From an uncultured Planctomycetales bacterium (GTDB taxonomy: Bacteria; Planctomycetota; Planctomycetia; Isosphaerales; Isosphaeraceae): 64,000 nucleotides of DNA. The notes beneath the pieces are model-generated. The model did not search any database, was not told the DNA's origin, and saw only the letters and a list, made by a program, of their open reading frames with translations. The position numbers were made by a program, and so were the translations under genes. Positions 1 to 64,000 of this stretch are shown here, one piece after another. The stretch covers positions 62,001 to 126,000 of the forward strand of contig CAIYJE010000126.1 of the NCBI GenBank assembly GCA_903926465.1. The letters are read 5' to 3'. The first letter of the stretch is position 1. Each line of letters begins with the position of its first letter.

Positions 1-243
1 ATGGGCGTACAGTCCTATCGCGAAGGCAAAGCCCTGTTCTTCAACAAAGAGAACGGCGCAATTACCGAAGCCGATCGTTCATGGGCCGCTCGCTGGGAAG
101 AACGGTCTGACCTTCGCGGTACCCCAAACCAGATCATGGGCTGGAATGCCGACCCACTCGAAGGCTCGACCCTGACCCTGCCCGATTACCAGAAGCTGGA
201 AGGCGACTGGGTGAACGGCGTCGATCCCGCCAAGAAGGCCTGA
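1..243 (+). CDS. Gfo/Idh/MocA family oxidoreductase, C-terminal end (5' part outside window)
   Basis: Open from the first base to a TGA at 241-243, giving 80 residues that must be the tail of a longer protein. The ending, with SYREGKALFF, SWAARWEERS and PNQIMGW followed by a pattern like LPDYQKLEGDW, is the usual C-terminus of the planctomycete Gfo/Idh/MocA dehydrogenases that carry a Tat leader. The N-terminal Rossmann domain is not in view, so cofactor and substrate cannot be judged. The ATG at base 1 is probably internal. A strong terminator follows the stop codon. The family call rests on the C-terminal pattern alone. Confidence 0.7.
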   Translation: MGVQSYREGKALFFNKENGAITEADRSWAARWEERSDLRGTPNQIMGWNADPLEGSTLTLPDYQKLEGDWVNGVDPAKKA

Positions 244-270
244 TTGTGGCGTTCTGGTTCACGTGATTTA

Positions 271-315
271 AAAGGCCGTGCTGGTGATTTTTCACCGGCA
301 CGGCCTTTTTTTGTT
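271..315 (+). terminator. Rho-independent terminator
   Basis: A 17-bp stem (271-287 with 292-308, one G-T wobble) closes a TTTT loop and runs into a T tract to about 312. It ends the oxidoreductase transcript. On the opposite strand the stem also begins with an A/T run, so it may stop minus-strand transcripts leaving nagA. Confidence 0.9.
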
Positions 316-320
316 TTGAA

Positions 321-1493
321 TCAACCAGCCTCGTACCAGCGTCCATCCACACAGGTCCGAACGATGTCAATTTGGGTTCGAGCCGTGGAATGGTCGGGCA
401 ACTCGGACAAGCGAAAAAGCACCATATTGGCTGGCGATCCGACGGTCAGAGCAGGGGGTTGGTGCCTAAGCAGCCGCGCAGGGTTGGCGGTAACGGTAGA
501 CCACGCGGTTTCTAGCGGCAGACCGGCCCAGTCAATCAGGGTGGCAACGCCTTGGGCCAGGCTCTGGTTGGCACCGGCCAGATACGAAGTCCCGGTTACG
601 ACAATCTTTCCTTCGTGATCCACGGACCAAGGGCCGTAGGTGCCGGTTGGCAGCCCGGCCAGCGGGCTAAAATCGCTCACCAAAAGAATCTTTTCGACCC
701 CCTTGGCACGAACCAGAACCTGCAAAATCGACGAACCCAGGTGGTACCGGTCGGCAATGAGCGAGGCGAACAACTGCGGCTCGGCCGCCTGATCCCAGAT
801 TGGGTTGGGGTGGCGAGGCAACTGGTTTAAAATCCCGTTCCCCAGGTGCGTGCTCAGAGAAGCCCCCGCCCGGCAGGCTGCGGCAATGGTGGCACTGCTG
901 GCAGCGGTATGCCCAAGCGCCACGGTTACCCCCTGGCGACACAACCACTCGATCGCCTCGATTGCGCCCGAACGCTCAGGCGCCAGGGTGACCAGAATGA
1001 TCCTCCGGCCGCTGGCCTCTTGCCACTGGGCGAACTCGGCAAGATCTGAATCTCTGACATGCTCAAGTGGGTGCGCACCCCGGTAGCCATCGCACTCAGA
1101 GATCCAAGGCCCTTCCAGGTGGATCCCCAGCACCATCGCGGCAATTTCTGGCCAACGATCGCAGGCTTGCCGGATAGTTCGCAGGCCATGGGTTGTGGCA
1201 GATTGAGAAGCTGTGATCAGGGTTGGACAAAGCCGAGCCGTACCAAACGCAGCATGCGCCCGGACAATTTCGGCCACCTGTTCGATGGTCAGCGTTTCGT
1301 CGGAAAATGAGATACCCCATCGGCCGTTGGTCTGGAGGTCCCAGAAGGCAGGGGCAACAAACAGATCCGTACCGGTTCGAGAGGGGTTGGCATCTGGAAT
1401 AAACACGCGACCAATGCGTGATTCATCCAACTCCAGGTGAACGGGGGCTAGGCCAAACCCAACACCCCGGCCTTGAACCTGATCATTCAACAT
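321..1493 (-). CDS. nagA: N-acetylglucosamine-6-phosphate deacetylase
   Basis: 390 residues from the ATG at 1493; a TTG 27 bases upstream is an alternative. NagA is a cytoplasmic amidohydrolase that removes acetate from GlcNAc-6-P to give glucosamine-6-P in amino-sugar and murein recycling. The family landmarks are in order: DLQTNGRWG (the Q-x-N form seen in E. coli NagA in place of H-x-H), HLEGPW with the metal-binding Glu, ALGHTAA and STHLGNG with metal and substrate histidines, and VSDFSP with the catalytic Asp. Length is normal for the family. It starts 36 bp after the end of pyrG on the same strand and may be cotranscribed with it. No nagB is visible. Confidence 0.9.
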   Translation of the reverse strand: MLNDQVQGRGVGFGLAPVHLELDESRIGRVFIPDANPSRTGTDLFVAPAFWDLQTNGRWGISFSDETLTIEQVAEIVRAHAAFGTARLCPTLITASQSATTHGLRTIRQACDRWPEIAAMVLGIHLEGPWISECDGYRGAHPLEHVRDSDLAEFAQWQEASGRRIILVTLAPERSGAIEAIEWLCRQGVTVALGHTAASSATIAAACRAGASLSTHLGNGILNQLPRHPNPIWDQAAEPQLFASLIADRYHLGSSILQVLVRAKGVEKILLVSDFSPLAGLPTGTYGPWSVDHEGKIVVTGTSYLAGANQSLAQGVATLIDWAGLPLETAWSTVTANPARLLRHQPPALTVGSPANMVLFRLSELPDHSTARTQIDIVRTCVDGRWYEAG

Positions 1494-1529
1494 GGCTGTT
1501 CCCTGGCACCACGCATCCAAAGCGCATCG

Positions 1530-3146
1530 TCAATGAGCAGCGGGATGTTTGCGACGGATTGCGGCACCTACAAAGTCTCTGAAGAGCGGATGGGCCTTGA
1601 TCGGCTTGCTCTTGAACTCTGGGTGGAATTGAACCGCAAGGAACCAGGGGTGGGCCGGAATTTCGATGATTTCCACCAGAGCGCCGTCTGGACTGGTGCC
1701 GCTGATCTGGAACCCGTGGCTCTCAAACGCCTCTCGATAGTCGTTGTTGAACTCGTAGCGATGCCGGTGCCGCTCGTTGATGCTGGAGTGGCCATAGGCT
1801 TTAACTGCATGGCTGCCTGGCAGAAGTTCGCAAGGGCAAGAGCCCAACCGCATGCTGGCACCACGCTGACGCACACCGCGCTGCTCGTCGAGCAACGAGA
1901 TGACAGGGTGCTGGGTGCCAGAGTCAAACTCGGTACTGTTTGCGTCGGTATAACCCAGCACACTGCGTGCAAACTCGATGGTGGCACATTGCATTCCGAG
2001 ACAGATTCCGAAGAACGGAATACCGCGGGTCCGAGCGAATCGGATGGCCTCGATCTTGCCTTCAATACCACGCATACCAAAACCGCCAGGCACCAAGATG
2101 CCATCAACGCCATTCAAAAAGCTATCGGCCCCTTCATGGCCCAGTTCTTCAGCTTCCACGCGTTTGATGATCACACGCGAATGATGAGCGATTCCCGCAT
2201 GGTCGAGCGCTTCATACACCGACTTGTAGGCGTCTCGATGCTTGATATACTTGCCGACCACGGCAATGGTCACTTCCCGCTCTGGGTGCAGAACCCGATC
2301 AAGCAAGTCACGCCAATCATCCATCTGGAGCGGACCAACCTTCAGGTTGAGTCGCTTCACCAGAATCTCGTCCAGGCCGTTGTTCATCAGGCTGAGCGGG
2401 ACTTCATAGATACTGAACTGCTTGTCTCGCTCCTCGATGACCGCTTTCCGCTCGATATTGCAGAAGAGCGCGATCTTGTCTTTATCTTCCGGTGAGATCG
2501 GGTGCTCGGTTCGACAGATCAGGACGTCTGGCTGGATGCCAATCTGACGCAAGGCCCCCACGCTGTGCTGGGTGGGCTTGGTTTTGAGTTCGGCGGCCGC
2601 CTTCAGGTAGGGCACCAAGGTCAGGTGAATGTAGACGCAATTCTCACGACCAGCGTCGAGCGCGAATTGCCGGATCGCTTCCAGGAATGGAAGACCCTCA
2701 ATATCACCAACCGTTCCGCCAATCTCGGTGATCACCACATCCACATCGTCGGTCGCCAGGCTTCGGACGGCGGCCTTGATCTCGTCGGTGATGTGGGGAA
2801 TAACCTGGACCGTTTTCCCCTCGTAGTAGGTGCCCGCCCGTTCCTTGTTGATAACCGAAAGGTAGATCTGGCCCGTGGTGAAATTACAGGCCCGGGTCAG
2901 CGGGGCATTGGTGTACCGCTCATAGTGACCCAGGTCGAGATCGGTCTCTGCACCATCGTCTAGCACATACACTTCACCATGCTGGTAGGGGCTCATGGTC
3001 CCCGGGTCAACGTTCAGGTACGGGTCAAATTTTTGCAGCCGAACGCGAAGCCCTCGCCGCTCCAAAAGCATTCCAACCGAGGCGCAGGTCAAACCTTTGC
3101 CCAGCGAACTCACCACACCACCGGTCACGAATATGTGCTTGGCCAT
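1530..3146 (-). CDS. pyrG: CTP synthase
   Basis: 538 residues. CTP synthase aminates UTP to CTP using glutamine and ATP. The N-terminal synthetase domain opens with [16 protein letters not shown] (P-loop) and carries the [19 protein letters not shown] stretch. The C-terminal class I glutamine amidotransferase domain has the nucleophile Cys in FFGICLGMQ and a C-terminal His-x-Glu in QFHPEF. The ATG at 3146 was chosen because [10 protein letters not shown] is the usual family start; an open extension to 3182 adds 12 unrelated residues. It precedes nagA on the same strand. Confidence 0.97.
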
Positions 3147-3364
3147 CACGAGATCCCATGTACGCAATCGAGGGCGAGACATCCGGCCTCACCCGAAACC
3201 GTAGTATAGCACGACTGGGCCAAAGCCTCCCATTGCCAATTGGCCTGAAGCACGTGAACGCCTGAAACTCAGGCACGCCTTACTTCTTGAGACAGGGAGA
3301 TCACGATGGGGTGAAATACATGATGGTCGTTTTTATCGTCGGCATCTGACGAGGAGACACGAAG

Positions 3365-3594
3365 GTGAGTACCGTTACACTCCAGGAAGCGCAAAGTCAT
3401 TTGTCTGAACTGATCGAGCGGTTGGAACCCGTTGAAGGTTTGACAATCACCAAGGATGACCGGCCTGTCGCGCGGTTATTGCTGATTCCGTACACCGAAT
3501 TGCCGCGTCCAGTTCTTGGCCGTTGCCAGGGGATGCTGACCATCCAGTCGGAAGATGATAGCACCTCGTTGACTTTTCTGAGTACATGCTCTGA
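3365..3594 (+). pseudogene. Phd/YefM-type antitoxin, frameshifted
   Basis: A GTG at 3365 starts a protein like the small Phd/YefM-type antitoxins: TVTLQEAQSHLSELIERL, then LTITKDDRPVARLL and a proline-rich hinge. The zero frame runs on to 3610 with a C-terminus unlike the family (TSLTFLSTCSEALAR). From base 3562 another frame reads HLVDFSEYML and stops at 3592-3594, which is the expected antitoxin ending (HLxDFxEYM). One base therefore seems to be missing between GAAGATGATAG and CACCTCGTT. No PIN-domain or RelE toxin gene follows. It is either a decayed solitary antitoxin or a sequencing error at one position. Confidence 0.65.
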
Positions 3595-3771
3595 AGCTTT
3601 AGCTAGATAGCCACGACTTGCCCTGGTTTGCCCAGAACGACACTCGGCTCTGTTCCAAGGCCACAAGCCTGATTTTTGGCCCAGCCTCTGAAAAGCTTGT
3701 CAGCCCTGCAAGCCTCTGTCGAATTTCCGATACTCGTTGCTAATCGCGGCCTGGACAAACGCAGCACAATC

Positions 3772-4818
3772 TCAAGAGCCCGCGGCCAGTCGCTCCAAGA
3801 TGAGCTGGGCCTGAATCCAGGGCTGAGATTCTGGTGCAGAATAACGCAGACCTTGTTCGAACAATCGTATCACCTCTGCATGGTTGCCCAGGCTGGAATA
3901 AATCCCTGCCTCACGAAGAATCGCATCCGCAAAATTCGCTCGAACCTCGTAAATATACCCCTCAATCGCTAACCATGCGCGGGCACACTCCAGCAACCGC
4001 TCGTTATCAATCAAGGCTTCGGCCAGTCGGTCGGTCGTCTGATACAGATCAGCCGTTTGTTCCAGCAGGTAGATCAGGGCACGACTGCGGTCGAAAATGG
4101 CAGGCTCGGCTTTCTGGGCCGCTTCCGCCCGCTCCAAAGCCTCCAGAAGGCCAGCCTCCGCCTCTCGCGGTTTTTCCAGCGACTTATATATCCTGTAGTA
4201 TTTGACGCTGGCCTCTCCCAACGCTTCTCGGAACACATGATTCTCAGGTTCCGCCCGGTACGCATCGCGCCTAACCTTCAATACTTGCCGTACCATGTCC
4301 TCGGCTTCGGTAAGCTGATTCTGCCCCATATAAATCAAGTTCGGTGCCGCTAAAGCCATACATTGACAATGGACAAATAGAGCCGTTTTGCCTGGTAACT
4401 TTTGGATCGGTTCCCCAACCAGGTTCAGCAACGTACGAAAGCGGACTTCGGCTTCCTCAGGCCCGCCCGCGTTCAAAGATGAGAGTGCAGCGTTCACAAG
4501 CGATTGGATTTGCGCCTGCCAGAATCAATACTCGTCACGAAAATCTTGGCGGATCTCATCCAAAATTGTGAGAGCCTCGGAGATCGGTTGCCGACTTTCC
4601 TGAAGCCGGTTTTGACCGTCCAGGGTGACTCCCAAATTGATCAGCGAACACGCTAAATCAATCCGCATGATCGGTTCTTGCCGGGCAAGCGCCTGATACT
4701 GGTCGACCATCATGCGTGCCAAGGGTTCCGCGTCCACGAATCGGTTCAAACGCACCAAGACGTTCCCGACAGAATTCGAAGGTCTGTGTTTTCCGACGTA
4801 AATCCATATCTTTAAATG
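3772..4818 (-). pseudogene. TPR-repeat protein, broken by an in-frame TGA
   Basis: Two stretches of tetratricopeptide-like sequence lie in the same minus-strand frame, separated only by a TGA at 4525-4527. The upstream piece (LVRLNRFVDAEPLARMMV to DEIRQDFRDEY) continues after the stop as FWQAQIQSLVNAALSSLNAGGPEEAE and runs to 3772. The helical repeats resemble the C-terminal TPR arrays of planctomycete Ser/Thr kinases, but no kinase domain is present. The frame stays open to a stop near 4867, but similarity fades near an IS66-like end at 4819. The reading is a 3' remnant of a larger gene cut by an insertion and then damaged. Readthrough at the TGA is possible but less likely. Confidence 0.6.
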
Positions 4819-5051
4819 GTAACCGTTCAGCCCCGGACTGGCACCCGTTTTGCCAACCTCGTCTAGTCAGTCGAGGCAAAATCCGTATCTTGCCGGACCA
4901 TGAGCCCTCAAGATGCACCTGAACCAGCCCCAGTTCTCCTCGAATGTCTTCGGCTTCGCCGTGAACTCGATATCACGTTGGCACGCATCGCCGCACTCGA
5001 GGCCCAAGTTAAAGAACTCCTTGAGCAACTCCGACGGAACTCCTCCAACAT
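4819..5051 (+). mobile_element. IS66-family remnant (left end and start of transposase)
   Basis: The segment begins GTAACCGTTCAGCCCC, which resembles IS66-type terminal inverted repeats starting GTAA. It is followed after about 80 bp by an IS66 transposase start codon at 4900. Transposase similarity stops abruptly after the NSSN motif near 5051. No right end or target duplication could be found: the eight bases before 4819 do not recur downstream. It appears to be a truncated element that separated the TPR remnant from the PEP-CTERM fragment. Confidence 0.55.
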
Positions 5052-5109
5052 TGGTGCGACGGGAGTGATCCGGTCGGGTTCTTGTGCCTTGATACAGGCG
5101 AGCAGATAG
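4900..5109 (+). pseudogene. IS66 transposase (TnpC-like) N-terminal fragment
   Basis: The first ~50 residues are a leucine-zipper-like coiled coil (LRRELDITLARIAALEAQV, then KELLEQLRRNSSN), the hallmark N-terminus of IS66-family transposases. In intact proteins NSSNSSxPPSSD follows, then a zinc-binding region and a DDE catalytic domain. Here the sequence changes to IGATGVIRSG after NSSN and stops at 5109, so all catalytic parts are missing. The last ~18 residues are probably host sequence read through. Confidence 0.7.
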
Positions 5110-5155
5110 GAGATCAGTTGTTACCGAGGTAATTCAGAGATATTGCAGGCGAGAT

Positions 5156-5671
5156 GTGCGGAAAGGAAGGTACAACAACCCAGCCACCGGCATTAACACG
5201 ATTCAGGTGGGTGGGTTCAGCACCGAGGTCCAGGTGGTGTCAAATGCTGGTATTACCTTTACCAGCGTGAGTCAGAATACGGCCGCTGCGTACATCTTCG
5301 GAAATAATCCAGTTGCGCCCACGCTGGTGATAGCTAATTTTACCAGCACCGATATCAGTATGACCGATCTCTCGCTGGTAAGCCCAGATTTTCACATGGA
5401 ACTTGCGTCTGGGCAGTCGGTGGGGCTGGCGCATATTGAGTACACCCTGGCTTCCAGCGTTCCGCTGAGTGGCCCTGGTTCGCAGATTGCAGTGATGTTT
5501 GTGAGTGGAGGGACGACGATCAGCGGTGCCGACGGCGTGACCGCCTTGACCATCAGCGGACCCAATGATGGCACGATCACCGCCGTGCCCGAACCCGGCA
5601 CGCTGGTTTTGGCGGGCCTGCTGAGCGGCGTGGGTGGAGTTTTGGTGGTACGGCGGCGAACACGATCGTGA
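5156..5671 (+). CDS. PEP-CTERM sorting-domain protein, N-terminus missing
   Basis: About 171 residues. The C-terminus is a textbook PEP-CTERM anchor: VPEPGTLVLAG, a hydrophobic segment and the basic tail RRRTRS. Such proteins are exported and processed by exosortase. The preceding ~140 residues are Thr/Ser/Val-rich beta-type sequence typical of these surface proteins. No signal peptide is present. The frame is open upstream through the IS66 remnant, and the GTG at 5156 is only the first candidate start. It is most likely the 3' part of a gene whose 5' end was lost, so it may not be functional. The exosortase gene is not in this window. Confidence 0.6.
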   Translation: MRKGRYNNPATGINTIQVGGFSTEVQVVSNAGITFTSVSQNTAAAYIFGNNPVAPTLVIANFTSTDISMTDLSLVSPDFHMELASGQSVGLAHIEYTLASSVPLSGPGSQIAVMFVSGGTTISGADGVTALTISGPNDGTITAVPEPGTLVLAGLLSGVGGVLVVRRRTRS

Positions 5672-5678
5672 ATTGCAG

Positions 5679-5799
5679 CCATGGGAGAGGGCTTGCTCTG
5701 GTGGTACTGCGCCAGAGCAGGCCCTTGTCGACTGCCGCACTTCACGGATGACCCGAAGACGGCGTCATCCATGCCACCAGAGCAGGCCCTCTCCCATGG
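5679..5799. repeat. 26-bp near-perfect inverted repeat
   Basis: The arm at 5679-5704 (CCATGGGAGAGGGC and on to GGTGG) is the reverse complement of 5774-5799 with a single mismatch. The arms enclose shorter hairpins, including GGATGAC (5747-5753) with GTCATCC (5764-5770). It begins 7 bp after the PEP-CTERM stop codon. There is no T tract, so it is not a standard terminator; the RNA could fold into a branched structure. Confidence 0.85.
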
Positions 5800-5989
5800 C
5801 GGCACTGCTCCAGAGCAAGCACGACTCGTTTGCCGCACCTGCACGGATGACCCGGAGACGGAGTCATCCATGCCGCCAGAGCACGCCGTAGTCGAACGCA
5901 AAGAGGAGTCCGGCTCGGATGAAACCTCGCCCTCCCGCAAGCACTCTCCCAACGCTTCACTTCACGGATGACTCTTGGAAGAGTTATCC
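5733..5989. repeat. ~56-bp direct repeats with internal palindrome
   Basis: Units at 5733-5788 and 5831-5887 share the order TGCCGCAC, CACGGATGACCCG, AGACGG, GTCATCCATGCC, CCAGAGCA with few differences and one length change. Each contains the palindrome GGATGAC/GTCATCC. A third, divergent copy at 5966-5989 keeps only the hairpin (11-bp stem, 2-nt loop, one wobble). The pattern is like a REP/BIME or small MITE family rather than CRISPR, because the copies are few and of unequal spacing. Confidence 0.75.
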
Positions 5990-6383
5990 GGGCCACCTGG
6001 CACGATTTGCGAAAGCATTCAACCTGGTGTTGAAGGCCCCGCTCAATCATTAAAACTGGTCAGTCGCTTGCGCTCCCGGCTCAGACAAACTCCAATCGCC
6101 AAGGCATACGTCGGTCTGGTCCTATCGAGCCGCGACCGCTCACAAGATCGTTCCACCCACAGCGGTCAAGGTGGCGGGAACGGCCGACTGAGATGAAAGT
6201 GGGTCGGGATCTGAATGGCCCAAGGGCAAGACCTACTCTCACAGGCCTTTGGGCCTGTCTCGGTTCAATTTCCACCCAAGCCCTGCAGCCATACTTTTTC
6301 AAAGACCAGCCATATCGTATAATATTATGAATTCGTATCGCTTCGCGACTCAGTCTGCAACCACCCAGGCTCAGGACTTCTCC
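5990..6383. other. Intergenic sequence before the Tat-type oxidoreductase
   Basis: No credible gene in this stretch. A short hairpin (ACAGGCC at 6241 with GGCCTGT ending at 6258) has no T tract. The promoter at 6295-6323 is the only regulatory signal seen. Confidence 0.5.
6295..6323 (+). promoter_or_regulatory. Sigma-70-like promoter with consensus -10
   Basis: A perfect TATAAT lies at 6318-6323. Seventeen bases upstream is a weak -35 (TTTTTC, 6295-6300). Transcription would begin near 6330, downstream of the ATG at 6327, which supports the ATG at 6384 as the true start of the next gene. Confidence 0.5.
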
Positions 6384-7532
6384 ATGGCCTCCAATCGCCT
6401 CAATCGCCGGCATTTTCTGGGCTGCTCTGCGGCTGCCGGAGTGGCGCTGGCCCAGGGTCAGGTGGTGGAAGCCCTGGGATCCGATCAACCGGTCCGGCTG
6501 GGCCTGATCGGGCTAGGGAACCGTGGCACCACGCTGCTCAGAGGTTTTCTAAGCCTTCCGGGCGTGAATGTGGTTGCCGTCAGTGATCCGGAACTGAAGC
6601 ACAGGACCCGGGCCCAGGGCATTGCCGAGAAAGCTTCTGGACACAGACCAGAGGCCTTGGGAACGGCTGATGAGCTACTGGCCAGGGCCGATGTTGATGC
6701 CGTGGCTGTGGCGGTACCTTGTGACTTGCACGCCTCGCTGTACCAGGCCACGTTGCGGGCCGGTAAGCATCTGTACGCGGAAAAACCGCTCGGCCTCTCA
6801 GTCGCTGAATGCGATGAAATTGTGCAAGTTCACGCCGAGCACCCCGATCAGGTGCTTCACGTGGGGTTCCAGCGGCGCTGTCATCCTCGGTTCCAAGAGG
6901 CTGTGAGTCGGGCCCAGGGGGGCGATCTCGGCCGGCTGCTTGAGTGTCGCGCCCAGTGGTCAAGCAGCAACGGACCCATTGAAGGGCATAACGGCTGGAT
7001 GGCCCGGCGTGAGCGTTCGGGAGACTGGATGCTGGAACAGGCGATCCATGTTTGGGATTTCCTTTGCTGGCTACAAAACGGCCCACCTGAACTGGCCTTT
7101 GGCACCGGCCATCGAGACTTGTTCCGGGCCGTTGATCGCCAGCGAGATGTGACCGACTGGTACACGGCCACCCTTTTCTGGCGCGATGGCTTCTCGGCCT
7201 CGTTCTCGCAGTCGTGGATCGCACCCGCCGACGAACGGTTCACCGGGCTCAACATGTCGGTGCTCGGTACCGAAGGGGGGCTAGACCTCACCAGCGGAGT
7301 TTTGACCTACCGAGATCGATCGCGGCCACGAACGGTGCTGGCTCCTTCTTCCACACAAGATACCGAACTGGCCCTGGCCGAGTTCGTGAAGTCGGTTCGG
7401 TCTCCAGGCCGCGTAGAGGCCCCTATCGAACTGTCCGAGGCACGGCAAGCGACGCAGGTTGGCCTGCTCGTACGTGCAGCCGTTGATTCTGGCGGAGTTG
7501 TGCGGTGGGAAGACCTCTTCCCCGCCGTCTGA
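6384..7532 (+). CDS. Gfo/Idh/MocA family oxidoreductase with Tat signal
   Basis: 382 residues. Starts MASNRLNRRHFLGCSAAAG, a twin-arginine leader, so the folded enzyme is probably exported with its dinucleotide bound. A Rossmann domain follows (LGLIGLGNRG, a GxGxxG-type loop), then EKPLGLSVAEC, the EKP motif whose lysine is catalytic in the family. The C-terminal alpha/beta domain includes GDWMLEQAIHVWDFLCW with a conserved histidine. The substrate is unknown; relatives act on sugars or cyclitols. ATG 6384 was preferred to ATG 6327 because the Tat leader then sits at the N-terminus and because of the promoter position. It converges on ygfZ. Confidence 0.88.
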   Translation: MASNRLNRRHFLGCSAAAGVALAQGQVVEALGSDQPVRLGLIGLGNRGTTLLRGFLSLPGVNVVAVSDPELKHRTRAQGIAEKASGHRPEALGTADELLARADVDAVAVAVPCDLHASLYQATLRAGKHLYAEKPLGLSVAECDEIVQVHAEHPDQVLHVGFQRRCHPRFQEAVSRAQGGDLGRLLECRAQWSSSNGPIEGHNGWMARRERSGDWMLEQAIHVWDFLCWLQNGPPELAFGTGHRDLFRAVDRQRDVTDWYTATLFWRDGFSASFSQSWIAPADERFTGLNMSVLGTEGGLDLTSGVLTYRDRSRPRTVLAPSSTQDTELALAEFVKSVRSPGRVEAPIELSEARQATQVGLLVRAAVDSGGVVRWEDLFPAV

Positions 7533-7586
7533 GCAGACTCCGATTTGAATCCCCCGCGATAGCCCCAAGCTGCTGAGGTTACGGCA

Positions 7587-8570
7587 TCAGCCTCCGGTAA
7601 TCGGATGAACCTGCGCATGGTAGCTTCGATCTCCGCCCAGGATTTCGACCTCTGCACCTACCGGAGCCAGATTCACTTTCAGCATGGCCAGCGCCACCAC
7701 GCGGCCACCGGGCAGTTGTCCAACCGAACTCACGGTTCCTGCTTCCTTCTCACCAGCACGAACCGTGACTCCTAGGGTCGGTAAGTCTGAACCATCCACG
7801 GTCAGAATTCTGAGGATCTTGTTCACATGCCCCAGCGCATCCAGCCGGGCCACCGTCTCTTGTCCCAGGTAGCAACCCTTCTTGAAGCTGATTGACTGGT
7901 CGTTTCGATCCAGTTCCTGGGGTAGGTTGGCAGGCGTGACGTCCTGGCCGTTTCTGGGAATTCCCGTGAGGATTCGGAACCCTTCAAGAACCTCCAACGT
8001 AACCACCGGGGTAGACGCTGTCTGGCAGGCCTGGTCGAGTTGCTGAGCCCAAGATTCCCCGGTTCCTGGAGTGCCAATCACGGTCCAGCCCGGGATACCG
8101 AACGGGGCCTCTGGAATGAGCAATACCTGCTCACCGGATGCAACCGGTACACGCACAGACTCCATGTCTGCAACCGGGTGAATCCCAATCGAGTTCAAGA
8201 TTTCGACTGCCTGGCTACCGGCCAGATGCCACTCGCGGCTGGAAGCGCTTCGGTCTTCCAGAACGACCTCATCGAAGATCCCGTATTTCTGCAAATGCGG
8301 CATGATCACCGGCAAAACATCGGCATCGGTCCGAACCACCAGCGCATCGGGCAGGGCATGCACCAAAACATACGCCAGAGTTTTGCCTTGCAACGAGGTA
8401 ATAAATGCCTCTTTGCCCTTACCCAGAGACATGCTCAAGACGTCTTGGGTGCAAACATTATTCAGGAACTTGGCTCGATCGGGCCCCGTGAGCCAAAGCC
8501 TTCCTCGGTCGGTTCGATCGACAAAGATACTCTGGCCTGAAAACTCGGCAATCTTGGGCAAGGCACTCAT
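7587..8570 (-). CDS. ygfZ: Tetrahydrofolate-binding YgfZ family protein (Fe-S cluster repair/assembly)
   Basis: 327 residues. Resembles the aminomethyltransferase (GcvT) fold, with the YgfZ signature KKGCYLGQETVARL near residue 230; its Cys is the conserved family residue. YgfZ/IBA57 proteins bind folate and help maturation of some Fe-S enzymes such as MiaB, whose gene lies 12 kb away. A C-terminal beta-barrel (GTVSSVGQLPGGRVVALAML) fits the GcvT C-terminal domain. The ATG at 8570 was chosen; a GTG at 8594 would add 8 residues and bring the start within 3 bp of the upstream gene. It follows the LarA-like gene and is likely cotranscribed. Confidence 0.85.
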   Translation of the reverse strand: MSALPKIAEFSGQSIFVDRTDRGRLWLTGPDRAKFLNNVCTQDVLSMSLGKGKEAFITSLQGKTLAYVLVHALPDALVVRTDADVLPVIMPHLQKYGIFDEVVLEDRSASSREWHLAGSQAVEILNSIGIHPVADMESVRVPVASGEQVLLIPEAPFGIPGWTVIGTPGTGESWAQQLDQACQTASTPVVTLEVLEGFRILTGIPRNGQDVTPANLPQELDRNDQSISFKKGCYLGQETVARLDALGHVNKILRILTVDGSDLPTLGVTVRAGEKEAGTVSSVGQLPGGRVVALAMLKVNLAPVGAEVEILGGDRSYHAQVHPITGG

Positions 8571-8596
8571 GGTCTGGCCGTTCGGTTGGCACACAA

Positions 8597-9811
8597 CTAG
8601 CGTGTGGTTTCAAGGCTGATTCGCGTCAATTCCGCCCGATTCACAATGCAACTTGCGTTTGCCTTTTGAAGCATTTTCTCAAGTTCGTCGGCATCGCGAA
8701 TGGGAACGAAACCCAGGTTTTCAACAACGTCGTCTGGCAGTTGAGAAAGCAGGCCAATAGGCCCTGTACGATCAAACCGGGCAAGCCGTACGGCCGCCCG
8801 ATAATCTGGCTGATCCTTGAACTCCTTCAACGCCTTGGCCGCGATGGACGGATCATCCATTTCGGCCAGAAACCTGAGTGCGGCTCCGGGTGGCTCCAAG
8901 GTCGGACAGGCCAGCACCATGCGCCCTCCAGGCTCCACCAGTGATCGTGCAAGCACCATGGTTCTGGTCAATTCTTCCCAGCTTACCGGCAAGCCAGCGC
9001 TGGCGTCTCCCAGTCCCAGAACCAGCAGTTCGGTGGTCTCTTTTGCGGTAAACCGCCAACCTTTTTCAAACCGCTCCTTGGCAGCCTGAACCAGTTTCTC
9101 AACATCGCCCGCCAGAACGTCGGCTGTTCCAGAAGCACCCGGCAAGACCGCCACTTGAAAGCGAGCACCAAGGTGCCAGTTCACCTCGACCGCTTCTTTC
9201 ACCGGGCTTGGCTCAGAATCCTGACGGGCCGGGCGGACCCGATGAAACTCGGTCCGGGTCGGCTCATCGCTGGTCTCTGGGAAAATGGTGAACCAAGGAC
9301 CAAAGAGGCCGAACCCCTGGCGATCTCGCAGCCAGCCGATCGGAATGACCACATCGGCCTCGGCCAGATGGCGATTCAAATAAACCCTGCGCCCCGAGGT
9401 GGTATTACTCAAATAGGCAAGCTCGGCACGATCTTCCGGCGTATGTGCCAGCCAGGCCACCTCGGGGGGTAGCAACGGAGACTGGGGCCGATCTTGGCCG
9501 GGCGAACCGAGCAGTGAAATGGCCTGGAGTTCCACCCCCGCGGCCGTCAGCCGCTCAATCACGGCCGAGACAATCCGGGGCCAGTCGGGTGTACCAGGTT
9601 CCAGCACCAGAACCACATGATCTCCTGGCACCACAATTCGCCCCAGAGGCGGATAGTCCAGAGGTTCATCCAGCGCCTGGCGAATTCGTGCTGTCAGAGT
9701 TTGGGGATCGAGAGCGGCCGGCCCCGACCATTCTGCGGCCAGAGTTTCCGCGGGAACCGTGAGCGGCCCTTCAATTGCCGATAACATGATCTTGGCCCGG
9801 CTCTCGGTCAT
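8597..9811 (-). CDS. LarA-like (DUF2088) nickel-dependent racemase family protein
   Basis: 404 residues. The N-terminal 150 residues match the DUF2088 pattern: IRQALDEPLDYPPLGRIVVPGDHVVLVLEP, then a Rossmann-like segment with IVSAVIERLTAAGV. In LarA this domain binds a nickel-pincer cofactor for lactate racemisation; the family also includes racemases and epimerases of other 2-hydroxy acids. Length is close to LarA (~420). The LarB/C/E cofactor-synthesis genes are absent here. The substrate cannot be named and similarity is moderate. The ATG at 9811 was chosen; an in-frame ATG lies 8 codons in. ygfZ follows 26 bp downstream. Confidence 0.6.
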   Translation of the reverse strand: MTESRAKIMLSAIEGPLTVPAETLAAEWSGPAALDPQTLTARIRQALDEPLDYPPLGRIVVPGDHVVLVLEPGTPDWPRIVSAVIERLTAAGVELQAISLLGSPGQDRPQSPLLPPEVAWLAHTPEDRAELAYLSNTTSGRRVYLNRHLAEADVVIPIGWLRDRQGFGLFGPWFTIFPETSDEPTRTEFHRVRPARQDSEPSPVKEAVEVNWHLGARFQVAVLPGASGTADVLAGDVEKLVQAAKERFEKGWRFTAKETTELLVLGLGDASAGLPVSWEELTRTMVLARSLVEPGGRMVLACPTLEPPGAALRFLAEMDDPSIAAKALKEFKDQPDYRAAVRLARFDRTGPIGLLSQLPDDVVENLGFVPIRDADELEKMLQKANASCIVNRAELTRISLETTR

Positions 9812-10023
9812 TCGTCACTCACATTCCAGGGAACGGTTATCATGGACACGGTCGATCGTGTGTTGGTGCAATCGTAGACGCGAGCGGCCCTACCAGACAA
9901 GGTGAAGCGACGGTTGTGGCTCACATTCGGCTCGCCTGGCTTGAAATCGCAGCAACAGCCGCTGTTTCATGACCTTACAGTTTTTTGGAACAAATCCCCG
10001 ACCTCGTGCGTCTAAGTAGGAAG

Positions 10024-10638
10024 ATGGCAGCCAAAGACGATCAGAGCTTGGTTCGATCTAGCCTGAATGGCGATACCGAGGCCTTTGGCCAGCTGGTGCG
10101 CCGTTATCAGGACCGACTTTATCCCACCCTGCTCAGGCTGACCGGTTCTCCCGATGACGCCCTTGACCTACTTCAGGAAGCGTTCCTCCGCGCGTTTCAG
10201 AACCTGGGACGATATCGGGGCCAGAGTTCATTTTTCACCTGGGTTTACCGGATTGCCGTGAACCTGGCGATCAGTGAACGAAGGCATCGAAAAACATCAC
10301 CCAGTCATGCGGCCAAACAGGGGCTGGACCAGCTTGAGAATTTGCCTGCGTCCACTCAAGAAGATCCATCTCTCCGGCTGGAACGGGCTGAAGAAGAACA
10401 GCGAATCCAGAATGCGTTGATGCGGTTGCCAGACGAGGGGCGTGTGATTGTCGTTTTACGTGACCTTGATGGCCTGAGTTATGAAGAGATTGCCGAAGCG
10501 CTTCAAATTCCAATCGGCACCGTGCGGAGCCGGCTCCACCGGGCACGCACAGAACTGAAACAGATCTTGGAGCGAGCGGAACTTTTGCCACCCAAGCCGT
10601 CTTGGCAGGCCAAAGCCTCAAATTCGCTCGCCGACTAG
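10024..10638 (+). CDS. RNA polymerase ECF-type sigma factor
   Basis: 204 residues. Region 2 (about residues 15-80) shows FGQLVRRYQDRLY, ALDLLQEAFLRAF and FTWVYRIAVNLA. Region 4 (about 120-175) shows ALMRLPDEGRVIVVLRDLDGLSYEEIAEALQIPIGTVRSRLHRAR, the -35-recognising helix-turn-helix. Region 3 is absent, as in ECF sigmas. The ATG at 10024 is preceded by GTAGGAAG, a weak ribosome site; upstream TTG 9985 is less likely. The next gene, 57 bp downstream, looks like its anti-sigma factor. Confidence 0.95.
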   Translation: MAAKDDQSLVRSSLNGDTEAFGQLVRRYQDRLYPTLLRLTGSPDDALDLLQEAFLRAFQNLGRYRGQSSFFTWVYRIAVNLAISERRHRKTSPSHAAKQGLDQLENLPASTQEDPSLRLERAEEEQRIQNALMRLPDEGRVIVVLRDLDGLSYEEIAEALQIPIGTVRSRLHRARTELKQILERAELLPPKPSWQAKASNSLAD

Positions 10639-10695
10639 CTCCAGAACTCCTCATTTTTGAATTTTGAAATTCGTTCCGGCCTTTCTGGTGAACTC

Positions 10696-11829
10696 ATGGC
10701 TATGGATGATCATTCCGTGCTCTCTGCGTATCTCGATGGAGTTCTCGATGAATTCCAGAGGAAGCAGGTTGAAGCCGCGATCCTTGCAGATCAGAAGTTG
10801 CGCCAGGAGCTGGAGGGCCTGACCGAGCTCAGAAATTGCCTGGGTCAGCTTTCCAGGCCGGGGGTTCCGTTAGATCTCAGTGATCTGGTCGCTGGTCAAG
10901 CCGGCGACTGGCTGAAGCAACGCAGGCCGGCCGCTCGGGCACCACTCAGCTTGCGGCCATGGCTGGTACTCGGCCCTCTCAGTGCAGCCGCCGCAGCGCT
11001 GCTGATCTTCTGGCTGGCTGTCACCTATGATCGGACCCCGGGTGAACCCGGTCCACCGCTCGCCGTGAAGAGTACGGTCAGAGCCCCTGGACCCGATCAA
11101 AATCTGACGCAAAGTTCTGAGATTTTAGAGTCTGGCCCGATTCCACTCACGCCGCTGTTGCCGGGGGTTGCGGGCATCTCTCCACTTTTCCATGATCTGG
11201 ATCCGCTTCAGGAAGCGCAGGTTCACGACTTGACCGACTTGCCGGCCGGCGGAACCCTTAAAATTACAGCCCGGCCGCTGACGGTCGACCTGATGGAACG
11301 CCTGGATGGTGCCATCCAGCATGCACCCCGAGTTTCCAGGCATCACGCTGTGTTCACGGCGTTCCCCAAGGCCACCTCGGCTGAGCAAGCTCAACACCCC
11401 CAGATCGTGTATGCGGTCTCTTTTGACCAGGTGGAGTACGAGCGTTTTCGAGAGATTCTGAAAACGGCGCTGGAAGGAACTGGCGCAAAACTCTCTGAGC
11501 AACTTGGCGATGCATCGCGTCCGGCTGGCCTGGCACAAGCCAAGGTTCGAATGGGAGAGGTTGAGCCGAGCGGTTCCATCGTGCCGTTTGCGGCCACCGA
11601 ACTGCTTGGAGATCGAACCAGCGGTGGAAATTCAGCCGCTGCAATCGCACCGCATTACCCAGAAACCCTTGGACTCATCCTTCAAGACATGATGGCCAGC
11701 CCAGCGAGTAATGACCATCAGCTCAACCGCCAGCTCCTTCGCGAGATTCTGGGCATGGGGGCAGGTAAATTTCACGATGGCCGGACCGGCTCAGCCGGGG
11801 TTTATTTTATTGAAGTGGTCGAGCCCTGA
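10696..11829 (+). CDS. Membrane anti-sigma factor-like protein
   Basis: 377 residues. Residues 1-60 (DDHSVLSAYLDGVLDEFQRKQVEAAI and following) match the helical anti-sigma domain that binds ECF sigmas, but the zinc-binding HxxxCxxC motif is missing, so this is a non-zinc type. One transmembrane segment at about 85-110 (WLVLGPLSAAAAALLIFWLAV) puts the rest, ~265 residues, outside the cytoplasm. That outer domain is not recognised; it includes a stretch like FDQVEYERFREILKTALEG. The position after the sigma gene supports a signal-transducing pair. Start ATG 10696; a second ATG lies 2 codons on. Confidence 0.8.
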   Translation: MAMDDHSVLSAYLDGVLDEFQRKQVEAAILADQKLRQELEGLTELRNCLGQLSRPGVPLDLSDLVAGQAGDWLKQRRPAARAPLSLRPWLVLGPLSAAAAALLIFWLAVTYDRTPGEPGPPLAVKSTVRAPGPDQNLTQSSEILESGPIPLTPLLPGVAGISPLFHDLDPLQEAQVHDLTDLPAGGTLKITARPLTVDLMERLDGAIQHAPRVSRHHAVFTAFPKATSAEQAQHPQIVYAVSFDQVEYERFREILKTALEGTGAKLSEQLGDASRPAGLAQAKVRMGEVEPSGSIVPFAATELLGDRTSGGNSAAAIAPHYPETLGLILQDMMASPASNDHQLNRQLLREILGMGAGKFHDGRTGSAGVYFIEVVEP

Positions 11830-11923
11830 CACGGCCTGGAGCGGTTCAGTGTCTAATGGTCCATGGCCGGACCGTAGCCCTCGGCCGTCGGCTGGTTCAA
11901 TGTTATCTTGTCTGGTGGAGAGC

Positions 11924-11992
11924 AGCCGCCCCCGGCTGTCTCTGGTTTGACATTTGTACGATAACTCCCGAAATAAACAGACGGGGGCGGCT
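11924..11992. repeat. GC-rich inverted repeat between convergent genes
   Basis: AGCCGCCCCCG (11924-11934) is the exact reverse complement of CGGGGGCGGCT (11982-11992), with a 47-nt loop. It lies between the 3' ends of the anti-sigma gene and sppA. No T tract follows, so termination is only a possibility. The rest of 11830-12076 shows nothing else. Confidence 0.5.
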
Positions 11993-12076
11993 GTCCCACA
12001 TCCGATGCGTGGGTCCAGCACGACTTCTCAATTGCTCCGGTGTGTGATCCAAACGCGAACCGCTATCAAACCGGTT

Positions 12077-13057
12077 TCAGTGGGCCAGCAGCAAGAGTTG
12101 CGGGCCGACCTGAAGCAACGATGAAAACTCCGTCCAGGGGGAATCCAGCCTGGCCTGCGTGCTGAAGAGCGTCTCGACCAGGCTTCGTGGCTCGGCATAC
12201 CGGACGATTTTTGCTTCTGGCAACGAGGCTCGCTTCTGGGCCTCTAGCACAGCATCATCGAGGTAACCCAGCCGATCGACCAGGCGAAACTGGATCGCTT
12301 CATCGGCCGTGAACACTCGTCCGTCGGCCAGGGTCCTGACCGAACCCTCGTCCAGCTTACGACCCTGAGCGATCACACTCACAAACCGATCGAGCCCCTT
12401 GCCAATCATCCCCTTCCAGCGCTCTCGTTCCTCATCGTTCAAAGGCCTGAACAACGACGGGGCATCTTTCCAGGATCCTGTTGCCAGCGTTTCCATTCTC
12501 ACGCCAACTTTTTCAAGCAATCCCCCCACTTCAGGCACTTCCATCAAAACCCCAATCGATCCCGTAAGCGTGGTGGGTTCCGCCAGAATCACGTCGCTTG
12601 AGGTCGCCACATAATAGCCACCAGAGGCTGCGATTCCGGCAAGCGAGGCAACAACCGGCTTTCCCTTGGATTGCAGGGCTTTCACTTCTCGCCAGATCTG
12701 GTCAGAACCTGAGAGCGAACCTCCAGGCGAATCGACCCGAAGCACGACCGCATGAACCCTGTCGTCGGACCTGGCCTGACGAAGTTGCCGGATCACGTGA
12801 TCAACGGAATGACCGGCAATTGTGCCAGTGACGGTGACAATGGCAACCTTGGGGCCAAGCAGCGGACCTGCCTCATAAGTCTCTTGAAGCCTGGAAGGGA
12901 GCCCCCCCGCACTCATGAATGCACCCACAAGCAACAGTCCCAGCAACAGGCTGAGAAGCAGGCCCATCCCTCTCCAGAGGAAGGAGCGACCTCTTCGGCG
13001 ATCAACGAAGACAGTCTGTGAAGCTGGAGAGGAAGGCTCTGAGGGGCTCGAACTCAT
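12077..13057 (-). CDS. sppA: Signal peptide peptidase SppA, 36-kDa type
   Basis: 326 residues. One N-terminal membrane helix at about 27-48 anchors a ClpP-like serine protease domain that degrades cleaved signal peptides at the membrane. The nucleophile is Ser145 in GIAASGGYYVA and the general base Lys197 in GSWKDAPS. DSPGG at about 109-113 forms the oxyanion region, and TGSIGV is also typical. This is the short single-domain bacterial form. It starts divergently from def, 208 bp away. Confidence 0.93.
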   Translation of the reverse strand: MSSSPSEPSSPASQTVFVDRRRGRSFLWRGMGLLLSLLLGLLLVGAFMSAGGLPSRLQETYEAGPLLGPKVAIVTVTGTIAGHSVDHVIRQLRQARSDDRVHAVVLRVDSPGGSLSGSDQIWREVKALQSKGKPVVASLAGIAASGGYYVATSSDVILAEPTTLTGSIGVLMEVPEVGGLLEKVGVRMETLATGSWKDAPSLFRPLNDEERERWKGMIGKGLDRFVSVIAQGRKLDEGSVRTLADGRVFTADEAIQFRLVDRLGYLDDAVLEAQKRASLPEAKIVRYAEPRSLVETLFSTQARLDSPWTEFSSLLQVGPQLLLLAH

Positions 13058-13265
13058 GGTGGTTCCTGGGGGCGAAGGTGCAGGGGCCGTTGGGCCAGGG
13101 TCCTCGCCAAGACAAAGGTGAGGCCTCTATAATCTTAGCAATTCCTGTCCCTGAGCATGCGAGCCGTTTCACAAGGCCCAGCGACTGGAATTCCAGGCCG
13201 GATCCGCAACCACGCGCCACGTCGATTGATTTCACGATTTTTAGCTTGTTCTTAAGGAATTATCC

Positions 13266-13865
13266 GTGCTCAGGATTGTGCCCTACTCACACCCCGCTCT
13301 GCGTTATGAATCTGTGCCGGTTCAACGCATTGATGAGAAGCTCCGCACTCAGGTCCGTTCCATGTTTGATCTGATGTACGAGGCACGAGGCATAGGTCTG
13401 GCCGCCAATCAGGTGGGGCTTCCCTTCCGATTTTTCATTCTGAACCTCACGTGCGACCCAGACCAGACCCAGCAAGAGCAGGTCTTCATCAATCCCGAGA
13501 TTGTCAAACGCCATTCCTTTGTGATCGAGGAAGAAGGCTGCCTGAGCTTCCCCGGCATTTACTACAATGTTCAGCGAGCTCGAAAAATCCGAGCCCGAGC
13601 CTTTGACCTCGCCGGCAATCTGGTCGAGATCGAGGCCGAAGATTTACTGAGCCGGGCCATCCAGCACGAAACCGACCACCTTGCCGGCCGCCTGTTCATT
13701 GACCTGCTGTCGGCCGAGGATAAACGCGCCGCGGCGGATAAGATCCAAGAGGTCGAGGCGGGGTACCGCCGGGCCCAGGCGGAAGGGATTTACCCACCGG
13801 ACGACGAGATCAAACGGCAACTGAATGCTCTGGCCAAGGGCGAGTCTGCCTCCACGGCGGTCTGA
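13266..13865 (+). CDS. def: Peptide deformylase
   Basis: 199 residues. Removes the N-formyl group from new proteins. All three metal-site motifs are present: GIGLAANQVG (43-51), EGCLSFPG with ligand Cys92, and QHETDHLAG with His134, Glu135 and His138. The C-terminal helix is longer than in E. coli. The start is GTG, supported by TAAGGAATTATCC upstream, one of the few clear Shine-Dalgarno sites in the window. fmt, its partner in the formylation cycle, lies about 9 kb away. A hairpin follows. Confidence 0.96.
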   Translation: MLRIVPYSHPALRYESVPVQRIDEKLRTQVRSMFDLMYEARGIGLAANQVGLPFRFFILNLTCDPDQTQQEQVFINPEIVKRHSFVIEEEGCLSFPGIYYNVQRARKIRARAFDLAGNLVEIEAEDLLSRAIQHETDHLAGRLFIDLLSAEDKRAAADKIQEVEAGYRRAQAEGIYPPDDEIKRQLNALAKGESASTAV

Positions 13866-13895
13866 CGGAATGGTTAAAACCGGCCCGCGTCCAAA

Positions 13896-13931
13896 GCCGA
13901 CAGATGCCTGGTTCGAACGGCGTCTGTCGGC
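13896..13931 (+). terminator. Hairpin after def, probable terminator
   Basis: A 13-bp stem (13896-13908 with 13919-13931, one wobble) closes a 10-nt loop and is followed by CTGTTGTTC. The T tract is poor, so termination may be partial. Confidence 0.55.
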
Positions 13932-13957
13932 CTGTTGTTCAGAAGAGATTCACTCCC

Positions 13958-14872
13958 ATGCAGCTAGGGTTTGTCTCAGCCGTACTCAAAGATCAGTCGC
14001 TTGAAGAGATTCTTCGCTTTGCTGCGGAGACTGGTTATGGCTGCGTGGAGGTTATGTGCTGGCCGAGTGCTTCAGCCCAGATGCAAAACGCAGGGCCCTG
14101 CCACCTGGACGTGACACGGCTTGGCCCTGAAGATCAACGCCAGATCCGCGCTTTATGTAAACATTTCGGGGTCAACATCTCCGCGCTCGGTTACTACCCG
14201 AACCCTCTTTCGGCGGACGCGGAAGAGGCCAAGGTGGCCTGTTCCCACCTGCACCAGGTGATAGAGGCCGCCGCGGTACTGGGGATTGGCCTGGTCACCA
14301 CATTCGTGGGACGAGACCACCGCAAGTCGGTTGACGAAAACTGGCCCAGGTTCCTGGAAACCTGGCACCCGCTCATTCAACACGCCGAGCAACTGGGAGT
14401 TCGGGTTGCCATTGAAAACTGTCCCATGCTATTTGCAGACGATCAGTGGCCAGGCGGCAAGAACCTTGCCACCACGCCCGCAATCTGGCGCAAAATGTTT
14501 GACGCAATTCCCAGCGCGAATTTTGGACTCAACCTGGACCCCTCGCACCTGATCTGGCAGCAGATCCACCCGGCCCACGCCATTCACGGCTTCCGTGACC
14601 GCCTGTTTCACGTTCACGCCAAAGACGCTCGAATCGACGCCCTGGCCTTGAACGAACATGGCGTTCTCTCCAATCCACGGCTCTGGCATACGCCCAAGCT
14701 ACCAGGCCTGGGCGACCTGAACTGGGGAGCCTTCTTTGGCTCACTGGGCGATGTCGGTTACTCTGGTCCGGTGACCGTTGAGGTCGAGGATCGGAGCTTT
14801 CAGGGTTCGCTTGAGCGTCGCCATGCGTCACTGGTCCAGAGCTACCGTTATCTCCAGCAATTCGTGAGTTGA
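13958..14872 (+). CDS. Sugar phosphate isomerase/epimerase (xylose isomerase-like TIM barrel)
   Basis: 304 residues. An AP-endonuclease-2/IolE-type TIM barrel. It opens QLGFVSAVLKDQSLEEILRF and carries VAIENCPM, NLDPSHLIWQ and HVHAKD in the order of metal ligands expected for this fold (Glu, Asp/His, His). It closes with GPVTVEVEDRS, a final Glu ligand. Relatives are 3-keto-sugar or cyclitol epimerases that often work with Gfo/Idh/MocA enzymes, which are frequent in this genome. Start ATG 13958. The next gene begins two bases after the stop, so translational coupling is likely. Confidence 0.85.
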   Translation: MQLGFVSAVLKDQSLEEILRFAAETGYGCVEVMCWPSASAQMQNAGPCHLDVTRLGPEDQRQIRALCKHFGVNISALGYYPNPLSADAEEAKVACSHLHQVIEAAAVLGIGLVTTFVGRDHRKSVDENWPRFLETWHPLIQHAEQLGVRVAIENCPMLFADDQWPGGKNLATTPAIWRKMFDAIPSANFGLNLDPSHLIWQQIHPAHAIHGFRDRLFHVHAKDARIDALALNEHGVLSNPRLWHTPKLPGLGDLNWGAFFGSLGDVGYSGPVTVEVEDRSFQGSLERRHASLVQSYRYLQQFVS

Positions 14873-14873
14873 A

Positions 14874-15953
14874 ATGGTAACCCCAGACCTTCACACCGAC
14901 CGCACACTCAACGCATCTAGCGCCGTGGACCTTTCGGTCCTGATCCCAATTTACAACGAGATCGACAACCTCGACCCGCTTTATGAGGAGCTGAACCAGG
15001 TTCTAAGCCCCACCGGGCTGCGCTATGAACTGGTGTTTGTGGATGACGGCTCACGTGATGGATCTCGCAACCGCCTGAAGGCCATTCAAGCTGCCGACCC
15101 GGCACACGTGCGAGTGGCCCTGCTCAGACGCAACTGCGGCCAAACCGCAGCCCTTTCGGCCGCGCTCGATCTGGCCCGTGGCGCCATTCTGGTTCCCATG
15201 GACGGTGACCGCCAGAACGATCCGGCAGACATCCCCCGGCTACTCGCCAAGCTCGACGAGGGATATGACGTGGTCTCTGGCTGGCGCAAAGATCGCAAAG
15301 ATCGCTGGCTCACCCGCAAACTCCCTTCACTGCTGGCAAATCGACTTGTCGCCAGAATCTCTGGTGTGGAACTGCACGACTTTGGCTGCACCATGAAGGC
15401 GTACCGCCGCGAGGTCCTGGAAGGGGTGAGACTGTACGGCGAGATGCACCGATTCATTCCTATCTTTGCAAGCTGGCAAGGCGGCCGAGTGGCCGAACTG
15501 GTGGTGAATCATCGGCCCCGTACGGCCGGAAAATCCAAATACGGACTGGGCCGCACCTTCAACGTGGTGCTGGACCTGGTTCTCATCCGATTCTTTCAGC
15601 GCTACGCTCAAAGACCGATTCACCTCTTCGGTCGTATTGGACTCTCATCTCTTCTGCTCAGCGTGATCAGCTTCATTCTTATGCTCTTCTTTAAATACAT
15701 TTATAGCCCACCCAAGACGTTTGTGGAAACTCCGCTGCCGATGCTGGTTGTGATGTTCTTCTTGGCGGGGCTACAGAGCATTCTGATGGGACTACTAGCC
15801 GAAATGATCATGCGAACGTATTACGAATCTCAGTCCAAAGCCACGTACCTGCTTGGCGAGCTTCATGAGGGAACGTCGAAGGAAGTCAAAGCCGTGGGCT
15901 CGGCCGCTACACCTACGGAAGGTGCTCCGCGGAGTGGAGGCCCCTCGGTGTAA
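14874..15953 (+). CDS. Family 2 glycosyltransferase, ArnC/DPM1-like, membrane anchored
   Basis: 359 residues. GT-A domain: LSVLIPIYNEIDNLDPLYEEL, VFVDDGSRDGS, VPMDGDRQNDPADIP (DxD-type region) and FGCTMKAYRREV. This is the polyprenol-phosphate glycosyltransferase pattern. Two transmembrane segments follow (about 255-280 and 290-315), as in ArnC and GtrB. It would load a sugar onto a lipid carrier at the inner face of the membrane. Its 3' end overlaps the convergent flippase-like gene by 91 bp. The tail after the second helix, Gly/Ser/Pro-rich, is in the overlap. Confidence 0.92.
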   Translation: MVTPDLHTDRTLNASSAVDLSVLIPIYNEIDNLDPLYEELNQVLSPTGLRYELVFVDDGSRDGSRNRLKAIQAADPAHVRVALLRRNCGQTAALSAALDLARGAILVPMDGDRQNDPADIPRLLAKLDEGYDVVSGWRKDRKDRWLTRKLPSLLANRLVARISGVELHDFGCTMKAYRREVLEGVRLYGEMHRFIPIFASWQGGRVAELVVNHRPRTAGKSKYGLGRTFNVVLDLVLIRFFQRYAQRPIHLFGRIGLSSLLLSVISFILMLFFKYIYSPPKTFVETPLPMLVVMFFLAGLQSILMGLLAEMIMRTYYESQSKATYLLGELHEGTSKEVKAVGSAATPTEGAPRSGGPSV

Positions 15954-16951
15954 TCGACTGGGCCGTCCAGTTCGAGCTTCAGGGGCCTGCGAGATCGCGA
16001 TGTCAGATACACCGTGGCACCAATGATGGCGGCCACCAACTGAAAGAGTCGGAAGCCGATCATCGCCACGGCACCCCCGCTGTATCCCAGTGTCTGGAAG
16101 AGCAGGGCACTGACGTTTTCTGAAGCACCCAGGCCAGAGAATGGCAGCGGGATCGCGGTGCTGAACAAGATCAGGGGAACAATCGAGAATGTTTCCAGCA
16201 GTGTAGGGCGAGCGGCCCCTGGACCGATTGCCTGAATCACTCCATAAAAGGCGGTCGCGTTCAGCAGGTGGGTGGCAAACGCCATGAGAATCCCTAGCCC
16301 CACTTGCGGCAAACTGCGCCGATAGGCTATGCCCATGGCGTGGAGTTCCTCAATGCGACGGATCCAGCCAGGGTGCCCGGCGAGTCGACGGGACAACGGC
16401 CCGTGCGGCCGAATGGAAAACGCCAGCACCAGTCCGCAGACACACAGGCCCATGGCCACAATGGAGGCGATAACAATTGGTCTAGCCCGACTGTCTAGCC
16501 GGGCCCAGCCGATCAGGCCAAAGGTCGAGGCCAGGAAGAACAAACCCAGAAGCGCGACCAAGCGATCAACAACGATCGAGGCAATGGCACGCCCCTTGTG
16601 CTGGTGCTCTTTGGCCAGATACGCCCCCTTGATCACGTCTCCACCAACCGCGCCCGGAATCACAAGATTGAAGAACATTCCAATCCAGCCCAGCCGGAAC
16701 GCATCTTTCAGGGGAAACGGAAGCGATTGACTTCGAACCAGCAACCACCATCGGACCAGCGCCAGCATGACGCCCGTGAGGTACGCAACCAGCGCAAGAA
16801 ACCAGACCGAGTAGCGAGGCTTCTGGGCCAGGGTCCTGGCAAGTGCGTCTCGGTTCATACCAAGCACAATGGCCAGTAGTGTCAGGGAGACCAGGATTTT
16901 CAGGGAAAGGACGATCCATTGCCTCTCTCGCCGGCTCGCACCTGGCCTCAT
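15863..16951 (-). CDS. Lysylphosphatidylglycerol synthase/flippase-like membrane protein (UPF0104/AglD type)
   Basis: 362 residues with about 8 hydrophobic segments. It holds the family signature NLVIPGAVGGDVIKGAYLAKE and the later FSGLGASENVSALLF segment. Such proteins include the MprF membrane domain and AglD-like proteins that move or use lipid-linked sugars. Pairing with the convergent polyprenol-phosphate glycosyltransferase makes a role in a lipid-linked sugar route attractive, though that is inference. The start overlaps the glnE stop by 4 bp (ATGA), so the two are an operon. The last ~30 codons lie opposite the glycosyltransferase end. Confidence 0.8.
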   Translation of the reverse strand: MRPGASRRERQWIVLSLKILVSLTLLAIVLGMNRDALARTLAQKPRYSVWFLALVAYLTGVMLALVRWWLLVRSQSLPFPLKDAFRLGWIGMFFNLVIPGAVGGDVIKGAYLAKEHQHKGRAIASIVVDRLVALLGLFFLASTFGLIGWARLDSRARPIVIASIVAMGLCVCGLVLAFSIRPHGPLSRRLAGHPGWIRRIEELHAMGIAYRRSLPQVGLGILMAFATHLLNATAFYGVIQAIGPGAARPTLLETFSIVPLILFSTAIPLPFSGLGASENVSALLFQTLGYSGGAVAMIGFRLFQLVAAIIGATVYLTSRSRRPLKLELDGPVDYTEGPPLRGAPSVGVAAEPTALTSFDVPS

Positions 16952-19900
16952 CGGGCCTTCCCCGGCTTGGAGCCCGATTCGACAAGAGCCGCAAGGGGGT
17001 GAGCCGCCTGGCCCAAAATCTCGTCGAATAGCCCCCGAACCCGCTGACCGTGGGTTTGAATGGCCGCAAGCAAGTCGTCAACCGAGAAGCTCGGCGCTTC
17101 TTCAGAACCAGCGCGGCGAGCCAAACGCTGCAACTGTTCCGTGGTATCCGGAACCACCATGCTGGTCTGGTTATGAATGATTCGCATCCGTGCCTCAAGG
17201 GATCTCAGAAAGCTGTACGCTTCACGCAGATCATGGGCAACATCGGCCGTAAGCAAATTGCGCTGCCGTAGAAGGCGGATGGCGTGCCAGATATTTGGCA
17301 CCAGCACTTCTGGATGATCAGAGCCATGAACCAGCATCAGGTATTGCACCACGAATTCGATATCTACCAGACCGCCACGGCCACGTTTCAGGTCGGTGGC
17401 AGGCACCCCCTCCGTCATCTTGCGACGAACCTCAAACACCTCGGTTGCGAAAGCTTCCGGGTCAATCGGTTGTTGAAGGGCGGATTTCACGACCGACATC
17501 ACGTCTGCGCCAAAGCCGGGCGTGCAAACCACAACTCGGGCACGGGTCAGGGCCAGACGTTCCCAGCTCCGAGCGGTACTCTGAAAATAGTCACGAAATT
17601 GCTCCAGAGAGAGTGCCAGCGGCCCAGAGGAGCCATGCGGCCTGAGCCTCGTATCCACGCGGTAAAGAGGCTCACCGCAATCCCCGCCGCCACCCAGTGC
17701 CTTGATTACACGCTGCGCGAACTGAGTGAATCGATGGGCCCGCAATTCTCCAGCGCACCCTTGCTCGGCCTGTCTCTGCCCCTCGTACACAAACACGAGA
17801 TCGAGGTCACTGTGATAGGTCATCTCTCGACCACCCAGTTTACCCATCGCCAGAATGGCCCAGCGTTCCTGGCAGGTTGAGGCGGAGCCGGCAGAAGCCA
17901 GAGTCCGGCGCTCGGTTTCAACCCACTGGTGATGCGCCACCTGGCCCAGAATCGCTTCGGCCACATCGGCCAGTTCTCGGGTCACCAGGCGGATCGATTC
18001 TCGACCCAGAATGTCTCGCGTCCCAATTCTGAGCCACTCTTTGTTCCGGAAGCTCGAAAGGATCGGGTTGAGTTCGGTGGCACCTCGGCAAAGCTCGGCA
18101 AGTTCGGCACGAATCGCGGATGCCGGCTGAGGACGATCCACGACCAGCGAATCGAGCAGATCGTCAATCATCCCTGGCGTCTTGATCAGGATCGAGGACA
18201 GCAGCCGACTGGATGCGCAGATTTCAACGTAGAGCCTGAGACTTGGCGGGTTGATGCTGAACAGTTCCCAGAGGGTAGCCTTGGCCCCCAGCGAAGCCGA
18301 GACCCGCTCAAGATGGGTCAGGGTCAGGTCTGGATCTGGGGTCGAGGCAACCTCTCGTAGCAGGGCAGGCGCAATGGCCGCCAGGAAGTGGCGACAGCGC
18401 GGCTGAGAGAGAAACTCGAAGTCCTCTCGCGCCAGCGCCATCAAATTGCGATACGCCGTTGTACGATCTTGAAAGGGATAATTCGCCAGCGATTCCGCAA
18501 TCAATTCTGGGGATGGATCTGGATCAAGCACCAGGTCTACCACCGCTTCGGCCTCGGCCTGACGCTCTTCCAGAAAGGCATCATGCAAGAGATGATTCAG
18601 AATTCGGCGGTTCAGATCGGTATGTGCGCGATAATCGGCCAGAAAGCGATCGGTTGGCCCTTCCGGGTGCTCCCAGCTTGAGAGCCGCTGGTAGCCGTTG
18701 CGGTGCGCCAGCGCGTTCAGTTCATGCGCATCGCGGGGCAGGCTGTGGGTCTGCTGATTATGAACGACCTGCAGGCGGTGCTCAATCTTGCGCAAGAAGC
18801 GATACGTTGTCTCCATGCAATCCCGTTCCGCACGAGACAGGCAGCCATGATCTTCAAGCCGGCCAAGCGCCACCAGCGTGTTGGGATGCCGGACCTCATG
18901 GTCCGATCCGCCATGCAATAACTGAAGAAACTGAACCACAAACTCCACGTCGCGGATGCCGCCCCGGCCAGTCTTCACCTCATGAAAGTCATCGCCGGCA
19001 GAACTCGTTCGAGACTCGATCCGGCGCTTGATGGCCTTGATCTCAAAGATTTCTGAAGACGAGAGGTAGCGACGGTAAACAAAGGGCTCGATCGCGGCCA
19101 GGAAATCTCGACCAAGATCCAGGTCGCCCGCAATCGGCCGGCATTTGATGAGTGCCTGCCGCTCCCAGGTCCGGCCCACGGTTTCATAATACCCAAGCGC
19201 AGAACTCAAAGAGCGGGCCAGCGGGCCCTGCTGCCCTTCAGGGCGAAGCCGCATATCCACACGGTACGCTTGGCCTAAAGCCGTATGATCGGCAAGCAAC
19301 CGGATCAACTCACTACCCAGCTTTGCAAAGAACTCGGCGTGGGTCAGCGAGCGTGCGCCTGTGGTTTTCCCATCGGCGTCGTAGAGGAAAATCAGGTCGA
19401 TGTCGGAACTGTAGTTCAGTTCAGCACCACCAAGCTTTCCCAGCGCCATCACCACAAAACGAGCAGGCCGACCATCCGCCCCTCGGGCTTCGCCATGGCG
19501 TTCCGCAACCCGACTGCGTGCAATGCGGCACGCCACCTCCACACACGCCTCGGCCAGACTTGAGATATCTGCGATGGTCGTATCCAGGGGCGCATCACGC
19601 ACAAGATCATCAAAACCAATCCGCAGCATCTGACGGTGCCGAAACCGACGAATCACAAGCCGTTGATGCTGTTCATCTCCCGCTTGAGACAGCACTTGTG
19701 ACCAGAGGAGGTCGATCAGGCGCTCACGATCCAGTCGTTCGGGTCCCGAGCAGAGCCAGGGAAAAAGATCTGGCTCACGAATCAGAATATCCGAGAAATA
19801 TTGGCTCGAACTCAGGATTTTCAATAACGCATCGAAGGACTTTGGGCTCCGTTCCCACGTTGAGAGCGTGGTATCCGGATCCTTCAGGGCCGCCATCAGG

Positions 19901-20109
19901 CTACCGAAGTTGGCCAGTGCCATTCCGCAGTCTGCCGACTGAACCGCACCCGTGACCAGCCTCGGCAGCAAATGCTCAAGCAGGCGGGAGTTCGCGGAAG
20001 ATTGGAGCAGCGGCTCAAGGTGGCGTAGCGCCCGGGCGGGCTCACGCACACCCAGAGACTCTAACCACTGGCTGGCCTCGATTTTTGTATCGAACTGGCT
20101 AAGTATCAT
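16948..20109 (-). CDS. glnE: Glutamine synthetase adenylyltransferase/deadenylase
   Basis: 1053 residues, slightly longer than E. coli GlnE (946). It controls glutamine synthetase by adding or removing AMP. Two nucleotidyltransferase domains are visible: the first with KLGGAELNYSSDIDLIFLYD (deadenylylase half) and the second with KLGGREMTYHSDLDLVFVYE (adenylylase half). Both keep the D-x-D metal pair, and each is followed by the RPxGxxGPLxxSLxxxxxY segment. The ATG at 20109 was preferred to a TTG at 20163. No glnA, glnB or glnD is in view. It is cotranscribed with the flippase gene downstream. Confidence 0.95.
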   Translation of the reverse strand: MILSQFDTKIEASQWLESLGVREPARALRHLEPLLQSSANSRLLEHLLPRLVTGAVQSADCGMALANFGSLMAALKDPDTTLSTWERSPKSFDALLKILSSSQYFSDILIREPDLFPWLCSGPERLDRERLIDLLWSQVLSQAGDEQHQRLVIRRFRHRQMLRIGFDDLVRDAPLDTTIADISSLAEACVEVACRIARSRVAERHGEARGADGRPARFVVMALGKLGGAELNYSSDIDLIFLYDADGKTTGARSLTHAEFFAKLGSELIRLLADHTALGQAYRVDMRLRPEGQQGPLARSLSSALGYYETVGRTWERQALIKCRPIAGDLDLGRDFLAAIEPFVYRRYLSSSEIFEIKAIKRRIESRTSSAGDDFHEVKTGRGGIRDVEFVVQFLQLLHGGSDHEVRHPNTLVALGRLEDHGCLSRAERDCMETTYRFLRKIEHRLQVVHNQQTHSLPRDAHELNALAHRNGYQRLSSWEHPEGPTDRFLADYRAHTDLNRRILNHLLHDAFLEERQAEAEAVVDLVLDPDPSPELIAESLANYPFQDRTTAYRNLMALAREDFEFLSQPRCRHFLAAIAPALLREVASTPDPDLTLTHLERVSASLGAKATLWELFSINPPSLRLYVEICASSRLLSSILIKTPGMIDDLLDSLVVDRPQPASAIRAELAELCRGATELNPILSSFRNKEWLRIGTRDILGRESIRLVTRELADVAEAILGQVAHHQWVETERRTLASAGSASTCQERWAILAMGKLGGREMTYHSDLDLVFVYEGQRQAEQGCAGELRAHRFTQFAQRVIKALGGGGDCGEPLYRVDTRLRPHGSSGPLALSLEQFRDYFQSTARSWERLALTRARVVVCTPGFGADVMSVVKSALQQPIDPEAFATEVFEVRRKMTEGVPATDLKRGRGGLVDIEFVVQYLMLVHGSDHPEVLVPNIWHAIRLLRQRNLLTADVAHDLREAYSFLRSLEARMRIIHNQTSMVVPDTTEQLQRLARRAGSEEAPSFSVDDLLAAIQTHGQRVRGLFDEILGQAAHPLAALVESGSKPGKAR

Positions 20110-20173
20110 CGCTGCCTCGCGAGCCAACAGATCGAATTCGCAGGGTCGCCAGGTGAAACCCAAACTCGACCGC

Positions 20174-21661
20174 TCAGACCGTGATGATAGGAAGCCCTGG
20201 AAGTTTCACGCGCCCGTGCTGGTCCAGCGCCTGCGGCTCTTCAAATATTACGGGCTCGGCAAACAGTGTGACCTGAGTTGCATCGACCACACGAACTTTG
20301 ACGAGTTTGCCAATGAGCCGTTCAGCCCCCTGGAAAACGGCAATCCGATCACACTGGGTACGACCGACCAGGAGCGGAATCGGCCCTCGCTCAGGAAGCC
20401 CACGTGTTGCACGTTCGCTTGGTCCTTCAACAAGGACCTCAACTTCTTGGCCGATGAACTCTCGGTTCAGTTCCTGAGAGATGATCGTCTGGACCGCGAG
20501 CAGGTCATTATTGCGCCGTTTCTTGACTTCCTCGGGGATATCGTCGGGATACAGTGAATCGGCCTTGGTGCCCGGCCGGGTGCTGTACTTGAAGATGAAG
20601 CTGTTCTTGAATCGGCTTCGCTCTAGCAACCGGAGACTCTTCTGAAAGGATTCTTCGGTCTCGCCGCAGAAACCTACAATAAAGTCACTGGAGATAGAAT
20701 GACCAGGAATGGTCTCACGAATCCGGGCCATCATTTCATCATAAAGCGCCACGGAATAATTCCGCTTCATGCGGCGGAGCACATCGTCGCAGCCACTCTG
20801 CACCGGTACGTGCAGATAACGGCTAACCTTGGGTAGATCCCGCACGGCCTGCAAAAGGTCGTCGGTCATATCGTTGGGGTAGTTGGTCAAGAACTTGAGC
20901 CGATCGACCCCTTCGATCTCATGGGCGGCGGAAAGCAGGTCGGAAAGGCGTGTATTCCGTCCATCGCCAGAACGATATTTGTAGCTATTGACCGTCTGGC
21001 CAATGAAGGTGATTTCACGCACCCCCTGGCTGGCCAGCATCCGGCACTCGGCAAGAATTGATTCCGGCGACCGGCTTTGCTCAGGCCCGCGTACCGAGGG
21101 AACGATACAGAACGTGCAAAACTTGTCGCACCCCATCATCACACGAACGAACGCCTGGAACGGAGAAGGGCGCATGCTCGGTTCGCGCAGTGGGTCATAG
21201 CTCTCAAAACTATCAACCACGGTCAAACGGGAGCCTGCGTTCCGCGCCAGGCTTACGGCAACCTGGGGAGTTCGTTCTTCTCGCGCCTGCTTCAGCAATT
21301 CCGCCACGCGAGCAATCTGGCCGGGGCCAATCACCACGTCTACGTGGGGAGCCCGCTTGAGTATTTCGGCTTGGTCCTTCTGAGCCATACAACCCAGCAC
21401 GCCAATCTGGGCATCGGGCTTGGTCTGCTTCAGATGCTTGATACGCCCCAGGGCGCTGTAAACCTTGTCTTCCGGAAGCTGTCGTACCGAGCAGGTGTTG
21501 AAAAGCACCGTGTCGGCCTCAGAGATCCGGTCGGTCAACTCGTAGCCATCTTCTCGCAGGCGTGCCACAACGAGCTCGGAGTCGAGCACGTTCATCTGGC
21601 AGCCCACGGTCTCGATGTACAGCTTCTTCCGGGGAGAGGGAGCCGCTTGGCTCTCATCCAT
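20174..21661 (-). CDS. miaB: tRNA-2-methylthio-N6-dimethylallyladenosine synthase
   Basis: 495 residues. A radical-SAM methylthiotransferase acting on A37 of tRNAs that read UNN codons. It has the UPF0004 N-terminal domain (IETVGCQMN, then cysteines in FNTCSVRQ and LGCMAQ), the radical-SAM CxxxCxxC motif in GCDKFCTFCIVPSVRG, and a C-terminal TRAM domain ending KVRVVDATQVTLFAEP. The ATG at 21661 gives a normal N-terminus; an open extension to 21727 has no ATG. The enzyme depends on Fe-S supply, to which YgfZ-type proteins contribute. Confidence 0.95.
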   Translation of the reverse strand: MDESQAAPSPRKKLYIETVGCQMNVLDSELVVARLREDGYELTDRISEADTVLFNTCSVRQLPEDKVYSALGRIKHLKQTKPDAQIGVLGCMAQKDQAEILKRAPHVDVVIGPGQIARVAELLKQAREERTPQVAVSLARNAGSRLTVVDSFESYDPLREPSMRPSPFQAFVRVMMGCDKFCTFCIVPSVRGPEQSRSPESILAECRMLASQGVREITFIGQTVNSYKYRSGDGRNTRLSDLLSAAHEIEGVDRLKFLTNYPNDMTDDLLQAVRDLPKVSRYLHVPVQSGCDDVLRRMKRNYSVALYDEMMARIRETIPGHSISSDFIVGFCGETEESFQKSLRLLERSRFKNSFIFKYSTRPGTKADSLYPDDIPEEVKKRRNNDLLAVQTIISQELNREFIGQEVEVLVEGPSERATRGLPERGPIPLLVGRTQCDRIAVFQGAERLIGKLVKVRVVDATQVTLFAEPVIFEEPQALDQHGRVKLPGLPIITV

Positions 21662-21789
21662 CTCCAGTCTCCTCAGAAAATCAGGCGTTGGCTTCAACAG
21701 AAAACGGTCGCACAAGCCGGGCGCCAATGCAGAATCTCAACCTAGCTCGCGACCATTGATTCTATCGGCCGGCGCACGCCCTGGATATG

Positions 21790-22776
21790 TCAAGCATTCG
21801 CTTTGCTCTGGCCAAAGTGACCTGCTGGGTCCAGACGATTGCCACGCAGGAAGTCTGGAATGGTGATAGATTTTCTTCCAGGGAGCTGCACCACCAAGGG
21901 CTCAATCAGCCCTGAGCCAGTTGTAATCAGCAGACGTTTCGGTTCACTGGTATGAATCTGGCCAGGAGAACCGTCTGAGGCACCACCCACAACCTGTGTT
22001 TTGTGAATGATGATCCTTGGCGGCGGCTCGGTCGAACTGGGGTCGATCCAGTAAGTGGATGCGGTTGGCCAGGGCTGCATGGCCCTGACCAGATCATGAA
22101 TGGCCTGCGCGGGCAGGTTCCAGTCGATCTCCCCTTCCGCTTTCCGAAGCTTGGGGGCCCGGCTAACTTTGGTGGCGTCTTGGGGAATTGGCGAGCAGGT
22201 GCCGTCAGCCAGACGCAGAACCAGATCGGGGAGCAGATCTGGACCCAGGTCCGCAAGTCTTTCCTCCAGCTCGCCGGCCGTCTCGTCTGGGCCAATCGGA
22301 GTTTTTGCCACTCCCAGAATCCCGCCCGCATCCACTCGGGGATTCATCAGAATTACAGTTACGCCCGACTCTTTTTCGCCATGCTGAATGGCCCTGGCAA
22401 CAGGGGCGGCCCCTCGATAGGCCGGCAGCACAGAGCCGTGCAGGTTGATGGCGCCAAGCCTTGGTATGGCAAGGACCTCTGGCGAAAGAATTTGCCCATA
22501 GGCCACCGTCACGATCAGGTCGGGCGCCAGTTGCTGGATCAGCGCCACGGCTTCCGGCGAGTTGATCGATTCAGGCTGGAGGACCGGCACATGGCGTTGG
22601 AGTGCCTCGGTCTTGATCAGGGCTGGAACCAGTTCTTGCTTGCGACCCTGGGGCCGTTCCGGCTGGGTGATGAGCGCCTCGACCCTGAAACCCCGGGCAA
22701 GCAGGCTCAGAAACGTGGGGACCGCAAAGTCTTTGGTCCCGACAAAAACGAGCCGCAAGGAGTCAGGTGAGACCAT
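21790..22776 (-). CDS. fmt: Methionyl-tRNA formyltransferase
   Basis: 328 residues. Transfers formyl from 10-formyl-THF to initiator Met-tRNA. It begins LRLVFVGTKDFAVPTFLSL, has the catalytic region INLHGSVLPAYRGAAPV (Asn and His, with the later Asp in RVDAGGIL), and a C-terminal OB-fold with EGEIDWNLPAQAIHDLVRAMQPWPTA. The ATG at 22776 matches the usual family start. It lies between miaB and a Gfo/Idh/MocA gene on the same strand, so all may share a transcript. Confidence 0.95.
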   Translation of the reverse strand: MVSPDSLRLVFVGTKDFAVPTFLSLLARGFRVEALITQPERPQGRKQELVPALIKTEALQRHVPVLQPESINSPEAVALIQQLAPDLIVTVAYGQILSPEVLAIPRLGAINLHGSVLPAYRGAAPVARAIQHGEKESGVTVILMNPRVDAGGILGVAKTPIGPDETAGELEERLADLGPDLLPDLVLRLADGTCSPIPQDATKVSRAPKLRKAEGEIDWNLPAQAIHDLVRAMQPWPTASTYWIDPSSTEPPPRIIIHKTQVVGGASDGSPGQIHTSEPKRLLITTGSGLIEPLVVQLPGRKSITIPDFLRGNRLDPAGHFGQSKANA

Positions 22777-22860
22777 GTTTAAAGGTCCATTTTCGGTGAA
22801 ACTGAGCCTGCGCTCGCAGAAACCGCGAGCGCAGGCAAAAAAGCGAAATCCAGCGATCAA

Positions 22861-24033
22861 TCAGGCGTGGGACACTTCGGTCCAGGCACCCTTTTTGGCA
22901 CTGGCCGCAATGGCCTCACAGATCCGAACTTCGTAGGCACCGTCGGCAAAGGTCGGGAAGTCGGGCTTCGATTTCCGGTCGGAGGCAATCCAACCATAGA
23001 ACGAAGCGAACAGTTGCTTGAAGGCATCTGGGAAGCCCTCTGCATGTCCGCCTGGATAGTGGCTCATCGCGGCGGCTGCGGGAGAGAGGTTGGAAGGATC
23101 GCGCTGGAGGAACTCGTTCAGACGGCCTCGGCGACCGATCGTGAGCTCATCGGGAGCCTGGCTGTCCCAGGTCATTGACCCTTCGGTACCGCAAACCTCA
23201 AGGAAGAGCCGATTCTTGCGCCCGGCGAACGCCTGGCTAACGTAATAGACGCCCCGAATCCCACCCTCAAGCCGCATCATGACCGCGCCATAGTCTTCGG
23301 TTGAGATAGGCACATCCACGTGGGCACCCTTGCCAGCCGAGCCGCCGAACGTATCGGTGGGGCCAACGGGCCGCTTCCGGACCGGGTGGAAGGTTGCAAG
23401 GTCCGAGAGAACGGACGTGATATGACGGCCCGTGATCGACTGCGCCAGGTCCATCCAGTGGGTACCAATGTCCGCCACGGCGCGCAGGTTGGTGGCCCCA
23501 TCGGGTTCCACCCGCCAGTTGTAATCGGTATCGAGCAACAGCCAATCCTGGGTGTAAGAGCCCTGAATCGAAAGGATCTGGCCCAGATCCCCCTTACTCA
23601 CTCGCTCGCGCATTTCTCGGGCAACCGAGTAAAAGCGCACGTTGTAATTGACGCCGGCGGCGAGTTCCGGCTTGGATGCGGCCAGCTTGACCAGTTCGGC
23701 CGTCTCGGCCGAGGTGATGGCCAGCGGCTTCTCACACAGCACATGCTTGCCGGCCTGAAGACAACGTTTTGCCTGTTCAAAGTGGGCGGGATTCGGGGAG
23801 GCGATATGTACGGACTGAACATTGGGATCTGCAAGCAGATCTTCAATCTTGCCGTAAGGCTTTACGCCGCCAAGTTGCTCGGCAACAACCGTGGCCCTGG
23901 CCAGGTCCAGATCCAGCACCCCGACAACCGGAATGCCCAGCCGGCGCAGGGCTTCGGCATGCACTGGACCAATGAATCCGCCGCCAATTAACGCAACACC
24001 TGGCGGCTTCGACAGAACGTATGGAGCACCCAT
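22861..24033 (-). CDS. Gfo/Idh/MocA family oxidoreductase (cytoplasmic type)
   Basis: 390 residues. N-terminal Rossmann domain with VALIGGGFIGPVHAEALRR and the DLDLARA strand; the EKPLAITSAE motif carries the catalytic Lys. The C-terminal domain has ADIGTHWMDLAQ with the conserved His. There is no Tat leader, unlike the gene at 6384. The C-terminus PDFPTFADGAYEVRICEAIAAS is standard for the class that includes inositol dehydrogenase-like enzymes. Substrate unknown. Start ATG 24033. Confidence 0.92.
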   Translation of the reverse strand: MGAPYVLSKPPGVALIGGGFIGPVHAEALRRLGIPVVGVLDLDLARATVVAEQLGGVKPYGKIEDLLADPNVQSVHIASPNPAHFEQAKRCLQAGKHVLCEKPLAITSAETAELVKLAASKPELAAGVNYNVRFYSVAREMRERVSKGDLGQILSIQGSYTQDWLLLDTDYNWRVEPDGATNLRAVADIGTHWMDLAQSITGRHITSVLSDLATFHPVRKRPVGPTDTFGGSAGKGAHVDVPISTEDYGAVMMRLEGGIRGVYYVSQAFAGRKNRLFLEVCGTEGSMTWDSQAPDELTIGRRGRLNEFLQRDPSNLSPAAAAMSHYPGGHAEGFPDAFKQLFASFYGWIASDRKSKPDFPTFADGAYEVRICEAIAASAKKGAWTEVSHA

Positions 24034-24255
24034 GGAATCGCTTTCCTGGTATATGGCAGAGCCGACCCCCGGCCCACGCGCATGTCCCGAACCTACCGCC
24101 TGACACACAAAGCCGCAACCCGGCGGCACCCTCCAATTCGTGGAGTGACACGGCTTGAGCCGCCACTAAGCATGCAAACGACATCGTTTACAGGTGCCAG
24201 AACCAGCGAACGAACACCCGACCGGTCACCAAACGGGGCAGCAAACACGGTTCAC

Positions 24256-25746
24256 TCAGGCGGTTTCCAGCTTGCGAGGGACGGCCCGTCCCTTGAACTC
24301 TTGATCGGACTCGGAACCGCCTTCGTGATACTCGGCGTCGGTATTGACCTTCCAGGTATCAAAATCACCAGTTCCCATGATGTTTCTGGCAGCCAGGAAC
24401 GCGGTCATCATCGAGTGGTCTTGGTTGTTGTATTTGTGCATCCCGTTTCGGCCGGCCAGCTGCAGATTGTCGAAATTCTGAAGCCAGGCCCGGATCACGG
24501 CCAGATGATCCTGGTACGAATCATCATAAACCGGATACGCCTTGGGCATACGCACCACACAACCGTCAATAACCTTCTCACCCTTCACCAGACCGATCGC
24601 CGCTATCTCTTTGCGTCCCAGTTCAACCAGATCCTTGTCCGACATCGACCAGAGAGAATCTCCCTCAAAGCAGAAGTACTCAAGCCCTAGACTGGTCTTG
24701 GACTGATCAGGAACCAGGTCGGGCGACCAGTTCTTGAAATTCTGCACCCGGCCCAGTTTCACGTCTGGCTCATGGATGTAAATCCAGTTATCCGGGAAGG
24801 TCTCGGGCTCATCGATGATCAGGACCACAGTGATAAAGTCTCGATACTTCAAACTCTCAGCGGCCTGACGCACCTCGGGCGGAGCAGCCGGCGACATCGC
24901 CTGAATCAGATGGCGGATCGGAAGCGTGGAGAGAAAATTGCGTCCTTCGTACCGATACACTTCACCCGCGGCATCCTTTGAGGTAACGGCTGTAACCTGT
25001 TGACCAGCATGCTCAATCCCAACCACTCGCCGATCCATATGCACGCCCGAGCCAAAGCCACGTACCTTGTCTCTTGCGGCTTCCCACATCTGGCCAGGAC
25101 CCAGACGGGGGTACTGAAACTCATCAATAAGGGTCTTAACAACCTCGCCACCCTTGGAAGACTTGCCCCCAAACAGTGCTGAAGCCACGGCCTTGAACAG
25201 ACTCAGGCCCTTGATTCTCTGCGCGGCCCAGTCGGCCGAAATCTCGGAGGTGGGCATCCCCCACACCTTCTCGGTGTAGGTCTTGAAAAAGATATCGAAA
25301 AGCTGCCGGCCGAAACGATTCACAACCCAGTCTTCAAAACTTCGCTCAGGCCGAATCGGGCTTAACTGGGCCTTGAGGTAACTGGAAAGAATCAACGCCG
25401 ATCGACCAATCCCCAGCTTGCTTAAAGCATCGAACGGCTTGAGCGGGTAGTAAAAAAACTTGCGGTTGTAATAAATCCGACTAAGCCGAGGCCGAGTCAA
25501 AAACTCTTCCCCAAGAATCTCTTCCCACAAACGGTTCACTTCTTCACTCTTGGAGAAGAAGCGATGTCCACCAATATCAAAACGATATCCCTTGTACTGG
25601 TCTGTTCGACTGATACCACCAACCAGTTCTTTCTCAGACTCCAGCGCAACGCAAGAGAAACCGTTCTTGGAAAGTTCATAGGCAGCCGTGAGCCCAGCAG
25701 GACCCGCTCCGGCAATCACGGTGTCAAAAGACGAATTTACACGCAC
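24256..25746 (-). CDS. FAD-dependent amine-oxidase-fold protein, UDP-galactopyranose mutase-like
   Basis: 496 residues from a GTG. It begins with a dinucleotide-binding loop (VIAGAGPAGLTAAYELS) and GGISRTDQYKGYRFDIGGHRFFSK, a pattern shared by UDP-galactopyranose mutase-like and protoporphyrinogen-oxidase-like FAD proteins. Further marks are YYPLKPFDAL, FFKTYTEKVWGMP and a C-terminal GRNGMHKYNNQDHSM, which places a loop near the flavin. These proteins are often found among polysaccharide genes, but no such cluster surrounds it here. The exact reaction is not determined. About 500 residues is larger than bacterial Glf (~380), so it is probably not a plain mutase. Confidence 0.75.
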   Translation of the reverse strand: MRVNSSFDTVIAGAGPAGLTAAYELSKNGFSCVALESEKELVGGISRTDQYKGYRFDIGGHRFFSKSEEVNRLWEEILGEEFLTRPRLSRIYYNRKFFYYPLKPFDALSKLGIGRSALILSSYLKAQLSPIRPERSFEDWVVNRFGRQLFDIFFKTYTEKVWGMPTSEISADWAAQRIKGLSLFKAVASALFGGKSSKGGEVVKTLIDEFQYPRLGPGQMWEAARDKVRGFGSGVHMDRRVVGIEHAGQQVTAVTSKDAAGEVYRYEGRNFLSTLPIRHLIQAMSPAAPPEVRQAAESLKYRDFITVVLIIDEPETFPDNWIYIHEPDVKLGRVQNFKNWSPDLVPDQSKTSLGLEYFCFEGDSLWSMSDKDLVELGRKEIAAIGLVKGEKVIDGCVVRMPKAYPVYDDSYQDHLAVIRAWLQNFDNLQLAGRNGMHKYNNQDHSMMTAFLAARNIMGTGDFDTWKVNTDAEYHEGGSESDQEFKGRAVPRKLETA

Positions 25747-25977
25747 CTGAAATCACTCAAGTATTTATGGAATGAAAGCTGTACAAGGAAGATGGGCAAA
25801 AACGACCAACAACCTAAAGCCCCCAGGTTTCCTATTTTTCCTGAACGAGGAATGACATACTTTGCCACAGAAACGGATCGGAGACAACCGAATCTATTTC
25901 TTTATGTGGAAATTTACACTTAAGGTCAAGTGCCAAGAAATCTGTCGACGACCCAAGAAAGGCTTACTTAAGCCACC

Positions 25978-26385
25978 TTATCGTCCGACAAGTTGCAGCG
26001 TACGTTCCGAAAGTGCCGTGGCTGCGTTCAAACACTCGGCGGGTGACGATTTGTGTCCTTGCGCTCGCTCCAACGCAATCAGAAGCGCAGGGTCCAGCAA
26101 ACCTGCTTGCACATACAAATGTTCACAAGCAAGCAAGAGGCAGCGGAGCCCCCGTTCACGATAACCACGCTGGTAGACCAGGGCGCGAATGCAGGCAAAC
26201 ATAGCTTCATAGCTGAAGAAGGTCACATCTGCCTGATCTCCATGGCCACTCTCAAAAAGGTGACCAGCGGCATCCAGACGATCGGCGGCCAGAGCCAGAA
26301 GTTCGCCGATCTTGGCTGGCGCTTCAGGATCTTGCACAAGGTAGGGGCTCTGGAGACAGCGGGGAAAGCTATTCACGATTGCCAT
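25978..26385 (-). CDS. HEPN-domain-like protein, orphan
   Basis: 135 residues, all alpha. FFSYEAMFACIRALVYQRGYRERGLRCLLLACEHLY resembles the HEPN fold found in RNases, often paired with a MNT-type nucleotidyltransferase antitoxin. The usual catalytic RxxxxH is not obvious. No MNT gene is adjacent: the flanks are the FAD oxidoreductase and nuoN. It is separated from nuoN by 39 bp on the same strand, so it may be an operon appendix. Function unknown; the domain call is by pattern only. Confidence 0.55.
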   Translation of the reverse strand: MAIVNSFPRCLQSPYLVQDPEAPAKIGELLALAADRLDAAGHLFESGHGDQADVTFFSYEAMFACIRALVYQRGYRERGLRCLLLACEHLYVQAGLLDPALLIALERAQGHKSSPAECLNAATALSERTLQLVGR

Positions 26386-26424
26386 GGCAAGATTCTTTCC
26401 AGAAAAGTGTTGGCCCAGCGAAAC

Positions 26425-28134
26425 TCAACGAGCTGAGGCAGATGGCGCTGGGGCGACTGGAACTTGAGTCTGGGCCGGATTCTCTGGAACTGTGGCCGAC
26501 TGAGTGATGCCATTGCTATCGACAGGTCGGCCGCTGGAGGCAGGCTCGGGGCTGGTCAGCAATGAGATCCCCGCACCTCCCAGAGGATCCAGGAGAGCGG
26601 TGGGATTCAGACCAAAACCGACCGTGGCAACAGCCGCAATCACCAGGGTCCAAATAACTCCAGAGGGGAAACTCTTTCCAATTGCAGGACCAGGTTGACG
26701 TAAATACAGCGCCTTCAGCACACGAACGTAATAGAAAGCAGAAACCACGCTGTTCAGCAAAGCCACAACGACCAGCCAAGTGAGTGCGATTCCGCCATTT
26801 CCACCGGCATTGAGAGCCTCCATGAACATCAGCATTTTGCCGAAAAATCCGGCAAGCGGCGGAACTCCAATCAGGGAAAGCAACAAGATCGCCAGGCAAA
26901 ACGCCGGAACAGGACGGCGAAAACCGAGTCCGTTCAAGTCATCAATCTGATCTGATCCCACGTCATGAGCCAACCAGGCGGCCACCGCAAAGGTTCCCAG
27001 GGTTGCGAGCCCATACGTACAGAGGTAATAGAGCACGGCACCGGTGGCTTCCGTGCGTTGAGAGGAGACCCCGATCGCCACTACCCCCACCAGCAGATAG
27101 CCCGAATGAGCAATCGATGAGTAGGCCAGCATCCGTTTGAAGTTTTGCTGTCCCAGGGCCGCCAGGTTCCCATAAGTCATCGAGACCGCGGCCAGAATGG
27201 AAAGGATCACAACCCAACCGGGCGATTGCAGATGACCGGTATCAACCGACCAGGTTCCCAGCGCGAGCATGAGCACCTTGATCATCGCAATGAAACTGGC
27301 GAACTTCGAGCCCGAAGCAATCCAGGCCGTGACCGGCGCGGGGGCTCCTTCGTAAACGTCTGGCGTCCACTGGTGAAACGGCACCGAAGCCACCTTGAAG
27401 CCAAAACCTGCAAGGACCAGCAGAAGCGCCAGCCCCGACGTCCACTGGCCCCCAATCCCTTCAACGGTCCTTGACTCAACCAGAGCCCGCCCCACGGCCG
27501 CCAGACGCGTGGTTCCGGTCAGCCCGTAAACCCAGCTCAGGCCGAACAGGAACAGAGCCGAGGCCGCCGAGCCGTAAATCAAGTACTTGAGAGCCGCCTC
27601 GGACGATCGTTTTGAGCCCGTTTCCAGTCCGGTCAAGATGTAGATAGATATGGTCATGGTCTCAAGAGCCACGAAGAGGGTCATGAACTCCTCGGCCTCG
27701 ATCATCAGGATCATTCCCACGGCCGACCAGAAAAGCAGGGCATAGTACTCGCCCTGCTCGTTGGTGAAGACCCAGGTCATCGAAAGACCAATCACCAGGA
27801 CCAGGAATCCGATGCCAACCACCTGTAGCAAGGCGCTGGCGGCATCAAACGCAATGGTGCCGTTAAAAAACTCCTCATTGGCCGACAAAACATCGGTCGC
27901 CAGCACGCCTGGCCAAAGCAAACCCACAGCCAGCCCCAGAGCCGCCAAGGCTCCCACCAGCGATGTCAGGCCCAGCCACTTGGCGCGTGTGGAAAGGAGC
28001 GTGCGGTTCCTCAGAACCAAGACGTCCAGCATCAACACCAGAACTCCCCAGAATGCCATGAGCAACACGGGCGAGAGAAAGAACCACTCGCTTGAGGATG
28101 GCCAGACGGAGGGAATAACAGGCACGGTCGGCAT
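26425..28134 (-). CDS. nuoN: NADH-quinone oxidoreductase subunit N
   Basis: 569 residues with about 14 predicted membrane segments. One of the antiporter-like proton-channel subunits of complex I. Key lysines sit in membrane stretches such as SGSKFASFIAMIKVLM and the earlier GSAASALFLFGLSW region. A ~50-residue Pro/Ala/Gln-rich cytoplasmic tail at the C-terminus (after NPTALLDPLGG) is not part of the usual protein. It is the last gene of the nuo operon; the order here is K then N, with no L or M between. Confidence 0.95.
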   Translation of the reverse strand: MPTVPVIPSVWPSSSEWFFLSPVLLMAFWGVLVLMLDVLVLRNRTLLSTRAKWLGLTSLVGALAALGLAVGLLWPGVLATDVLSANEEFFNGTIAFDAASALLQVVGIGFLVLVIGLSMTWVFTNEQGEYYALLFWSAVGMILMIEAEEFMTLFVALETMTISIYILTGLETGSKRSSEAALKYLIYGSAASALFLFGLSWVYGLTGTTRLAAVGRALVESRTVEGIGGQWTSGLALLLVLAGFGFKVASVPFHQWTPDVYEGAPAPVTAWIASGSKFASFIAMIKVLMLALGTWSVDTGHLQSPGWVVILSILAAVSMTYGNLAALGQQNFKRMLAYSSIAHSGYLLVGVVAIGVSSQRTEATGAVLYYLCTYGLATLGTFAVAAWLAHDVGSDQIDDLNGLGFRRPVPAFCLAILLLSLIGVPPLAGFFGKMLMFMEALNAGGNGGIALTWLVVVALLNSVVSAFYYVRVLKALYLRQPGPAIGKSFPSGVIWTLVIAAVATVGFGLNPTALLDPLGGAGISLLTSPEPASSGRPVDSNGITQSATVPENPAQTQVPVAPAPSASAR

Positions 28135-28207
28135 CGGAACTCAACCTCGGGAACGTTCGGTCTCTCAAGGACCTGAGCGGGCGGCCCTGAAAAAAGTGTC
28201 GCCAGAC

Positions 28208-28537
28208 TCAGCCCAGCATGCTGTCGTACCGATCCACGTCGGCCGATTTCCAGACCCGGTAGCAAACCAGAATCAGCGCAATTCCCACGGCAACCTCGGC
28301 GGCAGCCACGGCAATAACCAGCGCGGTGAAAACCACTCCGGTCAGCGGCGCCTCTCCAGGGTTGGGTGTACCCAACCGCCAGAACGCAAGAATGTTCAAA
28401 TTCGAGGCGTTGAGCATCAACTCAATCGACATCAGAACGGCAATCGGGTTGCGGCGAGTCATGACCCCAAAGAGCCCAATCACGAAGACACAGGCGGCCA
28501 CAATCAGATACCAGTTCAGAGGCACATCCTGACTCAT
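28208..28537 (-). CDS. nuoK: NADH-quinone oxidoreductase subunit K
   Basis: 109 residues with three membrane helices. It carries the conserved glutamates in LMSIELMLNASNLNILAF and VIAVAAAEVAVGIALIL, which lie on the proton path of complex I. Start ATG 28537 overlaps the nuoJ stop by 4 bp (ATGA), a sign of coupled translation. Confidence 0.96.
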   Translation of the reverse strand: MSQDVPLNWYLIVAACVFVIGLFGVMTRRNPIAVLMSIELMLNASNLNILAFWRLGTPNPGEAPLTGVVFTALVIAVAAAEVAVGIALILVCYRVWKSADVDRYDSMLG

Positions 28538-29280
28538 GGGCTCACCAAATCCGGCCTGGAGGAGGAATGAGTGCCGCCGGCAACTTCGCGACTCAAGTGC
28601 TCGGGAGTCTCGGTCAGACTGCCCGGCGAGGGCGTTCCATCCGAACCCGCCGACAAAGACCCGACAGGCTGGGCAAGCGCAACAGCGCCCACAAGGCTTG
28701 CAGTCAAAAGCAGGCCCACCAGCTCAAAGGGTAAGCACCAGCGCTGCATCAGATCGAGCCCAAGTTCCTGGGGCATCTGGTTGAGCACCCGTTCTCGAGC
28801 AGCCACTGAGGGCGCAGCCCGCTCGGTCCGGGCTTTGGAGAAATCGGGACGCTGCTGCACCGCAACCGCCAGCATCACAAATAACCCGATGGCAACAATC
28901 GCCGCAGGTAGCCGACGCAAAACAGAATGTGCCTCGACTTGGTCTCCTTGCACGTCCTGAGTCAGCATGATCCCGAACATCAGCAAGATCGCCACCGCCC
29001 CGATGAAAACCAGGACCTGCATCACCGCCAGAAACTCCGCCTCGAGCATGATGAAGAGGCAAGCCACCAGAAAGAAGAACGCAACCAGGTAAAGTGCGGA
29101 ATGAATGAGGTTACGAGCCAGCACCGTTCCAACCGCACAAAGCACAGCCGCGCCGGCAATCTGCACGAACACGCCGCGCATCGGTCCAAATTCTCGGAAG
29201 ATCAAGATCTCCCAGAGTCCGGCAACCAGCATGCCAGCCGAAACTAGCATGAGCAGTAACACACGCGCCTTCAAAACCAA
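28534..29280 (-). CDS. nuoJ: NADH-quinone oxidoreductase subunit J
   Basis: 248 residues. Five membrane helices, with NLIHSALYLVAFFFLVACLFIMLEAEFLAVMQVLVFIGAV (the pi-bulge helix region) characteristic of NuoJ. An N-terminal hydrophobic extension of about 45 residues and a C-terminal tail after the last helix (SLSAGSDGTPSPG) make it longer than E. coli NuoJ (184). The first possible start is a TTG at 29280; GTG 29262 or ATG 29250 may be used instead. Overlaps nuoK. Confidence 0.93.
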   Translation of the reverse strand: MVLKARVLLLMLVSAGMLVAGLWEILIFREFGPMRGVFVQIAGAAVLCAVGTVLARNLIHSALYLVAFFFLVACLFIMLEAEFLAVMQVLVFIGAVAILLMFGIMLTQDVQGDQVEAHSVLRRLPAAIVAIGLFVMLAVAVQQRPDFSKARTERAAPSVAARERVLNQMPQELGLDLMQRWCLPFELVGLLLTASLVGAVALAQPVGSLSAGSDGTPSPGSLTETPEHLSREVAGGTHSSSRPDLVSP

Positions 29281-29310
29281 ACCCCTTTTTCCCGAGCACT
29301 TTCGTCTAGA

Positions 29311-30618
29311 TCAGACCTTCGTTGGAACACTTCGCCAGGCGATGATACTCGGTTTTGAGCCCGTGGAAGACCGCCAGGTCTTCAGCGAATGTTCAGAATC
29401 TTGACGGTACAGCCAGACCGCTCCAAAAAACGCGAGCACTTCCAGCAATGCCGTGACCCCGAACCCAATCCACCACTGCAGAAACCCAGGACCATCGGGC
29501 CGACCTGCAACCGGCCGGATCACGATCTCGAACCAGATCGCGGCAATCAGCAAATTCACCAGACAGAGTGGAATCAGCAACTTCCAGGCAAACGCCATCA
29601 GCCGGTCCACTCTCATTCTGGGCAATGTGGCTCGGACCCAGAAAAACAGAAAAATGAGTAGCCCAACCTTGAGGCTGAAAACCAGGATCGTGATCAAGTT
29701 GAGGAACAGATCCACCACCACGTATCCGCCTAGCAACCCGCGCGGGAACGCCAGAAACGGAATGGCACCACCGCCTAGAAACAAGGTGGTACAGATACAG
29801 CAAACCGCGAACATACTCATATACTCGGCCAGAAAGAACAGGCCGAAACGCATGCTCGAATATTCCAGGTGGAAACCGGCGATCAGTTCAGACTCGGCTT
29901 CCGGTAGGTCAAACGGAGCCCGGTTAACTTCCGCAAAACTGGAAATCATGAAGATGACAAACGCCATGAATCCTGGTGGTGTCAACACGTACCAACCGGT
30001 TTCAACTTGCCGATCCAGAATGCCCGTCAGGCTCAAGGTCCCTGACCAGAGCACAATGGGAACCGTGGCCAGCACCTGGGGAATCTCATAAGAAACCATC
30101 TGGGCCACGGAACGCATGGAGCCAAGCAATGCGTATTTATTGCGGCTAGACCAACCCGCCAGAAACAATCCCAAAGAGGCAATGCTTGAGACCGCAATCA
30201 AATAAGGAACGCCCGAGGGAAGATCTACGGCCGAGAAGCCTGTCAGAGTTGGTCTCAGAACGCCAGTCACCGGATCGTTCCGCATCGAAACCGAGCCAAA
30301 GCCAAAGGGAATGACCGCCAGCGACAGCATGGCCGAGATCAGCATGAGCACCGGCGCAAGGGCATGGATCAGAAAATCAGCGCGGGCAGGTGTGAAGTCT
30401 TCCTTGAAAAGCAACTTCACCAGGTCGGCAATGGATTGAAGCAGGCCGAAGGGCCCAACCCGGTTCGGACCAATCCGGTCCTGAAAACGGGCCGCAACCT
30501 TTCGTTCCCCCCACACGATATAGGCCACAAGCAACGGAAAAAGCCCCGCAAAGCCGACGAAGAGCCAGAGGAACCAGGCCACCCAGGGCACAGGTTCCGA
30601 CAGGGCGGCCATCTTCAT
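29311..30618 (-). CDS. nuoH: NADH-quinone oxidoreductase subunit H
   Basis: About 435 residues with 8-9 helices. It contains the quinone-site loop motifs: GERKVAARFQDRIGPNRVGP near residue 30, EVNRAPFDLPEAESELIAGFH with conserved Glu residues, and LPRMRVDRLM. Quinone binds between NuoH, NuoB and NuoD. Start choice: ATG 30618 (or 30612) gives a normal N-terminus; an in-frame GTG at 30666 would add 16 residues and sit closer to nuoA. A C-terminal extension of ~60 residues is unusual. Confidence 0.92.
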   Translation of the reverse strand: MKMAALSEPVPWVAWFLWLFVGFAGLFPLLVAYIVWGERKVAARFQDRIGPNRVGPFGLLQSIADLVKLLFKEDFTPARADFLIHALAPVLMLISAMLSLAVIPFGFGSVSMRNDPVTGVLRPTLTGFSAVDLPSGVPYLIAVSSIASLGLFLAGWSSRNKYALLGSMRSVAQMVSYEIPQVLATVPIVLWSGTLSLTGILDRQVETGWYVLTPPGFMAFVIFMISSFAEVNRAPFDLPEAESELIAGFHLEYSSMRFGLFFLAEYMSMFAVCCICTTLFLGGGAIPFLAFPRGLLGGYVVVDLFLNLITILVFSLKVGLLIFLFFWVRATLPRMRVDRLMAFAWKLLIPLCLVNLLIAAIWFEIVIRPVAGRPDGPGFLQWWIGFGVTALLEVLAFFGAVWLYRQDSEHSLKTWRSSTGSKPSIIAWRSVPTKV

Positions 30619-30694
30619 CGCCACAATGGAGACCCACAGACCGTTCACACAAGGCTCGCTTTCCACTCAAGAGACACGGACCAGAGCGCTTCGG

Positions 30695-31054
30695 TTACTG
30701 CCACTTCAAGGCACCAATCGCCCAGGCGTATACCAGGCCAACCGTGAGCATGGCCAGGAAGACCATCATCTCCACAAAGGCGTACCAACCCAGGCTCACG
30801 TAGCTCGCCGCCCAGGGGTAGAGAAACACGGTTTCAACATCAAAAACCACGAACAGCAGCGCAAAAATGTAGTACTGCAAGCGAAACCGGATCCAGGTCT
30901 CCCCCTGGGTCTCCAAACCGCATTCCACGGTTTGCCCCTTGTGGGGCGTAGGACGCCGGGGCGCAATAATCCGGATCAATACCAGCGGTGCCACCGCAAA
31001 ACCAATGGCGAATAGCAACAGCATCCCGATGAAAAGATAGCGAGACAGAATCAT
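30695..31054 (-). CDS. nuoA: NADH-quinone oxidoreductase subunit A
   Basis: 119 residues with three helices. The conserved loop VECGLETQGETWIRFRLQYYIFALLFVVFDVETVFLYPWA is diagnostic. Its start overlaps by 4 bp the stop of the 94-residue ORF upstream, so the unknown gene and nuoA are translationally coupled. Confidence 0.96.
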   Translation of the reverse strand: MILSRYLFIGMLLLFAIGFAVAPLVLIRIIAPRRPTPHKGQTVECGLETQGETWIRFRLQYYIFALLFVVFDVETVFLYPWAASYVSLGWYAFVEMMVFLAMLTVGLVYAWAIGALKWQ

Positions 31055-31335
31055 GACGATCGGCTCTGGGGGACCGTATCCAGTGTCTCGATCTGAGTCT
31101 GTTCATCAATGACGATCGAGGTGATTTCCCCGTCATCCAGACGCAAACGAAGCGTAGGCTGGTAAGAATACGCCGCCTTTGAGCCCATTTCCATTCCACC
31201 CAGGGGACGAATGGAGCCCGCTTCCACGGTTCCAGTGACGTAGGTAACCCAATGCTTATCCGCCACGCGAACCTGCTGCGCAACTCGAACACGGGTACCG
31301 ACAGGGAAGGGGAGGGAAGGCTGGGATCGATTCAT
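31051..31335 (-). CDS. Uncharacterised 94-aa protein inside the nuo operon
   Basis: 94 residues, cytoplasmic, beta-rich: FPVGTRVRVAQQVRVADKHWVTYVTGTVEAG, then YSYQPTLRLRLDDGEITSIVIDEQTQIETLD. No domain is recognised; the first half looks like a small SH3/KOW-like barrel. The ATG at 31335 was chosen. It lies between nuoI and nuoA and overlaps nuoA by 4 bp. The conserved position inside a respiratory operon suggests an accessory or assembly role, but nothing in the sequence proves it. Confidence 0.75.
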   Translation of the reverse strand: MNRSQPSLPFPVGTRVRVAQQVRVADKHWVTYVTGTVEAGSIRPLGGMEMGSKAAYSYQPTLRLRLDDGEITSIVIDEQTQIETLDTVPQSRSS

Positions 31336-31429
31336 GGGTATCCTCGAAATTTGATGAATTTGAAACGTGTGAACGAACGCTCCCTGATAACGGCCAGCCC
31401 CTGAATCTTCTTCAGGGCAGGCCCGGCAC

Positions 31430-32107
31430 TCAATCCAACCTGGGAACGTCTCCCGAAGAACTGAGAGCTTTCTGAAGTCTCTGATTCTTCTTCTTGCTGG
31501 CCTTGGCTCGCTCAGACTGCTCGTCGGCACTCATCCAGGCCTCGGGGTGCGTTTCTGCATAGTAACCGCTGGATACCAGAAGGTCTTGCATGCTGAAGAT
31601 ATGGCTCTGGTGTCGCTCATAGTTCGCAAGTTCGAAATTCTGGTCCATCTTGATCGCATCAAACGGGCAGTACTCCGCGCACAGGCCACAGTTCATGCAA
31701 ACGTCCATATCAATAAAAAAGTCTTCAGGAACCGGTACGGGATTCCCATCCGGCCCCTGGGCATGCGTCATCCAGATACACTGGGGCGGGCAAACCTTTG
31801 CACAAATGTTGCAGGAGGTACATCGAATACCGCCATCGGCATCATCATAAACCAGCACCGGCAATACCCGGAACCGCTCATGAACCTTCAATCGCTCGTC
31901 CGGGTATTCAACCGTGAAGATCCCCTCGGTCTCGTCCGTCTGCTCAATCACAGGCTCCAAGCCACGCTCTGGCGACTGGAAGAAATCAACCCTCTGAGGT
32001 CCGCCCCCGCGACGCTGCCACGTGCGGCCCGCCCCCACCATAAAGGTGCGCACGAAGCGGCGAAGCGTGACAAGATGACCAACCACAAGCCCACGTCCAA
32101 AAGCCAT
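31430..32107 (-). CDS. nuoI: NADH-quinone oxidoreductase subunit I
   Basis: 225 residues. It carries two 4Fe-4S ferredoxin motifs, CTSCNICAKVCPPQC and CMNCGLCAEYCPFDA, that hold clusters N6a and N6b in the quinone-facing arm. The N-terminal amphipathic helix (VVGHLVTLRRFVRTFM) and basic C-terminal tail (KASKKKNQRLQK) extend beyond E. coli NuoI (180). Start ATG 32107; an open extension upstream has no better start. It follows the nuoBCD fusion after 62 bp. Confidence 0.95.
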   Translation of the reverse strand: MAFGRGLVVGHLVTLRRFVRTFMVGAGRTWQRRGGGPQRVDFFQSPERGLEPVIEQTDETEGIFTVEYPDERLKVHERFRVLPVLVYDDADGGIRCTSCNICAKVCPPQCIWMTHAQGPDGNPVPVPEDFFIDMDVCMNCGLCAEYCPFDAIKMDQNFELANYERHQSHIFSMQDLLVSSGYYAETHPEAWMSADEQSERAKASKKKNQRLQKALSSSGDVPRLD

Positions 32108-32169
32108 GAAGTCTAACCTTGAGCAAACGAGAACCAACCAGACCCTCAGCGTCGTGCCAATGCCAGATG

Positions 32170-34899
32170 TCAGCGATCAACCTCGCCCAGAACAATATCC
32201 AGGCTTCCGAGTATTCCGACAACATCGGCGATGGTATGCCCCAGACACATTCGCTCCAGTGCCGTCAAATTGATGAAGCTCGGACTGCGAATGTGGTACC
32301 GGTACGCGGCTCCAATGACACCATCGGAAACCAGATAAAAACCCAACTCTCCCTTGGGAGACTCGGTCCGCGAAAGGGCCTCGCCCGCGGGAACCTTGAC
32401 CTGGTAAGACTTCTTACCCGGTAAAATCGGGCCGCCCGGCAAGTCTCGCAACGCCTGCTTCAGAATCTGCACACTTTCTCGCATTTCCAGCAACCGAACC
32501 CGAAATCTTGCGTAGATATCCCCACCGGCATGGGTGATCACGTTGAACTGGAACCGATCGTAAATGCTGTAGGGAATCGCGCGTCGGAGATCATGAGCGA
32601 CGCCCGACCCACGCAGCACCGGTCCGGAAGTGGAAAACGCGATCGCCTCCTCAGCGCTCAGCACGCCCACTCCCCGGGATCGCTCAATCAGGATCTCGTT
32701 GGTGCTTAGCAGCCGGTCCAGTTCGTCAATTTTGGCCTCAAGCCGATTCTCAACAATTCGCCGACAGCGCTCAAGCCATCCGGGCGGCAAGTCAAACCCC
32801 ACGCCCCCGAACCGAAAATAGTTGCACATCATCCGACTTCCAGACACCCACTCAAAGAGGTCCAGAATCAGCTCGCGTTCCTCAATGGCATAAAGCGCGG
32901 GGGTGAAGAACGCCCCCAGGTCATTCAACTGGAAGCCAATCGACCACAGATGACTCACAATTCGTGTGAGTTCCGCCATGATCACTCGCAGATACTCGGC
33001 TCGCTCAGGAACTTTGAGATCGTCTCCCATCAACTGCTCAACCGCCAGGGCATAGCTGAAATTGTTCGCCATGCTGGTCAGGTAATCGAGCCGATCCGTG
33101 AACGGGAAGTTCATCAGGAACGTGTTCCGCTCTCCGATCTTCTCGTGATTGCGGTGCATGTACCCCATGACCGGCTTCAGACCAATGATCGATTCTCCAT
33201 CGACCCGCAGGTTCATGCGGAACACACCATGCGTGCTGGGATGCTGCGGCCCCATGCTGAGCACAAAAGACTCACTGTCGATGGCCGATACACTCACCCC
33301 TTCAGCAGCCAGGGGCAATACCTGATTCTTGGGATCCGATGCCGAATCCAGCGAATCCCAACCCTTGAAATCCTTGGGGATCTTGAGGTTGGTGCCATAC
33401 GGATTCAGTTCCTCGGAACGCACATGCTGGCCATCGGCAATCCGACTCTCCAGCACCTTGGTCGGCCCTTCGTAATAGGGCTCCAGGTAATCTTTTCGAA
33501 GTGGATAGCCGGCAAACCCCTCCCACATCAGAATCCGGGTGAGGTTGGGGTGCCCTGTGAACTGGACCCCCATCATGTCGTAGACTTCTCGCTCTTGGAG
33601 ATCCGCGCCCGGCCAGACCTCGATGACCGACGGCACAACCCCCAGCCCCTCATCCTCCGAGCAACGAACCCGGATCTGGATCAGGCTTCCGGGCTCCAGC
33701 GTGCTATCCAGATGGTAGTTGACCTCGATGCAGTCTGAATAATGGACCGATTGGAGACTGCTCAGGTAGTTGTACCGGACCACATTCTCGTCTTTGAGAT
33801 ACCGGGCAACCTTCAACCAGGCCTCTGCAGGCACCAGCAGGCCGGCCTTGACGATCTCAGAAGTTCCAGCACCAAACCGGTCATTCAGCCGGGCGTTCAG
33901 ACCTGCCAGACCCTCATTCCCTAGCCAGCGAAGGCTGGGCCTTGGCTCGGCCACCTTCACTTTTCGAGTGACCTTGGGCCGAGCGGGGCCCTCAGTTGCC
34001 TGAGCAACGGTGGTTGGGGCAGCCGCAGCGGGCGTGGCCGTTACGGGGGCGGCCGACAGCTCGGCAGCGGTGCCAGCCTGCATCCTGGCCCTGATCTGCT
34101 CCGCCTTGCTCATGGCTGGAGTTTCTGGCTTCGGCTGTTCGGAAACCGGCGGCAGATCAAGTTGTGGGGCCGGGTGGAGAACCGGCTTGGTTAGCCCAGC
34201 TTCTCGTTTTTCGATCAGTCCCATGGCCGTTCGTTCGGCCGCCAGTTCCACCGTGCGCAGGTCGATCAGGTCGGGTCCCAGAACCGGTATCGGGATTTCA
34301 CGCTCAACCGACTCTTTGTACCAGGGGAGATCCGATAACGTCTCTCCATCAATCCGCTTCTGAAGTGTAATCAACCCCTGCAAGAGCGCGTTCGGTGTGG
34401 GGGGGCATCCTGCCACGTAGACATCGACGGGCAGAAACTTATCAACGCCCGACACCACGTTATAACCCTCTTTGAAGGGGCCTCCTCCGGATGCGCAGGC
34501 CCCCATGCTGATCACGTATTTCGGCTCAGTCATCTGGTCATACAGTCGAACGATCACCGGAATCATGGTCTTGGTGACCGTGCCCGAGACAATCATGACG
34601 TCTGCCTGACGTGGTGATGCCCGAAAAACCTCGGCCCCGAACCGCGAAATGTCAAAGCGACTGGAAGCGGTGCAGATCATCTCAATGGCGCAACAGGCCA
34701 GGCCGAAGCCCAGCGGCCACAAGCTGGACCGTCGGCCCCAGTTATAAAGGGTGTCGGCAAGCTCGGTCAGCTGATTCCAGCTCGTGACCAGAACCTGACG
34801 CTCAAGCTCTTTCTGCAAAACCGGATCAATCGGGATCGACCACTCGGGCCGGCTCACGTTGACTGGCGGTACCACAGTTTTTTTAGAATGTTCAGACAT
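32170..34899 (-). CDS. nuoBCD: NADH-quinone oxidoreductase subunits B, C and D fused
   Basis: 909 residues in a single frame. Residues 1 to about 205 are NuoB with all four N2-cluster cysteines (C69, C70, C135, C165). A 120-residue Ala/Pro/Thr-rich linker follows. Residues ~325-475 are NuoC ([25 protein letters not shown] and the [16 protein letters not shown] segment). After a short linker, ~545-909 are NuoD, starting [16 protein letters not shown] with [20 protein letters not shown] inside. NuoCD fusions are known from E. coli; fusing B as well fixes the quinone-site subunits in one chain. It is the first gene of the operon. Confidence 0.95.
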
Positions 34900-35183
34900 G
34901 GTCCAACGTCAACGGGGAGGAGGTTCCGGCCGTTCCACCCCCCAGTTCCTCTCCGGGCAAGATCGTATCCAGAGCCTTGATTCTTGAAGGTGAAGACCAG
35001 CAGGTTGCCGCAAAACTGGTCTCACAAAGACAACAGTATCCTACTTTGCCGGAGGCACTTCTGACTACGCGACTGCGACTGCGGCAGCCCCCCAGAAAAT
35101 CAGCATCGGCACAGACAAGCCACTCACAACCCTTTCGGTCGACTGACCTGGTCGTCCATAATCTACGTATGGGTAGAACTTCA
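34900..35183. other. Divergent intergenic region upstream of nuoBCD
   Basis: 284 bp between the start of nuoBCD (minus) and the small membrane ORF (plus). No clear -10/-35 pair or hairpin was found by eye. Confidence 0.4.
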
Positions 35184-35351
35184 ATGCAGTTCCGACTGGT
35201 GGGAATGATCGGGCTTGTGGCGGCCCTGGCCGTCAACTTCTGGCTGTTCCGGATCGGCATTCTGTGGGGAATCCTGGGACTGAACGTGCTGAAACACGTA
35301 GCAACCGCATTCCTTTGCCACCAAATGGGGGTCGATCGCCAGCGAAGTTAA
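35184..35351 (+). CDS. Small membrane protein, planctomycete type
   Basis: 55 residues, with one long hydrophobic stretch LVGMIGLVAALAVNFWLF, then RIGILWGILGLNVLKHVATAFLCHQMGVDRQR. The arrangement looks like a re-entrant or single-span membrane peptide with a basic end. The ATG at 35184 gives this form; ATG 35169 would add 5 residues. I do not recognise a named family. It is short, but the hydrophobic organisation is unlikely to be random. Confidence 0.5.
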   Translation: MQFRLVGMIGLVAALAVNFWLFRIGILWGILGLNVLKHVATAFLCHQMGVDRQRS

Positions 35352-35410
35352 ACCCGAACCGTCCGAGGGAAGAACCTTAGAACCCAAGGTTGGCCAGAAG
35401 CCGGTCCAAC

Positions 35411-36043
35411 TCACTTCAATGTTTTGATCTGGATATTCCGAAATTCCACCGGTTCACTGTGAGACTGCAGGCCAATGTAGCCATCCGTCCGCAGAATTCC
35501 GGGATGGGTGGGTACCGACTCTGGATGCTCGGCCAGGTCAGTATCCACGACCTTCACGCCATTGAGTACGACCTGAACCTTGGAACCTTGGGCAGTGACT
35601 TCCATGCTGTTCCACTGACCGGCGGGTTTGACGTGGCCACGAGGAGCAGCCACAACGCCATAAACCGAGCCGCAGTACTGGAACGGCTTGAGTTGGGCGT
35701 AACGGGGATCCTCATTGTCCAGAATCTGGATTTCGATCCCTTGATAGGCCGTGGCACCAACGTGGGGTGTTCGGATCAGGAGCCCGGAGTTCCCACCGGC
35801 CTGGAGCTTGTATTCCAGGGAAACCTGGAAGTCTGAATAGATTTCCTTGGTGCTGAGCCATCCACCCCCGTTGCCAAGGGTGACCAGCAGGCCGTTCTCA
35901 GCGACCCAGTTCCCCTCCTTGCCATTAACTCCGATCCAGCCATCGAGCGACTTTCCGTTGAAGAGGGGCTTCATGCCGTCGTCTTGTGCGCCTGATCCCA
36001 AGCACAACAAGCTTCCCACCATGATGAGCGATGCCAGGGTCAT
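35411..36043 (-). CDS. Secreted DUF1080 (3-keto-disaccharide hydrolase-like) protein
   Basis: 210 residues with a cleavable signal peptide (MTLASLIMVGSLLCLGSGA). The DUF1080 beta-jellyroll is seen: MKPLFNGKSLDGWIG near the start, DFQVSLEYKLQAGGNSGLLIRTP, YQGIEIQILDNED, then a C-terminal DGYIGLQSHSEPVEFRNIQIK. Such domains are abundant in planctomycetes and hydrolyse 3-keto-glucosides in characterised members; activity here is inferred. Acts in the periplasm or outside. Neighbours give no pathway. Confidence 0.9.
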   Translation of the reverse strand: MTLASLIMVGSLLCLGSGAQDDGMKPLFNGKSLDGWIGVNGKEGNWVAENGLLVTLGNGGGWLSTKEIYSDFQVSLEYKLQAGGNSGLLIRTPHVGATAYQGIEIQILDNEDPRYAQLKPFQYCGSVYGVVAAPRGHVKPAGQWNSMEVTAQGSKVQVVLNGVKVVDTDLAEHPESVPTHPGILRTDGYIGLQSHSEPVEFRNIQIKTLK

Positions 36044-36312
36044 CTCGTTTTCTCCAGGGAATCCGCGATGCTCAATCGGCCAAACGCGAACTTCTCTCCC
36101 AAGTCTGCATCATTCCTGAGCCTCGATCCAGTGCTGGCCGCCTGGGTTCGTGTTCCTTGGTTCCGAGACGCCCAAACAAGTACGCTGGCCCGGTCGTTAA
36201 AGATCGAGTACCATGATCGGGAAGGGTTTACGGCTCAGGAAACACAGAAAGTGATCCGACGGTTCCCCCCGTTGGGCTCGTGTTCGTCTTGCTATGGGAG
36301 GAAGGTGACCGA
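36044..36312. other. Intergenic region between DUF1080 gene and acidic-tail protein
   Basis: 269 bp with divergently oriented flanking starts. No RNA gene or clear promoter was seen, apart from a good Shine-Dalgarno (GGGAGGAAGG) just ahead of ATG 36313. Confidence 0.4.
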
Positions 36313-36852
36313 ATGGCTGGGAAACCTCGCAATCGAATGGAACTGAGACGGCAGTACGACGCAGCCGAACCACTCGATCCTATGGAGGACGAGAACGAAG
36401 AAGTTGTGGGCGATGCCGAAGACGGCGAAGATGAGCCGAAACCTCGGAAAAAGGCCAAGGCTGCACCCAAGAAGCCCAAGGCGACCAAGGCTGTCAAGCC
36501 GGCCGCCCGCATGCGAATCGTCTGGCAGGTTGTGAACGACGCCTTCAAAACGGTGGGAACCTTTGAGTTCACGCAAAAAGAGGCGGCTGAGGCCCGGGCG
36601 GCAGAACTGACCGCACGCGGTAAAGGCACGCACTTCGTTCAGAAGGTCAAAGAAGCGATGGCGGACGATGCGCCTGGACTGGGCGCTGTGATTCCACGAA
36701 CAGCCGAAACGGCTGCCGTGGCCACTGCCAAGCCGGCCAAACGCTCGACCAAGGCATCTGCGGTTGTCGAAGATGAGATCGTCGAGGACGAGGAATTTGA
36801 GGACGAGGAAGACGAAGAGGAAGAAGAAGAGGAAGAAGAAGACGACGAGTGA
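36313..36852 (+). CDS. Uncharacterised Lys-rich/acidic-tail protein with central SPOR-like fold
   Basis: 179 residues. Three parts: an N-terminal basic segment rich in Lys, Pro and Ala (KPRKKAKAAPKKPKATKA), a central ~60-residue domain (RIVWQVVNDAFKTVGTFEFTQKEAAEARAAELTARGKGTHFVQKVKE), and a tail of nearly 30 acidic residues. The central part looks like a small alpha/beta unit, possibly SPOR-like, but is not recognised with confidence. The charge layout recalls nucleic-acid-binding or histone-chaperone-like proteins of planctomycetes. GGAGG upstream supports ATG 36313. A strong terminator follows. Confidence 0.7.
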   Translation: MAGKPRNRMELRRQYDAAEPLDPMEDENEEVVGDAEDGEDEPKPRKKAKAAPKKPKATKAVKPAARMRIVWQVVNDAFKTVGTFEFTQKEAAEARAAELTARGKGTHFVQKVKEAMADDAPGLGAVIPRTAETAAVATAKPAKRSTKASAVVEDEIVEDEEFEDEEDEEEEEEEEEDDE

Positions 36853-36891
36853 TTTTCGTTCATCCGATCTCCTTCCCGCTCTGCTGCACTC

Positions 36892-36920
36892 AACCCCGGC
36901 CACCTGGCTGGGGTTTTTTT
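36892..36920 (+). terminator. Rho-independent terminator
   Basis: An 11-bp stem (36892-36902 with 36905-36915, one wobble) and a T tract to 36920. It terminates the acidic-tail gene. Confidence 0.85.
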
Positions 36921-37057
36921 ATCGATGAGCCTGGGCAGAGCCCTTCTCAAACCAATACGGGCTCTGAACCGCGACGGCACCTGTCCCAGGGTCTGGCAGG
37001 GCTTGAGTACCACCGTCGCGACTGGGTGGAGTGTGAAGCAATTCCTTCAGGACAATA

Positions 37058-37087
37058 AAAAAACCCGGCACAAAGGCCGGGTTTTTT
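37058..37087 (-). terminator. Bidirectional-looking terminator after tRNA-Ile
   Basis: AAACCCGGC (37061-37069) pairs with GCCGGGTTT (37076-37084), with A and T runs on the outer sides. It lies 2 bp past the tRNA-Ile 3' end on the minus strand. Confidence 0.85.
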
Positions 37088-37089
37088 AA

Positions 37090-37163
37090 TGGGCACACGA
37101 AGATTCGAACTTCGGACCTCACCCTTATCAGGGGTGCGCTCTAGCCAACTGAGCTATGCGCCC
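37090..37163 (-). tRNA. tRNA-Ile (GAT)
   Basis: 74 nt. The acceptor stem pairs GGGCGCA with TGTGCCC (one G-U). The anticodon loop CTGATAA gives anticodon GAT. The T-loop TTCGAAT is intact, CCA is not encoded, and the discriminator is A. This locus is a single tRNA, not part of an rRNA spacer. Confidence 0.97.
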
Positions 37164-37185
37164 TGCTCGTTGCTTGATAGGTCAT

Positions 37186-37213
37186 ATAGTAACGTCTTGG
37201 CCGACAACGTCAA
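37186..37213 (-). promoter_or_regulatory. Promoter of tRNA-Ile
   Basis: On the minus strand TTGACG (37213-37208) is followed after 16 bases by TACTAT (37191-37186), about 22 bp before the tRNA 5' end. Confidence 0.6.
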
Positions 37214-37273
37214 CTACCTGCCGGCGTGAGTTTCCAGGAAACATGACAACGCGGAACGTCTTTGATGTCAGGC

Positions 37274-37303
37274 TTGACGCGGCGGTACACTTAAAGATAT
37301 ACT
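37274..37303 (+). promoter_or_regulatory. Promoter of tRNA-Phe
   Basis: TTGACG at 37274-37279, an 18-bp spacer and TATACT at 37298-37303. The tRNA begins 10 bp further on. Confidence 0.75.
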
Positions 37304-37312
37304 TTGAGCACT

Positions 37313-37385
37313 GGGTAGGTAGCTCAGCTGGTAGAGCACGCGACTGAAAATCGCGCGGTCACCGGTTCGATTCCGGTCCTGCCCA
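37313..37385 (+). tRNA. tRNA-Phe (GAA)
   Basis: 73 nt. The acceptor stem pairs GGGTAGG with CCTGCCC (one G-U). The anticodon loop CTGAAAA gives anticodon GAA, the T-loop is TTCGATT, the discriminator is A, and CCA is not encoded. A good promoter and terminator flank it. Confidence 0.97.
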
Positions 37386-37393
37386 CTACGAAG

Positions 37394-37424
37394 AAAGCCA
37401 CAGGTTTAACCTGTGGCTTTTTTT
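37394..37424 (+). terminator. Terminator of tRNA-Phe
   Basis: A perfect 11-bp stem (37394-37404 with 37410-37420), loop TTTAA and a T tract to 37424. Confidence 0.92.
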
Positions 37425-37521
37425 GTTTGCCTGGCGATCTAGCTCAAAGGCAGTTCCAGACTCTGGATCGCCTCAAGGCTCTTCATTTCAGGACGTTGGA
37501 TCTTGTGGCTTAATCTTGAAA

Positions 37522-37555
37522 ACTGAAAGCCTGGTGAAATCACCAGGCTTTCAGT
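37522..37555 (-). terminator. Terminator of the 116-aa hypothetical gene
   Basis: A perfect 15-bp stem (37522-37536 with 37541-37555) around AAAT, followed on the minus strand by TTTTC. It lies 6 bp past the stop at 37562. Confidence 0.8.
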
Positions 37556-37561
37556 GATGGC

Positions 37562-37912
37562 TCAGGCCCGGCCAATTTTCTGAAAAATACGTTCGAGGGC
37601 GCGAACAGCTTCCTCCAACCGGTGCCGATCTTCGTGGTAAAGGCCGCCCACTTCGCCTGGTAACCGGCGAACGGCTTCCGCAATTTGATCTTTTGCGCCC
37701 TGAATCTGGGCGGTTGTGCGTGGGTCCAGCGAAGTGCCGGCACTTTCGAGAGCGGAAATTTTTTCGCTCCAGGTCTTCAGTAACAATTCCCAGTGAGCAC
37801 GTTCACCCACGTGAACCCGCTGGGGATAGCTCGGATTGAAACGCGGGTCCTGAGCCAGACGGTCCGAATTCTCCACATGCTCCACGACGGCAACTCCCCA
37901 CAAACAAGTCAA
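37562..37912 (-). CDS. Uncharacterised small helical protein
   Basis: Up to 116 residues; the start is unsure. A TTG at 37912 is the earliest, and a GTG about 8 codons in (V-E-H-V-E-N) is a good alternative. The sequence is helical and charged: ERAHWELLLKTWSEKISALES and the repetitive IAEAVRRLPGEVGGLYHEDRHRLEEAVRALERIF. No domain recognised and no membrane segment. A perfect terminator hairpin just after the stop supports it as a real gene. Confidence 0.55.
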   Translation of the reverse strand: MTCLWGVAVVEHVENSDRLAQDPRFNPSYPQRVHVGERAHWELLLKTWSEKISALESAGTSLDPRTTAQIQGAKDQIAEAVRRLPGEVGGLYHEDRHRLEEAVRALERIFQKIGRA

Positions 37913-38004
37913 TTCACGCAGGCGGTTCGCTGGACTTTCCCGCTAGAAATGGTAGCGGGGCCAGAGATCATGAGTCTAGATCGGACACAGGGGATTCTGC
38001 CGGT

Positions 38005-38514
38005 TCAGGATTTTTCAAGACTTGGCAGTTCGTTGTGGAGCCCCGCCAGAACCTTTCCGGTGATATTCCCCAATGGATCACGTTCGACCAGGGCCCAGCC
38101 TGGTAATTCACCATCTCGGTCGGAATCAAACCCCTCGTCCAGCGTATGAACGGCGCTGAAGACAGACTGGTAGGCGATGAATCGAGCGAGTTGGGCAATG
38201 TCGCTGGGGTCGGCTCCAGAGTCGAGAATTCGGGCCAGAGCCACACCCGCGCTGGAAAAGGGGCCTTCGGGATTATCTTCCGAATCCTCAACCAGGTTCG
38301 TGATCCACAACTCAGAATCACGCCAACTGTTGATCGAATCAGACCACAGGTGCCGCATCAGCAGCAACCGACTGACCTGCGGCAGGTGATCGCGCAACTG
38401 ACGGCGAGCCCACGCTTCGGGGTCTGGACAATCGAGTTCTGCCAGGGTCGCTATCAGTTTTTCGGCCTCGGCTCGGTGCGTTTCATCGAGTGCTACTAAC
38501 CACTTCGCGGACAT
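38005..38514 (-). CDS. Uncharacterised helical protein
   Basis: 169 residues from ATG 38514. Helix-rich with Trp-Ala-Arg-Arg patterns (DPEAWARRQLRDHLPQVSRLLLMRHLW) and a possible acidic loop (EDSEDNPEGPF). It also contains DSDRDGELPGWALVERDPLGNITG, which loosely resembles a calcium-binding Asp-rich loop. Not recognised as a family. Its first 32 bp overlap the 3' end of the glycosyltransferase gene upstream on the same strand, so expression is probably coupled. Confidence 0.55.
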   Translation of the reverse strand: MSAKWLVALDETHRAEAEKLIATLAELDCPDPEAWARRQLRDHLPQVSRLLLMRHLWSDSINSWRDSELWITNLVEDSEDNPEGPFSSAGVALARILDSGADPSDIAQLARFIAYQSVFSAVHTLDEGFDSDRDGELPGWALVERDPLGNITGKVLAGLHNELPSLEKS

Positions 38515-40141
38515 GAGAATCCTCTGGACCAGAGTCACTACCGGGTTGTTGTGGGGCGGGGTATTGCTGAGCGGTGGAACGGGCTGGCAAGCCTGCGGTG
38601 GAGATAACTCTGACACGAGCAGGTCGCCCCTCATGGCCAGGCACCCAGTACACGCGTTCGTGCAGGGGTCCTAGTAACAATTGCTGCTGGGCCAGCCAGG
38701 TGCCGAGATCGGTCTCGGGAACCGCGGGTGAGTCAAAAATCACAAAAGAGTTCAGTTGATGATCTGGCCCAGAGGCTTTGTTGGGCAATGGGGTCCGCTG
38801 CCGACCAGAAGAATAGATCGCCTGATTGCAAAGGTAGAGCGCAACGTCCGGATTCAAAGAATCCCAGGGCTGTATTCCAAGATCCCATCTGAGGCAAATG
38901 ATCGGCTCTTGGCCCAAAGACGGCCAGAAAGCTTGGGCGAACTCTCTGGCCCCCAGTTCTCGTGCGGTTCGTGCCGGTCGGAGATAGTCGGGAATGAGCG
39001 GAAGTACCCCAACCAGGACCAGGGCAACAGATAGAACTCCAGCCAAACGATGTCTGCGGTTCCTGTTCTGACTTAACCTTATCAGAATTTGGTTTCCGCC
39101 GAGCACCATCAGTACACAAACACAGGGAACGAGGTGCTGAACCACACGCGCCCGGGCGCCATACGGGTATCGACCCGCCAGCGCGGCGATGAGGGTGAAC
39201 GCAAAAGGGGCCAGGAATAAACCGAGTAGAGCCCAGCGACGACGCCTGTATAGCGCCCAAGCCCCGACGCCGGCCAGCACCAGGGCCGGCAGACTCACTT
39301 CCGGCCCGTCGCCGGCAGGGAACGCGAATAACGGGCCGGTATGCGCTTTCCACAACCACGCAAGAAACGAACCCGCCCCCTGCCAGCGTGGCAATCCCTC
39401 GGCCCAGAATTCGGTCATACCAGAAGACCCGGCCGACTCGGTCTGGGCGGAAGCGGCCAGCATTTGTAACCCGCAGAAGCTCAACCCCACACTCAGACCC
39501 AGCCCGACCAGTTTCAAGCGAGTGCCAGACTCAGCCTGGGGCCATTTCTTCAGAAAGACCACCACGGCCGAACCCGCCAGGACGAAGATCGAGGGATAAG
39601 AAACCGAAAGAAACAGGGGCGCAAGTACAATCAGCAGGCCTAGCGACCTCGGTTGGGACCGACCCGAACGAATGGCCAGCGCCGACAGACCCAGGGTCCA
39701 GGTTGCCACGGCCAGGTCCGTGGCATACGGCTTCACCTCGGAAGCAAGCCGAATGGGGTGATAGGACACCGCAAGCATCAGCACGGCAAACCAGGCCAGT
39801 CGTCTGGGCATGGTCGCCCGCGCCAGCAGGCTCATGCCCAGCAAACTCCCGATCCCGGAGAGCAGGGGGGCCAACCGTAGGCTCCACTCATGGAAGCCGG
39901 CCAGCGAAACCACGGCCTTTTCCACCCAGAGAAAACCAATCGGGCAGACCTGGTGATAATCAAGCGCGTTCAGTAACTCAAGCCAGCCTCGCCTGGGCAA
40001 GTTAATGGCGAGAAACGCCTCGTTCCACCAAAGCGGGGAATTGAGCGCGTATCGAAAAACACGCAGCAAAATTCCCAGGCCCACGCACAATATGAGCGGC
40101 GTGGCCCATCGGTTACTTCTGGAAACGTTGCAGATGTTCAC
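38483..40141 (-). CDS. GT39/ArnT-like membrane glycosyltransferase
   Basis: 552 residues with about 11 predicted helices. The first loop has WWNEAFLAINLPRRGW, a place where this superfamily keeps an acidic (D/E) catalytic residue after a tryptophan. HQVCPIGFLWVEK and the following helices fit the ArnT/PMT fold, which transfers a sugar from a polyprenol carrier to an acceptor outside the membrane. The GTG start at 40141 overlaps the kdsB stop by 4 bp (GTGA). Pairing with kdsB suggests a role in lipid A or LPS decoration, which remains inference. Confidence 0.75.
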   Translation of the reverse strand: MNICNVSRSNRWATPLILCVGLGILLRVFRYALNSPLWWNEAFLAINLPRRGWLELLNALDYHQVCPIGFLWVEKAVVSLAGFHEWSLRLAPLLSGIGSLLGMSLLARATMPRRLAWFAVLMLAVSYHPIRLASEVKPYATDLAVATWTLGLSALAIRSGRSQPRSLGLLIVLAPLFLSVSYPSIFVLAGSAVVVFLKKWPQAESGTRLKLVGLGLSVGLSFCGLQMLAASAQTESAGSSGMTEFWAEGLPRWQGAGSFLAWLWKAHTGPLFAFPAGDGPEVSLPALVLAGVGAWALYRRRRWALLGLFLAPFAFTLIAALAGRYPYGARARVVQHLVPCVCVLMVLGGNQILIRLSQNRNRRHRLAGVLSVALVLVGVLPLIPDYLRPARTARELGAREFAQAFWPSLGQEPIICLRWDLGIQPWDSLNPDVALYLCNQAIYSSGRQRTPLPNKASGPDHQLNSFVIFDSPAVPETDLGTWLAQQQLLLGPLHERVYWVPGHEGRPARVRVISTAGLPARSTAQQYPAPQQPGSDSGPEDSHVREVVSSTR

Positions 40142-40884
40142 AAGGGATGCCGCCGTTGCCAACGTTCCACAAACCGCCGGTAATCTTCGGGCGTATCCAC
40201 TCCCACGCTGGGCTCATCCACCACGCCGATGGCAATGGGGTATCCCGCCTCCAGCACTCGCAACTGCTCAAGCTTCTCGGTTCCCTCAAGTGGAGAGGGG
40301 GCCAGGGTTGTGAGCTTGAGTAGAAACTCGCGTCGGTACACGTACAGGCCAAGGTGCAAGTAGCCAAGCGGACCGCTCACTGGCGGCCCATCACGATGAA
40401 ACGGGATTGGGCTGCGTGAGAAATAAAGAGCCCGGCCGTTCTGGCCGATGACCGCTTTCACGCAACCAGGGTTTTCGAAAATCGAGGCATCTTGGATGGG
40501 GGTGGCCAGAGTGGCCATGGGAGCGTCCGGGTCTCTGAGCAAAACCTCAACCGCTCGATCAATGATCCCGCCGGGCAGTTCCGGCTCGTCCCCTTGGACA
40601 TTAACGATGATGTCTGCGTTCTCGAACCGTGCGGCGACCTCGGCCACGCGATCGGTACCGCTGGGATGATCGGCCCTGGTTAGCATGGCCTCACCGCCAA
40701 AGGCTTCAACCGCCTCAACGATTCTGTGATCGTCTGTGGCCACCACGATACGGGTGGGACGCAGGGCGGTTCGCACCTGTTCCACGACGTGCTGGATCAG
40801 GGGCCGACCTGTCTCAGACAGGAGGGGTTTACCGGGCAGCCGAGTAGAGCCAAGCCGCGCTGGGATCACAGCCAAGATTTCCAT
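40138..40884 (-). CDS. kdsB: 3-deoxy-manno-octulosonate cytidylyltransferase
   Basis: 248 residues. Activates Kdo as CMP-Kdo for LPS assembly. It opens LAVIPARLGSTRLPGKPLL (the signature of the CTP-binding loop) and has VVATDDHRIVEAVEAFGGE, NVQGDEPELP and YLHLGLYVYRREFLL in the usual order. Length matches the family. The C-terminus SVGVDTPEDYRRF is standard. The glycosyltransferase downstream is coupled by a 4-bp overlap. Confidence 0.96.
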   Translation of the reverse strand: MEILAVIPARLGSTRLPGKPLLSETGRPLIQHVVEQVRTALRPTRIVVATDDHRIVEAVEAFGGEAMLTRADHPSGTDRVAEVAARFENADIIVNVQGDEPELPGGIIDRAVEVLLRDPDAPMATLATPIQDASIFENPGCVKAVIGQNGRALYFSRSPIPFHRDGPPVSGPLGYLHLGLYVYRREFLLKLTTLAPSPLEGTEKLEQLRVLEAGYPIAIGVVDEPSVGVDTPEDYRRFVERWQRRHPL

Positions 40885-40907
40885 GGTCTGAGCAGACCTC
40901 CCTGGCT

Positions 40908-41222
40908 TCAGTCGAGTGTTTCAGTCACGCCGGATTTCCAGAAAGAGACCGGACGGGCGGTTATCATACGAGTTTCAGAGGTCTCGACAAGGCGACGACC
41001 AAAGTCAGGCGGCTCGATAGATTCAGGAAACGACTCAGACGCCGGTGGAAAGTTGGCCCGTTCCGGCAGAGTCGACCAGGCAAACTCTGGCCTGGGCTGG
41101 GCCCGGCCCAGTAGGATGCTTTTCCGTTCTCGAGCCAGAGGCATAGGGACCAATCCACCCCGTGACTGGTCATTCGAGCTGAAAATTGCCGCTTTAACAA
41201 AATCCTGACGGAAACCCATCAT
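40908..41222 (-). CDS. Possible small uncharacterised protein
   Basis: Open for ~104 residues from ATG 41222, ending 23 bp before kdsB on the same strand and starting divergently across the first base of the SDR gene. The sequence is Pro/Arg/Ser-rich (SIEPPDFGRRLVETSETRM) with no domain recognised. It may be real because it fills an otherwise empty 336-bp gap in a dense region, but codon usage was not computed. Support is weak. Confidence 0.35.
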   Translation of the reverse strand: MMGFRQDFVKAAIFSSNDQSRGGLVPMPLARERKSILLGRAQPRPEFAWSTLPERANFPPASESFPESIEPPDFGRRLVETSETRMITARPVSFWKSGVTETLD

Positions 41223-41958
41223 GTCCAAGACTCCCTGGCACACAGCCCTTGTCACCGGCGCGGGTAGCGGTGTCGGCCAAGCTGTGGCCCAGACCTTACA
41301 CTGCCGTGGACTTCAGGTTGCGCTGGTGGGCCGCCAGCTTGAGAAGCTTCAGGAGACTGCTAAACTCCTGGGCGGCCCTTCCGAGCGCGTACTGATTGAG
41401 GCCTGCGATGTATCTGACCGCAAGGCTCTGGGTGAGTCGATTGCTCGAATCGAGAAAGCGTTTGGCTCGATTGATGTCCTGGTTTCAAACGCTGGAATCA
41501 ATGTTCCAAAACGAACCCTTGAGCAGCTCGATCCCGCCGACTGGGACCGCATGATTGCCACGAACCTCACCGGTTCGTTCAATCTGGCCCACTTCGTTTT
41601 GCCTGGAATGCGATCCCGAGGGCGTGGCCTGGTGGTGCAGATCTGCTCGGTCTCTGGCCTGCGGTCCAGCCCGCTGGGTGGAGCTGGTTACTCGGCCTCC
41701 AAGTTCGGTCAGGCCGCACTCGGGATTTGCCTGGGCCGCGAAGAGCGATCTCGCGGAATCAAATCCACCGTAATCTACCCAGGCGAGATCAATACCCCAA
41801 TTCTTGAGCACCGGCCAGTACCGGTTTCCGCGGAACGCAAGGCGCTGATCTTGCAACCAGAAGACGTTGCCTCGGCCGTGGGCTTTGCCGTCGATCTGCC
41901 ACAACACGCCTCGGTTCCCGAACTCGTCCTGATGCCGGCCGGCGACGACTGGGTCTGA
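41221..41958 (+). CDS. Short-chain dehydrogenase/reductase (FabG-like)
   Basis: 245 residues. An SDR with an NAD(P)-binding loop (TALVTGAGSGVGQAV), the NAG motif in VLVSNAGINVP, and the catalytic Ser, Tyr and Lys in SVSGLRSSPLGGAGYSASKFGQ. PGEINTP follows. The substrate is unknown; similar proteins reduce 3-oxoacyl-ACP or other ketones. Complete in all catalytic residues, in contrast to the SDR-like gene at 47578. Confidence 0.88.
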   Translation: MSKTPWHTALVTGAGSGVGQAVAQTLHCRGLQVALVGRQLEKLQETAKLLGGPSERVLIEACDVSDRKALGESIARIEKAFGSIDVLVSNAGINVPKRTLEQLDPADWDRMIATNLTGSFNLAHFVLPGMRSRGRGLVVQICSVSGLRSSPLGGAGYSASKFGQAALGICLGREERSRGIKSTVIYPGEINTPILEHRPVPVSAERKALILQPEDVASAVGFAVDLPQHASVPELVLMPAGDDWV

Positions 41959-42077
41959 GCCGTTCGTACTTCTTGGGAATTTGCCGACCCAAAGCCTCAG
42001 GCAAGCTCGATGTACGGGCAAGTAGACATCAGTTCAAAAACTGAGGGTCCTCTCGCCAATGCTCGAGCTTGTTTATC

Positions 42078-42101
42078 CGAACCTGACAAACGGCAGGTTC
42101 G
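42078..42101 (-). terminator. Hairpin after the ABC gene
   Basis: CGAACCTG (42078-42085) pairs with CAGGTTCG (42094-42101), 6 bp past the stop of the minus-strand gene. The minus-strand sequence after it (GATAAAC) is not T-rich, so efficiency is uncertain. Confidence 0.5.
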
Positions 42102-42106
42102 CCGCT

Positions 42107-44122
42107 TTAGCTCAGGGTGCCCAGTTCGGCTTCATTGGCAGCGTACGGGTTAAATTCCAGATACTGGATATGCCGGTAGAGCTTGCTCTGCGTTTGCAAG
42201 TCACGGGGATGGCCCAGCGTTTCCAGCTTGCCATTGTGAATCACCAAAACCAGGTCGCACTTGCGAATGGTGGAAAGCCGGTGTGGCAGGAAGATCAGGG
42301 TTCGCCCCTTGGAGATCCGTTCGATCGTATCATCCATCAGGTGCCTGACCGCCTCGTCCACCGGCGTATGAGGCTCTTCGATAATCAAGATTGATGGGTC
42401 ATGCAGCAAAGCGCGGGCGAGCGCGATCCGGAACTGCTGATCCAGCGGTAATGGATGCCCAAGGGGACCAATCAGCGTGTCATACCCCTGAGGAAGCTGC
42501 TGGATGAAATGGTGCGCATGGGCCAGTTTTGCGGCTTCGATCACCTTGGGAGCCGTGAAGCTCGGGTTCCCAAGCCCGACGTTATTCATTACCGAGTCGC
42601 TAAAGACATAGTCTGCCTGGAAGATCAGCCCCACCTGGGCTCGCAAAGATTCCAAGGTCACGTCACGCAGGTTGATCGAGTCGATCAGAACGTTACCGCG
42701 AGTCGGGTCAAGCAGGCGGGGTATCAAACAGGCGAGCGCCTGCTTGGCGTCTTCGTCCAGGCTAAGCAAGGCAACCCGCGTTCCGGCCGGTATTTTTGCA
42801 GTGAGTCCCTCCAGCAGGGCTCGGCCCGAGTGATCTTCCACGGCCACATCCACAAACTGGATCTCATGCTTCAAGGGCGGCAAGAAGCGGGCACCCACGG
42901 GCATCTGCAGGTCAGGCTTTCGCTCCATAAATGCCAGAATGGCTTGCGCAGCTCGGTCGGCAGTGGCCAACGTGCGAGTTCGGTAGAACCAGATTCGGAT
43001 CGGCCAGATTAGCATGGCAAGCAAACCGATCAAAACCAGGGCACTCGCCATCTCAATACGGCCCGTTAAAACCGAGTGGCAAAGCAACCCAAGCGCCAGA
43101 AAAGATGCGGCCGCAATCGCCAGGAAGACCCCAGGATGTTGACCCCGACTGCAGAGCAAGCGCCGCTCCTCAGTTGCCTGATATTCACCGAGATGCTGTT
43201 CAATACGCTCGTGATCCACCTTTTCCATGCCGAAAACACGCACCGTGCGAAGCATCGAAAGGTCTTCGTGCAGTTGAAGCAGCCCCACGGCCGCATCGCG
43301 GGTGACCTCATCTCCCTCACGCCTGCGAGAATGCAGCAGGGGAACCGCGGCAATCCAGACCAGGCCGCCGAGCGCCAGCAAGAAGATGGTCAGTGAAGGA
43401 GAAAGCACCAGCGCCATGGCAATTAACCCCACCACCAGTACAGGTGCCAGACCTCCATGAAGCAGGTCCGCCAGCAATCCGTCGCGAACCTCGTTCACAT
43501 CTCGTGTGAACAGATTGATTACCGGCCCCAACCCTTCACCTGGCAGCGAGGTCTGGCCCAGGCGATACATCTGGCGATGCAGTTGATTCCTCAAGGCACT
43601 GGCCGACTGAAGTGAAGCCTGTATCGCCAACCGGTTGCGAAGGCGGCCCACCAGGCCGATTAGCAACAGCAAGACCAGACCGGCAATCATCAGGCTGACC
43701 AGCGCCCCCTGATTCTCTCGAAGCGACCGGAATCGCATCACAAAGCCGTTCAGAATCCCACCCGCAATCCGGTGGAACGGATTCGGGTCAAACGTGGTGT
43801 CTGCCACAACCGGATACAGACCGGTCTCTGGAACGGTGAGCGAGAGTTTCTTGCCGCCGGTATCCACGGCGGCAAGCTCATCAACCAAGGGAAGCCGAAT
43901 TCGCAACCAGCTCGGCAATTGATCAAACTGAGCCGGCTGAAGATGAGCCGGCATCAGGCGGGTGACCCCTCTGTGATCGGCCAGATTCAAAATCAGGCCG
44001 ATTAGAGCCACCAGAATCAGCACAAGAACGGCCTGGAGCACCGCCAGTGCGCGAATCGTGACAAGCGAGCGTGACTGCGAGCCCATCAACTTGTAGGCAC
44101 GATTCAGGGCTACGGAATACAT
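42107..44122 (-). CDS. ABC transporter half-like protein with degenerate nucleotide-binding domain
   Basis: 671 residues. Six-helix exporter-type membrane domain (about 20-400) then an ABC domain (about 420-670). The ATPase motifs are abnormal. At the Walker A site (VALLSLDEDAKQALACL, about 450-466) the lysine is kept but every glycine of GxxGxGKS/T is gone. The signature LSGGQ reads LPLDQ. Walker B is ILIIEEP, with Glu for Asp. The Q-loop (IFQADYVFSDS) and the switch His (LPHRLST) remain. It may bind but not hydrolyse ATP, or pair with an active half. ATG 44122; a TTG at 44164 is less likely. ABC-2 permease lies upstream. Confidence 0.85.
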   Translation of the reverse strand: MYSVALNRAYKLMGSQSRSLVTIRALAVLQAVLVLILVALIGLILNLADHRGVTRLMPAHLQPAQFDQLPSWLRIRLPLVDELAAVDTGGKKLSLTVPETGLYPVVADTTFDPNPFHRIAGGILNGFVMRFRSLRENQGALVSLMIAGLVLLLLIGLVGRLRNRLAIQASLQSASALRNQLHRQMYRLGQTSLPGEGLGPVINLFTRDVNEVRDGLLADLLHGGLAPVLVVGLIAMALVLSPSLTIFLLALGGLVWIAAVPLLHSRRREGDEVTRDAAVGLLQLHEDLSMLRTVRVFGMEKVDHERIEQHLGEYQATEERRLLCSRGQHPGVFLAIAAASFLALGLLCHSVLTGRIEMASALVLIGLLAMLIWPIRIWFYRTRTLATADRAAQAILAFMERKPDLQMPVGARFLPPLKHEIQFVDVAVEDHSGRALLEGLTAKIPAGTRVALLSLDEDAKQALACLIPRLLDPTRGNVLIDSINLRDVTLESLRAQVGLIFQADYVFSDSVMNNVGLGNPSFTAPKVIEAAKLAHAHHFIQQLPQGYDTLIGPLGHPLPLDQQFRIALARALLHDPSILIIEEPHTPVDEAVRHLMDDTIERISKGRTLIFLPHRLSTIRKCDLVLVIHNGKLETLGHPRDLQTQSKLYRHIQYLEFNPYAANEAELGTLS

Positions 44123-44221
44123 GGCGGAAAACCCCGTAAGCTGAGCCCTGGCCAGGACCGTCAATCATGATTTGCCTGGCCTGATCTGCCCTCCTGTTTC
44201 CACCATCATCAAACCGAGACG

Positions 44222-45049
44222 TCAGGCAACGTCCCGATTCTCGAACAGCAAGAACGCAAAGAGGATCGCTGCCATACTATACATCACGCTGTAGCCAAGC
44301 GCAGGCAAGACGTACGCCACCCACGGAATTACCGCACCCGTGGAGATGGCCGGCCCGGCATTGAAAAACTCAAGCGAGGGGAAGGCCCACGAGAAAAGCC
44401 GGGCCATGAAGGCCACCAGCTCATTGCGACCCTTGCCCGCCTGATTGGTTGCCTCAACAAGAACCGGAGTCAGGTGGCCCAGCAGAAAAATGCTGAAACA
44501 AACCACAAAGTTGGCCAGCAAGGGCAACCGGGTCGAAATCGCCACGCTAATTGCCGTCATCACCGACACTTCAAAGAAGCCAAGCACAAGACCAGGCAGC
44601 ACCTGCATCACGTGCGCACCTGATCGCTTCAATTCATCCGCCGTACCCGCCGTTTCTCGGAGGTCATAATCTGCTTTGTAATAAACACAAAGCATGAAAA
44701 CCACACCGAGCGAGGCAAACATGGCAAGCACGCCAAGTTCGATCCCGAAATATTTCCCCAGGATGAACTGACGACGGTTGATCGGCTTCGAAAGCATGGT
44801 AACCGCAGTCTTCCCCTCAATCTCTTCCGCCACGCTGCTGCTAGAAGTCAACAGCGCCAGGATCAAGCTGAACAACAGAACTGTCGCCAGCCCTGTGTCC
44901 TTGTACATCTTGATATCTTCGTTGAAGGTGAAATACGGCACGAAAACCGAGATAATCAAGAAGAGCGAGGCAATGAACAGCAGCGCCCAGAAGGCTGGCT
45001 GCCGGACAGCTTCACGCGCGGTGGCTAACGCAATCGTCAGAGTCTTCAT
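44222..45049 (-). CDS. ABC-2 type transporter permease
   Basis: 275 residues with six predicted helices. The start MKTLTIALATAREAVRQPAFWALL and the helices FLIISVFVPYF and LATVLLFSLILALL match ABC-2 permeases such as those of the NatB/CcmB type. SVAEEIEGKTAVTMLSKPINRRQFILGKYFG is the loop after the second helix, characteristic of this family. It needs an ATPase partner: the degenerate ABC protein downstream is not a good candidate, so one is probably encoded elsewhere. The upstream open stretch to 45340 has no sensible start. Confidence 0.85.
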   Translation of the reverse strand: MKTLTIALATAREAVRQPAFWALLFIASLFLIISVFVPYFTFNEDIKMYKDTGLATVLLFSLILALLTSSSSVAEEIEGKTAVTMLSKPINRRQFILGKYFGIELGVLAMFASLGVVFMLCVYYKADYDLRETAGTADELKRSGAHVMQVLPGLVLGFFEVSVMTAISVAISTRLPLLANFVVCFSIFLLGHLTPVLVEATNQAGKGRNELVAFMARLFSWAFPSLEFFNAGPAISTGAVIPWVAYVLPALGYSVMYSMAAILFAFLLFENRDVA

Positions 45050-45179
45050 GTGCGATCCTGGAAGAGTCTTGAACGGAACGCCTGGCAAGAACCACCAGGG
45101 CAACTCTGGAGAAGCGAATTCAAAACCACGACCAGACCCAAGTCTAAGAGCTGACTGTCCCTGGTTTTGAAGCGACTTC

Positions 45180-45524
45180 TCAGTACTGAATGGTGAATGA
45201 ATCAGGAATCGGCCCCGTGTTCTGCAGGACCGTTGTTGAATGATAGCGGATTCGCGAACCATGTTCACGCAGAATTGCGGCTTCGAAAGCATCCAAGGTT
45301 GTCGGATCGCCCCAGCAGACCACCTCAACCGTGCCGTCATCCTGGTTTCGCACGTATCCCCGAACCGGAAACGCCGTGGCCAGCCTACAGGTAGTCACCC
45401 GGAAGCCAACCCCCTGTACGTGGCCATGAAAGACCCAGCGCCGGCCGTCCAGCACACTCAATTCACACCCCAGTTTGAAAGATTTCCTGAAACTTTTCCA
45501 GAAGTTTACGTCACCGGGCAACAC
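45180..45524 (-). CDS. acyP: Acylphosphatase
   Basis: About 100-114 residues. VFHGHVQGVGFRVTTCRLA is the acylphosphatase signature, with the catalytic Arg in GVGFR, and GYVRNQDDGTVEVVCWG carries the second catalytic Asn. The C-terminus follows the ferredoxin-like fold. The earliest start is GTG 45524; an internal GTG or TTG could give the ~92-residue form usual for the family. Function: hydrolysis of acyl phosphates, cytoplasmic. Confidence 0.85.
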   Translation of the reverse strand: MLPGDVNFWKSFRKSFKLGCELSVLDGRRWVFHGHVQGVGFRVTTCRLATAFPVRGYVRNQDDGTVEVVCWGDPTTLDAFEAAILREHGSRIRYHSTTVLQNTGPIPDSFTIQY

Positions 45525-45864
45525 CCGGACAAGATCCGGAACAACAGCAACCCTCCTCGGACAATTCCTGGCTCGTCAGAACCCGTCAACCTGATCAGGC
45601 CGGCAATCCACTGAAATTGCGTTATCAGGAAGAATGCCGACCCCAGGAAGATGCTGTGGCCCGCTTTACGAATGAATCCACCCTGGTCTGAGATGGAGTG
45701 GACAGCAGGGTCACAGCAACCTACACCTGGACCGAAGCGTGTGGGATACGTTTACCAGCCTGGTTGAAATTGCTCGGCCTGAAATAACCAGAGGCCGGTT
45801 TTCCACCTGTTTGATGGAAAACCGGCCTCGGATTGTGGTTTTATCATTCTCAGGCCCAACAGCC
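45525..45864. other. Gene-free stretch holding one terminator
   Basis: 340 bp between the acylphosphatase start and the end of the secreted protein gene. Only the hairpin at 45791-45829 stands out. No promoter or RNA seen. Confidence 0.5.
45791..45829 (-). terminator. Strong hairpin downstream of the secreted protein gene
   Basis: A perfect 15-bp stem (45791-45805 with 45815-45829) with a 9-nt loop, beginning 35 bp after the minus-strand stop at 45865. The following T tract is weak, so termination may rely on the stable stem. Confidence 0.7.
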
Positions 45865-47130
45865 TCAAAGTCCATTCAGCTCAATCCGCTCCAGAATACC
45901 GGTGGCGGTTGGGATGCTGGTACCACCCGAGCGGTTAGGACCGATCGCCAGGCCGTCGAGGGTGACCTCGGGAGCATCGGCCGCCTTGCTGGTGCGCAGA
46001 ACCAGAGTATCAACAGAGAACGGCAGCTTGTTGACGACCTGGAAGCTGGAAACGCCCCGCTTCTTACCGGCGGGATGAACTTTCACGAAGGCGGTGGCTA
46101 CGCCACTATCAATCGCTCGGACAAAGTCATCGGCGGTCACTTTTTCGACGGCCGAGTTGAGAGCGATGCTGGCGTTTCCGAGTTTGTTCCAGCCGCCCTG
46201 GGCCGAATGATGCTTGACCGTGGTAAGGGCGCGGGTGTTACCTGGCCGGGCTGCGTCTGGAACCAGCATGATGTCGACCCACAGGGTCGAAGGCCGGGCG
46301 GTCTGAGCGTCGGCTTCTTCAACCACTTGCACAGGCAAACCGAACAGGCGACGGCCTTCAAACTCTTTCTGGAGGCGGCTAGCATCGGAATCGAGCCCCG
46401 ATTCACCACGTACCCGAACCAGAACGCGGCCATTCTGGAAGTAGGCGGGATCGACCAGTTCCTGGGTACCTGATGCATCCAACGCCTCAACAAACCGAGC
46501 AGCCACGCTGATCTCGTCGGTGTTCAAGTAGCGTCGGGCTTCTTTGGCCATCTGGGCAAAGGTCATGTGGTTGAACACGTTCCAGGCCACCGCCTGAGCA
46601 ACGCCGTAACCTGCGCCAAGAACCGCCACGTTTCGGAGTGCCTTCTGGGCGCGGGTGTCGGGGGTGAAATCGGCCACGTCAACCAGCTTGAACTGAACGT
46701 CAGAGGTTGGGGTCGGCAGCCCGAAATTCAGGCAGATCGCGGCTACATCCAGGTCCAGAATCTGGCCGGCTGCCAGTGGAATAATCGCGCCAACTTCAGG
46801 ATTCTCAGGACGAACCCCGATAGAGCGGAAACCCATGTTCTGCCCCTGACCCACGCTGGTGGCGGCAACCAGACCGGGCGGCAAAACAACCTTGAGCCGC
46901 TGGTCGGTGCGGTTGGCCATGACAAGCTTCACGCTTTGGGCCCCATTACCGCTTAACATCAAGTCCACCTGGCCAGCACGCTCAGCCTCAAGAATTGAGA
47001 TCGAGTCGGCGGGGGCGGTCGCGGTCCGGCTCTTGGCACGCGCATCTTCGGCGGTTGCCAGTGCGGCTCCGTACACCATGCTCAACAGGGCCAGGGCATA
47101 CCCGGCCGGTCGGCTGAATCGCATCCTCAT
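45865..47130 (-). CDS. Uncharacterised secreted protein
   Basis: 421 residues. N-terminal signal peptide MRMRFSRPAGYALALLSMVYGAALATA. The mature part starts EDARAKSRTATAPADSISILEAERAG and includes VKLVMANRTDQRLKVVLPPGLVAA, a beta-sandwich-like passage. No family is recognised. Start: ATG 47130 fits the signal peptide; an upstream open stretch lacks this organisation. Probably periplasmic. The mid-section is helix-rich (ARRYLNTDEISVAARFVEALDA). Confidence 0.7.
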   Translation of the reverse strand: MRMRFSRPAGYALALLSMVYGAALATAEDARAKSRTATAPADSISILEAERAGQVDLMLSGNGAQSVKLVMANRTDQRLKVVLPPGLVAATSVGQGQNMGFRSIGVRPENPEVGAIIPLAAGQILDLDVAAICLNFGLPTPTSDVQFKLVDVADFTPDTRAQKALRNVAVLGAGYGVAQAVAWNVFNHMTFAQMAKEARRYLNTDEISVAARFVEALDASGTQELVDPAYFQNGRVLVRVRGESGLDSDASRLQKEFEGRRLFGLPVQVVEEADAQTARPSTLWVDIMLVPDAARPGNTRALTTVKHHSAQGGWNKLGNASIALNSAVEKVTADDFVRAIDSGVATAFVKVHPAGKKRGVSSFQVVNKLPFSVDTLVLRTSKAADAPEVTLDGLAIGPNRSGGTSIPTATGILERIELNGL

Positions 47131-47577
47131 CGTTCGCACCTTTCCGGTAGGGTCATCACCGGGTCCAATCCGCCGGGTCAAACGGCCGAGCCAGATCCAT
47201 TTTCCAGGGGGACGCAACCTCTCCGGGAAGCGGTCCCAATGTACCAGCCAGTACGAGAACGCACCGGCGGTCGAAAATATTCGGCTAAGTATCACCCTTA
47301 TCATCGGCCGAAGCAGCCCGAAAGATCAGTGAATGGCCCGCGAATGCCAGGGTTAAACTTGAAACGGGTGACTGACGGCCTGGCCCTTAACGATGTTGCT
47401 TGTGTGTTCCAGGCGAAGCACCGGGGCACGGGGCCTTGGATTCAGGGGGATCGGTTTTTCTGGTTCAGGCAGGGGGTTGCCATCGAGCCTTCCTTCCTGG
47501 CCGATCTGCCATGCGCGGAGTAAGATCCATTCCAAGCCGATTCTCAAATCTCAAGGTCGTTGCAAAGGTACGAGTGC
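47131..47577. other. Intergenic region with no firm gene
   Basis: 447 bp. A minus-strand open stretch of 64 codons (47353-47547, EWILLRAWQIGQEGRLDG) runs toward the secreted protein gene; it is too short and unrecognised to call. No RNA or clear promoter was seen. Confidence 0.4.
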
Positions 47578-48393
47578 ATGTCTGGATTGCGTCGGGTGGC
47601 TTTGATCACAGGTGGATCACGTGGGCTGGGGGCGGCGATTGCCGGCCAGTTGGTCCAGCAGGGATGGCTCGTAGGCTTGCTGGCACGCGCCGGATCCGAA
47701 CTGGAAATGACCGCTTCGGCAGTCAGATCCGAAGGGGGAACCGCCTGGACCATTGAGGCCGACGTACTGGATGCGGAACAGATGCGGCAAGGATGTACTA
47801 CGCTCGCGGAACAAGCGGGTGGGATTGACGCCCTGATCCACTCCGCCGGCATCTTGGAAGCCGTGGGGCCGGCCCAGACCCTCGATCCGGTCACCTGGCG
47901 AAGGGATTTCGAGACCTCTCCCCTTGGCTTCTTTCATGCTTTTCGGGCGGCCTACCCGTACCTGAAGCAATCCCGGGTGGCTTCCGCCATTGCCCTGGTT
48001 GGGCCGGGTTATCATGCTGAGGTTGCCCACGCCAGCGCCTATGCCGCCGGCCAGGCAGCCTTGGTTCGCCTGATCGAGACGCTGGACGCTGAAGAACTGG
48101 GCAACCAATTGCCGCTGTACGCCGTTTATCCAGGCCTGGTTCCGACCCACCTGATCCTGAATTTGCTGGACCGTCCCGAAGGACGTCGCTGGTTACCCAG
48201 ATTCACGGAAGCCTTTGCCGAAGGGAAAGAGACCACTCCAGACGCAGCCAGCGAGATGGTTGCCTGGTTGCTGGAGCATCGACCGCCGGAATTGAGCGGG
48301 CGATTGGTCCAGGCTTTGCAAACTCCTGAGATCCTCGAATTGCGGCTCGCACGCATTGCGGAAGAGAACCTCGGGAGGCTTCGGAGCCGCTGA
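47578..48393 (+). CDS. SDR-fold protein lacking catalytic residues
   Basis: 271 residues. The Rossmann start is standard (ALITGGSRGLGAAIAGQL), but the tetrad is not: the NAG motif is SAG, the catalytic Ser is absent near IALVGPGYHAEVAHAS, and the YxxxK motif is YAAGQ, with Gln for Lys. The helical Asn position is also changed (ETSPLGFFH). It may be a cofactor-binding scaffold or a pseudoenzyme. The ATG at 47578 was chosen. Upstream of the ACT-domain gene, with 106 bp between them. Confidence 0.8.
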   Translation: MSGLRRVALITGGSRGLGAAIAGQLVQQGWLVGLLARAGSELEMTASAVRSEGGTAWTIEADVLDAEQMRQGCTTLAEQAGGIDALIHSAGILEAVGPAQTLDPVTWRRDFETSPLGFFHAFRAAYPYLKQSRVASAIALVGPGYHAEVAHASAYAAGQAALVRLIETLDAEELGNQLPLYAVYPGLVPTHLILNLLDRPEGRRWLPRFTEAFAEGKETTPDAASEMVAWLLEHRPPELSGRLVQALQTPEILELRLARIAEENLGRLRSR

Positions 48394-48499
48394 TACCGCT
48401 ATGCCATCCACTGACGAACATTGAATCGGCCTGGTTCGCCCGCTAAACTTGAACGCTGGATGTCGATACCTGACAGCCTTATGAGACTGAGGGAATTCC

Positions 48500-48994
48500 A
48501 TGAGTTTGGGAGAAGGCAGCGGAAGTGAGCTGGACTTCGCCACCCTCGAGGGGCGTGATTATCCTTCGATCACTCAGTTCTCGGTATTCCTTGAAAACCG
48601 TGTCGGCAAGTTGCTTGAGCTGACCAGGGTTTTTCGAGGGTCCAAGGTCAAGATTGTCGGCCTGTCGATCGTAGACTCAGCCGACTGCTGCATCGTGCGC
48701 CTGATACTCAGCCATCCCGAGCAGGGACGAGAACTGATCGAGCGGGCGGAGTTGGCGGTCGCCGAGAATGATCTGGTGGTTGTCGAACTCAAAAACGGGC
48801 CGGAATCACTGGTTGAGATTTGCGCAGCTTTGATCCAGGCGGAACTGAACATCCATTACGCTTACCCGTTAATTGTTCATCCACACGGTCGGTCTGCGCT
48901 CGCTCTGCACGTGGATAACGTCTCCGCAGCGTGCCAGAACCTGCGACACAAGGGATTTGAACTGCTGTGCGAAGCCGACCTCACCGCTTCTTAG
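48500..48994 (+). CDS. Double ACT-domain protein
   Basis: 164 residues with two ACT domains in tandem: residues ~25-90 (ITQFSVFLENRVGKLLELTRVF) and ~95-155 (VVVELKNGPESLVEICAALIQAELNIHYAYPLIV). ACT domains bind amino acids and give allosteric control. No catalytic domain is attached, so it is likely a regulatory protein or a small-molecule sensor. Its last four bases overlap the end of the convergent Nudix gene. Confidence 0.8.
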   Translation: MSLGEGSGSELDFATLEGRDYPSITQFSVFLENRVGKLLELTRVFRGSKVKIVGLSIVDSADCCIVRLILSHPEQGRELIERAELAVAENDLVVVELKNGPESLVEICAALIQAELNIHYAYPLIVHPHGRSALALHVDNVSAACQNLRHKGFELLCEADLTAS

Positions 48995-49470
48995 CGTGGG
49001 TTGAGCAAAGAGTCTAACGGCTCATCAAGCTGAACCACGTTTAGCCAGTGGCTTGCGGCCTCCCAGATTGCCTGGTGGTCAAAAGCCAGGGGTGGAAGCT
49101 CATGCACGGGAAACCAGGTCGCCTCGCTGGCATCATCTGACCCTTTGGCTGGTGCTGGCCATTTCACCAGCCCAATATGAGCCAGGCTGATCACGCGCCC
49201 GCGGGGGTCGCGGTTCACCTCTCCGAACACGGCAAGCGGGGTCAGAAACGCAAGTTGTGAGATCCCGGTCTCTTCCAGCAACTCGCGTCTAGCCGCCGCG
49301 TCCACAGATTCATCCATCTCCAGGAATCCGCCCGGAAAGGCCCAGGCACCGGCAAACGGCTCATGAGCGCGTTGGATCAGGAGGGTACGAAGGGTTTTGC
49401 CATCGTGCCCTAGCAAGACGATATCCACGGTCACCGCGGGACGGGGATAGTCATAACAGTAGCGACCCAT
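48991..49470 (-). CDS. Nudix hydrolase
   Basis: 159 residues with a full Nudix box: GGFLEMDESVDAAARRELLEETGI, where REL/EE residues form the Mg2+ site. The start MGRYCYDYPRPAVTVDIVLL resembles the ADP-ribose or NADH pyrophosphatase-like Nudix domains of this class; the substrate is not determined. Length is about right. The 3' end overlaps the ACT gene by 4 bp. Confidence 0.9.
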   Translation of the reverse strand: MGRYCYDYPRPAVTVDIVLLGHDGKTLRTLLIQRAHEPFAGAWAFPGGFLEMDESVDAAARRELLEETGISQLAFLTPLAVFGEVNRDPRGRVISLAHIGLVKWPAPAKGSDDASEATWFPVHELPPLAFDHQAIWEAASHWLNVVQLDEPLDSLLNPR

Positions 49471-49588
49471 GAGCGAGAACTCCCAGCGAAGGGGGGCAGA
49501 CTCAACGCCTCGATCAAACTATCCTACTCATTGTGGGGGCCACAATTCCTCATCAAGTGCGAATCGTTCTCAAGCGACTGGCGACTGC

Positions 49589-50689
49589 ATGTTGATCCCA
49601 GATTGGAACCATTGGAACCCGGACAAGCCAGGGATTGCTTTGCTGGAGTCTCGGTTGAGCGAACTGGCCGGGCTCGATGCCAAGGCCGATGAACATGGGA
49701 CCTGGAACGAGCCGCTGTGGCAGGCAATTGTCGCGGCAGGCGCACATCGCTGGATTCCTGGGAAAGAGCAGGGTGGACTGGGCCTGGACACGGCATCGGT
49801 CTTGAGTCTGTATGGCAAGCTCGCCGAGGCCAGCCTGACAGCGGCCTTTCTGCTCAGCCAGCAAGATGCTGCGGTGCGCCGCTTGCTTCCCTCCAGCGAT
49901 AGGGCCCATGTTGCCTCGCTCTTGCAAGACGTGGTGGCTGGAAAAACATTTGTGACGGTTGGAATTTCTCAGCTCACCACCTCGACGCGGCTGGGCGAGG
50001 CCGCCATGCGGGTACGGCAGGAAACGGACGGCGGCCTGATTCTGGACGGGGCGATGCCCTGGGTCACAGGAGCGACCCGTGCCGAGGCGTTTGTGACGGG
50101 CGGAGTTCTGGAGGATGGCCAGCAGGTGCTGGTGGTTGTGCCACGCAGTCGACCGGGAATCACGGTGGGAGACCCATTGCCGCTGGCCGCGCTCCAGGCG
50201 TCTTGCACATGTGAGGTGCAGTGCGTCCAGGTCCGGATTGAGCCCAAAGAGGTCTTGGCGGGCCCCTCGTTGGAGGTCATGAAGATTCCCGGTCTGGCCG
50301 GAACCGGTGGGCTGGAAACCTCGGCCCTGGCACTGGGCCAGGCACGCGCCGCACTGGCCGCGTTGGCAAACCTGACGACCAGGAATGGCCAGGAACATGA
50401 ACCAACCACAGCCCTGGCCACGCTTTGGGAAACGCTGGCGGCTGACTTGCTGCTGGCGGCCAGGCAAGCTCCCAACGCTCCACCACCCGCTGAGATCCGC
50501 CAGCGTGCCAATGCGCTGGTCAATCGCACGGCTCAGGCGTTTTTGACCGCCCGCAAGGGTTCTGGCTTTCTGCGTACTGATCCTGCTCAACGCTGGGCGC
50601 GGCAGGCCATGTTCTTTCTTGTTTGGTCATGCCCCACGCCCGTGGCCCAGGCATCAATTCGTGACCTTGCGGGGCTCTGTCCGCTCTGA
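49589..50689 (+). CDS. Acyl-CoA dehydrogenase-like flavoprotein
   Basis: 366 residues. Domain order follows the family: N-terminal helices (LLESRLSELAGLDA, then GLDTASVLSLYGKLAEA), a central beta domain (GGLILDGAMPWVTGATRAEAFVTGG, like the family's W-x-T motif) and a C-terminal helical domain ending GSGFLRTDPAQRWARQAMFF. The central W-x-(T/S) motif and the terminal region fit; a catalytic Glu in the expected C-terminal position was not identified. Substrate unknown. Start ATG 49589. Terminator hairpin follows. Confidence 0.75.
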   Translation: MLIPDWNHWNPDKPGIALLESRLSELAGLDAKADEHGTWNEPLWQAIVAAGAHRWIPGKEQGGLGLDTASVLSLYGKLAEASLTAAFLLSQQDAAVRRLLPSSDRAHVASLLQDVVAGKTFVTVGISQLTTSTRLGEAAMRVRQETDGGLILDGAMPWVTGATRAEAFVTGGVLEDGQQVLVVVPRSRPGITVGDPLPLAALQASCTCEVQCVQVRIEPKEVLAGPSLEVMKIPGLAGTGGLETSALALGQARAALAALANLTTRNGQEHEPTTALATLWETLAADLLLAARQAPNAPPPAEIRQRANALVNRTAQAFLTARKGSGFLRTDPAQRWARQAMFFLVWSCPTPVAQASIRDLAGLCPL

Positions 50690-50693
50690 GCCT

Positions 50694-50730
50694 GGGGAGT
50701 TCTGCTGTTAGAACGAACAGCAGAACCCCA
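50694..50730. terminator. Hairpin between convergent genes
   Basis: An 11-bp stem (50699-50709 with 50716-50726), extended by flanking GGGG/CCCC after a one-base bulge, with loop AGAACG. It sits between the stops of the acyl-CoA-dehydrogenase-like gene and the fusion gene, so may act in both directions. Confidence 0.65.
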
Positions 50731-50781
50731 AGGTCATAAAATCCATAATCCAGCAGACCTGATGGTCTCGAATGACTCAGC

Positions 50782-53700
50782 TCACCTGGAGAACTTGCAG
50801 AGTGAGTTGATGGCGTCTCGGCTACCGTCCGTCGCCCAACCATCGAGTTGAGCAGCATCTTTGAGCTGCTGTCCTCGCAGGCGATCGACCACGATATAAC
50901 CGCAGTCCAGGTCGGGCAGGGCGGTGAGGTCGCCCCAGAGTTTTTCAAACTGGGCGACTGGGAAAATATCTTCCTGACCGTGTCCCCAACGGCGTTTTAC
51001 GTCTTTGATGGTGACATAGGTCGGAACACGGGCCGCCATGGCGCGAACTGCCTCGGAAACAGCTTCGGGCTTATTTTCCAGGTCGGTTCTGGTCAGCCCA
51101 AACGTTTTAAGCAGGCCGTCAATTTGCACCCAGGTCGTCAGGGTGTTGTAGTAACTCAGGCGGAATTCCGCCTCTTCGCGCGGCATCGCCAGCCCTTCGA
51201 GCAGCCTCAGCCGACCGTTGACCCGAGCCAGGCCGCCACCGCGGTCTTCGAGTCGGCGTGCCACCACTTCAAACGATAGCGGACGAGCCTGCTCTCGCAC
51301 CATACCGAGCAGCCCGGCGTCCACATCCGCGCCCAGGGTGTCTACGTTATGAACCATCAACCATTGCAGGTTGGGATGATTTCTCAGCATGCTGGCCAGT
51401 ACGCCATTTCGGAGCATGTTGGGCAGTTCATAGAAGTGCCCTGGAGGATTGAATCTTTGAAGCGGAAGATTATCGGTGTAATCCGAACCCTCGCCAACCG
51501 AGCGGGCCCAGTCGAGAATTGCCCGCCGACCCGCTTCCCGCACTTTCTCCTTGTTTTCATCAAGCCGCTCATGGGAAAGCTCTTCCCAGAGGAACACCAG
51601 GCTTCGCACCGTGGGCACCAACCGCTGGCCAATCGACTGCCCGGGCGATAAGTAAACCGAGCCCTGATGTCCGTAATTCTGAGTTCCATTCAGATGTCGG
51701 GCAATGGCTTTGTGCGTAAGAAAGCTGGTGGTGACCACATGGGGCACCTCGGCCTGGAACTGGCGGGCCACCCGGCTGGTTTTCGCCAGATGAATCTCAA
51801 GGAACGAGCGATGCCGATCATTGAGGATCACGAACGGATTGATCGCTTTGACAACACCTGCTCCGCTGGTCCAGCGGCTACCGACCCCGGCCGCCAACGT
51901 GACCACCGCAACCTCGCCCCGCTTGATCGCGTCTTCGCCGGCTGCGCGAAACTTGGGACTAATGCCTTCGGTTGAGAGCAAATCACGAGGGTCTGCGTCT
52001 CGAATTTCGGTATCAATGGGCAACCGGTTGCGAGAGAGGTCAATTCGTCCGCGTTGATAGTCTTCACGAAGCTGGGCATGCTGAACGGGGTCGAAGCCGT
52101 TCTCCTGCTTGATCAACTCGGCCTGGCGTTCTCGGTCCGAGGATGAATCGGTGGTGGCTCTGGAGAGTGGGAAAAGGTTGTGAATGGTGGCCCGAAAGAC
52201 CTGCAACTGCTCGGCCAGGTCGTCGGGTCTGGCCACAAACTGGTGCAGGTCTCGTTTGCGGAGTTCGTCTACGTTGGTTGCCGCCACCAAGCGTGGCATT
52301 TGCAAGGTGTAATAGCGACCCGGCAGACTGGCTTCCCGGCCGTGGTAGAGCTCGGCCCAGGTTCCTCGCGGGTTGATAGTGAAGTCATAGACCACGGGAT
52401 TCATGGCGAAGGGTAGGGCATCTTCGAGTTCGGTCTTGGCCCGCGCCATGACCTCATGGATTCGCGTCACGAACTCGGCACGCCGTTCGGGGGCAACAAA
52501 GAACCCCATACCACCGCCCGACATGCCCCCGAGCATCAGGAAGCCCCAGAAATCGTCACCGAATTCCCGCTCGGCATCGGCAATCAGGCGTTCCGTGAAG
52601 GCGTTACTCACCCAGGGAATAATCGTTTTGAGCGGGCTCCGCCAGTTCGCCATCGTGGCACGACCGATACGGCGAATGTCGGCATCATGAACTGCGGAAA
52701 CCAGCTCCTCAAAAATCCGCAACGCCTCTTGCCTGGCCTCCCAGGCCGACGAGCGGCGCAGCAGGTACTTTTCCGTGACCATATTCAGAATGGGGCCCAC
52801 ATTTTGCGCCATTCCGCCATGCACCAGAACCAGGCTGGCGGCAAGAGCCGCCGAGAGCCGATCTTGAGGGACCGCAGCTCCCCCTTCATCGGTGGAGCCT
52901 GTCTCCGCACCAGCACCCGCCACAATGGTATGCTCCGGCAGCAATCGCCCCCGGCTGACCTCCCACTCGGGATCGGTTGGACCGGCTGTCTTGCCGCCGA
53001 TGATCTTGACCCCTGGAAAAATCCCTCCAGAGTCTTGCCAACCGCCACCCGACCCACCTAACCATTCCCCCAGAATGGCACGCGCCACAACCACGCGAGC
53101 TTCGTCATGGTTGAGGGGCCCAACCAAATTTTGCGCCTGACCGGTGGCCCGCATAAGCAGGCCGATCAGAGAAGCCAGCAGATTGGTGGAAACCGCCAGT
53201 CTGGAGCCCTTGGGAATATCGTTGACCTTGCTCACCACCTCGAGCCCGAATCCAGGGCGAATCACCTGGCCGAGAATATCAGCAAGCTGCGTTCCCGTAC
53301 CCTCATAAGATGGCGGGATGAGGCCTGATGCGATCACGCCGGCCTTCACCAGGCCCAGATAGTCATTGCCAAAGTTGAAAAGTTCATCCAGCGAGGTGAT
53401 GTCTTTGGCGTCGCCCAGATCCACACTGGTCATGCGGAGCAGGGGCTCCGTGATCACTCGCAGGTAGGTTTCAATGGGAGGACGCGGCTGGGCATCACGG
53501 CCATGCACACCCAGGTTCACGGAGATGTTAAGAACTCGCGCACCTTCTGGATAATCCATGCCCAGGAAGAAGATGTCTGACCAGGCGGAGTGCGAGAGGT
53601 CTAGCCGTACCGGTGTCCGTTCCACCAGCAGCGGGAACAAGCCGGTCGTGGGATCACGCTCCAGCAGACCCGGGTGAAGACGGATCGGATGCTCTTGCGC

Positions 53701-54153
53701 TGAACCCACCCGAAACATCCAACGATTGCCCGCACAACTGCGCACCGAGCGCCGAACCTGGTCGGCCAGGGTCTGGTAGGTCAATTGGCCATAGGCCTGG
53801 GCCAGGGCGCTGGCCAGTGTGCTACTGGCTCCATCTTTTCGCTGAGCCGCCAGAAAACGAGCCACGGCCGGCTCAAAACGACGCTCCATCAGATCTTGAA
53901 AACCGTCGAACGGAATTGATCCAGTGGCTGGTATCCCGGGCGATTCCTGCACGTGATACCGGTACAGCGCATGCAGAAACATCGTGGCCCGAACCTGCTC
54001 ATACAGGCTACCGGTGGTTCGCCGAAATGCCTCAAGCTTCGCGCATTCAGAAAGCAGGTCGGGAAGCGACATCCCCGCGACCAAAGATTCAATCGATCGA
54101 TCGCGCAGGTCTGAATTGCTGGCGATGATGGTGTCGATCAGAGTCGATCCCAT
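50782..54153 (-). CDS. GHMP-kinase / UDP-sugar pyrophosphorylase-like fusion protein
   Basis: 1123 residues. The N-terminal half (about 150-600) is a GHMP kinase of the fucokinase/HddA kind: PVRLDLSHSAWSDIFF (sugar-site strand), VNDIPKGSRLAVSTNLLASLIGLL (ATP-loop position, but the usual GLGTSS is altered), GGGWQDSGGIFPGVKIIGG, and FLMLGGMSGGGMGFFV near the C-terminus of the kinase. The second half (about 740-1110) is a nucleotidyltransferase like UDP-GlcNAc/UDP-sugar pyrophosphorylases: VVTLAAGVGSRWTSGAG, then LMVHNVDTLGADVD. Domain order is the reverse of Bacteroides/plant FKP, and the transferase fold differs. It would phosphorylate a free sugar and couple it to UTP. The galU-like gene is just upstream. 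Confidence 0.75.
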   Translation of the reverse strand: MGSTLIDTIIASNSDLRDRSIESLVAGMSLPDLLSECAKLEAFRRTTGSLYEQVRATMFLHALYRYHVQESPGIPATGSIPFDGFQDLMERRFEPAVARFLAAQRKDGASSTLASALAQAYGQLTYQTLADQVRRSVRSCAGNRWMFRVGSAQEHPIRLHPGLLERDPTTGLFPLLVERTPVRLDLSHSAWSDIFFLGMDYPEGARVLNISVNLGVHGRDAQPRPPIETYLRVITEPLLRMTSVDLGDAKDITSLDELFNFGNDYLGLVKAGVIASGLIPPSYEGTGTQLADILGQVIRPGFGLEVVSKVNDIPKGSRLAVSTNLLASLIGLLMRATGQAQNLVGPLNHDEARVVVARAILGEWLGGSGGGWQDSGGIFPGVKIIGGKTAGPTDPEWEVSRGRLLPEHTIVAGAGAETGSTDEGGAAVPQDRLSAALAASLVLVHGGMAQNVGPILNMVTEKYLLRRSSAWEARQEALRIFEELVSAVHDADIRRIGRATMANWRSPLKTIIPWVSNAFTERLIADAEREFGDDFWGFLMLGGMSGGGMGFFVAPERRAEFVTRIHEVMARAKTELEDALPFAMNPVVYDFTINPRGTWAELYHGREASLPGRYYTLQMPRLVAATNVDELRKRDLHQFVARPDDLAEQLQVFRATIHNLFPLSRATTDSSSDRERQAELIKQENGFDPVQHAQLREDYQRGRIDLSRNRLPIDTEIRDADPRDLLSTEGISPKFRAAGEDAIKRGEVAVVTLAAGVGSRWTSGAGVVKAINPFVILNDRHRSFLEIHLAKTSRVARQFQAEVPHVVTTSFLTHKAIARHLNGTQNYGHQGSVYLSPGQSIGQRLVPTVRSLVFLWEELSHERLDENKEKVREAGRRAILDWARSVGEGSDYTDNLPLQRFNPPGHFYELPNMLRNGVLASMLRNHPNLQWLMVHNVDTLGADVDAGLLGMVREQARPLSFEVVARRLEDRGGGLARVNGRLRLLEGLAMPREEAEFRLSYYNTLTTWVQIDGLLKTFGLTRTDLENKPEAVSEAVRAMAARVPTYVTIKDVKRRWGHGQEDIFPVAQFEKLWGDLTALPDLDCGYIVVDRLRGQQLKDAAQLDGWATDGSRDAINSLCKFSR

Positions 54154-54202
54154 CCGTCATTCCCCTCATGCAAAGTGTGACGGTTCAACCACGCACGGTG
54201 GA

Positions 54203-55174
54203 TCACCGCTGTTCCAGACGCACCACCGACTCAAGCAAGCCGGCCAGCATACGATCACGATCGGCTCCGGCCAGGGCCAGAGCGATCTGAGCATCCACGA
54301 ATCCGAATTTGACACCCAGGTTATGGCGGGTCCCTTGGGTTTCCACAGCAAGATAAGACTCTTCACGGGCCAGCGTATCAAGCGCGGAGGTGAGGGCCAG
54401 CGGGGTCCGTTCAGGCCCGGTTTCACGCCGTTGAGCCTGAAGTTGTTCCTCAAGAATCTCAAAAACACGCGGCGTTAGTACGTGTATGCCAAAGAAGCAA
54501 AGGTAATAGCCCGCACGTAGGCCAGGAACGTGTAACTGAAGTTCAGCCGCGGTGGGCGTTGGCTTCTCGATGATTTTTTCGATTTGATAGATGTTCGGAT
54601 CATGGCCAATCTTCTTGCCGGCCACGGTTCCGTACTGGTGAATCAGGTGCTCACGGGTGGCCTGCACAGCCGAAACCGAACAGCCCCTGGATTCCGCCAG
54701 GTCCAGCACCTGGCGTGCACACCTACGATGCTGATCGGAGGAATCTCGAGAGACATAAATATGGTCACCCAGCAGCAACAGAAACGGCTGGTTGCCCACA
54801 AACGGACGGGCACACCAAACGGCGTGGCCGTAACCTTCGGCCTCTGGCTGAACCGCGAACTGGATTCGAGCCTCAAGGTCGACGAGCCGCTTGGCCTGCT
54901 CTTCGGCCCAGGAAATCCCCACAAAGGCTGATCGAAGCATCTCAGCATAGGATCGAAAGTGACGACGATAGATCTCTTCGTCGCCCGGAGCAGAAACCAC
55001 GCAGATCTCTTCAATTCCGCTTTCAAACGCCTCTTCCGCAATAATCTGCAACACGGGCTTGGTCAAGCCATCTCGATCCACCAGCGGAAGCATGGCCTTT
55101 TGCACGGTATCCGAGGCCGGATACTGACGCAGGCCTCGACCAGCCGCCGTGATAACCGCCTTTGTGATGCCCAA
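54203..55174 (-). CDS. galU: UTP-glucose-1-phosphate uridylyltransferase-like (GalU family)
   Basis: 323 residues. Nucleotidyltransferase with the GalU start AVITAAGRGLRQYPASDTVQKAMLPLVD, GYGHAVWCARPFVGNQPFLLLLGDH, and ending FVDAQIALALAG. It makes UDP-glucose, or possibly another UDP-sugar. The start is a TTG at 55174, since no ATG or GTG lies near and the N-terminus otherwise matches; this is unusual in the window. The fusion gene begins 49 bp after its stop, on the same strand, so both probably belong to one operon. Confidence 0.85.
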   Translation of the reverse strand: MGITKAVITAAGRGLRQYPASDTVQKAMLPLVDRDGLTKPVLQIIAEEAFESGIEEICVVSAPGDEEIYRRHFRSYAEMLRSAFVGISWAEEQAKRLVDLEARIQFAVQPEAEGYGHAVWCARPFVGNQPFLLLLGDHIYVSRDSSDQHRRCARQVLDLAESRGCSVSAVQATREHLIHQYGTVAGKKIGHDPNIYQIEKIIEKPTPTAAELQLHVPGLRAGYYLCFFGIHVLTPRVFEILEEQLQAQRRETGPERTPLALTSALDTLAREESYLAVETQGTRHNLGVKFGFVDAQIALALAGADRDRMLAGLLESVVRLEQR

Positions 55175-55521
55175 TGGCCTCTCCAGACTCTTCTCAACAC
55201 CAAAGTGAATTGCACAGTTGATTCAAGAAACGGTACCGCATCATTGTAGCGATCTTGACGCGAAATTGAGTGCATACTCTACCGTTCTCAGCAAAAACAG
55301 TTCAAGTTTCACTTTTGGAGATATGCTGGGGGCAGATTTCGAAGCGGCCTGCCCCTCCAAATGCCTGCGGAAGTCCTTTCTCAAAGAGATCCCATTGTTC
55401 GACAACGAAAAAAAGAATCTGTTTTTGCCAAGAATCTTAGGCGTTCTCGCCATTTTACACAGAAGCAAAAACTCCAACTTCTTGACAAATGCGACCCACA
55501 GGATAGGATTGTCTCCGTCAA
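55175..55521. other. AT-richer gap before tRNA-Asp
   Basis: 347 bp with visibly lower GC than its neighbours. The tRNA-Asp promoter lies at 55482-55509. No gene; short open frames here are not supported. Confidence 0.5.
55482..55509 (+). promoter_or_regulatory. Promoter of tRNA-Asp
   Basis: A consensus TTGACA at 55482-55487 and TAGGAT at 55504-55509 with a 16-bp spacer. The tRNA begins 12 bp further on. Confidence 0.75.
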
Positions 55522-55595
55522 GAGGATGTAGCTCAATTGGTTAGAGCACCGGCCTGTCACGCCGGAGGTTGCGGGTTCGAGCCCCGTCATCCTCG
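55522..55595 (+). tRNA. tRNA-Asp (GTC)
   Basis: 74 nt. Acceptor stem GAGGATG with CATCCTC, anticodon stem CGGCC/ACGCCG with loop giving GTC, T-loop TTCGAGC, discriminator G. CCA not encoded. Promoter and terminator flank it. Confidence 0.97.
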
Positions 55596-55607
55596 TTACA
55601 GCATAGC

Positions 55608-55647
55608 AAGCACAAGATTCTCACTTAGAGTCTTGTGCTTTTTTTTT
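55608..55647 (+). terminator. Terminator of tRNA-Asp
   Basis: A 10-bp stem (55608-55617 with 55631-55640) and a long T tract to 55648. Confidence 0.9.
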
Positions 55648-55895
55648 GACCTCGCTCATCGCGGTCACATCATCCAGCTTTCCCTAAGCAGGGGTGTTTC
55701 CATTTGATCCTGTCAGGCTTGCAACCCAGGGTGGGAGCAAGAACAGTTCCAGCTCTGGTGCCAGTTACAGATCAGATCTCTTGATTCATCACCCTTGATC
55801 TCGTAACGTGCTGGAGTTGCGGTCTAGCCTTTGTCATACGCCCACAAGTCTCGCGTTCCGGAATTCCGGACGCTTCTGTATTGAGCGGGAACCCC

Positions 55896-56441
55896 ATGTA
55901 CGTACCAAAGAAGCTGTTCTTCACCAAGGGTGTCGGTGTTCACCGCGAAAAGCTTTCCAGTTTTGAACTGGCACTGCGAGACGCCAAGATTGCCTTCTAT
56001 AATCTCGTGCGGGTTTCCAGTATCTTCCCGCCCAACTGCGAGGAAGTCTCGATCGAGGAAGGCCTGAAAGAACTCAGCCCTGGCCAGATCGTGCACGTGG
56101 TGATCAGCGAATCTGCCACGGCCGAACCCAATCGGCTGATCGCAGCAAGCGTTGGTGTGGCGATCCCACGAGATCGTTCCACCTTCGGCTATCTTTCAGA
56201 GCACCATTCGTATGGTCAGACCGCCAAGGTTTCCGCGGATTATGCCGAGGATCTGGCAGCCGAAATGCTTGCAACCGTGCTTGGGGTTGAATTCAATCCT
56301 GATAGCTCGTGGGATGAGAAGCGCGAAGTTTGGAAGATTGCAGACGTGATCTACAAGACCAAGGAAGTCACGCAATCGGCCGTTGGCAACAAAGACGGCC
56401 ACTGGACCACCGTGGTGGCCGCTGCCGTTCTACTTGCCTGA
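55896..56441 (+). CDS. pdaD: Pyruvoyl-dependent arginine decarboxylase
   Basis: 181 residues. The proenzyme cleaves itself between Ser41 and Ser42 in [14 protein letters not shown], turning the second Ser into the pyruvoyl group that decarboxylates arginine to agmatine. The N-terminal [20 protein letters not shown] and the C-terminal domain ([23 protein letters not shown]) fit the PdaD fold. ATG 55896 matches the usual start. The deoxyhypusine-synthase-like gene follows after 62 bp on the same strand. Confidence 0.93.
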
Positions 56442-56503
56442 TTCGCAAGCCGCTCACCCTCTGTTTTCTGTTAATTATCACCTGGTGCACCTGAGGTGCT
56501 GGC

Positions 56504-57763
56504 ATGGCCAAGCGCTCCGCGTCTACATTTCTTCATCAAATTGGTCGGCACCGAATTCTGCCTCCTTCTGTTACAGGAGACATGAACATTGCAGACCTGA
56601 TTGATCAGGATTTTCTCAGTTACAACGCGGGACGTTTGCGCGAACTTTGTCAGGTCTTCGTCCGCAAGATGCTCGACCCGACATGTACCGTGGGCCTGAC
56701 CCTCTCAGGTGCGCTAACTCCGGCCGGACTCGGGATGAGTTGCATCATCCCGTTGATCCGTGCGGGTTTTGTAGACTGGATCGTATCCACGGGTGCGAAC
56801 CTCTACCACGATACGCACTACGCGTTAGACCTTCCTTTGCATCAGAGTCATCCCGGACTGAATGATTTTCAGCTCCGAGAGAATGATGTGATTCGCATAT
56901 TTGACATTGTGTTCGATTATTCGACCTTGCTGGACACAGATGCCTTTTACAGGAAATTGATCAAGGATCCGGTCTTCGATCGCTCGATGAGTACGGCCGA
57001 GTTTCATTATGAGGTAGGCAAGTACCTCCACGCTCGTTCGAAGACACTGGGCGGAACACCTCAGAACAGCTTGCTGGCCGCGGCTTATGAGTGTGGCGTA
57101 CCGATTTACACATCAAGCCCCGGCGATAGTTCCATCGGTATGAATCTCGCCGCCCTGAGCCTGGCCGGCGGTACGCTTCAAATTGATACCCTGCGTGACG
57201 TGAACGAGACTGCGGCCATTGTTTATGACGCCAAGCGCAAGGGCGGCTCTGGAGTTTTGATCTTGGGCGGCGGCAGCCCCAAAAACTTCATTCTTCAAAC
57301 CGAACCCCAGATTCAGGAAGTGCTCGGCCTTGATGAGAGCGGCCATGACTACTTCCTGCAGGTCACAGACGCCAGGCCAGATACGGGCGGCCTCTCCGGC
57401 GCCACCGCACATGAAGCCATGACCTGGGGCAAGGTTGATCCTGAGAAATTGCCAGATTCTGTGACCTGCTACACAGACACGACCATCGCTTTGCCGCTCC
57501 TCACAGCCTACGCTCTGGCACGCAGCAAACCACGGCCGTTACGTCGGCTTTATGACCACCGAGAAGCGCAGTACGAAGCCTTGCAAAAGGCTTACCACGC
57601 CCGCGAAAAGAGTGGCGTGGCGGCTGGCGTCCTCTCCAGACAGAAGACGTCTGCTACGGTGAGCAAAGCCAAGGCTCCCGCGGAAACCAAGGCCAGACGC
57701 ACGAGGGTTCAGGTTGGTGCCACCAAAACCAAGAGTGCTGGCGGTAAATCCAAGAAATCCTGA
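56504..57763 (+). CDS. Deoxyhypusine-synthase-family protein (probable polyamine enzyme) with basic tail
   Basis: 419 residues. The NAD-binding DHS fold is seen: [53 protein letters not shown] and the catalytic-lysine motif [11 protein letters not shown] (Lys260). Bacteria lack eIF5A; bacterial homologues of this family make homospermidine or related polyamines. Beside pdaD this is likely the polyamine step. A ~60-residue Lys/Ala/Arg-rich tail (from about 360, with [15 protein letters not shown]) is added to the core. The first ATG was chosen; ATG 56582 with AGGAG upstream would remove 26 residues. The tail overlaps the tsaC start. Confidence 0.85.
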
Positions 57764-58724
57764 TCGTACCGTCATCGAAGAGGCGGCGAACGTGCTCCGA
57801 GTAGGAGGACTCGTCGCCTTCCCGACCGAAACAGTTTACGGCCTTGGGGCTGATGGGACCAACCCAGCGGCCCTCAAAAAGATCTTTGAGGCCAAAGGGC
57901 GGCCGTCGACCAATCCCCTCATCCTGCATGTCTCCTCACCAGAGATGGCACGACTCTTGGTCACGCACTGGCCAGTGAATGCCCAGAAACTGGCAGACGC
58001 CTTCTGGCCAGGCCCGCTCAGTCTGGTGCTTCCCAGATCGAATCTCGTTCCTGACCTGATCACGGCCGGTGAATCGACCGTGGCGATCCGGATGCCTCAG
58101 CATCCCGTGGCACTGCAGCTGATTTCCAGGCTAGAACGTCCGATTGCCGCCCCGAGCGCAAACCGCTCGATGTCGCTCTCTCCAACCCAGGCGCACCATG
58201 TGGTGGAGAGCCTGGGAGCAGCGGTCGACCTCGTCCTGGACGCAGGCCCGGCCACGGTCGGAATTGAATCCAGCGTGGTGGACCTCACCACCCCGGTGCC
58301 CACCTTGTTGCGCCCCGGGTGGCTGACCCCCGCCATGATCCAGCAAGCCACCGGGATTATCATTCAGGCCAAGGACGAAGCTCAGGCTGGCCAAATTGCA
58401 AGAAGTCCGGGCCAGATGCTTCGCCATTATGCGCCCGCAACACCAGTAAGCCTCATCGAGCCGTTCGAATTGCCCCCGACCCCGGAAAATACAGCCCTGC
58501 TGATCATTGGTCACCCGAATGCACAGCAGATGCCCGGCCCCACGCTTCGCAGGCTCATGACCAGCCCCACAGAAACAGCCCGCGACCTCTACGCCCAGTT
58601 GCATGAGTGGGATCGGCTCGGGCTTCGGCAAATCTACATCGTGCCACCGCCAGTGCGGCCCGAGTGGGATGCCATCCTCGATCGCCTCAACCGGGCAGCA
58701 ACCCCCTTGGGCCAAGCCGACTAG
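57717..58724 (+). CDS. tsaC: L-threonylcarbamoyladenylate synthase (TsaC/Sua5)
   Basis: About 335 residues. Forms the precursor of t6A in tRNA. YrdC domain: [51 protein letters not shown]; then a Sua5 C-terminal domain beginning near [16 protein letters not shown]. The start is uncertain: GTG 57717 (or TTG 57714) overlaps the previous gene by 47 bp and gives [22 protein letters not shown], a good N-terminus. No ATG exists nearby. It ends with a 4-bp overlap with convergent ruvB. Confidence 0.92.
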
Positions 58725-59815
58725 AATCGTCTCCGCGACGGGTCGAAGATCGGCAGATCCAGCGGCGATTCCAGTACAGGTGGGGCAACGCCCATGTGGC
58801 GATATCCCGCCTCAATCACCTTGCGGCCACGTGGAGTCCGAATGATCATCTCACGCCGCAACAGGAACGGCTCAACTTCTTCCTCCAGCGTATCCACGGC
58901 CACATGCATGGTTGCCGCCATTGCTTCCACACCCGTTGGACCGCCCTGAAACACGCGAATCAACGTATCCAGGTATCGTCTGTCCTGCTTATCCAACCCC
59001 TCTGGGTCAATCTCCTGCATATCCAGCGCATCTCGCGCAATTGAGAGCGTAACATCTCCATTTGCACGAGCCAGAGCATAGTCACGCACCCAGCGCAACC
59101 GGGCATTGGCCAGCCGAGGAGTTCCCCGGCTCCTGCGTGCCAGTTCCCAGGCGGCGTCATCGTCAATGGTGGTTTTGAGCTTGCCAGCGTTGATCAAGAC
59201 AATCCGTGCAAGATCATCAACATCATAAAACTCCAGATGCTCATGCATGTGGAACCGGTCACGTAAAGGAGCCGAAAGCATTCCGCTTCTGGTGGTCGCC
59301 CCAATAATGGTGAACCGCTTCACCGGCAAGTTGATCGTTCGCGCGGCCATCCCTTCGCCAATCACGATATCGACCCGGAAATCCTCCATTACCGGATAGA
59401 TGAATTCCTCAACCGTGCGAGGCATCCGGTGAATCTCATCGATGAACAGGATCGAGCCTTCCACGGCATTGGTGAGGTAGGGGAGCAGGTCCCCTTTCTT
59501 GTCCAAGGCTGCGCCACTGGTGATGGCCAATTCCACACCAAGTTCATTATGAAGAACCGTGGCAAACGTGGTTTTACCAAGCCCCGGAGGCCCATCGAAC
59601 AGAATGTGCGGCAGCGGTTCATTCCGCAATCGGGCGGCCTGCAAGGCAATTGAAAGACGGTCGGCCACGGTCCGCTGGCCAATGACCTCAGAGAGCTTCT
59701 GGGGCCGCAACCGCTCCTCTAGCTGGTCACGCACGGGCATCGGCAGAGGTGCTGCTGGACGATTCTCCTCGGGAGCGGTTCGTCCGTGATCGGTGATGAT
59801 GGGCTCGCGTGACAT
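58721..59815 (-). CDS. ruvB: Holliday junction branch migration ATPase RuvB
   Basis: 364 residues. AAA+ motor that drives branch migration with RuvA. Walker A GPPGLGKTTFA, Walker B LFIDEIHRM, sensor segment IGATTRSGMLSAPLRDRF, and the C-terminal winged helix (GPTGVEAMAATMHVAVDTLEEEVEPFLL). Start ATG 59815, downstream of ruvA with 52 bp between. Convergent with tsaC. Confidence 0.97.
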   Translation of the reverse strand: MSREPIITDHGRTAPEENRPAAPLPMPVRDQLEERLRPQKLSEVIGQRTVADRLSIALQAARLRNEPLPHILFDGPPGLGKTTFATVLHNELGVELAITSGAALDKKGDLLPYLTNAVEGSILFIDEIHRMPRTVEEFIYPVMEDFRVDIVIGEGMAARTINLPVKRFTIIGATTRSGMLSAPLRDRFHMHEHLEFYDVDDLARIVLINAGKLKTTIDDDAAWELARRSRGTPRLANARLRWVRDYALARANGDVTLSIARDALDMQEIDPEGLDKQDRRYLDTLIRVFQGGPTGVEAMAATMHVAVDTLEEEVEPFLLRREMIIRTPRGRKVIEAGYRHMGVAPPVLESPLDLPIFDPSRRRF

Positions 59816-59867
59816 GCTCGAAGGCCTCCCGTCCTCTGCTGCGTATGATCCGAATCCTGAACTGAAC

Positions 59868-60518
59868 TCAGCGTTCGAGCTGATAGATCGCGTCGATCAT
59901 GTCGACCACGGTCTTGTACTTCCGTTTTGAACCGGCCAAAACCCGGTCGATCATCTGACGGGCCTGGCTCTCTGAGTTCCCCACCGAGAGCAGAGCCGCA
60001 AACGTATCTCGCAAAACGTCAGGCTCGGCATGATCCACCTGACCATTAGCCTGACCACCTGCCGCGGCCACCTCTCGGCCATCCACGATGAGCGCGAATT
60101 TTCCAACCTTGCGCCTGAGTTTGGCCACAATTCGCTCGGCTGTCGCCTCACCAATACCCGGGAACGTGGCCAGCGTGGTTAGATCTTGGTCCTGAATGGC
60201 ACGGGCAAGGTCTCGGACCGGCCGGACCATCGCCCGAAGCGCCTTACGCACCCCCACGCCATCGACCGAACAAAAGATCTCAAAGAATTCAAGCTCGATC
60301 GGATTGAGGAACCCAATCAGTCGAGGCCGCATCCGGCTCGACATCTGGTTCCCCTCAATATCAAAGACCGTATGGAGCGAAACCATCTCGCCCAGCCGTC
60401 CCTGAAGTTGACGGCGGGCCGACTCCGGAATCAACACCTCGATCTCAAAAGGTTCGACAGAGAGAATCAGGGCCTCTTCGCCAACCTCTCGCAAAACCCC
60501 TCGTATCTGTGTGATCAC
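59868..60518 (-). CDS. ruvA: Holliday junction DNA-binding protein RuvA
   Basis: 216 residues. OB-fold N-terminal domain starting [19 protein letters not shown], two helix-hairpin-helix motifs ([13 protein letters not shown] and [17 protein letters not shown]), and a C-terminal RuvB-interacting domain ending [21 protein letters not shown]. The GTG at 60518 was chosen as the usual family start; an open extension to 60554 adds 12 residues. RuvC is not adjacent. Confidence 0.95.
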
Positions 60519-60742
60519 CCGGATCAGACTCCTTTGAAGAATGGCCGAGAACACTCAACCCAGCCAGGCAAGACTCAGGTTACAACCAGTGTCCCTACTG
60601 TTGCTTTGTTCACAATAGTAATCAGCCAGACCACTGCTGAACAAGACACCACTGCATCGATCCTTGCCAGCAGCGTTTGAAGCACTGGCAATTTGTCCAT
60701 TGTATCGGCGATTGAAAGTTCAATCGTGCAGGGAAATCGAAA

Positions 60743-60775
60743 TCTCAAGGCCCAGAAGCTTCCCGGGCCTTGAGA
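60743..60775 (-). terminator. Hairpin after the Ntn-hydrolase gene
   Basis: An 11-bp stem (60743-60753 with 60765-60775) 15 bp past the minus-strand stop at 60791. Followed by ATTTCGATTT on the minus strand, a weak T tract. Confidence 0.65.
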
Positions 60776-60790
60776 ACTGGCTGGTTGAAA

Positions 60791-61864
60791 TCAGGCCCCT
60801 TCTGGAGGCTGCTCGTTGAACAGGGAAGCGATCGGCACCAAGCGGGCGGAGTCTCCATCATGGACGACCATCTCGGCCCCGGCCCACAGGCTGGCCCCGC
60901 CGAATTTCCCATCTTTGGTCACGCAGTAGAACTTCACGTTGAAGTCTGGGCGTCCCTTGGCATCCTGAAGCCGCTTGACCTTGTTGCGCTCGAAGACCCG
61001 TTTGCACGCTTCCAGGCAGGCGTCTTGAGGGCTCTTGCCTCCCCGCAACCCTTCCACAATGGTATGGCTGGAAAGATTGAGCAGGTTGGCTTCGCCCCGA
61101 CCGGTGGAACCGGCCGAACCGAGTTCATTATCCAGCCAGAGCCCCGCACCCAGAATGGGAGAGTCACCCACCCGACCGGGCATCTTGTAATAGAGCCCAG
61201 AGGTGGTGGTGGTGCAGCCCAGGTTGCCATGAGTATCCAAGGCCGAGCAATGGATAGTGCCATGCTCCCGCACGTAACTCTCGCCGAAGAACTTACGAAC
61301 CTCGGGGTCCAGTTCCTCTGGCGGCGGAGGAATCCGGTCATCGAGCTTGCTGTTGGTCTCTTTCCAGTACAGCCAGATCTTCCGGGCAACATCGGTCAGA
61401 AGTTCGGTGTCTGGAAAGCCATGCATCTTGGCGAAGCGATAGGCACCATCCCCCACCAGCAGGCAGTGGTCCGTGCGCTTCATCACCAGCCGAGCGACGG
61501 CGGCCGGATGCAGGATGTTGCGGATTGACGCCACTGCGCCGCCGCCATGGCTGGGACCGTGCATCACCGCGGCATCAAGTTCTACGATCCCTTCTTCGTT
61601 CGGAATCCCGCCCAGGCCCACAGTGTGGTCGGTCGGGTCTTCTTCAACGATAGCCACGCCCGCAATGGCCGCGTCAAGCGGGTCCGCCCCGGCCTTGATC
61701 AGTTCCATGGCCTTTTCAACCGTTCGAAGACCGTTGGCGCTGGAGATCACCACCGGACGCCGGTCGCCTGGCGGCTGCATTGGCGCAGCTCCAAGCAACA
61801 CGCTTGCACTCAGACCGGCGAGACCGTTCTTGAAAAAGTCACGGCGATGAACGCTGGGAACCAT
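60791..61864 (-). CDS. N4-(beta-N-acetylglucosaminyl)-L-asparaginase-type Ntn hydrolase, Tat-exported
   Basis: 357 residues. Starts MVPSVHRRDFFKNGLAGLSASVLLG, a twin-arginine leader. The Ntn-hydrolase signature is EHGTIHCSALDTHGNLGCTTTTSGLYYK, with the nucleophile Thr203 released by autocleavage after Gly. GDSPILGAGLWLD follows, as in glycosylasparaginases. It would hydrolyse asparagine-linked N-acetylglucosamine or a similar amide. ATG 61864 was chosen. Periplasmic by the leader. Confidence 0.88.
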   Translation of the reverse strand: MVPSVHRRDFFKNGLAGLSASVLLGAAPMQPPGDRRPVVISSANGLRTVEKAMELIKAGADPLDAAIAGVAIVEEDPTDHTVGLGGIPNEEGIVELDAAVMHGPSHGGGAVASIRNILHPAAVARLVMKRTDHCLLVGDGAYRFAKMHGFPDTELLTDVARKIWLYWKETNSKLDDRIPPPPEELDPEVRKFFGESYVREHGTIHCSALDTHGNLGCTTTTSGLYYKMPGRVGDSPILGAGLWLDNELGSAGSTGRGEANLLNLSSHTIVEGLRGGKSPQDACLEACKRVFERNKVKRLQDAKGRPDFNVKFYCVTKDGKFGGASLWAGAEMVVHDGDSARLVPIASLFNEQPPEGA

Positions 61865-62225
61865 GATTCTTATCTCACCAGTGTAGTATTTAAGAAGACG
61901 TTTCAAAACCGGGACTGCCTCCGAGTCCGCGAGGTGCCTGTCCCAGGTTTTGAAATTGCCTCCAAGACCGGCTGCAAATTCCGTTGAACACGTATTGAGG
62001 ATACAAACGGACGACCGCCCGGGCTACCATGCGGCCATTCCTGGAAATTGCGAAAGACCAGACGAGACCGGCCAGAGCTGCGGTCTGCACAAAGTTTGGC
62101 CTTGGCCATCCGGCCAGACCGTGCTACCTTTCGCCCGCTTGCGCAAGCGGATCCGTGTGCCTGTACCATGGCACCAGACGACTTGCCTCCAAGGAGGGAC
62201 GCCGCAGTTGCCGGCGTTGGTGTTC

Positions 62226-62990
62226 ATGCCGATCGTCAGACGATGGATAACTAGACGTTTCGCATGGGCCGTACTGGCAGTCCCCCTGGTATCAGGACTG
62301 GGCGGCTGTTCCCAGTTTCTTGGCACCACCGCAACCAGTTTCATGCGGCACGCCACGCAAGACCAAGACCCCAATACACGACACCTGGCCTACGCTCGGC
62401 TGGCGGATCCTCGCTGCTATGATAATGATCTCCAGAAGGCCGAGGCGATCTCGCTGCTTTCGATCCGGCTTGAGGAACGCAAAGAGCCTGTCATCACCCG
62501 CGCTGTGATCTGTCGAACCTTGGGCGAACTCCAGAATCCAGAGGGGCGAGGCGCACTCTTGAAGGCGTGCGACGATGAGCATCCGATCATCAGAGCCGCC
62601 GCTTGCCGTGCCCTTGGAAAGATTGGCGACCCCGAAGACGTTCCGGTTCTGGCTCGGGTCATGGCCGCCGACACCGATAGCGACTGCCGAATTGCCGCGA
62701 TCGAGGGGCTGGGCAGCATGCGTACGGCCGAAGCGCGAGTTCTGGAAACCCTGGCCGACGGCATGGAAAACCCAGACCCCGCCGTACGGTTGACTTCTTA
62801 TATCGCCTTGCAGAAGTTGACCAATAAAGACATGGGACCCGACAGCGCCGGCTGGAAAAACCTGATTGCCGAGCGGGTGGGCACAAGAACGAACGATCCA
62901 ATTATCGAAAAGGTGAGCGCCAAGGCAGTTTCACAGCCTACCGCTCCACTGACAGAGCTTGCCGTGGACGGACCAGTCACCCCACAGTAA
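62226..62990 (+). CDS. HEAT-repeat lipoprotein
   Basis: 254 residues. A lipoprotein signal (RFAWAVLAVPLVSGLGGC, Cys at about position 27) then three to four HEAT/PBS-type repeats: ITRAVICRTLGELQNP, IIRAAACRALGKIGDPEDVPVLARVM, DCRIAAIEGLGSMRTAEA, AVRLTSYIALQKLTNKD. Such repeats bind partner proteins. No enzymatic function visible. The ATG at 62226 gives the lipobox; upstream open sequence has no signal. Expected at the inner face of the outer membrane or on the inner membrane. Confidence 0.8.
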   Translation: MPIVRRWITRRFAWAVLAVPLVSGLGGCSQFLGTTATSFMRHATQDQDPNTRHLAYARLADPRCYDNDLQKAEAISLLSIRLEERKEPVITRAVICRTLGELQNPEGRGALLKACDDEHPIIRAAACRALGKIGDPEDVPVLARVMAADTDSDCRIAAIEGLGSMRTAEARVLETLADGMENPDPAVRLTSYIALQKLTNKDMGPDSAGWKNLIAERVGTRTNDPIIEKVSAKAVSQPTAPLTELAVDGPVTPQ

Positions 62991-63187
62991 TCCGTCTCTG
63001 GCGGTCGAACCGATCAGGCTTGGAATACGACCCTGGCCGTTTAAAAACGACCCTCCGGTCTGCTGGTCGAAAGTGCCCGCTTCATGCGACAATCCCTGGA
63101 GTGAACCTGGGGATCGCTCTTGCTGTCTTTCCCAACAGACAAGTGTAGGGCAACGCCATCGACCGCGCGAACGAGTGACCGGTGACC

Positions 63188-64000
63188 ATGGATACGCATA
63201 CGCTGGAGTTGCTCGAATTCGATCGTGTCTGCACGCTCGTGGCAGGCTATGCGGCCTGCTCGCTGGGTAAGCGAGCCGCGCTTGCCATGACCCCAAGTCG
63301 CGACCCCGCTTGGATTTCTGAGCAACAATCCCTGACCACAGAGATGACCGAGGCCATCAACGCGGCGCTCACGCCTCCGTTTGGCGGCCTGAAAGATATC
63401 CGTGACGCCGTACGGCGGGCCAAGGTCGGGGCCACCCTGACGGCCGACGAACTGGCCGAAACCGTTGATGTGCTCCGGGCCGTGGGTAACCTCAGAGGCT
63501 GGCTGGAACGAATTGGAAGCCAGTTCCCAAGGCTCGGCGCTTTAAAGCTGACCGTATTCGAATTCGTGGCGGTTGCCAGTTCGATTGAAGTCTGCCTGGA
63601 CTCGCGAGGCGTGGTTCTTGATACGGCCAGTCGCCGCCTCTCCGCAATCCGCCGTGAGATGGCCCAGGCCGATCACCGCATCCAGGAGATGCTCAAGAGC
63701 ATGCTCCGCTCCCCCGAACTCAAGCGCATCTTGCGGTACCCCAATTTCACCATGGTCGGGCACCATTACGTACTCCCAATCGCCAGAGATCACCGGGGCG
63801 AACTTCAGGGGGCCGTTCATCGCACCAGTGCCAGCAACGAAACAGTTTACATCGAACCACTCGCCATCGCCGATCAATCGGCCCAACTCTCCTACCTCCG
63901 GGCCAAAGAGCAAAAAGAGATCAAGCGAATTCTGCGCTGGCTCAGCGCCCAGGTGGGCCAAATTGCAGACGACTTGCTGATCTCGCTCGAAACGCTCGGA
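63188..64000 (+). CDS. mutS2: MutS2-family endonuclease, N-terminal part (continues past window)
   Basis: Open for 271 codons from ATG 63188 to the end of the window with no stop. The start MDTHTLELLEFDRVCTLVAGYAACSLGKRAA and the clamp/core pattern (LSAIRREMAQADHRIQEMLKSML, then HYVLPIARDHRGELQGAVHRTSASNETVYIEP) match MutS2. The ATPase and Smr endonuclease domains should follow outside the window. MutS2 works in recombination control or ribosome rescue; which applies here cannot be judged. Confidence 0.92.
   Translation, partial: MDTHTLELLEFDRVCTLVAGYAACSLGKRAALAMTPSRDPAWISEQQSLTTEMTEAINAALTPPFGGLKDIRDAVRRAKVGATLTADELAETVDVLRAVGNLRGWLERIGSQFPRLGALKLTVFEFVAVASSIEVCLDSRGVVLDTASRRLSAIRREMAQADHRIQEMLKSMLRSPELKRILRYPNFTMVGHHYVLPIARDHRGELQGAVHRTSASNETVYIEPLAIADQSAQLSYLRAKEQKEIKRILRWLSAQVGQIADDLLISLETLG

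Follow-up and report, generated by a model that had tools for sequence, protein, structure and literature searches.

What is the cluster of nested palindromes that begins just after a gene end in this genome of an uncultured Planctomycetales bacterium, and how could it have arisen? The first-pass annotation of the window (the whole stretch of 64,000 nucleotides analysed here) had proposed a REP/BIME-like or MITE family not described for this group. We found that the cluster is best explained as an array of REP elements, the cognate enzyme of the family being a single-copy RAYT (TnpA-REP, an HUH/Y1 nuclease) encoded on contig C72, a reading to which we assign a probability of about 0.93. Its basis is a tagged palindrome with extragenic copies across the genome, a RAYT gene lying within inverted copies of the same repeat, and the same layout around homologous RAYT genes.

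Anatomy of the cluster

Three REP-type hairpins sharing one orientation occupy positions 5674–5999 of the window, together with linker repeats, one pair of which is inverted (31 nt). The whole repeat structure extends to about 6085, past the span first described. The elements listed in the first-pass annotation were all present. Its 26-bp inverted repeat with one mismatch extends to 31 nt (arms 5674–5704 and 5774–5804, 94% complementary and 69 nt apart), its direct repeats (5740–5788 and 5839–5887, 90% identical, 99 bp apart) each carry a GGATGAC..GTCATCC hairpin, and its third copy survives as a hairpin with one stem change at 5966–5989. The cluster indeed starts right after a gene, 3 bases past the stop codon of the ORF at 5156–5671, and has no T tract. 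Two components had been missed, namely part of a repeat from a second family, B, at 5906–5941 and a repeat of a third one, D, at 6019–6085.

Read along the plus strand, the upstream ORF, which bears a PEP-CTERM motif (Pfam PF07589, 21.8 bits for a cut-off of 20.7), is followed by the first arm of the inverted repeat (5674–5704), an inverted, minus-strand copy of the family-A linker repeat, and by a diverged plus-strand copy of this linker (5712–5741; family D1 in our repeat comparison). REP 1 (5743–5777, minus strand) consists of a GTGG tag (5774–5777) and then the CATGGATGACGCCGTCTTCGGGTCATCCGTG hairpin with one bulged base. The second arm, a plus-strand linker (5774–5804), and another diverged D1 copy (5810–5839, plus strand) lead to REP 2 (5842–5876, minus strand), with the same hairpin and a tag decayed to GCGG. 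A decayed plus-strand linker (5876–5900; D1, 63%) precedes the family-B fragment (GTCCGGCTCGGATGAAACCTCGCCCTCCCGCAAGCAC, plus strand), whose family flanks a further RAYT gene, RAYT-B, on contig C64. REP 3 (5963–5996, minus strand), of a subtype that we call A', has an intact GTGG tag (5993–5996), as does REP 1, and an inner stem TCT/AGA. The plus-strand family-D repeat, of the type flanking a class-3-like pseudogene on contig C169, closes the cluster. The next gene (6249–7532, plus strand), co-directional with the upstream ORF, encodes a Gfo/Idh/MocA-type oxidoreductase (Pfam PF01408, 63 bits). A possible second family-D copy, decayed (GGTCTGGTCC..GAGCCGCGACCGCTCAC), was seen at 6100–6136 by eye only. 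Upstream, in window 4900–5671, the PEP-CTERM ORF looks 5'-truncated, and a 53-aa coiled-coil-like fragment just 5' of it gave sub-threshold matches only (DUF6444, 15 bits). An IS66-like remnant suspected at 4900–5058 received no confirmation from Pfam.

The repeat family and its RAYT

The genome is a 6.89 Mb draft in 207 contigs, and the counts given here come from searches and retrieved stretches. A blastn search of window positions 5670–6000 against this genome returned 99 matches. The stem pattern GGATGAC-N3..16-GTCATCC occurs at 43 places, grouped in 29 clusters with differing flanks, whereas the reversed control pattern occurs at none and shuffling predicts no copy. These hairpins were selected on the stem pattern without use of the tag; nevertheless, GTGG precedes the stem in 32 of the 43 at positions -7 to -4, exactly at the base of the extended hairpin, where ~0.5 would be expected. 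On the tag strand, the element reads GTGG, then CATGGATGAC-g-CCG-loop-CGG-GTCATCCGTG, with the tag placed directly at the hairpin foot and, upon folding, a stem with one bulged base, that is, an imperfect palindrome. When mismatches were allowed, we listed 53 tagged copies in the retrieved stretches and about 60–70 family-A hairpins in total. When genes were predicted with a simple hexamer caller, 62 of 63 copies fell outside them. A tag, an imperfect palindrome of 20–50 nt, many dispersed copies and an extragenic location are the characters of REP elements, and all four are found in this family. The expectation that genome-wide searches would reveal a repeat family with mostly intergenic copies was thus borne out.

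Family-A copies also form inverted pairs on contigs C107, C170, C180, C182 and C198. Its tandem arrays have periods of 65 and 98 bp, a pattern suggestive of later expansion via slippage or recombination. The long ORFs running through these arrays were considered as coding sequences; since the frame of the repeated peptide shifts between units in C72, they are not genes. On contigs C103 and C170 (L032, L033, L045) we also observed tandem arrays with a 72–89 bp period made of a shorter subtype, GTGGCAT-GGATGAC-TCCG/TCAG/TCTT-GTCATCC. No RAYT was found beside the A' or the C103/C170 subtypes, which have the same stem and tag.

The RAYT-type transposase that the first-pass annotation had advised looking for does exist, and it is embedded in inverted copies of the cluster's own repeat. 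A 193-aa ORF on C72 matches the NCBIfam REP_Tyr_transpos model (NF047646, 83.4 bits for a cut-off of 80) and is the single full match in the genome. It is flanked by a 98-bp inverted repeat of family A (96/98 identical), with four tandem tagged copies upstream; for any one gene, hairpins both before and after it have a chance probability of about 8e-6. The HxH motif (H63, H65), Y143 and NP are invariant across 13 homologues (this protein aligned with 12 others). Among PDB entries, its predicted model (pLDDT 86) comes closest to 4ER8, which is the E. coli RAYT bound to a REP hairpin (Z 16.2, rmsd 3.4, 148 aligned residues, 24% identical over the aligned fold; Foldseek E 9.6e-8). With inverted flanks of the same family, an HUH motif plus a single Tyr, and a single gene copy, family A and this RAYT form a REPtron. 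By analogy with E. coli, cleavage of the single-stranded family-A REP is the predicted activity of the enzyme.

Homologues of the C72 RAYT at 30–44% identity occur in 15 relatives, and RAYTs in general in 36 of 40 genomes, a set that contains the genome of the window. The closest relatives of the C72 RAYT point to a planctomycete host. Of 29 loci collected from publicly available genomes, most of them of Planctomycetota, 21 were testable for flanking repeats. In 18 of these 21 homologues, the two flanks have a repeat in common that exceeds the 95th percentile of controls, a threshold chosen because the 99th was spoiled by repeat arrays within the control stretches. A scan for stems of at least 8 pairs behind GTGG or GTAG proved too strict, and the pattern emerged in a tag-free hairpin scan, which gave 3.4 hairpins per kb near the homologue genes vs 0.86 per kb far from them. 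These hairpins are typically inverted pairs (GGTGC-CACTGCTGG..CCAGCAGTG or GTGG-CAC..GTG) located ~60 bases before and ~40 after the gene, and several additional homologues exhibited the same tagged inverted-pair pattern. The tag and outer stem bases are thus kept across homologues while the inner stem varies, as would be expected of co-evolving RAYT-REP pairs.

Putative mechanism and alternative readings

According to PMC8266576, the TnpA-REP of E. coli recognises and cuts the single-stranded tagged REP hairpin. We infer recognition and cutting by the planctomycete RAYT from this enzyme, our own data being anatomy, co-location and conservation. The strand carrying GTGG and the hairpin would become single-stranded as lagging-strand template. 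The RAYT would then bind the tag and the imperfect hairpin, cut beside the hairpin through its HUH-activated tyrosine, and rejoin the strand elsewhere in single-stranded DNA. Surviving copies would build up between genes, and tandem arrays might expand via slippage or linker-linker recombination. The window locus would be a landing site at which family-A REPs, the family-B fragment and the family-D repeat piled up or were joined by recombination, with a GCAAGCAC-type linker common to them as the point of exchange. If the flanking mRNA is affected at all, this would be a secondary effect. Several points count against the REP/RAYT reading. The family comprises about 43 to 70 hairpins, fewer than the REPs of gamma-proteobacteria, which usually exceed 100 and typically number in the hundreds; the copies in the window are decayed; and the A' and C103/C170 subtypes have no RAYT beside them.

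An opposite view would be that the hairpins act at the RNA level as a transcription terminator, an attenuator or a protector of the mRNA 3' end, selected at the gene end and repeated as a by-product. The cluster's start so close to a stop codon, its strong folding as single-stranded RNA (z -6.8 against dinucleotide shuffles, the corresponding value for DNA being -5.5) and the lack of any clear repeat copy between divergent gene pairs speak for such a role. However, the T tract of a terminator is absent, an Rfam search of the window yielded tRNAs only and no match for the cluster, and the conserved part goes beyond pairing to include sequence and an unpaired, strand-specific GTGG tag. Moreover, family A surrounds a RAYT and was found as a DNA repeat in 0 of 39 relatives, unlike a conserved regulatory site. 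We therefore consider an RNA-level role improbable. Much less credible still is a MITE of a classical IS having the 31-nt inverted repeat as its ends. These arms are nearly perfect and lie 69 nt apart, but they belong to a linker module that stands in direct orientation within arrays elsewhere. What recurs is the tagged hairpin, and the family lies next to a Y1 HUH RAYT instead of a DDE transposase. The cluster lacks the layout of a MITE, with ends that match those of an IS, and the MITE suggested initially is not needed. That the repeats arose by chance or by misassembly, for which the fragmentation of the draft into 207 contigs might be invoked, has a negligible probability given the zero copies obtained with both shuffled and reversed controls. 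The 43 hairpin places against none for the reversed pattern refute chance, and the copies are diverged and distributed in 29 separate clusters with different flanks.

More serious is the possibility that the array is a passive relic, composed of once-mobile REPs now altered only by slippage and recombination, with the RAYT kept for another task. Since the window copies are decayed (REP 2 has lost its GTGG tag and REP 3 has a stem change), this particular locus may be a relic, and the tandem periods suggest local duplication. Nonetheless, the C72 RAYT is intact with all its catalytic residues, and the near-identity of the copies that flank it argues for recent activity or conversion. On this evidence, we regard a family reduced to passive change as a real possibility that is somewhat doubtful.

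Known systems and coexisting Y1 genes

The REP family and its RAYT resemble the E. coli REP/BIME system with TnpA-REP (RAYT group 2/subclass 2.2) in the tagged, imperfect and bulged palindrome, in the extragenic location, and in a single-copy HUH RAYT located between inverted REPs, with a predicted fold closest to 4ER8. They differ in the tag (GTGG vs GTAG in E. coli), the lower copy number, the 24% identity of the protein over the aligned fold, and the window array with one orientation and 28–33 nt linkers. Hence, the first-pass comparison with REP/BIME sequences holds for REPs and fails for BIMEs in the strict sense of alternating orientation, as all three window hairpins are co-oriented. 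For the same reason the cluster, which contains no inverted REP pair, is unlike REPINs (PMC3116915), although here too REPs would be mobilised by a RAYT, and some inverted pairs exist at other family-A loci.

GTAG-type REPs have been reported from the PVC superphylum, and GTGG is the tag of most repeats in one verrucomicrobial genome, that of O. terrae (PMC3733652). Family A shares this GTAG-type tag and is distinguished by its stem and loop sequence; no described family matched, the distinction being based on text descriptions. A literature search found no report of REPs in Pirellula or Gemmata. The initial suggestion of a family new to the group is only partly right: Planctomycetes are already known to contain GTAG-type REPs (PMC3733652) and genes similar to class-3 RAYTs (PMC6006769), but we found no published description of the cluster's own family. 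This family, itself new, extends a known type of mobile repeat to a new host, and it adds a well-documented REP-RAYT pair from a phylum in which RAYTs are common and for which we found few published repeats.

Class 3 TnpA-Y1 genes are known from Planctomycetes and Acidobacteria (PMC6006769). The genes on C25 (L052:1318-1830) and C177 (L055:1327-1864) and the pseudogene on C169 (L054, about 1330-1839, with one TGA) are similar to them (NHVH or NHAH, WT, YV---Q) and have their own inverted flanking repeats of 121, 159 and 35 bp, respectively. Family D, with 38 genome matches, borders the C169 pseudogene and is of this type; the main window hairpins are not. Likewise, RAYT-B is bordered by long inverted copies of family B. 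Because families B and D also border Y1 transposases of their own, the cluster is a mosaic in which three RAYT-type systems are represented by their repeats, most likely produced by RAYT-catalysed single-strand transposition together with recombination. At 6 of 13 places examined, family B has an A hairpin no more than 150 bp away, as do family-D heads at 13 of 38; both fractions are biased upward by the selection of the stretches examined, which centred on families A and D. B-linker-A and A'-linker-D junctions recur at several loci. One might speculate that the REPs of the A, B and class-3 type D systems share exchangeable linkers and form recurring composite units (B-A, A'-D), so that one enzyme could carry another's palindromes and the mosaics would be cross-mobilised instead of resulting from independent insertions at the same spot, an idea that we consider rather unlikely.

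In this single genome, four or more REP-type Y1 systems coexist, each with repeats of its own, alongside a group-1-like Y1 gene on C129 (L051:1-1175) that has no inverted flanking repeats and serves as an internal control; the specificity between enzymes and repeats and their exchange can thus be tested side by side. Upstream of the C129 gene, we observed two direct copies of an inverted-repeat element (CCAAAATGGGGACAGGC..GCCAGTCCCCATTTTG).
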